In this document: piece by piece, positions 1 through 43,184 of the stretch
How the letters are laid out: each line of letters opens with the position of its first letter
Numbering within the stretch: position 1 is the stretch's first letter
NCBI GenBank assembly: GCA_029882535.1
Contig: JAOUKM010000012.1
Span: forward strand, 1 to 43,184
Source of the DNA: Candidatus Bathyarchaeota archaeon
GTDB taxonomy: Archaea > Thermoproteota > Bathyarchaeia > Bathyarchaeales > SOJC01
Length of the DNA stretch: 43,184 nucleotides
Direction of reading: 5' to 3'
The notes under the pieces: model-generated
Told to the model about the DNA's origin: nothing
Databases searched by the model: none
Seen by the model: only the letters and a program-made list of their open reading frames with translations
Position numbers and translations under genes: made by a program

Positions 1-507
1 TCTTTCCTACTCATCTACGCATATAATCTCGGTTTTAAAATTCCTTTTCCCCTCTTCGAAATCCCTAACGTAGCAGTTTTCTATCTTATATTCACCGCGA
101 TTGCTTCTCTTATGTCGCTACCTTTCGGAAAACTAGCAGACATAACAGGCAGAAAAGCAGTTTTGCTCACATCTTACGTTTTCTGGGGAGCATTATGCTG
201 GGGATTCGTTTATGCCAATTCTCTAACAGCAATAGTACTCTTATTTGTTCTATATGGTTTACACAAAACAGCAGCAGAGCCTGTCCAAAGAGCCTTCGTT
301 TCCGAGCTTGCACCTGAAAAATACCGAGCAAGCGTACTGGGTACTTACCAACTTGTTGTAGGACTATTTGCTTTACCCGCTTCTATAATTGCTGGAATTT
401 TGTGGGCACATTTCGGAACGTATACCCCATTCTACTTTTCCTTCATCTTAACATTCCTAGCAACTCTTTTATTGCTATTTGTACGAGAAAAGGAGCAGAA
501 GCCCTAA
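1..507 (+). CDS. MFS transporter, C-terminal part (5' end outside window)
   Basis: The frame is open from base 1 to the TAA at 505-507, so this is the C-terminal 168 residues of a larger membrane protein. It shows about five hydrophobic helices and an MFS loop motif, GKLADITGRK, between two of them. A second loop (YGLHKTAAEPVQRAF) carries the charged residues often seen after a conserved MFS helix. The protein ends in a short charged cytoplasmic tail (VREKEQKP). An internal ATG at 112 is in frame but would begin inside a helix and is not the real start. The family exports or imports small solutes by proton coupling; the substrate cannot be told from this half. The call as an MFS member is firm, the role is not. 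Confidence 0.85.
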   Translation, partial: SFLLIYAYNLGFKIPFPLFEIPNVAVFYLIFTAIASLMSLPFGKLADITGRKAVLLTSYVFWGALCWGFVYANSLTAIVLLFVLYGLHKTAAEPVQRAFVSELAPEKYRASVLGTYQLVVGLFALPASIIAGILWAHFGTYTPFYFSFILTFLATLLLLFVREKEQKP

Positions 508-632
508 TTCAGAAAGAATTTAAGAAATCCATAGCTGTATCCGAGTTTAAGGAGGTTATGACATTTTGAGCGGTTAAGAAGGCTATTCTTAGCTGAACTT
601 GATAAGCCAAAAGATTGGAACAACTAACTGTC

Positions 633-935
633 ATGGACAAAAAACATGTACATACAATAGACGCGTCAGACTGTAAGTCCAGTGAACCTTTCGAGGTACA
701 ATTGAATGTTGAGGACTCGAAGACGTTGAGCACCCTAATGTACTTTCCCATTACACCAACTGGGTTAAACTTTACACTTGCAAACGTTACGTTGGAAAAG
801 CTGAATTTGCCGACAGTTAGTAATGGCTATGAAGCAAAACTTAGGGTAACTTTAGAAGAATCGACGACACTGGGTGCAAGAGCATTCTGCAATCTTCCCA
901 GCTTATGGAAGGAAAAGGGAAAAAGTCACGGTTGA
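633..935 (+). CDS. Desulfoferrodoxin/superoxide-reductase-like protein lacking an iron ligand
   Basis: This 100-residue protein resembles the SORL domain of superoxide reductases. The N-terminus (KKHVHTIDASD, then SEPFEVQLNV) matches the family's HVPVIEAP...GEPFEV region. The C-terminus (LRVTLEESTTLGARAFCN then LPSLWKEKGK) matches the strand ending in CNxHGLW. The His of CNxH, an iron ligand in active enzymes, is Pro here (CNLP). The middle region, which normally supplies His ligands, is also not conserved. I infer a related fold that probably does not carry out superoxide reduction. A TTG at 615 would add six residues; ATG 633 is used because the similarity starts just after it. No convincing ribosome binding site is seen for either. 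Confidence 0.55.
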   Translation: MDKKHVHTIDASDCKSSEPFEVQLNVEDSKTLSTLMYFPITPTGLNFTLANVTLEKLNLPTVSNGYEAKLRVTLEESTTLGARAFCNLPSLWKEKGKSHG

Positions 936-956
936 ATAGATGCCAAAATTTAAAAT

Positions 957-1175
957 TCATTCTTTAACTAGTTGAAGAACAAAAACAATTCCAATTAGGA
1001 AACAGATGAAACCTAAAATTATCGCGTATATTTGAGGAATAACCTTACTTATCACGACTACAAAATATGTCGGTCCAACAAAACACAGTATTGCAGCCAA
1101 AACCGCGTACAACACTTGCTTAACTTCGTGTCTTACAAATCTGCTACTAGTTTTCGCCAAACAAATGTCCTCCAT
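957..1175 (-). CDS. Small two-helix membrane protein
   Basis: A 72-residue protein with a short basic N-terminus followed by two hydrophobic segments, about residues 20-45 and 50-70, separated by a Lys/Pro turn. No motif identifies a function. The first ATG lies at 1175, but its first codons contain GGAGG, which sits 8 bases before an in-frame TTG at codon 6 (1160). The true start may therefore be the TTG, giving 67 residues, unless the ATG is used on a leaderless mRNA. It lies downstream of the PAC2 gene on the same strand with a 52-base gap and could be cotranscribed with it. Other reading frames here show no better candidate. Confidence 0.5.
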   Translation of the reverse strand: MEDICLAKTSSRFVRHEVKQVLYAVLAAILCFVGPTYFVVVISKVIPQIYAIILGFICFLIGIVFVLQLVKE

Positions 1176-1227
1176 TCGGAAAACATACTTTTAACTTCAC
1201 TATTAACCTTTTTCTTCTTTTTATATT

Positions 1228-1875
1228 CTACAGTGCTTGTTGAACCTCTTGCCCCAAAGCTTTCATCAATAACTTGAACACTGCAAATCCTGCATCTTTA
1301 TCCGACCGTAACCCACTAGTCGCGCCCAAAAGACAAAAACCATTCCATCCCCGCTCTTTAGCTAGACCCAATAACAACCCAGTAGCGCCCATAATTCGAC
1401 CTTGCCTATAGATTATGCCGCCTTTTTCCATAACTTCTGCAGCTAGCTCATTTGATGTGGTTGCTACATAGACGTCCTTTTTTTCACTCGAAACAGGGAC
1501 ACCACCAACAGTTACTACAAAATTGCAGCCTAGCTTCTGCACAAAATCTAAAACCTCCTCGCATATTTCATAATGAGCCAAGACATTATCCAATGGAGGC
1601 TGCGAATCTCCTGTCAAAACAACTACACTCAACTTATTTCCAGATGGAGGTGCATAAAATTCGTAACGCGGAGGACTGCAAATTCCATGATTACTAAGAA
1701 CAACGTAGTCGGGGAAAAATGGGGAGTAGTATTCTGCGAACAGTTTCGCTTCACTGAACTTAATTAGCAGTTGTGCTGTAATTTTACCCACATTCCCAAA
1801 CCCAGGCAGTCCCTCTATGAAGATGGGTCTGTCAAGTTTTGGATGAAATCTTTGATGGATATATGATTTTTTCAA
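1228..1875 (-). CDS. PAC2 family protein (proteasome assembly chaperone-like)
   Basis: The 215-residue product carries the PAC2 hallmark near its N-terminus, IFIEGLPGFGNVGKITAQLL, followed by the alternating strands and helices of the family. A second conserved region, VTVGGVPV, lies near residue 122, and GATGLLLGLAKERGWNGFCLLG precedes the C-terminus in two parts. Eukaryotic PAC2 and archaeal PbaB-type relatives (COG1938) help assemble the 20S proteasome; the exact role of each archaeal paralogue is less clear. The length is typical of archaeal members. The start is TTG at 1875, because similarity begins within 15 codons and no ATG lies upstream in frame. It stands alone, with the tRNA on the other side divergently oriented. 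Confidence 0.85.
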   Translation of the reverse strand: MKKSYIHQRFHPKLDRPIFIEGLPGFGNVGKITAQLLIKFSEAKLFAEYYSPFFPDYVVLSNHGICSPPRYEFYAPPSGNKLSVVVLTGDSQPPLDNVLAHYEICEEVLDFVQKLGCNFVVTVGGVPVSSEKKDVYVATTSNELAAEVMEKGGIIYRQGRIMGATGLLLGLAKERGWNGFCLLGATSGLRSDKDAGFAVFKLLMKALGQEVQQAL

Positions 1876-1942
1876 ATTTATGCACAGCTAAAAGAAGCAT
1901 GATGGATGTTATAATGCTTTTCGCACGCAATGACACCTCAAA

Positions 1943-1951
1943 ACATTTAAG
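1943..1951 (+). promoter_or_regulatory. Probable TATA box of tRNA-iMet
   Basis: ACATTTAAG is centred about 32 bases before the mature tRNA 5' end, the usual place for an archaeal TATA box. The same ACATTTAAG word lies at the same kind of position upstream of the Alba gene (2654-2662). No transcript start is known. Confidence 0.45.
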
Positions 1952-1978
1952 GCATGCTATATCAAACTTGAAAGGGGA

Positions 1979-2054
1979 AGCGGGGTGGGGTAGCCAGGTT
2001 TAACCCGCTGGGCTCATAACCCAGAGATCCGTAGTTCAAATCTACGCCCCGCTA
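1979..2054 (+). tRNA. Initiator tRNA-Met (anticodon CAT)
   Basis: A full cloverleaf can be drawn by eye. The acceptor stem AGCGGGG pairs with CCCCGCT, and the D stem GGGT pairs with ACCC. The anticodon stem CTGGG/CCCAG holds the loop CTCATAA with CAT at 2015-2017, and the T arm is CGTAG-TTCAAAT-CTACG. Two initiator features are present: an A1-U72 closing pair and three consecutive G-C pairs (GGG/CCC) at the base of the anticodon loop. The discriminator is A at 2054 and CCA is genome-encoded at 2055-2057. There is no intron at the usual position 37/38. Confidence 0.97.
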
Positions 2055-2057
2055 CCA

Positions 2058-2367
2058 AAAACGTGCGTTCTTTGTGAGTGTGTGTTTGGTACAGTGACTA
2101 GACTATTCTATTAGGCTATTCTTAAGTTGCAGCTTACTTTTTGATGTCAGTTTTAGTTCGAATAAAAAGGAATGTTTGTAATTGAAACAGGATTTCCTAT
2201 GGGGTGTGGTTAAAGTCGTAAGTAAAAGAACTTATCGCTAAATGTTTATTGCGCGCGTGTCTTTATGTAAGGTTTAATAGTTGTGGTGGTTATTGAGATG
2301 GAGGAAGCCGTGTGCTGCATGATTGTTGTTTTGAAGCTGGTCGTCGCATGTTTAGGGGGGTGTGTTG
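2058..2367. other. Intergenic region without convincing gene
   Basis: About 310 bases between the tRNA and the next gene hold only short open frames. A 27-codon frame from ATG 2298 is Cys- and Val-rich and overlaps the next gene, so I do not regard it as real. An AT-rich stretch with GTTTAATAG near 2270 could be part of a promoter for the gene at 2368. Confidence 0.4.
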
Positions 2368-2553
2368 ATGATGGAAATTGAAGTTGGGGATAGGGTGAAG
2401 ATTCCTGCAGGTGGGAAGTTTCATCCGGAAGCGGGGCACTTCGGCAAGTGCGTGTGGATTAGCGAAGATGGAAAAACTTTGGCGATACTATGTGAAAGGA
2501 GTCACGAAGGCAAAAACACTGTTTTTATGGTGAAAGTCGATTCAAAGAAATGA
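2368..2553 (+). CDS. Small basic/acidic beta-rich protein, function unknown
   Basis: The 61-residue product begins MMEIEVGDRVKIPAGGKF. This is the look of a small SH3-like barrel: a VGDRV strand, a Gly turn, then FGKCVWISEDGKTLAILCE and NTVFMVKVDSKK as further strands. I do not recognise a named family. The start is ATG 2368 because a run of six G bases (2355-2360) lies 7 bases upstream; GTG at 2362 and TTG at 2365 are in frame but too close to that site. It is a single gene between tRNA-iMet and alba. A nucleic-acid-binding role would fit the fold guess but is only inference. Confidence 0.55.
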   Translation: MMEIEVGDRVKIPAGGKFHPEAGHFGKCVWISEDGKTLAILCERSHEGKNTVFMVKVDSKK

Positions 2554-2653
2554 GCGATATGCGCAAAGAATTGTCTCCACGATGCACGCACATTCTTTAT
2601 TGATTTTGTCATGCTCATACGCGCGCCTGTTTGTGTCGGCTCCTTACACCATA

Positions 2654-2665
2654 ACATTTAAGCCA
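2654..2665 (+). promoter_or_regulatory. Probable TATA box of the Alba gene
   Basis: ACATTTAAGCCA lies about 50 bases before the ATG at 2710. It shares the word ACATTTAAG with the region upstream of tRNA-iMet. A start site 25 bases downstream would leave a leader of about 25-30 bases. Confidence 0.45.
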
Positions 2666-2709
2666 CATGCTTCATATGAACAAGCCATAACAACAACTGG
2701 TGTAAATAC

Positions 2710-3096
2710 ATGTCAAACAAAGAACAAATCGAAAACGAGGCATCTACTGAAAAAGTGGAAAGCGAAGAAGCTGCAAAGGAAAAAGAAGTTAAAAGCCGCA
2801 GAGCACCTCCCAAAGCAAGCAAAGACCAAAACACAGTCTACATTGGAAACAAACCTCCAATGAACTATGTCATGGCAGTCATCACAGCTTTCAATATGAG
2901 TGACACGGATAAAGTCATCCTGAAAGCGCGCGGCCGCGCTATAAGCACGGCCGTTGATGTTGCCGAAATCCTCCGCAACCGATTCTTCAAAGACGCCAAA
3001 GTCCACGCCATCTCCATCGGCACCGAACAAATCACACCCAGAGAAGGCGGAAACCCGAGAAACGTCTCAACAATGGAAATTACAATTAAAAAATAG
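2710..3096 (+). CDS. albA: Chromatin protein Alba with charged N-terminal extension
   Basis: Residues 44-128 form the Alba domain: [19 protein letters not shown], then a central [20 protein letters not shown] segment, and a C-terminal strand pair with [12 protein letters not shown]. Alba dimers coat archaeal DNA and also bind RNA. The Lys in the KARGRAIS region is the class of residue acetylated in Sulfolobus Alba. Residues 1-43 are an unusual extension rich in Lys and Glu with basic stretches such as [12 protein letters not shown]; most Alba proteins are about 90 residues. I infer a flexible tail that could change DNA binding. The start ATG 2710 is the first in frame; no strong ribosome binding site is visible, so the extension's exact length is uncertain. 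Confidence 0.93.
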
Positions 3097-3195
3097 AACC
3101 ATTGGAGAAAACAGATCCGCCTATCCACTCTATTTTTGCAGAAACAACAGCTTCTACGCGCGCATTAAAAATTCAAGAGGCGCGTGTATTCCATT

Positions 3196-3338
3196 CTACT
3201 TTGCGAATTTAGCTGGATTTCTCTTAAACCTCTTCTTGTATTTAACGCTGCAGAAATAGAAAGTCTCTCCTTCGTAAATAATTTTGTATTCGGACTCTTA
3301 TCGTCCAATGTGGCGCTGCAAACAGTGTCCCTAGGCAT
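3196..3338 (-). pseudogene. YHS-domain protein, broken by a frameshift
   Basis: From ATG 3338 the frame reads MPRDTVCSATLDDKSPN, like the N-terminus of YHS metal-binding proteins (DPVCGM...). The continuation is in the next frame: YKIIYEGETFYFCSVKYKK, then RFKRNPAKFAK and a TAG at 3196-3198. This matches the family's YxGKTYYFCSxxCKKxFxxNPxKY pattern. Adding one A near 3285-3290 (GAATAC to GAAATAC) joins the halves into a 47-residue protein, the normal size. The second Cys of the FCSxxC pair is Tyr, and the usual Gly after the first Cys is Ser, so metal binding looks damaged too. This supports real decay rather than only a sequencing slip. Related YHS proteins bind copper or other soft metals. 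Confidence 0.65.
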
Positions 3339-3549
3339 TACCCACACTTACCATAACGTAGGTGCGCAGTATACATTATCTGCTATTTTACTCTACGCTT
3401 CAAGAGTGAAGAGTCATTGTTAGTACATACGTACGTGCGCGCCTAATAGTTTCTCCGTGGGTAACCTAATTTGTATAGAATACATACATAATAATACTAA
3501 AAAGAGAAAAAATGGTTGGTGAACAAAGAACAGATGTTAGCTTGTGAGC

Positions 3550-3696
3550 TTAATATCTTCTTTGATTTCTTTGTGGTCTTCGCTTAGAATAACATTCTCG
3601 GCAGTATACTGGTCTACTTCCGTCAGGCTTGAAGGGAACTTCACATTCATTTCCACAATCAGCACAAACTGCCTTATGCATCTCTCTTTCGTTCAT
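3550..3696 (-). CDS. 48-residue CxxC-x17-CxxC zinc-binding protein
   Basis: A short gene from ATG 3696 to TAA 3550-3552. The protein has CADC at residues 11-14 and CREC at 32-35, exactly 17 residues apart, with PFKPDGSRPVY between them and a basic tail (KRRPQRNQRRY). This spacing defines a known small zinc-ribbon family of archaea and some bacteria (CxxC-x17-CxxC), often found in proteins with basic, probably nucleic-acid-binding tails. The Cys pattern and KPDGxRPVYC core are seen directly; the function is not known. A GGAG lies 12 bases before ATG 3696; a second in-frame ATG at 3681 would still keep all Cys residues. Confidence 0.8.
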   Translation of the reverse strand: MNEREMHKAVCADCGNECEVPFKPDGSRPVYCRECYSKRRPQRNQRRY

Positions 3697-3785
3697 TCGC
3701 TATTTCAACTCCTATATTACTCAATGCAGAAAAACTAGTTCTTGCATGCATTCACTGCTTATACACAACACCCTATTAAACCTAT

Positions 3786-4090
3786 GTGCAGCGTTTAAAA
3801 CAACACTTTGTCTTCTTCGAAGAAAACTTTCTACTAGACAACAACTCTCCATCAGCATCCAATTCAGGATACTCCATATCCATCACCTATGAAACCAACG
3901 GAAAACCACACGTCAAAGTTCAAACGCAAGGAAACGTAGACAAAGCTGCCTTAAGAAGTGAGTTAAAGAAGAAGATCCAGACGCAAAGATCGAAGGATTA
4001 GCTGATGAACCATTGATAAAAGAGATATCAAATAAGACCTTGAAACCTGAGAAAAAACAAAAGAAGAAAAAATACTCTTCACAAGTCTAA
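3786..4090 (+). pseudogene. Small conserved-looking protein with a single-base frameshift
   Basis: From GTG 3786 the frame encodes a Ser/Asn-rich N-terminus, then SGYSISITYETNGKPHVKV, QTQGNVDKAALRSELK, and runs off into a stop at 3999-4001. In the frame one base earlier the text continues sensibly: EEDPDAKIEGLADEPLIKEI, then a very Lys-rich tail ending at TAA 4088-4090. One extra A in the run at 3965-3967 would join the two into about 101 residues. The joint protein has a beta-strand, GNVD, helix, PDAKIEGL layout, but I cannot name the family. The fault may be true decay, a homopolymer sequencing error or, less likely, programmed frameshifting. Confidence 0.55.
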
Positions 4091-4162
4091 TACTGATTAT
4101 GCAAACGACATTAAGAAATAAAAGCCAAGATCCCTAAACCATTATTCGAGTAGTGAAGAGAT

Positions 4163-4570
4163 ATGGGAAAGATTGTTCGTATAGGCATTACTTTTCCTTC
4201 TGAACTTCTTTCGGACTTTGACAAAGTTATTGAAGACATAGGGTACAAAAGCCGATCAAAAGCAATTCACGACACCGTTCGCACTTTTGTTAACGAACAG
4301 AAATGGCTTGCAGACGTGAAAGGAACAAGGGCTGGATCAATAACTATAATATACAACCATGAAACAAGAGAGTTAGAATCCGATCTAACAGACACCCAGC
4401 ATCACTTCGAATCTATAATTTGTGCCACGATACACGTCCATTTAACCAAAGAAAAGTGCTTAGAAACAATAGCAGTAAAAGGAGAAGCTGAGAAAATAAA
4501 ACAATTAGCCAAAAAGCTGAAAGCCAGAAAAGGAGTAGAAGAAGTTAGGCTGAACATCTTTTCGGTTTGA
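4163..4570 (+). CDS. nikR: Nickel-responsive transcriptional regulator NikR
   Basis: The 135-residue protein has the two NikR parts. An N-terminal ribbon-helix-helix (residues 1-45, VRIGITFPSELLSDFDKVI) binds DNA, and a C-terminal ACT-like domain senses nickel. The four Ni ligands of E. coli NikR (His76, His87, His89, Cys95) appear as His80, His91, His93 and Cys99 with identical spacing, so nickel sensing should be intact. NikR usually represses nickel uptake genes when nickel is plentiful. Here it precedes hypA by 92 bases and is followed by a Mrp/MinD ATPase. This suggests local control of nickel delivery to a hydrogenase or another Ni enzyme such as CO dehydrogenase. ATG 4163 is the only sensible start. 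Confidence 0.95.
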   Translation: MGKIVRIGITFPSELLSDFDKVIEDIGYKSRSKAIHDTVRTFVNEQKWLADVKGTRAGSITIIYNHETRELESDLTDTQHHFESIICATIHVHLTKEKCLETIAVKGEAEKIKQLAKKLKARKGVEEVRLNIFSV

Positions 4571-4662
4571 TAAGAAAAATTGAGATCAAACTAGGCAGAC
4601 CAAGTCTCAGTTGCATATGAAGTTACGATACTTTTAAAGCACAATTAACCTGAAGGATCAGT

Positions 4663-5061
4663 ATGCACGAATGGGCTTTAGCAGAAGCAGTGATTTCCAC
4701 AATTCTCAAAATAGCCGGAGAAGAAAGGCTAAAAGACATCGCTGAAGTAAACATCAAGATTGGCGAACTGCAACAAATAGATCAAGAGATATTCGAATTC
4801 GCTCTATCTCAACTCCAATCTCCCCTTCTCAAAAACGCGAAGTTCAATTTTGAAACTATAAAGGCTGAATTGAAATGCAAAGTTTGTGGGCGCCAATGGA
4901 GTTTTGACGCGGAAAACCTAGAAGAAGACGTATCAGAAGCAATCCACTTTATCCCCGAAATCGCCCACACATACATAAAATGTCCTAAATGCAGCAGCCC
5001 AGACTTTGAAATCCTAGTTGGACGCGGAGTTTGGTTGGAATCAATAAAAGGGGTGAAATAG
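4663..5061 (+). CDS. hypA: Hydrogenase maturation nickel metallochaperone HypA
   Basis: The protein starts MHE; His2 is the nickel ligand of HypA. Zinc ligands are Cys72, Cys75 (CKVC) and Cys107, Cys110 (CPKC). The two CxxC pairs are separated by about 31 residues containing an acidic insert, as in archaeal HypA of the Thermococcus type. The length of 132 fits the family. HypA delivers Ni2+ to the large subunit of [NiFe] hydrogenase together with HypB. A TATA-like CTTTTAAAG at 4631-4639 lies about 28 bases before the ATG, so the mRNA may have a very short leader. The stop is 2 bases before the ATG of the next gene, so the two are surely cotranscribed. No hydrogenase structural gene is present in the window. 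Confidence 0.95.
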   Translation: MHEWALAEAVISTILKIAGEERLKDIAEVNIKIGELQQIDQEIFEFALSQLQSPLLKNAKFNFETIKAELKCKVCGRQWSFDAENLEEDVSEAIHFIPEIAHTYIKCPKCSSPDFEILVGRGVWLESIKGVK

Positions 5062-5063
5062 CC

Positions 5064-5801
5064 ATGGTTGATTCCAGACTAAACGTCATCAACAAAAGAT
5101 TGGCAAAAATAGGAAAGATGATAGCAGTGTCAAGTGGCAAAGGGGGAGTAGGCAAAAGCTTGATCGCATCCACCTTGGCGCTTACACTTTCGAGAAGCGG
5201 CTTCAAAGTAGGTCTGCTGGACTTAGACTTCACCAGCCCATCTACCCACGTGATACTGGGAATTGAGGGATCATATCCTAAAGAGGAAAAAGGAATCATC
5301 CCACCCGTAGCTCACGGTTTAATGTACATGTCAATCATCTACTATTCCGGTGACGCGCCATCACCCTTGAGAGGCGTCGACATCTCTAATGCAATAATAG
5401 AGCTGCTGGCTATTACTCAGTGGGGCTCGCTGGATTTTCTTGTGATTGATATGCCTCCGGGCATCGGAGACGCGACATTGGACATGATAAGACTCGTTAA
5501 AGACATTAACTTCCTCGTTGTGACAACTTCATCTAAAGTGGTGTTTGAGACAGTTAGAAAATTGATGGAACTACTGAAAGACTTGAAGGTGTCCATCATT
5601 GGTATTATAGAGAACATGAAAATGACCGATTCGTCATTCATCCGCGAAAACGTTGAAAAGCACAACCTGTCCTTTCTGGGAGAAATAAAATTCGATCATA
5701 AGCTAGAGGACTCGATGGGAAACGTAAACAAATTATTAGAAACCAAGTTCGTAAAAAGCTTGGAGAGGATAGTCTCTCAGAAGCCTGAAATAAAATCTTA
5801 A
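5064..5801 (+). CDS. hypB: Mrp/MinD-type P-loop ATPase, probable archaeal HypB
   Basis: A 245-residue P-loop NTPase with a deviant Walker A, SSGKGGVGKSLIASTLAL, Walker B-like DFLVIDMPPGIGD and a DLDFTSPSTH switch region, all typical of the Mrp/NBP35/MinD class. Mrp scaffold proteins normally carry a C-terminal CxxC for an Fe-S cluster; at that place this protein reads IENMKMTDSSFIRENVEKH, without Cys. It directly follows hypA. In Thermococcus kodakarensis a Mrp/MinD-type ATPase beside hypA replaces the bacterial GTPase HypB as HypA's partner. The missing CxxC plus the nikR-hypA context make that role the best inference. The start is ATG 5064, with GGGGTG 8-10 bases upstream; an in-frame TTG at 5031 lies inside hypA. 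Confidence 0.8.
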   Translation: MVDSRLNVINKRLAKIGKMIAVSSGKGGVGKSLIASTLALTLSRSGFKVGLLDLDFTSPSTHVILGIEGSYPKEEKGIIPPVAHGLMYMSIIYYSGDAPSPLRGVDISNAIIELLAITQWGSLDFLVIDMPPGIGDATLDMIRLVKDINFLVVTTSSKVVFETVRKLMELLKDLKVSIIGIIENMKMTDSSFIRENVEKHNLSFLGEIKFDHKLEDSMGNVNKLLETKFVKSLERIVSQKPEIKS

Positions 5802-5880
5802 AAAGACGACTAATTAGAAAACCCGCTCTAGCTGTCCCTCATCCAAGATTAAAGTTAATAAGCTCATCGTGTAAAGCATT

Positions 5881-6516
5881 GTGGATTTGCGTGTGGATAC
5901 CATGTTCGAGTTTGGAAACCTTCGGTTTAGACCTACAGAAAAAGAAGATTTGAGATTGCTGCATGAGTGGGAAAACGATTTTGAACTAATAATGTACTCA
6001 AGAAGCAAGCCTATGAACTTTGTGAACATGGCGCAGTTAGAGAAACAATATGAAGAATGGGTGAAAGATGAGAAAAGCCTTCACCTTATCATTGAACTTG
6101 TTGATTCGAAAGAGGCTATTGGAATTGCTAAGCTGCGGCGAGGAGAATGGGGAAATGTGAAAACTGCAGATATTGGAACGTATATTGGCAAGAAGGAACT
6201 GTGGAGGAAAGGGTTAGGGCGACAAATTACAGTGGCTTTGTTAGAAATGTCCTTCAACCAATTGAATGCGGAACGGTGCGAGGCATGGAGCGTAGAATAC
6301 AATCGTCGTGCTCATAAAGCTCTGGAAGCCTGTGGTTTCAAAAAAGGCGGAATAATGAGACAAGCTGCGTTCGTTAATGGACGAAAATGGGACGGCTTCC
6401 ACTTTGATATACTGCGAGATGAGTACCTAAGTATACGAACAGACTTGCTAAAACGAACGTTGGAAGACAAATCAGAGGAATACCTTAAGAAACACTGCAC
6501 CATCGAAGGATACTAG
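5881..6516 (+). CDS. GNAT acetyltransferase, RimJ/RimL type
   Basis: The 211-residue product opens with a RimL-like strand and loop, LRFRPTEKEDLRLLHEWEND. It then carries the acetyl-CoA-binding motif A as IGKKELWRKGLGRQITVALL and motif B as YNRRAHKALEACGFKKGGIM. Such proteins acetylate N-terminal amines of ribosomal proteins or small-molecule amines; the substrate here is unknown. The start is uncertain: GTG 5881 fits a leaderless mRNA with TTAATAAG about 27 bases upstream, while ATG 5902 begins just before the domain. It stands alone between the hyp genes and pgk, which runs the other way with only 13 bases between their ends. Confidence 0.85.
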   Translation: MDLRVDTMFEFGNLRFRPTEKEDLRLLHEWENDFELIMYSRSKPMNFVNMAQLEKQYEEWVKDEKSLHLIIELVDSKEAIGIAKLRRGEWGNVKTADIGTYIGKKELWRKGLGRQITVALLEMSFNQLNAERCEAWSVEYNRRAHKALEACGFKKGGIMRQAAFVNGRKWDGFHFDILRDEYLSIRTDLLKRTLEDKSEEYLKKHCTIEGY

Positions 6517-6529
6517 AAAAAAAGAGAGT

Positions 6530-7759
6530 TTAGAATTGTCTTTTTGCTGCTGCTTCCAAGGCAGCCACTCCAGGCAGTTTTTCGCCCATTAGAAACTCTA
6601 TTAATGCTCCGCCAGCAGTGCTTACGTAGCCCATTTTCTTTTCAAGCCCTAATTGTTCAACTGCCGCCACTGTGTGGCCTCCTCCAACAAGAGAGAATGC
6701 TTTTGACTCCGCTGTGGCCTCTAGGATCTCTTTAGTTCCTTTCATGAATTCTTCCTTTTCAAAGACTCCCACAGGTCCGCTGATCACGATGGATCTGGCT
6801 TTTCGTATTATTTCACTGTAGTGTTGGATAGTTTTTGTTCCGATATCATAGATTGGATAGTTTGTCGGAAGTTCTTCTACAGCTATTTCTTTCCGTTTAT
6901 CGTCTACATCTACAGCTAGGTCGTAAGGTGTCTTAATTTGGTTCGGATAGCTCTTTACAAATTCCTTGATGCCTGAAACGAACCTCATCAACTTCTTCTT
7001 CTCCAGAAACTCTATGTTTGGTTTTCCAAGGTCCACGCCCTTTGCAACTAGGAACAAATGACCTGCCACGCCACCTGTCAAAACGTCGTCAGCGATGTTG
7101 TTGTCCAACACATGCTTCGAAATTTTTAGAGCATCGTCTGCTTTTGCGCCACCTATAATGTAGACGCAAGGCTTTTCTGGCAATTCAAGGGCTTTGCTTA
7201 AGGCGTTGAGTTCTCTCTCCATAATACGACCCGCAACACTCGGCAATACTTCTGTGAAGCCTACGATGGAGACATGGGCGCGGTGAGCTGCCGCGAAAGC
7301 ATCGTTAACGAACACGTCAGCTAGAGGCGTTAGTGATTTAACAAAATCTGTTTTTGCGTGTTCTTCTGGTGTTCCTTTCTTTCGTTCTTCGGGGTATGTT
7401 CTAACGTTTTCTAGAACCAGAATTTCCCCACTTTTCAAGTCTTTAATGGCTCTCTTTGCTTTTTCTCCAAAGAGGTCATCCACATACTTGACGGTTTTGT
7501 TTAGCATTTTGCCTAAAATCTTTGCATGCTGCTCAAGTGAGATGAAGTCGGGTTCTCCCGGTCTTCCCTGATGTGCCAGCACCACCACTTTTGCGCCTTC
7601 CTCGGCAAGTTCCTTAATTGTTGTTTCTCCACTGAATCTGATTCTTACGTCTTCAAGAATTTTCTTTGATTGAGGGTCAATTGGAGAGTTAAAGTCCACC
7701 CTTACCAGAGCGGTTTTATTTATGAAATCGAAATCATTCATAGTTAAGATTTTTTTCAT
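6530..7759 (-). CDS. pgk: Phosphoglycerate kinase
   Basis: All PGK landmarks are present: N-terminal ALVRVDFNSPID, LAHQGRPGEPD, the VNDAFAAAHRAHVSIVGF substrate-binding region, YIIGGAKADDALKI, ISGPVGVFEKEEF, and the C-terminal nucleotide-binding GGGHTVAAVEQLG with STAGGALIEFL. The enzyme interconverts 1,3-bisphosphoglycerate and 3-phosphoglycerate with ADP/ATP in the cytoplasm. The ATG at 7759 (409 residues) is preferred; an upstream in-frame TTG at 7771 would add four Lys-rich residues. The gene follows gapA on the same strand after 71 bases, giving the two consecutive steps of lower glycolysis in one unit. Confidence 0.97.
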   Translation of the reverse strand: MKKILTMNDFDFINKTALVRVDFNSPIDPQSKKILEDVRIRFSGETTIKELAEEGAKVVVLAHQGRPGEPDFISLEQHAKILGKMLNKTVKYVDDLFGEKAKRAIKDLKSGEILVLENVRTYPEERKKGTPEEHAKTDFVKSLTPLADVFVNDAFAAAHRAHVSIVGFTEVLPSVAGRIMERELNALSKALELPEKPCVYIIGGAKADDALKISKHVLDNNIADDVLTGGVAGHLFLVAKGVDLGKPNIEFLEKKKLMRFVSGIKEFVKSYPNQIKTPYDLAVDVDDKRKEIAVEELPTNYPIYDIGTKTIQHYSEIIRKARSIVISGPVGVFEKEEFMKGTKEILEATAESKAFSLVGGGHTVAAVEQLGLEKKMGYVSTAGGALIEFLMGEKLPGVAALEAAAKRQF

Positions 7760-7830
7760 CTTTTTTACCAACCAAAAAAAAGAGGGCGAATGCCTCCAAG
7801 GACATTTTAGGAAAGTATTTTGGATTTTGT

Positions 7831-8844
7831 TCAGAGGCAGGCTTTCTTGCCTATGAGTTCCACGAGTTCACTCATGCGGCAGGAGAAGCCCCATTCATTG
7901 TCGTACCAGGCAAGCACCTTTGCCAGGTTACCGCCAACTACCATCGTGGATGGCCCATCGATCGTTGCAGAGTATGGATTGTGGTTAAAATCAACTGAAA
8001 CAAGCTGTTCTTCTGTATAGTCCATTATTCCCTTGAGCGGTCCTTCAGCAGCTGCCTTGAATGCAGCGTTGATTTCCTCTGCTGTTGTTTCCTTTTCTAG
8101 CAACACCGTAAGGTCAACTATTGAGACATTTGGCACTGGAACTCTTAAAGCAAGACCATTCATTCTTCCTGAAAGTTCTGGAAGTACGACTGTAGCAGCT
8201 AAAGCAGCGCCCGTTGTTGTAGGTATGATTGATACTGCTCCTGCTCTGCCTCTGCGGAGTTTTCTATGGACCAGATCTTGGATTCTTTGGTCGTTTGTAT
8301 ATGCATGGGCAGTTGTCATGAGTGCCTTCTTTAGGCCGAAGTTGTCGTTCAATACTTTGGCAACTGGAGAGACGCAGTTTGTTGTGCACGAAGCATTTGA
8401 GATAATGTTGTGGTTTGCATGGTCGTATTTTTCGTGGTTTACGCCTAACACTAAGGTAATGTCAGGGTTTTTGGCGGGTGCGGAAATTAAGACTTTCGTG
8501 GCGCCTGCTTGCAAGTGCAGTGAAGCTTTTTCTCTGTCTGTGAATAAGCCGGTTGATTCGACTGCCAAGTAAACGCTTAGATTCTTCCAGGGTAATTTAC
8601 CTGGATCTCTTTCTGAGAGTACTTTTATCGGTTTGCCGTCTACAACTATCTTATCCGCTTCAACCTTTACGTCAAATGGGGGGTGCCCATGCACTGAGTC
8701 ATTTTTGAGGAGGTATGCTAGGGTTTCTGGGGGGGCGAGGTCGTTTACTGCTACGAAGTCTATGTTGGCTTTTCTTTCCGTGGCAGCTCTGAAGAGTAAG
8801 CGTCCAATTCTGCCAAATCCGTTTATAGCTACTTTTATTGCCAT
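7831..8844 (-). CDS. gapA: Glyceraldehyde-3-phosphate dehydrogenase, bacterial class I type
   Basis: The 337-residue protein has the class I GAPDH signature: NAD-binding INGFGRIGRLLFRAA, the catalytic ISNASCTTNCVSPVAK with Cys153, HAYTNDQRIQD with the catalytic His, and the C-terminal WYDNEWGFSCRM. VAVND after the second strand fits NAD rather than NADP use. Most archaea use a different class II enzyme, in which the cysteine motif is SCNTTG-like, so this gene is probably of bacterial descent. GGTGATCT lies 4 bases before ATG 8844, a strong archaeal ribosome binding site. It precedes pgk on the same strand. It carries out the phosphorylating oxidation of GAP, or the reverse in gluconeogenesis. 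Confidence 0.97.
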   Translation of the reverse strand: MAIKVAINGFGRIGRLLFRAATERKANIDFVAVNDLAPPETLAYLLKNDSVHGHPPFDVKVEADKIVVDGKPIKVLSERDPGKLPWKNLSVYLAVESTGLFTDREKASLHLQAGATKVLISAPAKNPDITLVLGVNHEKYDHANHNIISNASCTTNCVSPVAKVLNDNFGLKKALMTTAHAYTNDQRIQDLVHRKLRRGRAGAVSIIPTTTGAALAATVVLPELSGRMNGLALRVPVPNVSIVDLTVLLEKETTAEEINAAFKAAAEGPLKGIMDYTEEQLVSVDFNHNPYSATIDGPSTMVVGGNLAKVLAWYDNEWGFSCRMSELVELIGKKACL

Positions 8845-8952
8845 TCTAGATCACCATTGTTTCATAGTTTTGCATTATTGTAAATACACTTTCCATATTA
8901 ATTTTCCTACAGTTTATAAGATTCTTCAGGAAAGGAGAAGGAAATTGTGTTT

Positions 8953-10299
8953 TTAGCGGAGTTTCCTCAGTGCCACTTCTGCGGCTAAGACCATGGGATC
9001 CCATGTTTCGTTCAATGGCGGTGCATAGGCTGTGTCTGCTTTAGCTAGCTCTCGGATAGTCATCTGTTTTTGTATGGCGAAGGATAGTGCATTTATGCGT
9101 TGAGTGACTTCTTCTCCAGCTATAATTTGGCCTCCGATGATTCGTTGGGATTCTTTTTCGACAATCAGTTTCACTTTTACTGGCTTAGCGCCGGGATAAT
9201 AGTCTGCTCTTGTTTTCGAAGTGATTGTTCCAGCGACGGTTTCTATTCCGTCTCTTCTTGCGAAGAATTCTGTTAGACCCGTGGCACCTATTTGTGTGTC
9301 GAAGAATTGTGTTACTGCTGAGCCGAGAACTCCTGTGAATAATGCGTAGCTTCCTGCAGCGTTGATTCCTGCAACTTTTGCATGTCTCACTGCTACTGTA
9401 CCCAGTTGAGGGCATGCCGGTTTTTTGGTGATTATGTTGATGCTTTCAGCGCAGTCGCCTGCAGCGTAAATGTCCTTGATGTTTGTTTCCATTCTTGCAT
9501 TTGTTTTTATGGTTCTTGTTTCACCTGTGGCTATGCCTGCTTTTGTTGCGAGTTCTGTGTTAGCTCTGACTCCTGTTGCCACTACTACGATATCAGCTGG
9601 GAATTGTTCACCTGCAACTGAAACAGCTGCCGTTGTTTCTGCTCCGAGAATTTCGTCAACGCCTTTTCCTACGATTATCCTTAATCCTTTTTGTTCAAGC
9701 ATTTCGTGGACAAGCTTCGCCATGTCCTTGTCCAGCATAACAGGCAGGACTTGGGGTAAGAGCTCTATTACTGTCGTGTTTAATCCTCTTTCCTTCAAAG
9801 CCACAGCTGTCTCTAAGCCGATTAGTCCGGCGCCGATGATGGCGGCGTTTCTTGCTCCATTTCTGATTGCTTGGTCAATTTGTAGGCCATCTTCTATTGT
9901 GCGGAGAGAGTACACGCCTTGCTTTTCTCTGCCTTTTATTGGGGGGATGAAGGAGTAAGCGCCTGTGGCGAGGATTAAGCTGTCGTAGGGTATAGTTTCT
10001 GTGTTGCCAGTTTTGTCGGTTATGTCGATTGTTTTGTTTGTGGGATTTATGTTTGTGGCTGTTGTTTCTGTTTTTAGGTTTAGCTTCATCATTTGGTAGA
10101 AGTTTGGGGGAAAAACTATGAGATCGCTGAAGTTTGGTATGTGGCCGCCGATGACAAAGGGTAAGCCACAGCGAGAGTATCCGCTATGTCTTTCTTTATT
10201 TATGAGTGTGATTTCGGCAGTGCGGTCAGTTTTTCTGGCAACTGAGGCTGCGTCAACGCCAGTAGCATTAGCGCCGATAATAACTATTTTTCGAGTCAT
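8953..10299 (-). CDS. CoA-disulfide reductase / NADH oxidase-like flavoprotein
   Basis: A 448-residue member of the FAD-dependent pyridine nucleotide-disulfide oxidoreductases. It has an FAD-binding IVIIGANATGVDAA, a single redox Cys44 in HSGYSRCGLPFVIGG, an NAD(P)-binding AAIIGAGLIGLETAVALKER, an FAD-contacting DIYAAGDCAE and a C-terminal dimerisation domain. One Cys, not a CxxxxC pair, puts it with CoA-disulfide reductases, NADH oxidases and persulfide reductases, not with dihydrolipoamide dehydrogenases. It could regenerate CoA-SH or reduce O2, polysulfide or persulfide. The gene starts 15 bases after gcvH ends on the same strand, so they form an operon. ATG 10299 is preceded by GAAGGCCGAG. 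Confidence 0.88.
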   Translation of the reverse strand: MTRKIVIIGANATGVDAASVARKTDRTAEITLINKERHSGYSRCGLPFVIGGHIPNFSDLIVFPPNFYQMMKLNLKTETTATNINPTNKTIDITDKTGNTETIPYDSLILATGAYSFIPPIKGREKQGVYSLRTIEDGLQIDQAIRNGARNAAIIGAGLIGLETAVALKERGLNTTVIELLPQVLPVMLDKDMAKLVHEMLEQKGLRIIVGKGVDEILGAETTAAVSVAGEQFPADIVVVATGVRANTELATKAGIATGETRTIKTNARMETNIKDIYAAGDCAESINIITKKPACPQLGTVAVRHAKVAGINAAGSYALFTGVLGSAVTQFFDTQIGATGLTEFFARRDGIETVAGTITSKTRADYYPGAKPVKVKLIVEKESQRIIGGQIIAGEEVTQRINALSFAIQKQMTIRELAKADTAYAPPLNETWDPMVLAAEVALRKLR

Positions 10300-10314
10300 T
10301 GTCTCGGCCTTCTT

Positions 10315-10716
10315 TTAGAGACTTTTGTGCCACTCTACTGCTTGGGTGTGGTTCATTATGTTTTTTAGTTCATCCATGTTGCTGGGGGCTATTACGAGTA
10401 GCCAGCCTTTGTTGTAGGGTGCTTGGTTGAGGAGTTCTGGGCTGTTTTGGACTTCGGTGTTTACTTGTTCGATTGTGCCACTTAGGGGTGCTATGAGGTC
10501 TGAGACTGCTTTGACGGATTCTACTGTGCCGTATGGTTCGTTTTGGATTATTGTTTCGCCTTCTGTGGGTAGTTCTGCGTAGACGATTTCGCGTAGTTGT
10601 TTTTGGGCATGGTCTGTTATACCTATGCGGGCTTTGTCGCCTTCGATTTTTACCCATTCGTATTCCTTTGTGTAGTATAATCCTTCGGGGACTTCGACGT
10701 CGTTTACTTTTACCAT
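10315..10716 (-). CDS. gcvH: Glycine cleavage system H protein (lipoyl carrier)
   Basis: The 133-residue product begins MVKVNDVEVPEGLYYTKEYE and has the lipoyl-lysine motif GTVESVKAVSDL with Lys69, followed by ISGT-like APLSGTIEQVN and GWLLVIAPSN. The lipoylated Lys carries the aminomethyl arm between P, T and L proteins. The start is ATG 10716 because AAGGTGAAACC lies just upstream and the family similarity begins there; the open frame runs further up to 10791 without similarity. No gcvP, gcvT or lipoylation gene is in the window. Pairing with a disulfide oxidoreductase may mean a non-standard use of H protein, for example in sulfur transfer or as a lipoate carrier; this is inference. Confidence 0.93.
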   Translation of the reverse strand: MVKVNDVEVPEGLYYTKEYEWVKIEGDKARIGITDHAQKQLREIVYAELPTEGETIIQNEPYGTVESVKAVSDLIAPLSGTIEQVNTEVQNSPELLNQAPYNKGWLLVIAPSNMDELKNIMNHTQAVEWHKSL

Positions 10717-10942
10717 GTTTGGTTTCACCTTTTTGTGTAGTGAGATTATTTTAGGGATATTGAGTTTTAAAAGATTGTCTATGTGTAGCATGTGAGATTC
10801 TAGATTTTGGGATTTTATTTTGGTTGAGATGTGTTTGATAGATGCGTTTTTGGCGTATTTTTATTTGAAACACAAAATTGTTAAGCTGCTAATTGCATAT
10901 ATTTTTATTGTGTAGGCTTTGTGTCGTTTTCTTTTGTGGGTG

Positions 10943-12015
10943 ATGTGTGTTGCTGTACTGGTTTTGTTAGTGTTTTCTTTTTTGGTGTCTTTGCCTTTGT
11001 TTGGCTATAGTTCTGCCGGGTTTGAGGAAGTCACTGCTTCAAACGTTGTCAGGGTGCCGCAAGACTACCCCACGATTTAAGGAGCCATAAAAGCGGCAAC
11101 TACGGGTGACACTGTTCTGGTTTCGCCGGGAATATACGAGGAAAATGTGCGAGTGAACAAGATATTTTCGCTGGTTGGAGAATATGTTAAAACGACGATT
11201 ATTGATGGAGGCGGACACATGGGCAATGTGGTTTCGATAGTTGCAGACAATGTTAGTCTGAGCGGCTTCACCGTTCGAAATAGTACAGGTAGCGGCATTG
11301 ATCTAGTGGCAATGGGCTGTACAGTCAGTGGCAACGTTGCTATGAAATGCTATTCTGGCATAGGCTTAGACCATTCTATTGGAACAGCATCATTGACAAT
11401 GTTATAACAAACAACTCCTGTATTGGGATGTTTTTTGGCTTCTTCAAACCACAACGCCATTGAAGATAACATGGTGGCGTTTAACTACCTTTGGGGCATG
11501 GGTTTCTCTGGTTCCAGATTTAACACCGTAACAGGCAATACTATAAAGTATACTTTTAGTCCCTTTTGGACAGGGGCAGGCTTTGAGTTATATGGTGATA
11601 CTGAAGATAACATCATCTACCACAACAACTTCTTATACAACCGCCCAATGAACGCGTGGGATGATGGACAAAACATTTGGGATAACGGTTGTGAAGGCAA
11701 CTATTGGTGGGAGTATACTGGAGAAGACGTGACGGAGACGGAGTCGGCGACACTCCATATGGTGGCGAATGTACGGGATTGTTCGTGGAAGATGACTATC
11801 CCTTAATGAACCCCTATTGGAACTCTGGAGACGTTAACCATGATATAAAGATTGACCTTTACGACGTTGTTTTGGCATGTGACGCTTACGGCTCTAAACC
11901 TGGAGACGATAACTGGAATCCCCACTGCGACATAAAAAAGCCCTATGGAGCCATCAACATATTCGATGTAGTAAGAATATGTGCAAGCTATGGGAAGGAA
12001 TTTGAAGACCCATAG
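10943..12015 (+). pseudogene. Secreted NosD-like beta-helix/dockerin protein, decayed
   Basis: The gene starts at ATG 10943 with a hydrophobic signal peptide (AVLVLLVFSFLVSLPLFG). It reads VRVPQDYPTI and hits TAA at 11078-11080, where the family has Gln (CAA). Past the stop the same frame gives AIKAATTGDTVLVSPGIYEE and beta-helix repeats. The message then leaves this frame near 11380 (NSIIDNVITNNS in the next frame), returns near 11430 (ASSNHNAIEDNMVAFNYLWG), and shifts again near 11730 by loss of one base. The final frame has GDGVGDTPYGG and two dockerin-like calcium loops (DVNHDIKIDLYDVV and NIFDVVRICASYG). One nonsense and three frame changes make it a clear pseudogene. An intact relative is at 17572. 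Confidence 0.9.
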
Positions 12016-12171
12016 CAATAGGTGGAAAAAATGCTATTTAGAGACTAATAGAAGCGTATTGTAAATTGTCTACTCTAGGCGACGGATCTACAAAGACAGA
12101 GAAGATATAGCTTTCACAAAGCTTTAGAAACTGCAACTAATTTTTATTTAACCTTAGGAGCAGATCGAGCT

Positions 12172-12750
12172 TTGAAAAGTGCAGAGCCTTCAAAAATCCT
12201 AATCACTACTTCGCGTAATCCAACACAGATGATGAGAACGTTTTGTAATGACCTTGCGCGTTCAATACCCAGGTCTATGAGAATCAACCGTGGCAAATCG
12301 AGTTTAGACACTCTCGCTGAGAAAGCGTTGGAACATGAAGCTGAAAAGGTTATAATCTGTGATCGCTGGAAAGGCGGCTTAGGAAAACTTCACCTTTTTG
12401 AATTAGGTAGTAGTGGTTTGGTTCAGTTCTATCCGCTGATGTGCGTGAGAAAAGTGAAACTTCAAAAAACATTTGGATATGTACGAAGCAAAGCAGCTAA
12501 ATCCTTAATTCTTCAAACCGAGAGTGGAATTTCTTTCGAAGCTCGCAAGCTTGCTGACATTCTTTCTCACTTCTTCAACATCCCAAAACTAACCAGTGAT
12601 GAAACACTCTCTCCAAACACACAAGCAGCAATGGATATTTCACTTAACGCTGCACGTCGCATCCAAATCACATTCTTACAGACACCGCGAAAAATCGAAA
12701 TCGGCCCACGAATAACAATATCCTATTTAACTTGGAGGCCACGGAAATGA
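12172..12750 (+). CDS. Brix domain protein (archaeal Imp4-like rRNA biogenesis factor)
   Basis: The 192-residue protein shows the Brix fold pattern: ILITTSRNPTQMMRTFCNDL at the N-terminus, SMRINRGKSSLDTLAEKA, then VIICDRWKGGLGKLHLFEL, and a C-terminal strand RITISYLTWRPRK. Archaeal single-domain Brix proteins are relatives of Imp4/Brx1 and act in ribosomal RNA processing. The start is TTG 12172, with GGAG 11 bases upstream and a TTTATTTAA box about 25-30 bases upstream. It opens an operon with pcc1, pfdB, DUF3194 and DHH genes, a known archaeal neighbourhood. The eL43 (rpl37ae) and rpoP genes that often precede it are not here; a decayed surface-protein gene lies there instead. Confidence 0.88.
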   Translation: MKSAEPSKILITTSRNPTQMMRTFCNDLARSIPRSMRINRGKSSLDTLAEKALEHEAEKVIICDRWKGGLGKLHLFELGSSGLVQFYPLMCVRKVKLQKTFGYVRSKAAKSLILQTESGISFEARKLADILSHFFNIPKLTSDETLSPNTQAAMDISLNAARRIQITFLQTPRKIEIGPRITISYLTWRPRK

Positions 12751-13016
12751 AGAGAAACACAGTAATCCATCTCGAACTTCCTTCAGAGAAGTTGTTGAAA
12801 GTCTTGTTGAAGGCTCTGCTGCCTGAGACAAAAAAACCAACAACATCTAGGTCGAAAGTCTCTGTTGAAGGCGAAGGCAAGAAACTTACTATACGAATCG
12901 AGGCTAAAGACACTTCAGCCCTCAGAGCAACACTAAATTCCTACCTTCGATGGGTTGCCCTCGTGAAAGATACATATGAGGTGGCTGTCAGTCTTGAAAA
13001 GACAAGCCATCTGTGA
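12747..13016 (+). CDS. pcc1: KEOPS complex subunit Pcc1
   Basis: An 89-residue protein with the Pcc1/CTAG pattern: an N-terminal strand and helix (TVIHLELPSEKLLKVLLKAL), a middle strand (SRSKVSVEGEGKKLTIRIEA) and the family's D-x-x-ALRATLNSYLRWVAL helix. Pcc1 dimerises the KEOPS complex, which makes t6A at position 37 of ANN-decoding tRNAs. ATG 12747 overlaps the Brix stop (ATGA), with GGAGG 8 bases upstream; the in-frame TTG at 12732 would lie on that site and is rejected. Other KEOPS subunits (Kae1, Bud32, Cgi121) are not in the window. Confidence 0.9.
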   Translation: MKRNTVIHLELPSEKLLKVLLKALLPETKKPTTSRSKVSVEGEGKKLTIRIEAKDTSALRATLNSYLRWVALVKDTYEVAVSLEKTSHL

Positions 13017-13084
13017 AAACACTTAATTAACACGAGACTATATTGCTGAAAAAAGAGCTACACACAACGTTTTGAGGAATAAAA

Positions 13085-13459
13085 ATGAGCGACATATCAC
13101 AGCTTCCACCTAAAGTTCAAGAACGGCTACTTCAACTACAACAGCTTCAACGCAACCTTCAAACGATCTTAGCCCAGAAACAGCAGGTGGAATTAGAATT
13201 AACCGAGACAGGACAAGCTTTAACAGAATTAGGAAACCTAACTAAAAATGCTGTAATCTACAAGTCTATCGGTTCACTTCTCGTAAAATCTCGGAAAAAC
13301 AAGGTTGAAGCAGAACTAAAAGAACGCAAAGAACTTCTCGACACACGTACAGAAGTGCTAGGTAAACAAGCAGAGAGGCTACGCAATCAACTCAACCAAT
13401 TACAAGCAAAGCTTAAACGTGACCTAAGCTCTGGTCCCTCAAGCCCCATAATACCTTAG
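13085..13459 (+). CDS. pfdB: Prefoldin beta subunit
   Basis: The 124-residue protein is two long coiled-coil helices joined by a short beta hairpin. The first helix (residues 8-50) contains VQERLLQLQQLQRNLQTILA, the hairpin contains NAVIYKSIGSLLVKS, and the second helix is Lys/Glu/Leu rich. This is the four-strand-forming beta subunit type of the archaeal hexameric prefoldin, which hands unfolded proteins to the thermosome. GAGG lies 9 bases before ATG 13085. The gene sits between pcc1 and the DUF3194 gene in the usual archaeal order. No alpha subunit is seen in the window. Confidence 0.95.
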   Translation: MSDISQLPPKVQERLLQLQQLQRNLQTILAQKQQVELELTETGQALTELGNLTKNAVIYKSIGSLLVKSRKNKVEAELKERKELLDTRTEVLGKQAERLRNQLNQLQAKLKRDLSSGPSSPIIP

Positions 13460-13466
13460 CTTTCCG

Positions 13467-13778
13467 GTGAAATTGTTGGAAAGGATAGGCATACCAGAGC
13501 TTACAGAAGACCAAATGCAGACATTATCAGAAATTGCGGAAAAAGCTGCCAGAGATTATGTTCTATCGAAGGTTCCTCAACGAAAAATCTCGGCGCTGGG
13601 CATCACTGTCGAAACCGTTGGCTCCAAACCTGTCACAGTCTCAGTTGACGTTGATCTCGTTTTGTCTCCTTTAATGAAACCATATAATGTGGAAAAACTT
13701 GCTAATGAAGCTACAGAAAAGGCCTTTGAAGCAATAGAACAATGTTTAAGGGAGCTAAGTTGCAAATCCAAGATATAA
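13467..13778 (+). CDS. DUF3194 family protein
   Basis: A 103-residue protein starting at GTG 13467, seven bases after pfdB. Its layout is an N-terminal acidic helix (PELTEDQMQTLSEIAEKAAR), a strand (ISALGITVETVGSKPVTVSV) and a strand-helix end (DVDLVLSPLMKP then NVEKLANEATEKAFEAIEQC). Size and place right after prefoldin beta match the archaeal DUF3194 family, whose function is unknown. Its 3' end overlaps the DHH gene by up to 37 bases, so translation is probably coupled. A role in protein folding or translation is suggested only by context. Confidence 0.8.
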   Translation: MKLLERIGIPELTEDQMQTLSEIAEKAARDYVLSKVPQRKISALGITVETVGSKPVTVSVDVDLVLSPLMKPYNVEKLANEATEKAFEAIEQCLRELSCKSKI

Positions 13779-14752
13779 CTGCTCTTCTAGACCAGGTTAA
13801 TGCTAAGCTTGTCGTTTTGTTATGTCATCATAATGCAGATCCAGATGCAATTGGAGCTGCCTTTGCTTTTTCCTGCTTGCTAGAGCGTCTTCGTCCCCGT
13901 TTACGAACTGAAATTACAGCAGCAGAAGGTCCCAGCCGCCTATCGAAACATTTGCTGACTGCCTTGCCAATAAAACTAACGCCAAACCCCCAGATTGAAG
14001 AAGCTGATGCAATTGTATTATTGGATACAAATACCATTCAACAGTTGGGCGATTGGGCAGAGAGAGTTAAAGCTTCCAATTCTCCAATCATCGTAATTGA
14101 TCATCACGCCAGTCACCCAGAAACAGAGCGCTTAGCAACTCTTTCTGTTTCAGATGAAAACGCATCATCCACTTGCGAAATTATCTACAGGTTTTTCATG
14201 AACATGAACGTTCGATTCACGGAGAACGAAGCCAAATCGCTTTTTTTAGGCATAGCCTTTGATACACGCCATTTTATTTTGGCAAACTCAACAACCCTCA
14301 AAATCGTTGCCGATTTGATTGATGCTGGCGTAAATGCACGGGAAGCTTTGAGTCTCCTCTCTTTGCCAATGGACGAATCTGAGCGTATAGCGCGGTTGAA
14401 GGCGTCAAAGAGGGTCAAACTTCTTAAAATCGGAAGATGGATTGTCGCTTTTTCACATGTCAGCGCCTATCAAGCCTCTGCTGCCAGAGCTTTAATTTCA
14501 TTAGGCGCCCACATAGCCATTGTAGCAGGTCAGAAAGACGAAAAACTGAAGATTAGCATACGAGCTTCTCAGCAATTTTATCGTGCAGCTGGCGTGCATC
14601 TTGGCCGTGACTTGGCAAGGCCGTTAGGTGAGTATCTTCAAGGTATGGGTGGTGGTCACGCGGTTGCTGCGGGGGTTAATGGAGTTGGGGATTTGAAGGC
14701 GTGTTTTAAACGCTGTGTTAGATTGCTGAAAGATAAACTAAAAAACGCTTGA
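13742..14752 (+). CDS. DHH family phosphoesterase (RecJ/NrnA-like)
   Basis: The protein has the DHH signature blocks in order: VVLLCHHNADPDAIGAAFAF, the Asp block IVLLDTNTIQQLG, VIDHHASHPE and a FDTRH block. The C-terminal DHHA1 domain ends with LQGMGGGHAVAAGV, the GGGH substrate-binding motif. Such enzymes are Mn2+-dependent exonucleases or oligonucleotide/cyclic dinucleotide phosphodiesterases. All metal-binding residues seem to be present. ATG 13742 gives 336 residues; a TTG at 13760 with GGGAG 5 bases upstream is an equally good start (330 residues). It ends the Brix-Pcc1-prefoldin operon, in line with a nucleic-acid or RNA turnover role. Confidence 0.92.
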   Translation: MFKGAKLQIQDITALLDQVNAKLVVLLCHHNADPDAIGAAFAFSCLLERLRPRLRTEITAAEGPSRLSKHLLTALPIKLTPNPQIEEADAIVLLDTNTIQQLGDWAERVKASNSPIIVIDHHASHPETERLATLSVSDENASSTCEIIYRFFMNMNVRFTENEAKSLFLGIAFDTRHFILANSTTLKIVADLIDAGVNAREALSLLSLPMDESERIARLKASKRVKLLKIGRWIVAFSHVSAYQASAARALISLGAHIAIVAGQKDEKLKISIRASQQFYRAAGVHLGRDLARPLGEYLQGMGGGHAVAAGVNGVGDLKACFKRCVRLLKDKLKNA

Positions 14753-14870
14753 CTGCACGGGCACTATTGAAACTGAAAAACAATTGGCGAGCACAGAGAA
14801 TCTGAATTTATGAATATTCTAAATACGCAAATTATAGGGCAAACAAGAAACAAAATGTGGTTGTGATAAA

Positions 14871-15337
14871 ATGGCTGAAGAAAAAAGGTACACAGCGCAA
14901 GAATCTCACAGGGGGCTTGCCGTTGACTGTTTCAATCTTGTTTAGAGCTTTTTTGATAAGAAAGGAGAGTCATAGAAGAAGATGATAAAATGGTTCATGC
15001 TGCTCGTTTTCATTGGCGCGTAATTGGAGGAGCTGTCGAGTTTGAAAGAGGTGAGGGGCAGATTTCTCGTGTATTTTCGGTTCTAAAAAAGCCTCAATCA
15101 GCACTCTACCATGCTAAGAGATGTCTAGAAATCTGCAAGGAGAATAACATTGGCGACTTTGACATTGTGTTTGCTTACGAGGCGATGGCGAGGGCGTGTG
15201 CTGTTGCTGGGGAGAAGGCAGAGTGTGAGAAGTATGTTGGTTTAGCGAGAGAGGCTGGAGAGCAGATTAAGAGCAAAGAGGATAGAGACTATTTCTTTAG
15301 TGAGCTTAAGACAGTTTCATTGTATACTGAGAAATAA
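14871..15337 (+). pseudogene. TPR-like helical protein, N-terminus broken
   Basis: From ATG 14871 the frame reads MAEEKRYTAQESHRGLAVDC and meets TAG at 14943-14945 (codon 25), where an aromatic residue, probably Trp, would fit (FNLV-stop-SFFDKK). A second in-frame TAG follows near 14967. The rest is in another frame from about 14970 (ERVIEEDD-like residues, then MVHAARFHWRVIGG at 14990). It continues intact through SALYHAKRCLEICKENNIGD, FAYEAMARACAVAGEKAECE and DRDYFFSELKTV to 15337. That part is a run of helix pairs like tetratricopeptide repeats. A shortened 115-residue product from 14990 could still be made. The family is unknown to me by name; the decay is clear at the 5' end only. Confidence 0.6.
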
Positions 15338-15454
15338 CTTATTGTTGCTAGCCCTTATTCCCATTCGTGTATAGGTTTATGGCATGTTATCATTTAGGGG
15401 TTGGGAGGGGCATGGTTATGTGTGTAGAGCCTTGGGATATCTATAGGTCAGGAT

Positions 15455-15995
15455 GTTAAAGAGAAAGTTAAGGTAGTTGAACTTACGAGAAACGATGCCT
15501 CATTGCCTAAGTTGAAGTATCGGTATATGACACCAGCTATTATGACTTATCGATTTGCCATGAAGCAAACTCTTGGAAAATAGCGTTGACTCTTAAACCT
15601 CTTGGGAAAACTCTGGAAGAGAAACATGAATCTAAGCTTTTCAGGGAATACGTTGAAGAGCCAAGAGTTTTCGTTGCTGAATTAGATGGTGAGCAAGTAG
15701 GCTGGATTGAGATAGGATATCATAAGTGGAATGATAGAATGCGGGTTTAGCAGTTTTTCGTCAAAGAACAGTTTCATAGAAGAGGTATCCGAACACTGTT
15801 GATGAAGCAGGCTGTTAGGATGTCTAAGGAAAGAGGGGCAAGAATGCTGATTCTTAAAACACAAACATGCAACATTTCAGCCATCAACTTCTATATAAAA
15901 CAGGGATTTGAGCTAATTGGTTTTGACACTACACATTATTCCACCAAAACATAGAAAAGAAAGAAGTTAGGCTAGAATTAGGCTTAACCTTATAG
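15455..15995 (+). pseudogene. GNAT acetyltransferase, decayed
   Basis: The first piece (VKEKVKVVELTRNDASLPKL) is a typical GNAT first strand. After a frame change near 15515 the text is YDTSYYDLSICHEANSWKIA, PRVFVAELDGEQVGWIEIGY and DRMRV, then TAG at 15748-15750 in place of a probable Trp (TGG). Past it come QFFVKEQFHRRGIRTLLMKQ, the acetyl-CoA-binding motif A with RRGIRT, and TCNISAINFYIKQGFELIGF, motif B. A stop follows at 15952-15954, but KKEVRLELGLTL in another frame to TAG 15993-15995 looks like the lost C-terminus. No start codon with a ribosome site is left. At least two frame changes and one nonsense codon are present. Confidence 0.85.
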
Positions 15996-16006
15996 TGCTC
16001 GCAACA

Positions 16007-16528
16007 CTATGAAACTTGAAAAATTCCTACCTTCTTCATATAATCTTTCAAATATTTGAATGTGAGGTTTCTAAGAATATTGTCCCCTTTGAGGCTGACA
16101 ATAAAAGTGTCAGAAGCGGACATAAACTTCCCCCATTCAGTTTTAAGTGCACTCATTAACTCTGCATAATCAGTATAGTCTTTATGAACTGAAACGAACA
16201 TTCTATCCATTCCACAACCACGCCCTGTAGAGACAAAAATTATATTTGGATACTTTGAAAGAAAAGACTTAGCCTCTGACGGCTTTTCGTCAGGAGATGT
16301 CCCATGCTTCCAATGACCAAAAGTGAACGCCATAATTTCAAAACCAAGTTTTTCGAAATTCGGAATTGCAGTGTAGTCAAGCAGCTCTTCCTTTTCTAAT
16401 CCTGCTCTTCTTCTCGTAACGGTTGGCTGAGAAACCCCGATTTTCTTAGCTAGCTTTCTGTCGCTAATTTTGGAGTTCTTAACCAGCTCAAAGAGAATTT
16501 TATAGTCAACAGGCTTTAATTTTTTCAT
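16007..16528 (-). CDS. AsnC/Lrp-type winged-helix transcription regulator
   Basis: The 173-residue protein begins MKKLKPVDYKILFELVKNSK. A classic AsnC-type helix-turn-helix follows (ISDRKLAKKIGVSQPTVTRR), then a GLEKEELLDYTAIPNF wing. Residues 65-173 form a larger ligand-domain-like region that is not a plain RAM domain (AFTFGHWKHGTSPDEKPSEA, STGRGCGMDRMFVSVHKDY), so the effector is unknown. ATG 16528 is favoured because GGTTGATG lies just upstream; TTG 16543 would add five residues. A palindromic TATA box (16578-16587) and a 30-base dyad (16593-16622) lie upstream, which suggests it is itself regulated, perhaps by its own product. Confidence 0.88.
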   Translation of the reverse strand: MKKLKPVDYKILFELVKNSKISDRKLAKKIGVSQPTVTRRRAGLEKEELLDYTAIPNFEKLGFEIMAFTFGHWKHGTSPDEKPSEAKSFLSKYPNIIFVSTGRGCGMDRMFVSVHKDYTDYAELMSALKTEWGKFMSASDTFIVSLKGDNILRNLTFKYLKDYMKKVGIFQVS

Positions 16529-16577
16529 ATCCGCATCAACCAACTCAGCTGAATATAAACAAAGCTTGTGTTTAAGC

Positions 16578-16622
16578 CTTATATAAGATTAATTGATACA
16601 TCAAGGCAATTTTCTGTATCAA
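16578..16622 (-). promoter_or_regulatory. Promoter with TATA box and 8-bp-arm dyad for the Lrp-type gene
   Basis: CTTATATAAG at 16578-16587 is a strong TATA box about 50-60 bases before ATG 16528. Five bases further upstream, TTGATACA (16593-16600) and TGTATCAA (16615-16622) form a perfect 8-bp inverted repeat with a 14-base spacer. Dyads right next to the BRE/TATA are typical binding sites for archaeal activators or autoregulators. Confidence 0.6.
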
Positions 16623-16700
16623 CCATTCAAATGAGCCCGAGCACTGGCATTGAACGGAATACCCTTACCATGATTGTGCAAAAAAAGCTGATGCGCCGCG

Positions 16701-16865
16701 CTAGCCAAAATTAACTCCTTTTCTTTCTGAAAAGTCATACCATTTCCAAATCTCTTTAATCGCTTTCTCAGAGTATCCTTTATGCTTCAGCAAGATTCTG
16801 AAAGCAAAGATCGGTTTCATTTCGGAATTGTCACCAATCCAAATAGAAACTCGTGAACTTGACAT
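16701..16865 (-). CDS. 54-residue small protein, function unknown
   Basis: A short gene from ATG 16865 to TAG 16701-16703. The product reads MSSSRVSIWIGDNSEMKPIF, AFRILLKHKGYSEKAIKEIW, then KWYDFSERKGVNFG. It looks like a strand followed by two amphipathic helices, and the codon pattern looks genuinely coding with no low-complexity bias. I have a sense of similar KGYSEKAI...KWYDFS proteins in related archaea but cannot name a family. The gene lies upstream of, and on the same strand as, the Lrp-type regulator gene, which has its own promoter in between. No ribosome binding site is visible, so it may be translated from a leaderless mRNA. Confidence 0.6.
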   Translation of the reverse strand: MSSSRVSIWIGDNSEMKPIFAFRILLKHKGYSEKAIKEIWKWYDFSERKGVNFG

Positions 16866-17571
16866 AAAAATTCTGAATTCTAAATTCTATTTTCAAATAA
16901 GATTCAACTGACCATTCTCAAATAACTCTGCACATGCACATGAGTTTTGAGAAAACTGTTCCTTCTTTTCTTCATTATTTGGAACCGATTACCGTAGACA
17001 CGCCATTTAAGAGAAAGTGCACTCATGAAAACATCTAAAGCATGACCGAATTTTAAGTGGATACTCTTGAGATTTCTTTTCTTCATTTTGTATTGTCTAT
17101 TCAATGTCTCTAGAATACTATCCTTTTCTATAGCAGAAGTGCTTCTTGTTTGAGAATAAGAAATATATCTAAAGCGTTTATTTATTCATAATGGCGAGTG
17201 TGAGGCATCTATTCTAGACAAATGTCTAGAATTTTTCTTCACTTTATCTCCCCCCTCCACTCGCCACGTAATAAATGAAAACATTGGAAAAATGAAATTT
17301 TAACCTGTTCTCTTTTTTCCTTGTGGATCACTTCCGATCCTCAATGGTGAACTCAAGCAACTTCTTCAGAAGATTGGCCAGCTACTCTTAAAATTCGTTT
17401 TTAGTGGTTCGATAATGATTTTGCTCTGTGTGTATATTATGATTCTAGCGGTGTTGCTATTATAGATTTAGCCAGAATTGTGCAGGGTAGATATAATCTA
17501 TGCAAAGATAGAAGATGTGTGCAAAAAATATAATAGTCTGTGAGATATAATGAATTTCGGAGAAAGGAAAA
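16866..17571. other. 700-base region without a firm gene
   Basis: On the minus strand a 66-codon frame (16904-17104) contains FGHALDVFMSALSLKWRVYG, but its tail looks better in another frame (NEEKKEQFSQNSCACAELFE), so it may be one more damaged gene. The nested inverted repeat at 17193-17265 is listed separately. Bases 17280-17571 are AT-rich and hold no gene; GGAGAAAGG at 17559-17567 is the ribosome binding site of the next gene. Confidence 0.35.
17193..17265. repeat. Nested inverted repeat with a perfect inner palindrome
   Basis: The outer arms GGCGAGTG (17193-17200) and CACTCGCC (17258-17265) are perfect complements and extend inward by GAGG/CCTC with one bulged T, giving 12 pairs. Outside them TTTATT-rich flanks are roughly complementary as well. 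Inside, ATTCTAGACA (17211-17220) and TGTCTAGAAT (17223-17232) form a perfect 10-bp palindrome with an AA spacer, followed by a T run. It could be a structured RNA, a strong terminator, a protein-binding site or a small MITE-like element. Confidence 0.6.
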
Positions 17572-19344
17572 ATGAAAAAGGCAATGTTAGTAATAGTACA
17601 GACTCTGCTTTTGATCAGTATTTTGACGATGGTGTTTGAAATACGACAGATGAGGGCTTCTGATAGCCCGCAAATATGGTACGTAGGTCCCACAAAGCCT
17701 CCAACATACCCAGATTTTGCTACGATACAAGAGGCGATAAACAACGCTAGTGTGAAGCCAGGGGATATAATTGAAGTTATGGAAAATGACACGTCTCCTT
17801 ACTATGAGCATGTGGTTGTGAACAAGTCTTTGACAATTAGGAATTATGATACTCATCAGCCCGTTATCAATGGTCGGGGGTACGGAGCTGTGGTTAATAT
17901 AACTGCACCAAACGTTGTGATCAACAATTTAAAGATACAGAATGGTGACTATGGTTTATTCATATTTTATTCGAGTAACATTACTTTGAGAAATAACGAG
18001 ATAATTGGCAACACATGGAATTTCGCAGTAGAAGGCCTGTCTACACACATTGACCATTTCATCCAAGACATCGACGAGTCAAATACCGTTGACGGGAAAC
18101 GAATTTGTTACTTTGTAGATCAGCAGGACAAGTCAATTCCCAAGGATGCTGGATATGTAGCTATTGTAAATTCGAGAAACATTACCGCAGAGAATTTATG
18201 CCTCAAAAGTAACTACCGAGGCACATTAGTGGTGAATTCTACAATTGTAACCATACAAAACATAACCTTTGAAAATCACCACAAATGTGTATCGGTGATA
18301 AAGTCTACAAGTGTAACCATACAAGACTTGGAGCTCCTAGAGCCTATGTATTCCGTTAGTAATTGGCAAGGAATACAACTTATCACTAGTAGCAATTCTA
18401 AAGTCCAAAATGTGGCTGTATCACATCATACTCATGGTGGAATTGCAATTTGGTTGGCGGGTTCAGAAAACAATAGCATTATGAACAATAAACTGTTTAG
18501 CCAATCCGATGTGATGGGAGGCATATGGCTGGGTTATTCAGATGGCAATTATATCATTGATAATGTAATAACAAACAGTACGTCTTATGGGAAATATACA
18601 TTGTGCATTGTGCTGGAGCAGTCTCATAACAACGTAATCGCTAGCAACCACCTCTCAACATTAACAGAGCTTCCACATCATACGTTAGTTTTTTCAAATT
18701 CAAATGGAACAATTCTTCATCACAACAACTTTGCAAGCTACAAACACACAATCTTGAATTTCACGTCATTCAATACTAGCTGGGATAATGGTTTAGAAGG
18801 CAATTACTGGAGTGACTATGAAGGACAGGATGACGGAAGCGGAGGAAGAATCCTTGGTGACGGAATTGGTGACACAAAGATACCTCATCACGGAGACAAT
18901 TACCCGCTAATAGAACCATGGAGTGCCAAAAGAATATTTTGCCGACAAGTGATTTCGTTGAGTGGGAAACTTATTGATACAGCTCAAGCGATTTTTACAA
19001 CTAGTGACTGCACTTTAGCTTCGTTCAAATTTAACAGAACCCTCAAACAAATCAGCTTAAAAGCTACAGCAGGCTACTCTGGGATCTTAAACATAACGAT
19101 TCCTAGGGACTGGCTAGACGGCCCATTCAAAGTTCTTGTTAACGGATCTGAAGTAGAAATTCTTCCGCCGGAAGCCAATGACACCTATACTTTCATAAAC
19201 ATTACTTACGTGAGAGGCCGCTACACTCTAGACATTGTAGGAAAAGAACTTGGAGGTTTCCCAGGCGACTATGACGGAGATGGTCAGGTTACTATCTACG
19301 ATGTAGTAAAAGTCACCGGCAACTATGGAGCAAAAGAACCATAA
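17572..19344 (+). CDS. Secreted NosD-like right-handed beta-helix protein with dockerin-like end
   Basis: The 590-residue protein has a signal peptide (residues 1-29, with AMLVIVQTLLLISILTMVF). A NosD-type start follows (PDFATIQEAINNASVKPGDI), then about 380 residues of beta-helix repeats with many SNNNxIxxN-like turns (NVVINNLKIQNGDYGLFIFY, NSIMNNKLFS, YIIDNVITNS). The stretch EGNYWSDYEGQDDG and GDGIGDTKIP is the calcium-rich loop common in these archaeal proteins. A beta-sandwich-like region follows, and the end (DYDGDGQVTIYDVVKVTGNY) is one dockerin-type EF-hand repeat. Many N-x-S/T sites suggest surface glycosylation. It is likely a cell-surface carbohydrate-binding or carbohydrate-acting protein. 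GGAGAAAGG lies 4 bases before the ATG. Confidence 0.88.
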   Translation: MKKAMLVIVQTLLLISILTMVFEIRQMRASDSPQIWYVGPTKPPTYPDFATIQEAINNASVKPGDIIEVMENDTSPYYEHVVVNKSLTIRNYDTHQPVINGRGYGAVVNITAPNVVINNLKIQNGDYGLFIFYSSNITLRNNEIIGNTWNFAVEGLSTHIDHFIQDIDESNTVDGKRICYFVDQQDKSIPKDAGYVAIVNSRNITAENLCLKSNYRGTLVVNSTIVTIQNITFENHHKCVSVIKSTSVTIQDLELLEPMYSVSNWQGIQLITSSNSKVQNVAVSHHTHGGIAIWLAGSENNSIMNNKLFSQSDVMGGIWLGYSDGNYIIDNVITNSTSYGKYTLCIVLEQSHNNVIASNHLSTLTELPHHTLVFSNSNGTILHHNNFASYKHTILNFTSFNTSWDNGLEGNYWSDYEGQDDGSGGRILGDGIGDTKIPHHGDNYPLIEPWSAKRIFCRQVISLSGKLIDTAQAIFTTSDCTLASFKFNRTLKQISLKATAGYSGILNITIPRDWLDGPFKVLVNGSEVEILPPEANDTYTFINITYVRGRYTLDIVGKELGGFPGDYDGDGQVTIYDVVKVTGNYGAKEP

Positions 19345-19517
19345 CAAGCGAATCCCTTTTTTCTCTAACATCGAAATTCACTATTCCCTGCTCTAATACA
19401 CTGAACACATACGCGTCAAAAAGAGCAAATACTACGGAAACCGAAAAATAGTTGACTCTGTTTTAAGTAGCTACTCTTAAATGAAAGAAAGTTTGGCAGT
19501 TAAGTGAGCGACCTAGG

Positions 19518-20366
19518 TTGGCAGTCATCGAAACTAAAGACTTAACATATACGTATCCAAACGCTACAAAACCCGCTATCCACGGAGTCTCATTAAAAAT
19601 CGAAAAAGGTGAGTTCGTCATCCTTACAGGTCCAAGCGGATGTGGAAAAACCACTCTCTGCCGATGTTTTAACGGTTTGATCCCCCACTTCTACCAAGGA
19701 GAGCTAACAGGCGAAATCCAAGTCGCTGGCTTAAACGTTGCAGGCAATCCAATTCACAAGCTTACCCTTCATGTTGGACTAGTATTCCAAAACCCCGAAA
19801 ACCAGTTGTTTGCCCTATCAGTTGAAAAAGACGTCGCTTTCGGGCTGGAAAACCTCGGTGTTCCACGAGAGGATATGCAGAAGCAAGTAGACTGGGCGCT
19901 AGAGACCAGTGGCATTTATAACCTGCGTGAGAGAGCACCTGACGAGCTTTCTGGAGGACAGCAGCAACGAGTAGCTATTGCAAGCATCATTGCCATGCGT
20001 CCTGAAATCATGGTGCTAGACGAGCCAACCTCTTTCCTAGATCCTATGGGCGCTGAAAAAATCTTCGAAGTTATAGATAAGCTGAATAAATCTTTAGGCA
20101 TTACAGTAATTTTAGTTGAACACCGGCTGGATTTAGCGGCAAGATATGCAAACCATGTTATTGTAATGGATAAAGGAAAAATTATCTTAGATGGTGAACC
20201 TAGAACGGTTTTAGGCTCTCAAAAAGCCCGTTTACTAGGAGTTGGGATACCGAAAGCAACAAGACTGTACCAAATTCTCGAAGAGGAAAATGGACTGAAA
20301 ACGGATAACGTGCCAGTAACGTCCGAGGAGATTGTAAAGCTTTTGCGCGAGGTTTTGAAAACATGA
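19518..20366 (+). CDS. ecfA1: ECF transporter ATPase subunit A1
   Basis: The 282-residue ABC ATPase has Walker A LTGPSGCGKTTLCRCFNGL, a Q-loop VFQNPENQLFALSVE typical of ECF ATPases, signature LSGGQQQRVAIAS, Walker B MVLDEPTSFLDP and switch His in VEHRLDLAA. It drives uptake of a vitamin, metal or other micronutrient through EcfT and an S component. The start is TTG 19518, as no other start lies between it and the domain. A TATA-like TCTTAAAT near 19476 sits about 40 bases upstream. Its stop overlaps the ATG of the next gene by 4 bases (ATGA), so the three ECF genes form an operon. Confidence 0.93.
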   Translation: MAVIETKDLTYTYPNATKPAIHGVSLKIEKGEFVILTGPSGCGKTTLCRCFNGLIPHFYQGELTGEIQVAGLNVAGNPIHKLTLHVGLVFQNPENQLFALSVEKDVAFGLENLGVPREDMQKQVDWALETSGIYNLRERAPDELSGGQQQRVAIASIIAMRPEIMVLDEPTSFLDPMGAEKIFEVIDKLNKSLGITVILVEHRLDLAARYANHVIVMDKGKIILDGEPRTVLGSQKARLLGVGIPKATRLYQILEEENGLKTDNVPVTSEEIVKLLREVLKT

Positions 20367-21181
20367 TAAAAGTCAAAGACGTTTACTTCACTTATCCAAC
20401 CGGCGTTGAAGCGTTGAAAGGAGTCTCTCTAACAATAAGAGATGGCGAATTCATAGCCATAATGGGTCAAAACGGCGCTGGAAAAACAACGTTAATAAAA
20501 CATTTCAACGGGCTGCTGAAACCCACAAAGGGAGAGGTTTTGGTTGGCAGCGTAAATACGAAAACTACAAGCGTGGCTAGACTCGCGCGAAACGTAGGGT
20601 TTGTCTTCCAAAATCCCGACAACCAACTTTTCTGTGAAACCGTAGAAGAAGAAGTTGCCTTCGCCCTCAAAAACTTCGGCTACAAAGACACCACATTAAA
20701 AAAGAGAGTGACATGGGCTCTGAACCTGTTAGGGCTTACGGAATACCGGAAAACCTCGCCTTTCATGCTTAGCGGAGGCGAAAGAAAACGTGTTGCTCTA
20801 GCGTCGGTGCTTGCTTGGAACCCTAAAGTTGTGGTAATGGACGAACCTACAATAGGACAAGACTACCAGCAAAAGGAAATACTTCGCCAATTTATAATCC
20901 AACTGAACACGCAAGGAAAAACCGTTGTAGTAGTCACTCACGATGTGGAGTTCGTAGCGGAATGTAACCCCCGCGTAATACTAATGTCTGAAGGAAAAAT
21001 CGTCGCAGACGGTGTCGGAAAAAAAGTGCTCACAGATATTGACCGTTTAACTCAAGCTTCTATAGTGCTGCCGCAAGTAGCTCAGATATTTATGGGTTTA
21101 ACAGATTTTGGGCTACCAACAGATGTAATTGACCTTTACGAAGCAAGAGAAATCCTGATGAAACGGCTGGGTGAGAAATGA
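20363..21181 (+). CDS. ecfA2: ECF transporter ATPase subunit A2
   Basis: The second ABC ATPase, 272 residues, differs clearly from A1, as in heterodimeric ECF modules. It has Walker A IMGQNGAGKTTLIKHFNGLL, Q-loop VFQNPDNQLFCETVEEEVAF, signature LSGGERKRVALAS, Walker B VVVMDEPTIGQD and switch VVVTHDVEFVAEC. The sequence after Walker B (IGQDYQQKE) replaces the common GLDP, which is frequent in A2-type subunits. Start and stop both overlap their neighbours by ATGA. It works with EcfA1 to power the transporter at the inner face of the membrane. Confidence 0.93.
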   Translation: MIKVKDVYFTYPTGVEALKGVSLTIRDGEFIAIMGQNGAGKTTLIKHFNGLLKPTKGEVLVGSVNTKTTSVARLARNVGFVFQNPDNQLFCETVEEEVAFALKNFGYKDTTLKKRVTWALNLLGLTEYRKTSPFMLSGGERKRVALASVLAWNPKVVVMDEPTIGQDYQQKEILRQFIIQLNTQGKTVVVVTHDVEFVAECNPRVILMSEGKIVADGVGKKVLTDIDRLTQASIVLPQVAQIFMGLTDFGLPTDVIDLYEAREILMKRLGEK

Positions 21182-21963
21182 GCGTTTTTGACGGTTTAAA
21201 GTTCAGAAGAGTTACGTCTCCCATCCACATGCTAGACCCGCGAATCAAGTTTCTTTATGTCTGCTCAATTTTCGTGGTCGCAATACTCTTTTGGGAATTA
21301 CTTCCCCTAATCATCTTATTTCTAATGCAAATTCCGTTTGTTCTTTTGGCGCGTGTTCAGAAAGAATGGGTACGCTCTCTGAGAGGAGCAGCGTTTCTAG
21401 CTGTAATTATTTTCAGTACTAACCTTTTTTTCAGGTTTATGTATACAGGTTATCCAACGCTTCAGGACATTGAATATGCTTCAGCAATGACACTGCGCTT
21501 CGTAGTACTTGTCGAATCCTTCTCAGTATTCTTTCTAACAACTTCGCCAGACCATTTGGGTTTGGCTTTGGAGCAAAGCCACGTTCCATACGAGTTTTGC
21601 TTCGCCTTCACCACTGCCGTAAGGTTTGTTCCAGTCTTGGCTGATGAAGCCCAAACGATTATGGATGCTCAGAAAGCTCGGGGGCTGGAGCTTGAAAAAG
21701 GAAACTTTTTGAAGAGAATAAGAAACTACATTCCAATTCTCATCCCCCTAATCATCAGTGCCATTCGCAGAAGTCTAGAGCTCGCAGAAGCTATGGAATC
21801 GAGAGCTTGGGGCGCCATCGAAAAGCGCACTAACCTGTACGTTTTGAAAATGAGAAAAGCTGACTATTTGCTAATCTTAGCTTCCATTCTTATATTGATA
21901 ATCGGTGTTTACATACGGTATTATGTGCCTACACCGTCATTTTCAGACCTTTTAAAGCTGTAA
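21178..21963 (+). CDS. ecfT: ECF transporter transmembrane subunit EcfT
   Basis: The 261-residue membrane protein has about five helices (for example FLYVCSIFVVAILFWELLPL and ILASILILIIGVYIRYYV). It also has both cytoplasmic coupling motifs of EcfT: DAQKARGLELEKGNF and EAMESRAWGAIEKR, the two A-R-G/A boxes that contact the ATPases. It couples ATP hydrolysis to toppling of an S component. No S component follows; the nearest candidate is at 36404, about 14 kb away, so this is a group II type module that may share several S components. ATG 21178 overlaps the ecfA2 stop. Confidence 0.92.
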   Translation: MSVFDGLKFRRVTSPIHMLDPRIKFLYVCSIFVVAILFWELLPLIILFLMQIPFVLLARVQKEWVRSLRGAAFLAVIIFSTNLFFRFMYTGYPTLQDIEYASAMTLRFVVLVESFSVFFLTTSPDHLGLALEQSHVPYEFCFAFTTAVRFVPVLADEAQTIMDAQKARGLELEKGNFLKRIRNYIPILIPLIISAIRRSLELAEAMESRAWGAIEKRTNLYVLKMRKADYLLILASILILIIGVYIRYYVPTPSFSDLLKL

Positions 21964-22057
21964 GTCTCCGCAAAAACTCTTATTGTTAAACTAGCTGGCT
22001 ACCACAAGATTTTTAATAAGTAAAAAAGTATGCCTCTCCCGGCGAAAAAGCTTGAAA

Positions 22058-22651
22058 ATGCTGAAAGCCGCAGCCCGAGAACTCCTTGCTGGCGCACAAA
22101 AAGCCATAGAAGCACTAGATTCTGAACAAGTGGAAAAAATGTTGCAAATGATAATCGAAGCCCAAAAAGAGAAAATCTTCGTTGTAGGAGTGGGTAGAAG
22201 CGGATTTGTCGGCCGTTCCTTCGCGTTGCGTTTGATGAATCTAGGATTCAACGTATATTTCTTAGGCGAAACCATAACACCAGCCGGCGGAAAAAATGAC
22301 TTGGTTATCGCCATCTCAGGCACCGGCATGACGAAGATGGTGCTAACTGCAAGCACGGCTGCAAAGGATATTAGTGCAAAGGTTATAGCCGTTACCACTT
22401 ATGCAAAGTCTCCCCTAGGAGACATAGCAGATCACATTGTTGTTCTTACCGGTCGAACGAAGATGGGTTGGCCTAGAGAAGAAGACTATCTTTCAAGGCA
22501 GATTTTGGGCGAACGTGAACCTCTGAGCCCTCTTGGTAGTATCTTTGAAAATAACTGTACGATATTTCTTGACAGTCTTATTGTAGAACTTATGTATCGC
22601 TTAAATAAGACTGAGGAAGAATTAAGGCGGAAGCATGCGACAATAGAATAG
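22058..22651 (+). CDS. hxlB: 6-phospho-3-hexuloisomerase (SIS domain)
   Basis: A 197-residue SIS-domain protein with IFVVGVGRSGFVGRSFALRL (phosphosugar-binding loop) and the PHI-typical VYFLGETITPAGGKNDLVIA then ISGTGMTKMV. The C-terminal part holds GREPLSPLGSIFE-like residues (GEREPLSPLGSIFENN). PHI interconverts 3-hexulose-6-phosphate and fructose-6-phosphate. In archaea lacking the oxidative pentose phosphate pathway it works with HPS to make ribulose-5-phosphate, releasing formaldehyde. No hps gene is in the window. ATG 22058 is chosen; TTG 22052 two codons upstream is also possible. The eL41 gene follows after 11 bases. Confidence 0.92.
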   Translation: MLKAAARELLAGAQKAIEALDSEQVEKMLQMIIEAQKEKIFVVGVGRSGFVGRSFALRLMNLGFNVYFLGETITPAGGKNDLVIAISGTGMTKMVLTASTAAKDISAKVIAVTTYAKSPLGDIADHIVVLTGRTKMGWPREEDYLSRQILGEREPLSPLGSIFENNCTIFLDSLIVELMYRLNKTEEELRRKHATIE

Positions 22652-22662
22652 AGGCGGATGCA

Positions 22663-22740
22663 ATGCGAGCTAAATGGAAAAAGAAAAGAAAAAGGCGAGA
22701 GAAAAAGAAGCGACAGCGGCGAAGAGAGAGATACAAGTAA
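22663..22740 (+). CDS. rpl41e: Ribosomal protein eL41 (25 residues)
   Basis: A tiny gene from ATG 22663 to TAA 22738-22740. The product starts MRAKWKKKRKRREKKKRQRR and ends RERYK. It matches eL41 of eukaryotes and archaea in the invariant MRAKWxKKR start, the length of exactly 25 residues and the almost pure Arg/Lys helix. eL41 is a single alpha helix bridging the two ribosomal subunits, near the decoding centre. GAGGCGG lies 6 bases before the ATG. It follows hxlB closely, which suggests cotranscription. Genes this short are usually missed in annotation. Confidence 0.9.
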   Translation: MRAKWKKKRKRREKKKRQRRRERYK

Positions 22741-22763
22741 TCCTTAGTTTTTTCGCTTAGCGC

Positions 22764-24809
22764 TTAGTTATTGAAAGAAACGAAATTTGTCTTCTCAAGG
22801 TCATGTATAAACTTCAGTACGTGCTCCAGCTTGGTTACGCTGTATTCCGCTGACACTGCTTTCGCAATCTCATAGACTGTGCGTTTTCCATCCATAAAGT
22901 TAAAGATTTCATACGTCTTCTTTCTAAAATCTTCGTCTTTCTTTCCAATCTCTTCATACAATTCATACTCTTTCTCGCCCAATGCTCTCTTCAAAGCGTC
23001 TGCGTTGAAAGTGCCTTTGAACAATCGTTTTGGGGTTAGACTTTTTGCCTCTCTTACTGCCTCAGTTTCTTCTAGTTGCACAGGAAGTGTAATGCCCGCT
23101 GTTTTCGTGGCGTGGGCCAAGGTTTCTTCGAATCGTGCAATTTCAAGTCGACCGTACTGTTTTACGTCTTTCACATATTTTGCGGTGAGGTTTTCAAACT
23201 CAGGACTGCTTCCCAGCCTTTCCGCCGATTTTACTGCCTTTTTTTCGCGCCAAACTAAATGCTCCATCTTGTTCTTGAAGTTGAACGCTGTTTTGGCAAG
23301 GTTTTTTGCTGACTCGTTGGGGTTTAGGTTTTTCCTCTTCTTGAACAAACCTGTAAATGCTTCCTTGCTTGCTTCTTGCAATCTAGCTATTCCTCCCAAC
23401 CTTGCTAGATTTGCCATGAAAATCGCATCTTCAACTGTAGCGTTGGCAAGAGTTAAGGCAGCAACCGTGGCTATCCAGCCTACACGTTTTAAGCTGTTTT
23501 CGCTGACTTTGTCGATTGAATCCATGCTTGTATGGTAGTACAGGTCTGGCCACTGAAGCAACATAATGCACGGGACACTGAAGGTGGAGTCGTTGAATTC
23601 TGCATGGTCACTTCCACCGCTGAAGGCATTAATTGAATATCGGAATGTTGATGCTGAACCGAAGACTGTCTTGGGGTCGAACTCTTCCGCTGAGTGTTCT
23701 ATGAGGCTGAAAACGTAATCGTTAAGGTATGATGGATTAGAATCTGGCGTCTTGTCTAGATTGAGTGTGGATTTGCAAAGCTCTTGATTTTGTCCTACCA
23801 TGTCAAGGTTTATGCCCGCAACCAACTTGGATGCCAAATCTTGATGATGGTACAGATAGGCGATTGTACCGAAAGTTTCTGGCACCCAAAGAAATCGTAT
23901 GGTTCTTGCCGGTTTTTCGATTTTGCCCGATTTTATCAATGTTTGTATGGTGCGGGCGATTTCCAGAAGTAAGCCGCTGCCTGAGGCGTTGTCGTTGGCG
24001 CTTGGTTTTGGGTGGCAAAGATGGGCAATGAGGAAGATTGTTTCATTTGGCTTTGAGCTGCCTTGTATTATGGTTGTTACTATGTCTAGGTTGCCTGGGA
24101 ACAGTTTCGCGTCGACTTTAGCTTTTAACATAACAGGTTTGTCGCCGCTGAGTAAGGCTCGCAGGTGGTTTCCTTGTCGTTTGCTGAGCGAAAAGCCGAA
24201 AGTTACTTTGTCTTGTTCTTTTTTTGTAGGCCATATTGACTGGTAGGCATGAGCGTCGGGTATGTCAACGCTTTCTCGAACATTTTTCATCTCATGTGTT
24301 ATGGTGTCTGTGATGACGCCGGCGGCGCCGTACTTGTAAACCGCTTGTTCGTGAACTTGTTTTGCTCTGCCAGTTGCTAAAACGAATTTGTCCTTTACAT
24401 CTTTTCCCTCATAATGTTTAGGCTTCGTTCCTTCGCCTACGTCAACTAGCTCGGCTGTGATGCCTTCGGGTGGTGTGGATTTGCTGTAGGTGTGAAGACA
24501 TGTAGGCGTGTCTTCGTATCTGATGATTAGCTTCTTTTTAGGTTCAACCAAGTGCAGTTCGGCGGTTTTGACTTCCCAGCCAATTGGAGAAGTATAGGTC
24601 CAATATTTTGTGGCGCCGTCAGAAGTGAATTGTTCGATTTTGGCATTTTCAAAACCGAGACTCCGCAGTGTGTCTCTGACGTATTCTGCAGCTTCGTGGA
24701 ACGTTGTGGAGGCTTGAATTCGGTGGAAACAGGTGATTTGGGCTACGTAGGATTTAGCGACTTCTCCTGAAAGTTCATCTTTCACTATCTTTTCGAGTTC
24801 TGCTTTCAC
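22764..24809 (-). CDS. M28 family metallopeptidase with PA-like insert and C-terminal extension
   Basis: The 681-residue protein is an M28-type aminopeptidase without a signal peptide, so it is cytoplasmic. Residues about 100-220 form a PA-like insert (KDKFVLATGRAKQVHEQAVY and KYGAAGVITD). The catalytic core has IFLIAHLCHPKPSANDNASG (His and bridging Asp), RFLWVPETFGTIAYLY (general-base Glu), GINLDMVGQN (Asp) and FSGGSDHAEFND (His). The last 200 residues are helical and end in a winged-helix-like segment (DGKRTVYEIAKAVSAEYSV). This domain plan resembles archaeal DUF4910-type peptidases. GTG 24809 is preceded by GAAGGG. It heads toward eL41 on the other strand and lies in a peptidase block with tldE and tldD. 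Confidence 0.88.
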   Translation of the reverse strand: MKAELEKIVKDELSGEVAKSYVAQITCFHRIQASTTFHEAAEYVRDTLRSLGFENAKIEQFTSDGATKYWTYTSPIGWEVKTAELHLVEPKKKLIIRYEDTPTCLHTYSKSTPPEGITAELVDVGEGTKPKHYEGKDVKDKFVLATGRAKQVHEQAVYKYGAAGVITDTITHEMKNVRESVDIPDAHAYQSIWPTKKEQDKVTFGFSLSKRQGNHLRALLSGDKPVMLKAKVDAKLFPGNLDIVTTIIQGSSKPNETIFLIAHLCHPKPSANDNASGSGLLLEIARTIQTLIKSGKIEKPARTIRFLWVPETFGTIAYLYHHQDLASKLVAGINLDMVGQNQELCKSTLNLDKTPDSNPSYLNDYVFSLIEHSAEEFDPKTVFGSASTFRYSINAFSGGSDHAEFNDSTFSVPCIMLLQWPDLYYHTSMDSIDKVSENSLKRVGWIATVAALTLANATVEDAIFMANLARLGGIARLQEASKEAFTGLFKKRKNLNPNESAKNLAKTAFNFKNKMEHLVWREKKAVKSAERLGSSPEFENLTAKYVKDVKQYGRLEIARFEETLAHATKTAGITLPVQLEETEAVREAKSLTPKRLFKGTFNADALKRALGEKEYELYEEIGKKDEDFRKKTYEIFNFMDGKRTVYEIAKAVSAEYSVTKLEHVLKFIHDLEKTNFVSFNN

Positions 24810-24893
24810 AGAAAAACCCTTCTATTGATTTCTTCATATGCACAGTCGCATGCTTAAGATTTTTGCAAAAAGAAAAAAAAGAAAAGAAAGCTG

Positions 24894-26219
24894 CTACTTC
24901 GGCCTCGTCATTTGTATGTCTTTTGCCAGAACATACGGCGACAAGGATGGCGGTTCGGCTTCAAGCCACCAATGCACATGCTGTCTTTCTTTTGACATGC
25001 CTGTGATTTGACTTAGTAACCTAAGAGCGTTGTCGCTTAGCCGCAAATCTTTCCATGACTGCTTGATTTCACCGTTTTCTATTAGAAATATGCCGTCTCT
25101 GGGAATTGTGGAAAAGTCTCCTGTGGCGTAGTTTTGGAATCTGGTATACCACGTGTTAGTCAAGTATAAGCCACGTTTCACTTCGCCAAAAAGCTCCTCT
25201 CTACTAATGTCGCCTGAGTCCATTTCAATGTTCCACGGTATCGGCTGTACCAATCCAGCGTTACCTGTTGTTTTGGTCTTGAAGATTTTTGCAGTTGACG
25301 TGTTGTGTAAATATGTTTTAAGCACACCGTGATCGATGAACACGTTTTCCTGTATAGGAAAACCTTCGGCATCAAAAACACGGTTGCTAACTGAGTATTC
25401 GGCAGGGTTGTCTCGCAATGTCACCATATCAGACGCGACTTTCTGGCCAAGTTTTTTCACAAACACTGACAATTGGATCATAACGCTATACGCAGATGCC
25501 ATTGTACCCCAAGTGCCAAGCATTGAACCGAAAAACAGCGGGTCAAAGATAACATTAAACTTGCCCTCTTCTCCTTGTTTTGGGTTCTTAGCCAACCTTG
25601 CTATTTTGCCCGCTTTCTCTCCAGCTCTGAAAGGCTTGAAATCTCTCAATGAGGAACAGCATTCTACGCCGTGACCTGAGGCGTCAATCTGCGAAAAGGC
25701 TCTGATTGACAACTCGATTGCTGATCTTGCATCTTGGCCAGTTGGTCCTTCAGAAGAGGCAAGGTAAACGTCTTCGTACTTTGCGTAGAGGATTCCTCCC
25801 GTGTTTACCTCTACACCAGCTTCCTTCTTGGCGGCTTCTATGGCTTCGAATACGTATTCGGCAGGGTCTTCTAGTTCTTGCAGCTTTTTATCTGCTGTAG
25901 GTTTTAAGTAATTGAATGTACCCTTAGCTATTCCGCCGTACATCGGGTTTTCCTTCGAAACCTTAGCCAACTTGAATAACTGTTCCATGATTTTGTCTGT
26001 GTTTTGGAAGTTTCGAATTTGGGTTGCGACTAATCGTTTGTTCCATGTGAGGGCGACATCTGTTACGTAGTTGTTCCACGCCACAGCGATATCTATTTGG
26101 TTGTTACTGAATCGTGTCTGTCTGTGCCGTCCAAAGACGGTTTTGGCGAGAACTTCGTCTGCACCAAGGGCTTTTCCCTTCTTTACTATGGCTTCTGTTT
26201 TCGCTAATACTTCGCTCAT
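24894..26219 (-). CDS. tldE: TldE/PmbA-like subunit of the TldD/TldE metalloprotease
   Basis: The 441-residue protein has the U62 family beta-rich core (for example GEEGKFNVIFDPLFFGSMLG, FPIQENVFIDHGVLKTYLHN) and ends NALRLLSQITGMSKERQHV with a short tail. It lacks HExxxH, as expected for TldE, the non-catalytic partner. The TldD/TldE pair cuts small or unfolded peptides and matures some ribosomal peptides. ATG 26219 overlaps the tldD stop (ATGA), so translation is coupled. Both genes are intact. Confidence 0.93.
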   Translation of the reverse strand: MSEVLAKTEAIVKKGKALGADEVLAKTVFGRHRQTRFSNNQIDIAVAWNNYVTDVALTWNKRLVATQIRNFQNTDKIMEQLFKLAKVSKENPMYGGIAKGTFNYLKPTADKKLQELEDPAEYVFEAIEAAKKEAGVEVNTGGILYAKYEDVYLASSEGPTGQDARSAIELSIRAFSQIDASGHGVECCSSLRDFKPFRAGEKAGKIARLAKNPKQGEEGKFNVIFDPLFFGSMLGTWGTMASAYSVMIQLSVFVKKLGQKVASDMVTLRDNPAEYSVSNRVFDAEGFPIQENVFIDHGVLKTYLHNTSTAKIFKTKTTGNAGLVQPIPWNIEMDSGDISREELFGEVKRGLYLTNTWYTRFQNYATGDFSTIPRDGIFLIENGEIKQSWKDLRLSDNALRLLSQITGMSKERQHVHWWLEAEPPSLSPYVLAKDIQMTRPK

Positions 26220-27634
26220 TTTACGTACACCTCTTTCAAACGAATAACTGGACCACCCGCGTAAACAGGTATTCCCTGCATCGGATCACCTTTACCACAT
26301 GTCGCGGCGTCAAATCCAACCTCCTTTGATATAGCATCGACACTGCTCCACCAATTCTTAGTCGTAGTTTCAATAATTGGTCTCGCAACAGGATGCTTCA
26401 ATTCTCCATTTTCGATTAGGTATGCTTCTCTGCCTACGTAGCGTTGATTGAAACGTCTGTCATCGATGTTCCATTCTGTAAAAGACTTCATGTAAATTCC
26501 ATGCTTTACGTCTTCGATGACTTCCTCTTCCGTCCAGTCGCCAGGCAGCAGAAAAGTGTTTGCCATTCGCACGATGGCTTCTCTAGCGTAGCTATTTGCC
26601 CTTGAAGAACCATTACTCCTCGTGTCAAGTTTAGCTGCGGTTTCTCTGTTCTGTAGGAACTCGTTTATTATGCCATTTTTGTACAGGTATCGTCGTCTTG
26701 CTTTGATTCCTTCGTCGTCGTATTCGTAATAACCGTGACTGTTTTTAACTGTCGGGTCGTCTACTATGGTTACTATGTCGTTGCCAATTCTGGTTCCTAT
26801 CCAGAAGGGACCGCCGGGGTATATGAAGGAACGTCCTGCTTGGCTCATTTCACGTCCGAGTATGCGGTCTGCTTCTATTGGGTGTCCACAAGATTCGTGG
26901 GATGCGATGCCTGTAACTTCTGTTCCGCAAACCAAATCCATTTTTCCAGGTTTGACGACTTTTCCTTCTTTGACTAGTTTTTGCAGCACTTTGGCTTCAT
27001 GCAGCATTGCCTCAGTCATCTTCCACTCGTCGAAAGCCTCCCATCCTCCACTGCGTCCAAACTGTTTGTAAGCTTGTTCTGGCTTGCCATTTTCAGCCAC
27101 GGTTATGAAAGCAAAGGTTTCTATGTTTGGCACAAAAGATGAAATTGCTGAACCTTCAGAGTTTACAAAATATTTCTCTGTGAGGTTTATTGTGCAAGCC
27201 ATTATTCTTCCAGGAATTTTTATTTCTTGAGACGCAAAGGTTTTGTCGACTTCCATCAACTCTTCTATCTTCTTTTCGGGTGGAATGTCTTCTATCTTCT
27301 TTTTCTGTTCGACACTCCATTTTGTTTCGACACCTTTTTCTTCTGCGAAGGTAATCTTGTCTTTGCGTCTTGCTATTGTGGTAAATTTGTATGCTGTGTC
27401 GACGACTGTTTTTGCTTCTTCTTTTGTCCATTTGTTGGTTGATGCAAAGCCCAGTCCGCCGTTGGCTAGTATTCTTACGCAGAATCCAGTGTCGATGGTT
27501 GAGACGAAAGCGTCTAGGACACCGTTTTTTATTACTAGTTCGTCGTGTTGTGTGCTGTGGGCTCTTGTTTCGGCATACTCAACTTTTTTGCTTCGTGCAT
27601 AGTCTAGCGCGTAGTCCACTAGGTCTTTATCCAA
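26216..27634 (-). CDS. tldD: TldD metalloprotease catalytic subunit
   Basis: The 472-residue protein has the TldD zinc motif HESCGH in TGIASHESCGHPIEADRILG, preceded by KPGKMDLVCGTEV. The C-terminal region (YGEAYLIE-like YVGREAYLIENGELKHPVAR) and the final AGGPVIRLKEVYVK are also typical. The active site opens into the TldD/TldE dimer cavity. AAGGTG lies 6-7 bases before TTG 27634, so that codon is chosen; the frame is open up to GTG 27655, which would add seven residues. It is the first gene of the tldD-tldE pair and diverges from the surface-protein gene at 27791. Confidence 0.95.
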   Translation of the reverse strand: MDKDLVDYALDYARSKKVEYAETRAHSTQHDELVIKNGVLDAFVSTIDTGFCVRILANGGLGFASTNKWTKEEAKTVVDTAYKFTTIARRKDKITFAEEKGVETKWSVEQKKKIEDIPPEKKIEELMEVDKTFASQEIKIPGRIMACTINLTEKYFVNSEGSAISSFVPNIETFAFITVAENGKPEQAYKQFGRSGGWEAFDEWKMTEAMLHEAKVLQKLVKEGKVVKPGKMDLVCGTEVTGIASHESCGHPIEADRILGREMSQAGRSFIYPGGPFWIGTRIGNDIVTIVDDPTVKNSHGYYEYDDEGIKARRRYLYKNGIINEFLQNRETAAKLDTRSNGSSRANSYAREAIVRMANTFLLPGDWTEEEVIEDVKHGIYMKSFTEWNIDDRRFNQRYVGREAYLIENGELKHPVARPIIETTTKNWWSSVDAISKEVGFDAATCGKGDPMQGIPVYAGGPVIRLKEVYVK

Positions 27635-27790
27635 GGTTTTCACCTTCTGTAGCACTTAGGAATAAGCCCTCTCATAAGATTTTGCATGGCATTTTTAAGG
27701 CAAAATAGAACAAACCATGTAACTTCATAAGCCATGTAATGAATAGGTTGATTCTGATTCAGAATCCTTACCCCTTCTTCATAACGATTA

Positions 27791-29464
27791 TTGCCCCCAC
27801 AAAACAACCTAGACACAAAGTTTCACTCGGCGAAGGAACAACCATTGCTCATAAAGTTAGCTAAAACGCTGATGTTCTTGCCGCTGCTAACGTGTATTCT
27901 AGCCTCTTCGCTAGCTATTGTAGCTTCGGGTCTCATCTACGAGAACGATTGGACCTTTACCTACATCAATGAGCCGCCCTACGGCAACTGGACTTTCACA
28001 CGCAGACCAGCCGCCCCCATGCAGATTAACGAGTCTCAAATTCAAATCGGCGCTAACTGGACATACGTCTATAATTTAGCCGCAAACCACACGTATCACG
28101 TTTACTGCTATGGCGACTGGATAAACGACGGCTCCACGCCCGAAACCGACTACGACATATATGTCTACAACCCCAAAGGAGAATTAGAAGGCTACCACAC
28201 CGAAGCAGCTGGACTGCCTGAACATTTAGGAACAACCATAGACCAGCCATTCTTCTCGCCAAAGCATTCGGGCAACTACAGCTTTGTCATCCGAAACGAC
28301 CCTCGAGAAAGTCAAGCTGCCCAACCTGCTACACTCATGGCTATTGAACATGTTAAACCAAATATTTGGCACAGCCGCTTCATTGAAGGAAAACAAGGCA
28401 ACACATCTGTTGAAAACACAAGCTGGGCATACGAGTTCACCACCAACAGCGAACGCATCGAAATTCAAGTTCAGGTGCCTGACACGCTTGACATGTACGA
28501 GGCAAGGTTGTATCTTATGGCGAATCCTTCAAGCAAGAACGGTGAACTGTTGAATGGTACTCCCTTAGCGTGGGAGCATGGACTCTACGGCGAAGTGAGC
28601 GGTTCTTTCGGCGGCTACAACTTAGACAGTGAAGGTTTCAGAGGAGATGTCTATGCGAGCTGCGAGTATTTTGGGCAAGATATGCTAATCAACCACACAA
28701 CGTCTTATGATGGGGAAAGTCTCTATCACCTTGTCATCATTGGCGAGTTCGGCGCCGGAAATGTAAGTTTCAGAGTTAAGACAAACTTTGGCGGTTCGGT
28801 GTTGAAATTGGCAACTCCTATTCAAATGGTTTATCCTAACAACGAAACAACTATCACCGCTGTTTCAAACAACTCCTACATTCAACAAGCCTTCCTCTAC
28901 TATTCCATTGACAACTGGAACACATCTAGTTTTTCTGAAATGCTGGTCAGCAATCGCACCTGCAACGGAACGATTCTTGGTCAGGAGGCTGGCGTAATGG
29001 TGAATTATCGTGTGGACGCCTTTGATCTTCTTGACAACATGATGAACATTAACGGAAGCTACATAGTAAAGTATCCTTCTTACATAAACTTCACTCTAAG
29101 CAGCGAAGCTATAACATTTGGAGAAAACATGTCAATCAACGGCTTTATAAGACCCATAACAGAATCTGCAAATGCAAGTGTAAAACTAATTTTCACAGCT
29201 TCAAATGGATCAACATTCGCACAATATCGCTACATACAGAACGGCAATTTCTCAGCTAGCTTTAAACCATCCTTCCTCGGTTCTTGGAGCGTCCAAGCAC
29301 AGTTTATGGAGAATCAGGTGATGTATGAATCCGTCAGCGATACCTTGCAGTTCGTCGTCGTAGAGCCTTCTTTTATGGTTAAGTATTCGATGTATATTTA
29401 TGCGGGTGCCGGCGCAGCGGCTATAGTAGTTGTTGTGGTTATGATTCGACGAAGAAGACAATAG
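27791..29464 (+). CDS. Membrane-anchored extracellular protein with PPC-like and Ig-like domains
   Basis: The 557-residue protein has a hydrophobic N-terminal segment (TLMFLPLLTCILASSLAIVA), a large extracellular region and a C-terminal anchor (YAGAGAAAIVVVVVMIRRRR). Residues about 60-180 resemble bacterial pre-peptidase C-terminal domains (TYHVYCYGDWINDGS, DYDIYVYNPKGELEGYHTE). The part near residues 430-530 is Ig/Fn3-like (ITFGENMSINGFIRPITESA). About 20 N-x-S/T sites suggest N-glycosylation. The function is unknown; it is likely a cell-envelope adhesion or binding protein. TTG 27791 is the first start; a TTG at 27845 just before the hydrophobic segment, with GAAGGA upstream, is also possible. 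Confidence 0.75.
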   Translation: MPPQNNLDTKFHSAKEQPLLIKLAKTLMFLPLLTCILASSLAIVASGLIYENDWTFTYINEPPYGNWTFTRRPAAPMQINESQIQIGANWTYVYNLAANHTYHVYCYGDWINDGSTPETDYDIYVYNPKGELEGYHTEAAGLPEHLGTTIDQPFFSPKHSGNYSFVIRNDPRESQAAQPATLMAIEHVKPNIWHSRFIEGKQGNTSVENTSWAYEFTTNSERIEIQVQVPDTLDMYEARLYLMANPSSKNGELLNGTPLAWEHGLYGEVSGSFGGYNLDSEGFRGDVYASCEYFGQDMLINHTTSYDGESLYHLVIIGEFGAGNVSFRVKTNFGGSVLKLATPIQMVYPNNETTITAVSNNSYIQQAFLYYSIDNWNTSSFSEMLVSNRTCNGTILGQEAGVMVNYRVDAFDLLDNMMNINGSYIVKYPSYINFTLSSEAITFGENMSINGFIRPITESANASVKLIFTASNGSTFAQYRYIQNGNFSASFKPSFLGSWSVQAQFMENQVMYESVSDTLQFVVVEPSFMVKYSMYIYAGAGAAAIVVVVVMIRRRRQ

Positions 29465-29554
29465 CCACGATTATCTCACACACGTTTTTAGTTGCCTAGA
29501 TAAAGCTTTAAGCTAAACAGTGGACACAAACAAAACAACAAGGAGACACAGGGG

Positions 29555-30694
29555 ATGGCTAAACATCTGTCTTCAAGCATGTATTTCATGCAAGGAAACG
29601 AAGCCCTAGCTGAAGCCGCTATCATCGCTGGATGCCGATTTTTCGCAGGCTATCCCATTACGCCAGCCAGTGAAATCGCTGAGCATTTGGCGAAGCGTCT
29701 TCCACAAGTGGGCGGTATCATGATTCAGATGGAGGATGAAATAGCTTCGATAGCCTCTCTGATTGGAGCAAGCTGGGTGGGCGCTAAGGCGATGACGGCA
29801 ACTTCTGGTCCTGGTTTCAGCCTCATGCAAGAAAACATCGGATACGCGTTCATGACCGAAACTCCATGTGTTATAGTTGACATCCAAAGAGCTGGACCAA
29901 GCACGGGGCAAGCTACGAAATGTGGTCAGGGTGACGTTATGCAGGCTCGTTGGGGTACGCACGGAGACTATGCTTCAATTGTGCTGTCTCCGAATTCGGT
30001 GCAGGAAATGTTTGACCTAACCGTGCGTGCTTTTAATCTGGCTGAAGAATATCGCACACCTGTCATTCTGCTAGCTGATGAAATCGTGGCTCACATGAGA
30101 GAACAAATGTTTATGCCGCCTCTGGAAAAAATAGAGATTGTTAATAGAAAGAAGGCGAAGCCTGGCGACGAATCGTTCTTTGGCGGTGAAGAAGTTCCTC
30201 CTATGCCGTCTGTAGGTGAAGGCTATAACATAGCAGTGACAGGTTCGACTCATGACGAGTTTGGAATGCGTTTCACAGCCAACCCAGAAGTCCATCGCAA
30301 TCTTGTAACTCGGCTTGTAAGAAAAGTTAGGAACAACGCTGAATTGCTGATGGATTTTGAAGCCTTTAACGTAAATGATTGTGAAGTCGGCTTCGTTTCT
30401 TTCGGATGCACATCTCGTGCAGTTTATGAAGCGTTAGAAATGGCAAGAGATAAAGGGATTAATGCTGGTTTTATTAGGTTGAAGACGATTTGGCCTTTTC
30501 CAGAAAGAATTGTTCAAACGATGGCGCAGAAAGCCAAGGCAATTATTGTGCCAGAGATGAACTTGCAGCAGGTTTTCTTTGAAGTGCAAAGAGTTGTTAA
30601 TGGCGCTACAGAAGTTATCCCCGTCAACAAGATTGGCGGCGAAGAGATGTCAACGCCTGAAGAACTCTTTTCTGAAATCGAAAGGAGCGTGTAA
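29555..30694 (+). CDS. korA: 2-oxoacid:ferredoxin oxidoreductase alpha subunit (KorA type)
   Basis: The 379-residue alpha subunit opens with FMQGNEALAEAAIIAGCRFF and GYPITPASEIAEHLA. It contains MEDEIASIASLIGASWVGAK, the SGPGFSLMQENIGYA pyrimidine-domain loop and AGPSTGQATKCGQGDVMQAR followed by WGTHGD. The GDVMQARWGTHGD stretch is typical of 2-oxoglutarate or related oxidoreductases, not pyruvate ones; the substrate stays inferred. It opens a three-gene operon with the beta and gamma subunits. GGAG and GGGG precede ATG 29555. The enzyme makes acyl-CoA and CO2 and reduces ferredoxin. Confidence 0.9.
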   Translation: MAKHLSSSMYFMQGNEALAEAAIIAGCRFFAGYPITPASEIAEHLAKRLPQVGGIMIQMEDEIASIASLIGASWVGAKAMTATSGPGFSLMQENIGYAFMTETPCVIVDIQRAGPSTGQATKCGQGDVMQARWGTHGDYASIVLSPNSVQEMFDLTVRAFNLAEEYRTPVILLADEIVAHMREQMFMPPLEKIEIVNRKKAKPGDESFFGGEEVPPMPSVGEGYNIAVTGSTHDEFGMRFTANPEVHRNLVTRLVRKVRNNAELLMDFEAFNVNDCEVGFVSFGCTSRAVYEALEMARDKGINAGFIRLKTIWPFPERIVQTMAQKAKAIIVPEMNLQQVFFEVQRVVNGATEVIPVNKIGGEEMSTPEELFSEIERSV

Positions 30695-30698
30695 AACC

Positions 30699-31520
30699 GT
30701 GAGTGAACCCTTTTCCAGCAAAAGCTATCTAAGAGGCATAGAATTTCCCTTCTGCGCAGGATGCGGCGGCACGACAGTAGCTACGTGTTTCCTTAGGGCT
30801 GTCCATGAGCTTGGCCACCGAGACCTTCAAGGATTTGTCTTCTGTAGCGGCATCGGCTGTTCTTCGTGGATTCCTTCCCCACACTTTGAAGCAGACTCCA
30901 TCCACACGACGCATGGGCGAAGTATACCGGTTGCGACGGGTGTTAAGCTCATGCGACCTGATTTGAAGGTGGTTGTTTTTGGCGGCGATGGCGACATTGT
31001 AGGAATAGGTTTGAGCCATTTGATCCATGCGGCGAGAAGGAACTTGGATATTACCGTGATTATGGTAAACAATATGATCTACGGCATGACTGGAGGGCAG
31101 GTGGCAGCGACAACTCCCTTGAAGACGAAAACTACCACCACTCCTTACGGCGGCTTTGAACGTCCTTTAGATGCTGTTCAACTTGTCGTCTCCGCAGGCG
31201 CATGTTATGCAGCACGCTGGACCACAGCGCATATAAATCAGCTAAAGGGAGCCATTAAAAAGGCGTTGACCACAAAGGGCTTCGGCTTCGTTGAAGTAGT
31301 CAGTCAGTGTCCAACTGCTTACGGTCGCCGTGCTGGGTTCAAAAACGCTGGAGAGATGCTGCTGTGGCTAAAAAAGCAAAGCGTGAAGATTGAGGATGTT
31401 GAAAGGCTGACTAGAGAAGAACTGGAGGATAAAATAGTTGTCGGCGAGTTCATTCACCAGACTCGCCCAACCCTAACCGAAATGTTTCAGACAGTGTTGA
31501 AAGAGGCGAAAAAGCGATGA
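30699..31520 (+). CDS. korB: 2-oxoacid:ferredoxin oxidoreductase beta subunit (KorB type)
   Basis: The 273-residue beta subunit holds the thiamine diphosphate site: VVVFGGDGDIVGIG with the GDGD motif and VIMVNNMIYGMTGGQ with the NN motif. Fe-S ligands appear in FPFCAGCGG, FCSGIGCSSW and VVSQCPTAYGR. The start is GTG 30699, four bases after the korA stop, with AAAGGAG about 12 bases upstream; an open frame upstream inside korA is not used. Its stop overlaps the ATG of the gamma gene. It binds TPP and the proximal [4Fe-4S] cluster of the enzyme. Confidence 0.93.
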   Translation: MSEPFSSKSYLRGIEFPFCAGCGGTTVATCFLRAVHELGHRDLQGFVFCSGIGCSSWIPSPHFEADSIHTTHGRSIPVATGVKLMRPDLKVVVFGGDGDIVGIGLSHLIHAARRNLDITVIMVNNMIYGMTGGQVAATTPLKTKTTTTPYGGFERPLDAVQLVVSAGACYAARWTTAHINQLKGAIKKALTTKGFGFVEVVSQCPTAYGRRAGFKNAGEMLLWLKKQSVKIEDVERLTREELEDKIVVGEFIHQTRPTLTEMFQTVLKEAKKR

Positions 31521-32041
31521 GTAGAGTCGAAGTGCGAATCTGCGGACTTGGAGGACAAGGAGTCGTGCTGGCAGGCCAAATACTTGGTCGTGCTGCAGTG
31601 TATGACGCAAAAAACGTGGTGCAAACCCAGAGCTACGGATCTGAAGCTAGAGGAAGCGCCGCAAAAAGCGAAGTAATAATCTCAACCAAGAAAATAGGCT
31701 TCCCAATGGTGAGAAAATGTGACGTTCTTGTGGCAATGAGCCAAAGCGCTCTTGACATGTACGTTAAAGACTTGAAAGAAAACGCCACTCTCCTAGTCGA
31801 CAAAGATTTGGTTGAACAAATCCCCGAAATTAAAGCCCAAGTTCACAGATTACCAGCAACCAAAATTGCTGAAACACAACTGAAGTCCAAAATGTACGCA
31901 AACGTCGTAATGCTTGGCGCACTAACAAAGATAACCAACATAGTAAGCAAAGAAGCCATGGAAAAAGCTATCACGGCCAGCGTCAGAGCAGGCACTGCAG
32001 AAACAAACTTATACGCATTCAAAAAAGGCATCGACCTATAA
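31517..32041 (+). CDS. korC: 2-oxoacid:ferredoxin oxidoreductase gamma subunit (KorC type)
   Basis: The 174-residue gamma subunit starts VRICGLGGQGVVLAGQILGR, the conserved GxGGQG motif, then VVQTQSYGSEARGSAAKSEV, which is diagnostic of the family. The ATG at 31517 overlaps the korB stop (ATGA). Kor enzymes of many archaea also have a small ferredoxin-like delta subunit; none follows here, so the complex is either three-subunit or uses a ferredoxin subunit encoded elsewhere. Confidence 0.93.
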   Translation: MSRVEVRICGLGGQGVVLAGQILGRAAVYDAKNVVQTQSYGSEARGSAAKSEVIISTKKIGFPMVRKCDVLVAMSQSALDMYVKDLKENATLLVDKDLVEQIPEIKAQVHRLPATKIAETQLKSKMYANVVMLGALTKITNIVSKEAMEKAITASVRAGTAETNLYAFKKGIDL

Positions 32042-32152
32042 AACACGCCTGTTTTTACCACAAGATCACAAGCAGCACATATTCAGTGTCTTTTTGCCAA
32101 ATTTTGGGTTTTCTCCACCTCTTAACACTTTTTCGCGTTCCTCAAACTCGCA

Positions 32153-32329
32153 TTATGTCTCGTTGAATCTCGGCGCTCGCCCAACTTGTTCTGTGTTGTG
32201 ATGTATCCTCACGAAAATTACAGGGCACCTCGGGCTTCTGCACTCGTATTCTGCCTTTTTCCAATGTTTCTTCATCAGTTTTCCGCATTGGGGACATTTA
32301 ATGTTCTTTATTTTCTTACCTCGAGCCAT
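32153..32329 (-). CDS. 58-residue zinc-ribbon protein downstream of TBP
   Basis: The product MARGKKIKNIKCPQCGKLMK continues with a basic helix and ECRSPRCPVIFVRIHHN. CPQC and CRSPRC are a single zinc ribbon, and the protein is very basic, which suits RNA or DNA binding. ATG 32329 is chosen because GAGGCG lies 8 bases upstream; the frame is open to 32359, and those extra residues would run into the TBP end. It follows TBP by 32 bases on the same strand and is probably cotranscribed. A role in transcription or translation is only suggested by context. Confidence 0.7.
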   Translation of the reverse strand: MARGKKIKNIKCPQCGKLMKKHWKKAEYECRSPRCPVIFVRIHHNTEQVGRAPRFNET

Positions 32330-32361
32330 CAACTGTCGCCTCAAAACCTGCATTTTCACAT

Positions 32362-32937
32362 TTAGGGCATTCTTTTATATAGGACATCCAGTTTCTTCAG
32401 CCTTTGCCCAAGGTTTTCGACGCCTTCGTAGATTTCTTCTTCCTTTTTTGCGCCCACACACACAATCTTGCCAGCGGAGAATATTAGGAAAACTACCTTT
32501 GGGCTTTCCATTCGGTAAATCGCGCCTGGAAACTGCTCCGGTTCGTACATGAGGTTCCCACCCACGTGAGCTCGCTCACACAATGCTTCAAGATCAACCG
32601 GTCCGCCGAGGTTTCCAGAGGCAACAATATTCTGAATCTTTATTTCAGGCTTTCCGATAATGATTATGCCAACTGCTCTTAATTCTCTGGCAACCTTCAA
32701 GATCGCCCTTCTAGCATTCCTCTCTGATTTGGCGCCGGTGCACACCATTCTTCCCGTTTTGAATAAGAGCGTACACGTTTTCGGCTTCTTCAGCCTGAAG
32801 GCGAGTCCAGGAAAAACTTTCGGTCGGTAGTCGACGTGTGGAAAAGCCTTAACTACGGCGTCTAGGTCTATTGGTTGATCAAAAGCAGCTGATGCCACGA
32901 CATTTTGAATGTGAATTTCCCTATTTTTATCTTTCAA
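32362..32937 (-). CDS. tbp: TATA-box-binding protein
   Basis: The 191-residue protein is the two-fold repeat saddle of archaeal TBP. Each half has the IQNVVASAAFDQPIDLDAVV / IQNIVASGNLGGPVDLEALC start, a GLAFRLKKPKTCTLLFKTGR / GAIYRMESPKVVFLIFSAGK middle, and VCTGAKSERNARRAILKV / VCVGAKKEEEIYEGVENL. It binds the TATA box and recruits TFB and RNA polymerase. The start is TTG 32937; the C-terminus lacks the acidic tail seen in some archaeal TBPs. TBP in an archaeal genome is essential, and this may be one of several copies. Confidence 0.97.
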   Translation of the reverse strand: MKDKNREIHIQNVVASAAFDQPIDLDAVVKAFPHVDYRPKVFPGLAFRLKKPKTCTLLFKTGRMVCTGAKSERNARRAILKVARELRAVGIIIIGKPEIKIQNIVASGNLGGPVDLEALCERAHVGGNLMYEPEQFPGAIYRMESPKVVFLIFSAGKIVCVGAKKEEEIYEGVENLGQRLKKLDVLYKRMP

Positions 32938-33152
32938 GAGGCTTCCATCCTCACGTCACTCCATGTCCCTTACGTAAGAAAACACGCGAAACGATAACTG
33001 TTTCGGTTTATCTTAAGAGGTCTTCATTGAGGTGCTACAGTATTCCGGCTGCACGCAACACTTAGATCTCAGGTCAATCACAAGCACCCTAGCCTTGCAT
33101 ACAGCTGATAGAGGGTATCGAAGAGACCGATAACCTTAAGGCTGAAATCACA

Positions 33153-33263
33153 TTGGAAAAGGCACAAATGTTAATAGACTCAGGCATGGCTTTTGAAAAC
33201 GTGACTCTACACAAGCTTTCAAGAAAAGGAATACGTGGAAACCATGTTAGAAAAATCACCTAA
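33153..33263 (+). CDS. Possible short ORF overlapping the ftr start
   Basis: The frame is open from 33093 (after TAG 33090) to TAA 33261-33263 and reads like true coding sequence (LIEGIEETDNLKAEITLEKA, then QMLIDSGMAFENVTLHKLSR). No good start precedes 33153, where a TTG follows AAGGCTGA. It overlaps the ftr start by 20 bases. It may be a 36-residue peptide, or the remnant of a longer gene whose 5' end is lost in the 305-base gap after tbp; that gap (32938-33152) otherwise holds only promoter-like AT runs. Confidence 0.3.
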   Translation: MEKAQMLIDSGMAFENVTLHKLSRKGIRGNHVRKIT

Positions 33264-34185
33264 AACAATACTAGCGGGACACTTTCTCTATGAGGATACG
33301 TTAATTGAAGACACATTTGCCGAAATGTTCGGTATGTGGGTAGGAAGGATTTTAATTACTGCGGAGAATCAGAAATGGGCTAACACAGCGGCTAAAACTG
33401 CTACTGGTTTTGCTTCCTCAATTATCATGTCTCCAGCAGAGGCTGGAATAGAAAGAGTTGTGCAGCCAGCGAATACGCCAGACGGAAGAGCGGGAGTGTT
33501 GATTCAAATTTACCACAGAACACGGTTTGACTTGAAGGCTCAGATGATTCTCAGAATTGGCCAGTGTATAATGACTTGTCCAACTACTGCGGCTTTTGAT
33601 GCGTTGCCCGAAGCGAAAAGAAGACTAAAGGTAGGGCGGAGTCTTCGTCTTTTCGGAGACGGATTTCAGAAAAAAGATGTCTTAGCGGATAGGAAAGTCT
33701 GGCGTCTTCCAGTTATGGAAGGCGAATTTATGGTGGAAGATAAGTTTGGCGCTGCAAAAGCAATTGCTGGGGGAAATTTAATAATAATGGCTCAAAACAG
33801 CACAGCAGGTTTACAGGCGGCGGAAAAGGCTGCAGAAGCTATCAATAAAAACACTAAAGAGGTGATAATGCCTTTTCCAGGAGGCATCTGCAGGGCAGGG
33901 TCTAAAGCAGGCTCGATTAATTATAAGCTTAAAGCGTCTACTAACCATCCTTTCTGTCCAAAACTTAAAGAGCTAGTGGCAGATTCGCAGGTACCTGATG
34001 GTGTCAGATGCATTTACGAAATTGTCATCAACGGGCTTGACTTGGATGTTGTGAAGAAAGCGATGGCTGAAGGGATAAAGGCGGCTGTTAAAATACCTGG
34101 CGTAGTTAGAATTTCTGCTGGAAATTACGGCGGAAAACTTGGTCCTTATCACGCTTATCTTAAAGAGGTTCTCGGATTAAGCTAA
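33244..34185 (+). CDS. ftr: Formylmethanofuran:tetrahydromethanopterin formyltransferase
   Basis: The 313-residue protein follows Ftr closely: EDTFAEMFGMWVGRILITA, TGFASSIIMSPAEAGIER, QIYHRTRFDLKAQMILRIGQ, IMTCPTTAAFDAL, and the C-terminal ISAGNYGGKLGPYHAYLKEV. It transfers the formyl group from formylmethanofuran to H4MPT, the second step of the archaeal methyl branch of CO2 reduction, or the reverse in oxidation. No fwd, mch or mtd genes are near. ATG 33244 is chosen; GTG 33235 would add three residues. It stands alone. Confidence 0.96.
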   Translation: MLEKSPKTILAGHFLYEDTLIEDTFAEMFGMWVGRILITAENQKWANTAAKTATGFASSIIMSPAEAGIERVVQPANTPDGRAGVLIQIYHRTRFDLKAQMILRIGQCIMTCPTTAAFDALPEAKRRLKVGRSLRLFGDGFQKKDVLADRKVWRLPVMEGEFMVEDKFGAAKAIAGGNLIIMAQNSTAGLQAAEKAAEAINKNTKEVIMPFPGGICRAGSKAGSINYKLKASTNHPFCPKLKELVADSQVPDGVRCIYEIVINGLDLDVVKKAMAEGIKAAVKIPGVVRISAGNYGGKLGPYHAYLKEVLGLS

Positions 34186-34300
34186 CTTAGAGCCTCCAAC
34201 TTCTCGATACTCTGCTATCTTGCTGGCAATGTTATTAAAACAACTGTAATATTACCAGAATATTTAAATGGGTTCCCTAACTGTCAACGCTCTCACTGGT

Positions 34301-35359
34301 CTAGGCTGGTTTTATGTATTCTCTACCCTTTCCTTCAAGCGAACCCACCAAAACCCTGTCATACCTTCTACCTGTGCGATTGTCAACAACGTGTTCAAGT
34401 TTTCCCTTAACCTCAATTGTCTCGCCTTTCTCTGCAAGACTGTCATAGAGTCCTTCGTAAGAAACCACTTCTTCAACGTTTACCTCGACATCTCCTTCAA
34501 CCTCAACCTCTCTAACCCCATAAACGGCAGGGAGAAACACGCTGTCTTCACAGTCGGCAACAACCGCTCTCACAGTCACCATCCCAGCGGGATGATATGC
34601 CTTGTCACCATAGCTTTCTGTCAGCTCTTCTTCCAGCTTTATGGGATGCACAGAGAAAAAAGTGTCGTCAAATATGCCAATGTTCCACTTTCGCTCATAA
34701 ATCCGCTCTGCTTCAGCTAAACTAATTGGATGATTACGTGTTTTGTTCATATACCAATTCCTAAGTTTTTCTCTTCCAAAACGTTTAACCCCAGAGTTAC
34801 CAGTCAGATGCGCTTTGGTTAAGGCGTTTTTCACTGCGTAGCTATTTTCCGCTCCATACACGGTGATGTCCATGTCAGAAAAAGCAGGATTGTGAATGTC
34901 CAGCAGTATTGAACCTGTAACGCCAAAATTATCAGCTGGAACAGCGCTTAATTTGGCTAGTAAGGACACGAAACGGGCAACTTTTCCTTGCAAAGAGTCA
35001 AGATGTGATTTCTTGAAAAGCTTTGCCAGCTTCTCATCAGGCTTAAGGTGCTTCACTACATGTTTCTGTGGAACACCAGTCATTGTAATGTTATAGGCTG
35101 AAGAGAAGAACAAGTATTGAGGATAAGCATTTTTTAAAAGGTCAAATGTTTCCAACAAGTTTGAAATCGTGTATACTCGCATTACACGCTTAAATCGGTT
35201 TTTTCCCTTCCACCATTTTCCCTTTGAGTCGGGCGAATATTTGAGATAACTAATTACACGGTCAGTGGGATGATATGGACCCACAACACAGAAGAGAAAG
35301 CCTTCTTTTGTGCTTAGAAAATCGCGATCTCTGAAGCCTCGTTCCTCCAAAATCTTCAC
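34301..35359 (-). CDS. COG1665-like nucleotidyltransferase, second copy
   Basis: The 352-residue protein has a central polymerase-beta-type motif, FGVTGSILLDIHNPAFSDMD with DITVYG, where the GS and D-x-D metal site are intact. The N-terminal 140 residues contain VVGPYHPTDRVISYLKYSPD. The C-terminal 70 residues (EEVVSYEGLYDSLAEKGETI, VKGKLEHVVD) resemble an OB-like barrel. This order matches the archaeal predicted nucleotidyltransferases of COG1665; the substrate is unknown. It starts at GTG 35359, overlapping the stop of its upstream paralogue (GTGA). The two share about the same layout but low identity, so this is an old tandem pair. Confidence 0.75.
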   Translation of the reverse strand: MKILEERGFRDRDFLSTKEGFLFCVVGPYHPTDRVISYLKYSPDSKGKWWKGKNRFKRVMRVYTISNLLETFDLLKNAYPQYLFFSSAYNITMTGVPQKHVVKHLKPDEKLAKLFKKSHLDSLQGKVARFVSLLAKLSAVPADNFGVTGSILLDIHNPAFSDMDITVYGAENSYAVKNALTKAHLTGNSGVKRFGREKLRNWYMNKTRNHPISLAEAERIYERKWNIGIFDDTFFSVHPIKLEEELTESYGDKAYHPAGMVTVRAVVADCEDSVFLPAVYGVREVEVEGDVEVNVEEVVSYEGLYDSLAEKGETIEVKGKLEHVVDNRTGRRYDRVLVGSLEGKGREYIKPA

Positions 35360-36375
35360 CCTGCTAGCACCATAAAGTCTAAGGGTTTGCCGCCTAAAAG
35401 AAGCCTAAAAAACGTGTCCCCATTTTTCCTTTGCACTTCCTCAACTTTTCCCTGCGCAATCACTGTTTCCCCTTTTCTTGCCTGTTCGCAAAATCTTCCT
35501 CGAAAAGACACAATTTCCGTCACAGTTCTTTCACATTTTCTTTCAAGCGCCTGCACGTTCTCAACAGAATAGCGACAGGGCGTAAATATGGCTTCAGAAT
35601 CATCCGAAATCACTGCCTTTATTTTCGCATAGCCAACTTTTCTGTAAACTACATCGCCGTAGTGTTCTTCGACTTCGTTCCAATTTTTTACGCATCGGAT
35701 ATAAAAGTCGCGTTGCAGAAACTTGCCTTGCAAAACTTTTCTACGCTCCGTTACCAAAAAGTCTTCAAAGGGCATTTCTGTGTCTTGTGAACGAAAATTG
35801 TAAAGAAGGCTTAGTCCCTCTTGCGTAAACGCTTTTATTGCGCTTTTTCCATTTCTCGTCACCGATTTTAATGTCCTGTAGATTTCGCGGCAGTTTTTCT
35901 CTCCATAGACTATCAGGTCTATATCTGATTTGGGTGTATGCAACTGTGCTAGAAGAGAGCCAGAGATGCCGAGCTTATTCGAAGGAACATCTGAGTGGAT
36001 ATGCAACAACTCAGCAAACTGCAAAGCATCTTCTTCTAACTGGTCTAACTGGTGACTATTACGAAGTTCCTGTAGACGATTGACTGGATTATAATAATTT
36101 CTTATGTCTTTTTTAGGGACTTTGCAAAGGCGTTCATCAAAAACGAGATCAAAGACTAAATAGCGGGGAAACCGTTCTTCGAGAAGCTCGTAACGTTCGG
36201 AAAGAGCGTAAATCTTTCTATAAGCAATGCCTCTTCGTTTTCGGTTTCCATGAGGGTCTGGAATGAAACGGGGAAAAGCAACTATTTTGTCTGGAGGATG
36301 AACTAAACCCTTAACGTCAAAAATCCACTTTTTCCTTGTTTGGATTAAGTCACCTTCTCTAGATCTTACTTCCAA
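35356..36375 (-). CDS. COG1665-like nucleotidyltransferase, first copy
   Basis: The 339-residue paralogue of the next gene has the same parts in the same order: GLVHPPDKIVAFPRFIPDPH near the N-terminus, the catalytic GISGSLLAQLHTPKSDIDLI with VYG, and the C-terminal EIVSFRGRFCEQARKGETVI with AQGKVEEVQR. The GS...SDID signature is complete, so it should bind nucleotide and metal. The conserved PPD-x-VxxFPRxxPDP region is shared with the paralogue's PTD-x-VISYLKYSPD. They are translationally coupled and may act as a heterodimer. Start GTG or TTG near 36375 is uncertain. Confidence 0.75.
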   Translation of the reverse strand: MEVRSREGDLIQTRKKWIFDVKGLVHPPDKIVAFPRFIPDPHGNRKRRGIAYRKIYALSERYELLEERFPRYLVFDLVFDERLCKVPKKDIRNYYNPVNRLQELRNSHQLDQLEEDALQFAELLHIHSDVPSNKLGISGSLLAQLHTPKSDIDLIVYGEKNCREIYRTLKSVTRNGKSAIKAFTQEGLSLLYNFRSQDTEMPFEDFLVTERRKVLQGKFLQRDFYIRCVKNWNEVEEHYGDVVYRKVGYAKIKAVISDDSEAIFTPCRYSVENVQALERKCERTVTEIVSFRGRFCEQARKGETVIAQGKVEEVQRKNGDTFFRLLLGGKPLDFMVLAG

Positions 36376-36403
36376 GAATTATCCCTTTAACAATGCAAGA
36401 AAA

Positions 36404-37165
36404 TTAGTATTTTTGGCTTTCCATTTTTGTTTGAAGAAAATCAACAGCTAATACTCTAGTACCTCTTCTTTTCAGAGCCAAAAGAACTGCTGTACCTATG
36501 ATAGCCCCTGCAAGACAGTTCAGAAAATCTGCTATAGCATAGTATAAAGTAAGTGGCGCCCAAAATGGATACATCTCGGGTGTTCCCCAACCCAGAATCC
36601 AAACAGCAATGTTATTGCTAGTGGCAACTTCTCCACCAATTCGAGCAATCCAAGCTAAGCACCAGAGAGCTATGGGTAACCTCTTTTCGTCTCTTGTCCG
36701 TATCGAGTCAATCAGCCATTTACGTATTGGAGGTGTTGCAATCAGAATCAGCGCAAGCCAGGATTGCCACGTTATAATAGGCATGGCTTCATACCAAGCA
36801 AATGGATGTGCAAACCAAACGATCATTTCCAATCCGAAGATTAGCGTCGCTTCTTTCCATCGATTGAATAGGACAAGTCCGCTCATCAAAGCTCCTAATG
36901 TAGGACTCAGAAAAGTGAATAAGCCTATTGATGTTGCAGGATTTACGAAGGGAACTAGCCAGCCAAAAATAAAACCAGAAATAGTGCCCCACAGAGGACC
37001 CAGAAGCGGTGCCGTAAGACTGGAGAAAAGAATACTCGATAAAGTGATTTGTGCAGGCGTTCCAAAAATGGGGTAAACAGGTACAATTGCAGTCCCCAAC
37101 ATTAACGCGACCCAAATTGATATAAGCGCAATAAAAACTGCATTTGTAACATATTTTCTGTTCAT
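36404..37165 (-). CDS. ECF transporter S-component-like membrane protein
   Basis: The 253-residue protein has about six hydrophobic helices. The N-terminus (VTNAVFIALISIWVALMLGT) and the G/P-rich middle (LLGPLWGTISGFIFGWLVPF, LGALMSGLVLFNRW) resemble ECF S components of the QueT/HmpT-like group. The substrate cannot be read from the sequence. The start is ATG 37165, four bases after AGGTGGAG; the frame is open to 37174. It diverges from the CitG-like gene with 92 bases between the two starts. It may use the EcfA1-A2-T core at 19518-21963. Confidence 0.75.
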   Translation of the reverse strand: MNRKYVTNAVFIALISIWVALMLGTAIVPVYPIFGTPAQITLSSILFSSLTAPLLGPLWGTISGFIFGWLVPFVNPATSIGLFTFLSPTLGALMSGLVLFNRWKEATLIFGLEMIVWFAHPFAWYEAMPIITWQSWLALILIATPPIRKWLIDSIRTRDEKRLPIALWCLAWIARIGGEVATSNNIAVWILGWGTPEMYPFWAPLTLYYAIADFLNCLAGAIIGTAVLLALKRRGTRVLAVDFLQTKMESQKY

Positions 37166-37257
37166 TTTCTCCACCTGTGTAGTTTTGTAAATTGCTGTGT
37201 ACTTTTTTACACAACGTTAATAAAACTTCTTCTCCATGTCTTAAAAGAGGTAGTCTT

Positions 37258-38214
37258 TTGCACCAAGATGTGCGCAGAACAGCAAAGCATGTTTCCAGCT
37301 GCCTCCAATTAGCCATCCTTTTAGAAGTTAGCGCACACAAGCCTGGCAACGTTAGCAGAACAGCAGATTTTCAGAATACCCAGTATGAACATTTTTTGGC
37401 TTCTGCAGTAGCTGTCGAACCCAGTTTTGCACGCGCTGCTGAGCGGGGTATCATGTTTTCTGCAGGAAAAATTGACTTAAATGAGATAGGTGTTGGAGAA
37501 ATCATAAAGGATGCAGTGGTAAACATCGATGCTTGGCAACACGGAGGCAACACGTTGCTGGGCGCGATTCTTTTGCTTTCTCCGATCGCTGCTGCAGCCG
37601 GAATGACATTGACGGAGGGCGAAGAGTTTTCCTTTTCCAAACTAAGAGAGAACATAAAATTGGTCGTAGAGTCTACCACGCCCTCGGATGCTGTAGCTGT
37701 TTATGAAGCAATTAACATAGCTAATCCTAATGGTTTGGTTGATAAGGCTCCAACTCTAGATGTGAACGACCCAAGCTCGAAAAAGAAAATCCTCGAAGAA
37801 AATGTGACCCTCTATGAAGTTTTCAAAATTTCCGCGCCTTACGACTCAATTTCAAAGGAATGGGTGGAAAACTATCACATAACTTTTGAAACGGGTTTAC
37901 GTTATTTCACTCAGCAACTCAAGGAAACAAACAATCTAAACAGTGCAATAGTTCACGCGTTCCTTAAGGTTCTTTCAACAGTTCCTGACACCCTTATTGC
38001 TCGAAAGGCTGGCTTGGATAAGGCGAAAGAGATCTCTGAGAGGGCGGGAGAAGTATTAAGATTAGGTGGTTTAACAACGTCCTTTGGTAGAAAAAAGCTT
38101 TCTGTCTTCGATAGAGAATTGCGTGGACCAACTAATCAGCATAATCCAGGAACAACTGCAGACATTATAGCCGCGGTTCTAGCCGTAAGCGTTCTGAACG
38201 GTTATCGTCCATAA
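37258..38214 (+). CDS. CitG/MdcB-like triphosphoribosyl-dephospho-CoA synthase family protein
   Basis: The 318-residue protein has the family hallmarks: LQLAILLEVSAHKPGNVSRT, YEHFLASAVAVEPSFARAAE, VNIDAWQHGGNTLLGAILLL and PTNQHNPGTTADIIAAVLAV. The helical ATP- and CoA-binding scaffold seems complete. In bacteria the family makes the citrate lyase or malonate decarboxylase prosthetic group; archaeal members (COG1767) have no citrate lyase partner, so the substrate is unknown. TTG 37258 is chosen because AGAGGTAG lies 4-5 bases upstream and similarity begins there; the open frame from 37192 has no similarity before it. It diverges from the S component, which may supply a cofactor precursor. Confidence 0.8.
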   Translation: MHQDVRRTAKHVSSCLQLAILLEVSAHKPGNVSRTADFQNTQYEHFLASAVAVEPSFARAAERGIMFSAGKIDLNEIGVGEIIKDAVVNIDAWQHGGNTLLGAILLLSPIAAAAGMTLTEGEEFSFSKLRENIKLVVESTTPSDAVAVYEAINIANPNGLVDKAPTLDVNDPSSKKKILEENVTLYEVFKISAPYDSISKEWVENYHITFETGLRYFTQQLKETNNLNSAIVHAFLKVLSTVPDTLIARKAGLDKAKEISERAGEVLRLGGLTTSFGRKKLSVFDRELRGPTNQHNPGTTADIIAAVLAVSVLNGYRP

Positions 38215-38221
38215 AGCCGTT

Positions 38222-38479
38222 TTATGCACGCATGGACATACTATCTTTGTTTTCTTCTATTCTTTCCCATCCTGCTGCTGCCAAAGTTCCATCTAAGTTT
38301 TCAGAAAATTTCCTTTTTTCCTTAATTCCACACCGTAAACATTCCCTTTCAGAGAACACATATTTTCGGATTTCTTTTTTTATTCCTAGAACAAAGCCTG
38401 GCTCTTTCCAAGTAATAAGCACTTGTTTTCCATAGTTTTTCCATTTGTGTAGTCCTAATTTGCACCATAGGCTAGGCAA
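38222..38479 (-). CDS. Small zinc-binding protein, function unknown
   Basis: An 85-residue protein beginning MPSLWCKLGLHKWKNYGKQV with a CxxxxHxW element, later ERECLRCGIKEKRKF with CxxC. Cys6, His11 and the CLRC pair probably bind one zinc. This pattern is seen in small archaeal and phage proteins of DUF1660 type, but the match is loose. The start is TTG 38479 with GAGGATG upstream. It ends 8 bases from the end of the CitG-like gene on the other strand. Confidence 0.6.
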   Translation of the reverse strand: MPSLWCKLGLHKWKNYGKQVLITWKEPGFVLGIKKEIRKYVFSERECLRCGIKEKRKFSENLDGTLAAAGWERIEENKDSMSMRA

Positions 38480-38626
38480 TTACTGCATCCTCAATTTACA
38501 TGAGATTTTGGTCGAATAAAAACTCTTGTTGCGTTTTTTATAATTACTTTTTCGTGAAGTTTGCGGAGATGCCCTCACCACGAAACTCTTTTAATTTGAG
38601 ACAGTTCTTTTAGATGCATCAACAAC

Positions 38627-39160
38627 GTGGATGCCACTATGACTGTTATTGCAGTGATTGGAAGAAAAAATTCAGGCAAAACAACAACAATAGAGGCTCT
38701 AGTTAAAGGCTTAACAAAACGAGGATGCCGTGTTGCCACTATAAAACATGTTTCTGAACCAAGCTTCACAATGGATGTTGAGGGAAAAGACACGTGGCGG
38801 CATGCGCAGGCAGGAGCACAAACAGTGGTGGTAGTTGCGCCTGGAGAATTGGGATTCATAAAGAAAGTTGACACGACAAATTTGAGTCTTCAAGAAATTA
38901 TCAGAAACTGCCAAAACGACACAGACATGGTTGTCCTTGAGGGTTTTAGAAATCTGGTTGAACATGAGCCAACAGTACTTAAAATAGTAGCTATCAAAAC
39001 TTTTGAGGAGGCTGTGGAAGCATCAAAGCGTTTCAAACCAATAATTGCATTTACAAGTTCTGCAGTTTTGACCGCAAAAAGGTTAAGCATACCTGTTGTA
39101 GACGTTCTAAAAGAACCTGAAAAACTTGTGGAAATTGTTGAGAGAAAAATTAGGCTTTAA
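38627..39160 (+). CDS. mobB: Molybdopterin-guanine dinucleotide biosynthesis protein MobB
   Basis: The 177-residue protein has a P-loop VIGRKNSGKTTTIEALVKGL, a TIKHVSEPSFTMDVEGKDTW region with the family's DxxGKDTxR, a Gly-rich AGAQTVVVVAPGE loop and a switch MVVLEGFRN. MobB binds GTP and helps MobA attach GMP to molybdopterin. A Mo- or W-enzyme such as formylmethanofuran dehydrogenase would need it; none is in the window. GTG 38627 is the first start; ATG 38639 leaves a tight start at the P-loop strand. Confidence 0.92.
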   Translation: MDATMTVIAVIGRKNSGKTTTIEALVKGLTKRGCRVATIKHVSEPSFTMDVEGKDTWRHAQAGAQTVVVVAPGELGFIKKVDTTNLSLQEIIRNCQNDTDMVVLEGFRNLVEHEPTVLKIVAIKTFEEAVEASKRFKPIIAFTSSAVLTAKRLSIPVVDVLKEPEKLVEIVERKIRL

Positions 39161-39239
39161 GAGACAAGTGGAGATATCTCCACTATTTCCCGCAAATCCC
39201 ATCTTTTTTGTGTGAAGATCTCTTCTCAGAAACACAATG

Positions 39240-40295
39240 TCAACTACTTAGCCCACGATTTCGAAGACGCTCATGTTCCCAAGCCTCGAAGTCAGCGGGA
39301 GGATTGACAATCTCGCTTTCAGGCTTCTTCTCCAGTCTCGCTACACCATTTGGGCATCCTGTGACGCATAAGCCACAGCCAATGCACTTCTCGCGATCCA
39401 CAGCTGACACTCCTCCTCCGTCTGAGATGGCGTGTACCTGGCATCTCTTCCTACATATTCCGCATCCTAGACACTCGTTAGGGTCAATTACGGCATAATA
39501 GTTGGCGTAGGCCACTGAATTCTCAATGCCCCAATCAGTTATTCCTCTGAGAATGCCGCAGCAACACCCACAACAATTACAGACATAGCCGAGCCCTTTC
39601 ATCACGTTGCTAACCGTATGCACAAGGCCCATCTCCTCTGCCTTATCGAGAAAAGCCAGTGCTTCCTCCTTCGAAATATCATCCTCACTCGGTTGTCTCT
39701 CGGCTGAAGAGAAGCTAAGGCAAGTCCTCAAGGGAAAGTCACACCTACGACCAATGTGATCCTGTTGCACTCTGCAGATGCAGTCACTCAAACGAAATGT
39801 TTTGGAGCTCAAGAGAATCGCTTTCACGTCGTCATACGGGAGAATCCATTCAGACTTGATTGCCTTCTGAGCCGGGACAACACGGTGCAGAGCTGGTTGT
39901 GGCTTCATAATTCCAACAGCTCCACCATTTGCCAAGTACTCTTCGACCAAGTGAGCTAACTCGTGATCCATACTTTCCCGCTGTGATTCGTAGATGCCCA
40001 CGACAAAAGGTGCCAGCCTAAAGAATAGCTTATCACCTTCTTTACAGCTCCACAAAAGTCCTCGTTTCGCCATCTTCCCCAACCGTGCTTCTGCATCTTC
40101 AGATGAAAGCCCAATGCGCTCAACAACAACCTCAAGTGACTCCATAGAGCTAGTTAGCTGACTTGCCACTGAAGCCTCCTGAGGGGAGAATATCTTCTTC
40201 AGAACTCTTATCTCCACGTTTGAAGGGGTTCTGGGAAAGCCGTTGGGAAGTTTGTTCAAAGCTTCCGCAAGTTGCTCAAAAACCTGATTGCTCAA
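39240..40295 (-). CDS. 4Fe-4S protein with N-terminal winged-helix region
   Basis: The 351-residue protein begins with about 100 helical residues resembling a winged helix (LTSSMESLEVVVERIGLSSE, DAEARLGKMAKRGLLW). A second Cys-rich part follows (LSDCICRVQQDHIGRRCDF and YVCNCCGCCCGILRGI). At the end are two ferredoxin-type clusters (NECLGCGICRKRCQVHA and EKCIGCGLCVTGCPNGVA). The CNCCGCCC run, with five Cys, resembles clusters in CoB-CoM heterodisulfide reductase relatives and methyltransferase-associated proteins. It may be a redox-sensing or electron-transfer protein. TTG 40295 is the start, with GGAGCGG upstream. No partner gene is adjacent. Confidence 0.82.
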   Translation of the reverse strand: MSNQVFEQLAEALNKLPNGFPRTPSNVEIRVLKKIFSPQEASVASQLTSSMESLEVVVERIGLSSEDAEARLGKMAKRGLLWSCKEGDKLFFRLAPFVVGIYESQRESMDHELAHLVEEYLANGGAVGIMKPQPALHRVVPAQKAIKSEWILPYDDVKAILLSSKTFRLSDCICRVQQDHIGRRCDFPLRTCLSFSSAERQPSEDDISKEEALAFLDKAEEMGLVHTVSNVMKGLGYVCNCCGCCCGILRGITDWGIENSVAYANYYAVIDPNECLGCGICRKRCQVHAISDGGGVSAVDREKCIGCGLCVTGCPNGVARLEKKPESEIVNPPADFEAWEHERLRNRGLSS

Positions 40296-40403
40296 TATAT
40301 CCGCTCCATCAGAAGTTATCGTACATCGAGCCTATTTAATGCTGACTCACAGCTTGCATGGGATTTGAACCCCGAACCCAACATTTCTTCTACAGATCTG
40401 TAA

Positions 40404-40997
40404 TCAGAGGTATTTTTTTGTAACTTCTTCTGCTCTACATTCTTCAAATGCGAAAATCCTAACTTTTGATCCGATGTTTTCTCCCCAGCTCCACTGCTTA
40501 TACATCTGGGGCTCATTCCATCTCCTTTCTGAAGGATCAACATGAATCCATTCACCCATAAATTTGACCTCCGCCCATGCGTGTTTGCCAGTCCAGACAA
40601 GACCGCTACAATCAGCAGCGACAACCAATCTGCACTCATAACCATGAGCCAAACAAGCGGCAACATAAAGAATACTGAATTCCCCACATCTTCCTTTGCC
40701 AAATTCTTTAATCTCAAGCGGATCTGTATGTCTTTGCTCTTGTGGAAAACTTTCATTGAAAGGCACGAAGTCAAGGTTTCCACGTACCCAATCGCAGATC
40801 TCTGTGAAATTGTAGTCTCTTATGAACCAACTTCTCACTATGACTTTCTTTGATGGGTCATTACAATTGTTCATTATTTCTAAGTAATAGTTCTCGTATG
40901 CCATTGGTTGGAGATATAGAACATAGACAGCTAGAACGCTAAGTATGACAGAGAATACAATCAGAATGATTGCGATTATTTGATGTAGTTTTCTCAT
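40404..40997 (-). CDS. Membrane-anchored transglutaminase-like protein
   Basis: The 197-residue protein has one N-terminal membrane segment (IIAIILIVFSVILSVLAVYV) and an outside domain with the catalytic triad pattern of papain-fold transglutaminase-like enzymes. Cys is in KGRCGEFSILYVAACLAHG, His in GKHAWAEVKF and Asp in WIHVDPSE. RCGEFSxLYxAxCxAxG is particularly close to peptide:N-glycanase-like (PNGase-type) relatives. It could act on cell-surface glycoproteins or peptides, which fits the glycosylated surface proteins nearby; this is inference. ATG 40997 has no clear ribosome site, so the mRNA may be leaderless. Confidence 0.85.
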   Translation of the reverse strand: MRKLHQIIAIILIVFSVILSVLAVYVLYLQPMAYENYYLEIMNNCNDPSKKVIVRSWFIRDYNFTEICDWVRGNLDFVPFNESFPQEQRHTDPLEIKEFGKGRCGEFSILYVAACLAHGYECRLVVAADCSGLVWTGKHAWAEVKFMGEWIHVDPSERRWNEPQMYKQWSWGENIGSKVRIFAFEECRAEEVTKKYL

Positions 40998-41065
40998 TCT
41001 GGTTAGTACCTATTCTTTGGTTCCAGAAAATTCTTTCGTGCACATCGGAATGCTCGTGGCAAGAG

Positions 41066-41281
41066 TCAGACATAGCATTCTTGTAGCAGCTTTTCTATTT
41101 CAGAGTAGTTCTTCTGCTTTGCCAGTTCTTGTATATGGTCAAGTCTTTTGATCAATTCCTTTTTGGCCTTCGCTTTGGTTGCTTCGTGGAAAGGCAGTCT
41201 AACAGCATCTACTTCACCTTGCTTTCGGACAATAGATTTTTGATCCAAAGGCGTCAACTCAACCTGTCGTTGGCTTGACAA
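41066..41281 (-). CDS. Small helical hypothetical protein
   Basis: A 71-residue Lys/Glu-rich product (TPLDQKSIVRKQGEVDAVRL, then KAKKELIKRLDHIQELAKQK and NYSEIEKLLQECYV). The second half predicts one or two amphipathic helices. No motif is recognised. TTG 41281 is the start and lacks a clear ribosome site. The composition is that of a real gene, but evidence is limited to that. Confidence 0.4.
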   Translation of the reverse strand: MSSQRQVELTPLDQKSIVRKQGEVDAVRLPFHEATKAKAKKELIKRLDHIQELAKQKNYSEIEKLLQECYV

Positions 41282-41871
41282 AGTAATAAGACCAATGCTC
41301 GACCGTCATAGTATAGAGGGGAGAGAAGGTCGAAAGTTCTAATCTCAAAGGTGTCAGCTCCCTGAGAATTTCACATAACATGAGCGCGCGCGGATGAATG
41401 CCCTACTTTGCTATCCTATTTTCGTTCTCTGACTTACCCAAATTTTCACGTATCGGTTACAGTGGAGATGTCTCCCGAAGTAGCCCTATCCATTGTGTGA
41501 CTTCCACTCTATGCAATGTACTTCGCAGTTTATGAGATCCTATGGAAGTATCTTCTAGTCTTTCTCCATTCCCGACAAGATTGTCTGTTTAGACCACGCC
41601 CTGTTCTCCCTATCGGAAGGTTGAAAAGTGGAAGGCTGTGTGTGGGGATTAAAATTTAACGTAAACATTATTTATTCGCTCGCTTAATAACCATGAGCGG
41701 ATGATATTGTTCATCCAGAAAATAACTGATCTGATTACGAAAATCGACCGTGGAATCATAAAAATCAGAGACGGAACTTTCCAGGGACTTCCTGAATGTA
41801 ATCGAAGAGGAACTACATAATAGAGAACTTACGCAGCAACGGAAATATAAAAAAGATTGGAGTGTAGAGGA
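41282..41871. other. 590-base region without a firm gene
   Basis: No frame over 60 codons looks real. On the plus strand, 41395-41655 has one frame (VSVTVEMSPEVALSIV, a TGA, then LPLYAMYFAVYEILWKYLLV) that would be a membrane segment if the TGA were TGG; I treat this as suggestive only. Bases 41770-41860 have another coding-like stretch (DFLNVIEEELHNRELTQQRK) that continues into the CPBP gene in a different frame. Confidence 0.35.
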
Positions 41872-42690
41872 ATGGCTGATACCAACACATACCAATCCCG
41901 GTTTACTCTACGCATGACGGCACTATATTTCGTATTAACATTTGCAATAACTTGGGCAATATTGATTCCAGCGCTATCATCGGTGCCCGAAGAGAGTCTA
42001 ACACCTTTTTTCGTTCCGGCAGCCTTTGGGCCATTCCTAGCAGCAATCGTTGTGATGGGAATATACCGGGGGCGATCTGGACTTATTCAATGGTTACGCC
42101 AAGTCTTCAAAATACGCATTCCGATCGTTCTGTATCTAGCTGGCGCGTTCTTCCTTCCTATTGGCATTGGAGCATTACACTACAGTCTATACTGGGTTCT
42201 AGGAGGAAGGTCAGACTTATCTGCAGCAATGCCCTGGTCCTATTATCCCATTAACTTGTTGTTGGTTACTTTGTTACTTGGTGGTAATGAGGAGCCTGGA
42301 TGGCGAGGGTTCGCATTACCCGCTTTGCTTGAGCATTTCCACCCTGTGCCTGCCTCTTTGATCCTAGGACTTTTCCATGCAGCGTGGCACCTCCCTGTCA
42401 TGAACTATTACGATACAACTTTTGGATGGTATCTGTTCAATTTGATTCCTCTTACGTTCATTCTCAATCGGCTGTACCTCAAGTCGAATCAGAGTGTTAT
42501 CCCAGTTATGCTTCTACATTCAGGTACAAACGTGATTTCCAATTTTATTCCGACGCCGGGAGATGTGCTTCAGGGACTCGGCACTTGGTTTTTCCTTAGA
42601 GGAATCGTTTATTGGGGTATGGCCATCGTTCTTTTAATCACAACAAAAGGCAGACTAGGCTATGATGCAACATATTGTTCGAATGCCTAG
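41872..42690 (+). CDS. CPBP family intramembrane metalloprotease
   Basis: The 272-residue membrane protein has about eight hydrophobic helices and the CPBP motifs: GGNEEPGWRGFALPAL (EExxxR) and LGLFHAAWHLPVMNYY (FHxxxH). A C-terminal VMLLHSGTNVISNFIP helix gives the third motif HxxxN. The family includes Rce1-like prenyl proteases and bacteriocin-immunity proteins. The role in archaea is mostly unknown. ATG 41872 is chosen, with GGAG 8 bases upstream; TTG 41857 would lie on that site. Confidence 0.9.
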   Translation: MADTNTYQSRFTLRMTALYFVLTFAITWAILIPALSSVPEESLTPFFVPAAFGPFLAAIVVMGIYRGRSGLIQWLRQVFKIRIPIVLYLAGAFFLPIGIGALHYSLYWVLGGRSDLSAAMPWSYYPINLLLVTLLLGGNEEPGWRGFALPALLEHFHPVPASLILGLFHAAWHLPVMNYYDTTFGWYLFNLIPLTFILNRLYLKSNQSVIPVMLLHSGTNVISNFIPTPGDVLQGLGTWFFLRGIVYWGMAIVLLITTKGRLGYDATYCSNA

Positions 42691-42722
42691 TTACCTTCAA
42701 ACTGATAAGAGTGAATAAGTAG

Positions 42723-42800
42723 ATGCAAATGGGCAAGAAATACTGGCTAATTGATAAGCCTAACTGGAGAGGCGGTGGGCACCGCAACTTCATAAAATAG
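42723..42800 (+). other. Hairpin and possible 25-residue ORF before alaX
   Basis: GCGGTG (42772-42777) and CACCGC (42780-42785) form a 6-bp GC-rich hairpin. It lies in a 25-codon frame from ATG 42723 (MQMGKKYWLIDKPNWRGGGH, then RNFIK) to TAG 42800. The hairpin is followed by an A-rich stretch and a T run near 42820, so a terminator for the CPBP gene is the simplest reading. The rest of 42691-42977 shows no gene. Confidence 0.3.
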
Positions 42801-42977
42801 AAAACCCACAATCCCCTTTTTATTCTGCTGTTTCACGCATGTTCAAATAGGTCTAACCTTTTTCCTTGCTCTTCACCTTTTTTGTAGTCGTCATTAAGAT
42901 CGCGTGTGCAGGCAAGTCGAAGTTTGAAAATATTGCTTATAAATCTCCAGCGCTTCATTGTTAGAGGGATTATTTCT

Positions 42978-43184
42978 ATGGCTAAGGCCTTGTATTTGGA
43001 GGATAGTTACCTCCGGGAGTGTGATGCTACTGTTGTTTCAGTGAAAGATGGTAAATATATAGTCTTAGATCAAACTATTTTCTATCCTAAGGGTGGAGGA
43101 CAACCGTGGGATACTGGGAAGATCACGAAAGGTGATGAAGTTTACAATGTTGTTTATGTTGGCAAGTTCTCTGGGGAGATTTCT
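42978..43184 (+). CDS. alaX: Alanyl-tRNA editing protein AlaX, N-terminal part (3' end outside window)
   Basis: The 69 visible residues start [20 protein letters not shown] and include [17 protein letters not shown], the conserved FYPxGGGQPxDxG motif of the AlaX / AlaRS second domain. These proteins hydrolyse Ser- or Gly-mischarged tRNA-Ala. The visible start fits the AlaX-M/L type; the zinc-binding HxxxH and C-terminal region lie beyond the window. GAGGGAT lies 8 bases before ATG 42978. Confidence 0.92.

Follow-up and report, generated by a model that had tools for sequence, protein, structure and literature searches.

The question raised by this locus is whether the ATPase gene directly behind hypA encodes an archaeal HypB, and whether the nikR gene in front of the pair makes it a nickel-controlled unit. 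The window, i.e., the whole stretch of 43,184 nucleotides analyzed here, corresponds to contig C12 in a genome assembly of 1.73 Mb and 83 contigs, with a stated completeness of 97.5%. All three genes are on the forward strand, and the initial annotation, which described a compact nickel circuit with a probable archaeal HypB, gave the coordinates of the block correctly. The gene nikR (4163..4570) encodes a nickel-responsive RHH regulator of 135 aa, hypA (4663..5061) a nickel metallochaperone of 132 aa, and the third gene (5064..5801) an ATPase of the Mrp/MinD family of 245 aa, whose closest named relatives are found in Candidatus Bathyarchaeota MAGs. The ATG of the ATPase gene at 5064 is two bases past the HypA stop, an alternative TTG start at 5031 would give an overlap with HypA, and a GNAT acetyltransferase gene (5881-6516) follows. 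Elsewhere in the window, at 19518-21963 and 36404-37174, there are ECF-type transporter genes for two ABC ATPases and a CbiQ-family subunit, as well as a separate protein that resembles a membrane substrate subunit by eye and has no Pfam match.

The ATPase carries the Walker A motif SGKGGVGKS and has zero cysteines in its 245 aa, hence no CxxC, as the initial annotation had observed. Its top PDB match by phmmer is the HypB of Thermococcus kodakarensis (TkHypB, 3vx3, also 5aun-5auq) with 235 bits, and the best Fe-S Mrp reaches 114.6 bits. An AlphaFold2 model built from 21 sequences (mean pLDDT 90.8) matches the chains of the HypAB-Ni complex (5auo/5aun) with Z 36.1, an rmsd of 1.3 and 48% identity, whereas ApbC, Cfd1 and Mrp do not exceed Z 28.1. 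In a quick tree of 91 rows the ATPase falls among HypA-linked rows, including two Thermococcus MAGs, and apart from a Mrp side that holds 34 unlinked rows and two Mrp proteins of the same genome (SH-aLRT 97). The SH-aLRT of 88 for the HypA-linked branch, in a quick tree that came with a long-branch warning, counts against the HypB reading. At E 0.001, the NCBIfam scan of the ATPase did not recover TIGR00073, the family model of GTPase HypB. Collectively, sequence and predicted fold strongly support that this is an ATPase-type (Mrp/MinD-type, Thermococcus-type) archaeal HypB, as had been proposed; the identity appears secure and the kind is already known.

The gene neighborhood points in the same direction. 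The best 80 of 219 loci from named genomes split by their score to the ATPase into 46 at 197 bits or more and 34 Mrp-like loci at 141 bits or less. A hypA gene is found upstream within 0.9 kb on the same strand in 42 of the 46 high-scoring loci and in none of the 34 others. Two of the four exceptions (L032 and L066) start at a contig end and a third (L036) has only about 0.45 kb upstream, while L043 lacks hypA over 3.5 kb of upstream sequence, which is a point against the HypB reading. Among the relatives, hypA adjoins the ATPase gene in 30 of 30 loci, our own included (best 30 of 42 genomes). The gene is reportedly described in the abstract of the 2013 Sasaki study as conserved in species without hypB and adjoining hypA. 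In 15 of the 46 named loci the flank includes a hydrogenase subunit or a further hyp gene, and genome G015 has the order hypF-hypC-hypA-hypB-hypD. ATPase-type HypB was also seen on nine contigs labelled as bacterial (L031, L032, L037, L050, L055, L058, L062, L063 and L068; labels WOR-3, Stahlbacteria, Zixiibacteriota, KSB1, unnamed bacterium, Patescibacteria, Elusimicrobia and Spirochaetales), eight of them with hypA and the ninth, L032, beginning at a contig end. These contigs represent either transfer or misbinning.

The partner protein differs with the kind of HypB. HypA of the window (NF003008, 163.7 bits, cut-off 125; sole PDB match T. kodakarensis HypA, 3a43, 108.2 bits) has the N-terminal M1-H2-E3 (MHE) motif, the Zn-site cysteines C72, C75, C107 and C110 in two CxxC, and H95 in AIHFIPE, which corresponds to His98 of T. 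kodakarensis HypA. According to an excerpt of a review (PMC7055735), the nickel in the T. kodakarensis complex is bound by HypA through its MHE motif and His98. All 70 distinct HypA strings beside ATPase-type HypB have the loop HF[IVLA]P[ED], with A at its third position in 5 and I, V or L in 65; as three of the strings are cut copies of others, this is 67 of 67. Beside GTPase HypB the loop occurs in 0 of 23 matches, or 0 of 20 places because L184 and L185 repeat others and L165 stops before the loop. A careful tree of 46 HypA, with 28 chosen from the 70 of the ATPase kind and 18 of the GTPase kind, separates the two groups with support 100/100. This shows that HypA and HypB are exchanged together as a matched pair, and that the HypA loop follows the kind of HypB.

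The two kinds exclude each other in our comparison set of 81 genomes (our own and 80 relatives). Counting ATPase-type HypB at 223 bits or more and GTPase HypB at the TIGR00073 cut-off of 121.2, we found 42 genomes with the ATPase type, 25 with the GTPase, none with both and 14 with neither (Fisher p 3e-11, a value that ignores relatedness). Four more genomes pass by E-value with Mrp-like matches only. HypD is present in 68 of the 81, i.e., 39 with the ATPase type, 23 with the GTPase and 6 with neither kind at the thresholds used (G001, G010, G011, G028, G060 and G069). The 13 genomes of the window's family divide into 3 ATPase, 5 GTPase and 5 neither, and genus g15 is mixed, with the ATPase type in G017 and G036, the GTPase in G042 and neither in G060. 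A separate GTPase-type HypB in the same genome, which had been named as a finding that would speak against the annotation, did not appear: the top TIGR00073 match reaches 39.7 bits, at a MeaB-like gene, in an assembly that is not closed. Three places over the Pfam PF02492 cut-off were considered as GTPase HypB and rejected, as none reaches the TIGR00073 cut-off; judged by eye, their translations look MeaB-like (C18, where a mutase-like frame precedes the gene), cyclic-diphosphoglycerate-synthetase-like (C11) and SRP54-like (C1).

The gene order suggests how the exchange took place. A contiguous hypC-hypB-hypA-hypD run is present in 15 of the 22 GTPase genomes viewed (of 25). In the others, the genes lie about 0.9 kb before hypD (G063), are cut by contig ends (G030 and G021), run hypC-hypB-hypA with HypD not found in the genome (G066 and G023), are arranged differently (G019) or have the GTPase pair elsewhere (G042). 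In the ATPase genomes, hypC and hypD abut in 18 of the 20 viewed (of 42, mostly those with the best HypD scores); in G053 the two are about 0.5 kb apart, and in G015 hypA-hypB fills the slot. As this slot is usually filled by the pair in GTPase genomes and mostly empty in the ATPase genomes viewed, the hypA-hypB pair appears to have been lost and regained as one unit.

Taken as a whole, the locus is very probably explained by an ATPase-type HypB that, with the adjacent HypA, loads nickel into Mvh/Vhu-like [NiFe] hydrogenases. By analogy with T. kodakarensis, the two proteins would assemble as HypA2-HypB2; once ATP is bound, His95 and the N-terminal Met-His-Glu motif of HypA would come together as a nickel site of high affinity, and Ni-HypA would then hand the metal to the immature large subunit of these hydrogenases. 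Nickel-dependent control by the adjacent NikR is a plausible addition.

This last step, a sensor-chaperone-ATPase operon in which NikR controls hypA-hypB by nickel, is an addition to the best explanation and not an alternative to it, and we consider it quite possible but slightly doubtful. In its favor, nikR is directly upstream on the same strand with a full set of nickel ligands. The protein matches NCBIfam NF002169 over residues 3-132 (165.8 bits, cut-off 111) and Pfam NikR_C alone (102.9 bits, no separate RHH domain), with 2bj1 as best PDB match (113.9 bits). Its H80, H91, H93 and C99 align with the four nickel ligands of E. coli NikR, which we take to be H76, H87, H89 and C95, so the upstream NikR with all four ligands is as first described. 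The identical order nikR-hypA-hypB recurs in G012 and G007, which belong to the same family as our genome. However, these three are the only ones among the 30 relatives' loci, with nikR absent from 1.5 kb flanks of the other 27, and NikR was not found near the 46 named loci in flanks of up to 10 kb, many of them short. NikR is intact in the window and G012, whereas the G007 copy (L179, 10578-10895) lacks the N-terminal DNA-binding part. A search for operator dyads gave none that stood out from shuffles: no inverted repeat was found in the gap between nikR and hypA (shuffles 0.33 and 0.39), and 5' of nikR there is a single exact 6-base repeat (shuffles 0.63). Additionally, a TATA-like element, tacttttaaag (4629..4639, forward strand), is seen in the sequence and in a five-genome alignment 24-34 nt 5' of the hypA start, and is also kept in G017 and G036, both without nikR. 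A separate promoter for hypA-hypB at this element is possible. According to an excerpt of PMC3087415, a Methanothermobacter NikR homologue stands beside a zinc transporter and was suggested to sense zinc. Because of the narrow adjacency, the truncated G007 protein, the dyad search in which nothing stood out and the TATA-like element of hypA itself, NikR regulation is plausible only, and the term compact nickel circuit goes further than our results do. Upstream of the block, tRNA-Met lies about 2.1 kb 5' of nikR in the window and about 0.1-0.25 kb in G007 and G012; the region 1979-4162 of the window holds about 1.9 kb extra between the two, including an Alba gene.

The candidate clients are encoded outside the window. 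The initial annotation rightly saw no hydrogenase gene here, and phmmer with three subunits of the same genome as queries matched no NiFe-hydrogenase subunit in the window; Mvh/Vhu-like hydrogenases and CODH are found elsewhere in the genome. A complete large subunit on C2 has both cysteine pairs (RICGVC and DPCIKC) and scores 403.7 bits to the VhuA model, under the cut-off of 800. MvhA-like pieces on C14, C32 and C37 each end at a contig end, likely from an assembly break at a repeat. In the corresponding loci (L017, L015 and L018), two MvhA-like frames have a near-identical start at contig ends, and C37 holds an N-terminal MvhA-like piece.

It is very unlikely, in our view, that the pair serves a different nickel enzyme, e.g., CODH/ACS, in place of [NiFe] hydrogenase. 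The idea arises from the missing Fe(CN)2CO branch: searches of the assembly, at 97.5% completeness, did not find HypC, HypD or HypF, a point against the HypB reading, and a CODH large subunit gene is present on C16. Three HypF matches in the genome were rejected as weak, the best scoring 30.3 bits where the cut-off is 466.1. However, HypE is encoded on C28 (347.3 bits, cut-off 251.6), the complete hydrogenase large subunit retains both cysteine pairs, and HypD accompanies ATPase-type HypB in 39 of 42 genomes. Two other MinD-type ATPase genes adjoin the CODH gene and, judged by their position, look CooC-like; no CooC-type linkage connects the CODH gene on C16 with the window ATPase on C12. In the sister genome G012, hypF, hypC and hypD lie within one 8.7 kb stretch (1969-10642 of L192), so a single gap could remove all three. 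One assembly gap is therefore the likeliest reason for their absence, and one deletion may also account for it. The PurM-like gene and helicase that flank the stretch in G012 have counterparts 1.4 and 1.9 kb from the ends of C34 and C20 in our assembly, where they have other neighbors than in G012. A cell that truly lacks HypC, HypD and HypF is similarly improbable; in it, the pair under NikR would insert nickel independently of Fe(CN)2CO assembly, for an altered hydrogenase site or a different nickel enzyme. Nickel loading of Mvh/Vhu-like hydrogenases is the reading we prefer.

That the ATPase is a Mrp/NBP35/ApbC Fe-S cluster carrier with hypA beside it by chance is almost certainly wrong: general models do label it so, which speaks against the HypB reading (Pfam PF10609 'NUBPL iron-transfer', 179.8 bits, above cut-off; NCBIfam MrpORP, 161.7 bits, under its cut-off of 450), but we rejected it on the lack of any cysteine, the tree and the fold, the protein being nearer to TkHypB also by sequence and its genes being linked to hypA, and the genome already has two canonical Mrp paralogues, which carry ICPKCG and match PF10609 with 319 bits. 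General family models should thus be read with caution, as they label ATPase-type HypB as iron-sulfur carriers.

Our results place ATPase-type HypB, experimentally known from Thermococcus, in Bathyarchaeota-type genomes. That HypA and HypB are exchanged as a pair is, in our view, more interesting than the hypothetical sensor circuit, and genus g15, which has both kinds, would be a natural test of why a cell might change from GTP- to ATP-driven nickel insertion or back. At the level of search listings, literature on NikR with archaeal HypA/HypB and on Bathyarchaeota HypB with hydrogenase named no such unit, and a search for mmHypB gave no match.

Compared to known systems, the window NikR is like 2bj1 and E. 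coli NikR (1q5v) in full length and the four nickel ligands, and unlike them it stands beside hypA-hypB, with no operator found. With the Fe-S carriers Mrp, NBP35 and ApbC (3kb1, 8zkc, 6g2g), the window ATPase has in common the MinD-type P-loop ATPase fold and the deviant Walker A, but it has no CxxC and matches them with only Z 25.5-28.1 and 114.6 bits or less. GTPase HypB (TIGR00073, G3E family) presumably has the same role as NTPase partner of HypA; however, it belongs to another NTPase family and its HypA partner lacks the HFxPE loop where readable. The ATPase-type HypB of T. kodakarensis (3vx3, 5aun-5auq) has been studied in work (Sasaki, 2013; Watanabe, 2015) covered in excerpts of three reviews (PMC12134894, PMC9164220, PMC7055735). 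Our locus differs from it in the Bathyarchaeota-type host and in nikR directly upstream, and the window has neither hydrogenase genes nor further hyp genes. Like that system, the window's genome has no GTPase HypB over cut-off, its HypA carries the loop with the counterpart of His98, and the two ATPases are alike in length and in fold (Z 33.9-36.1, 48% identity).
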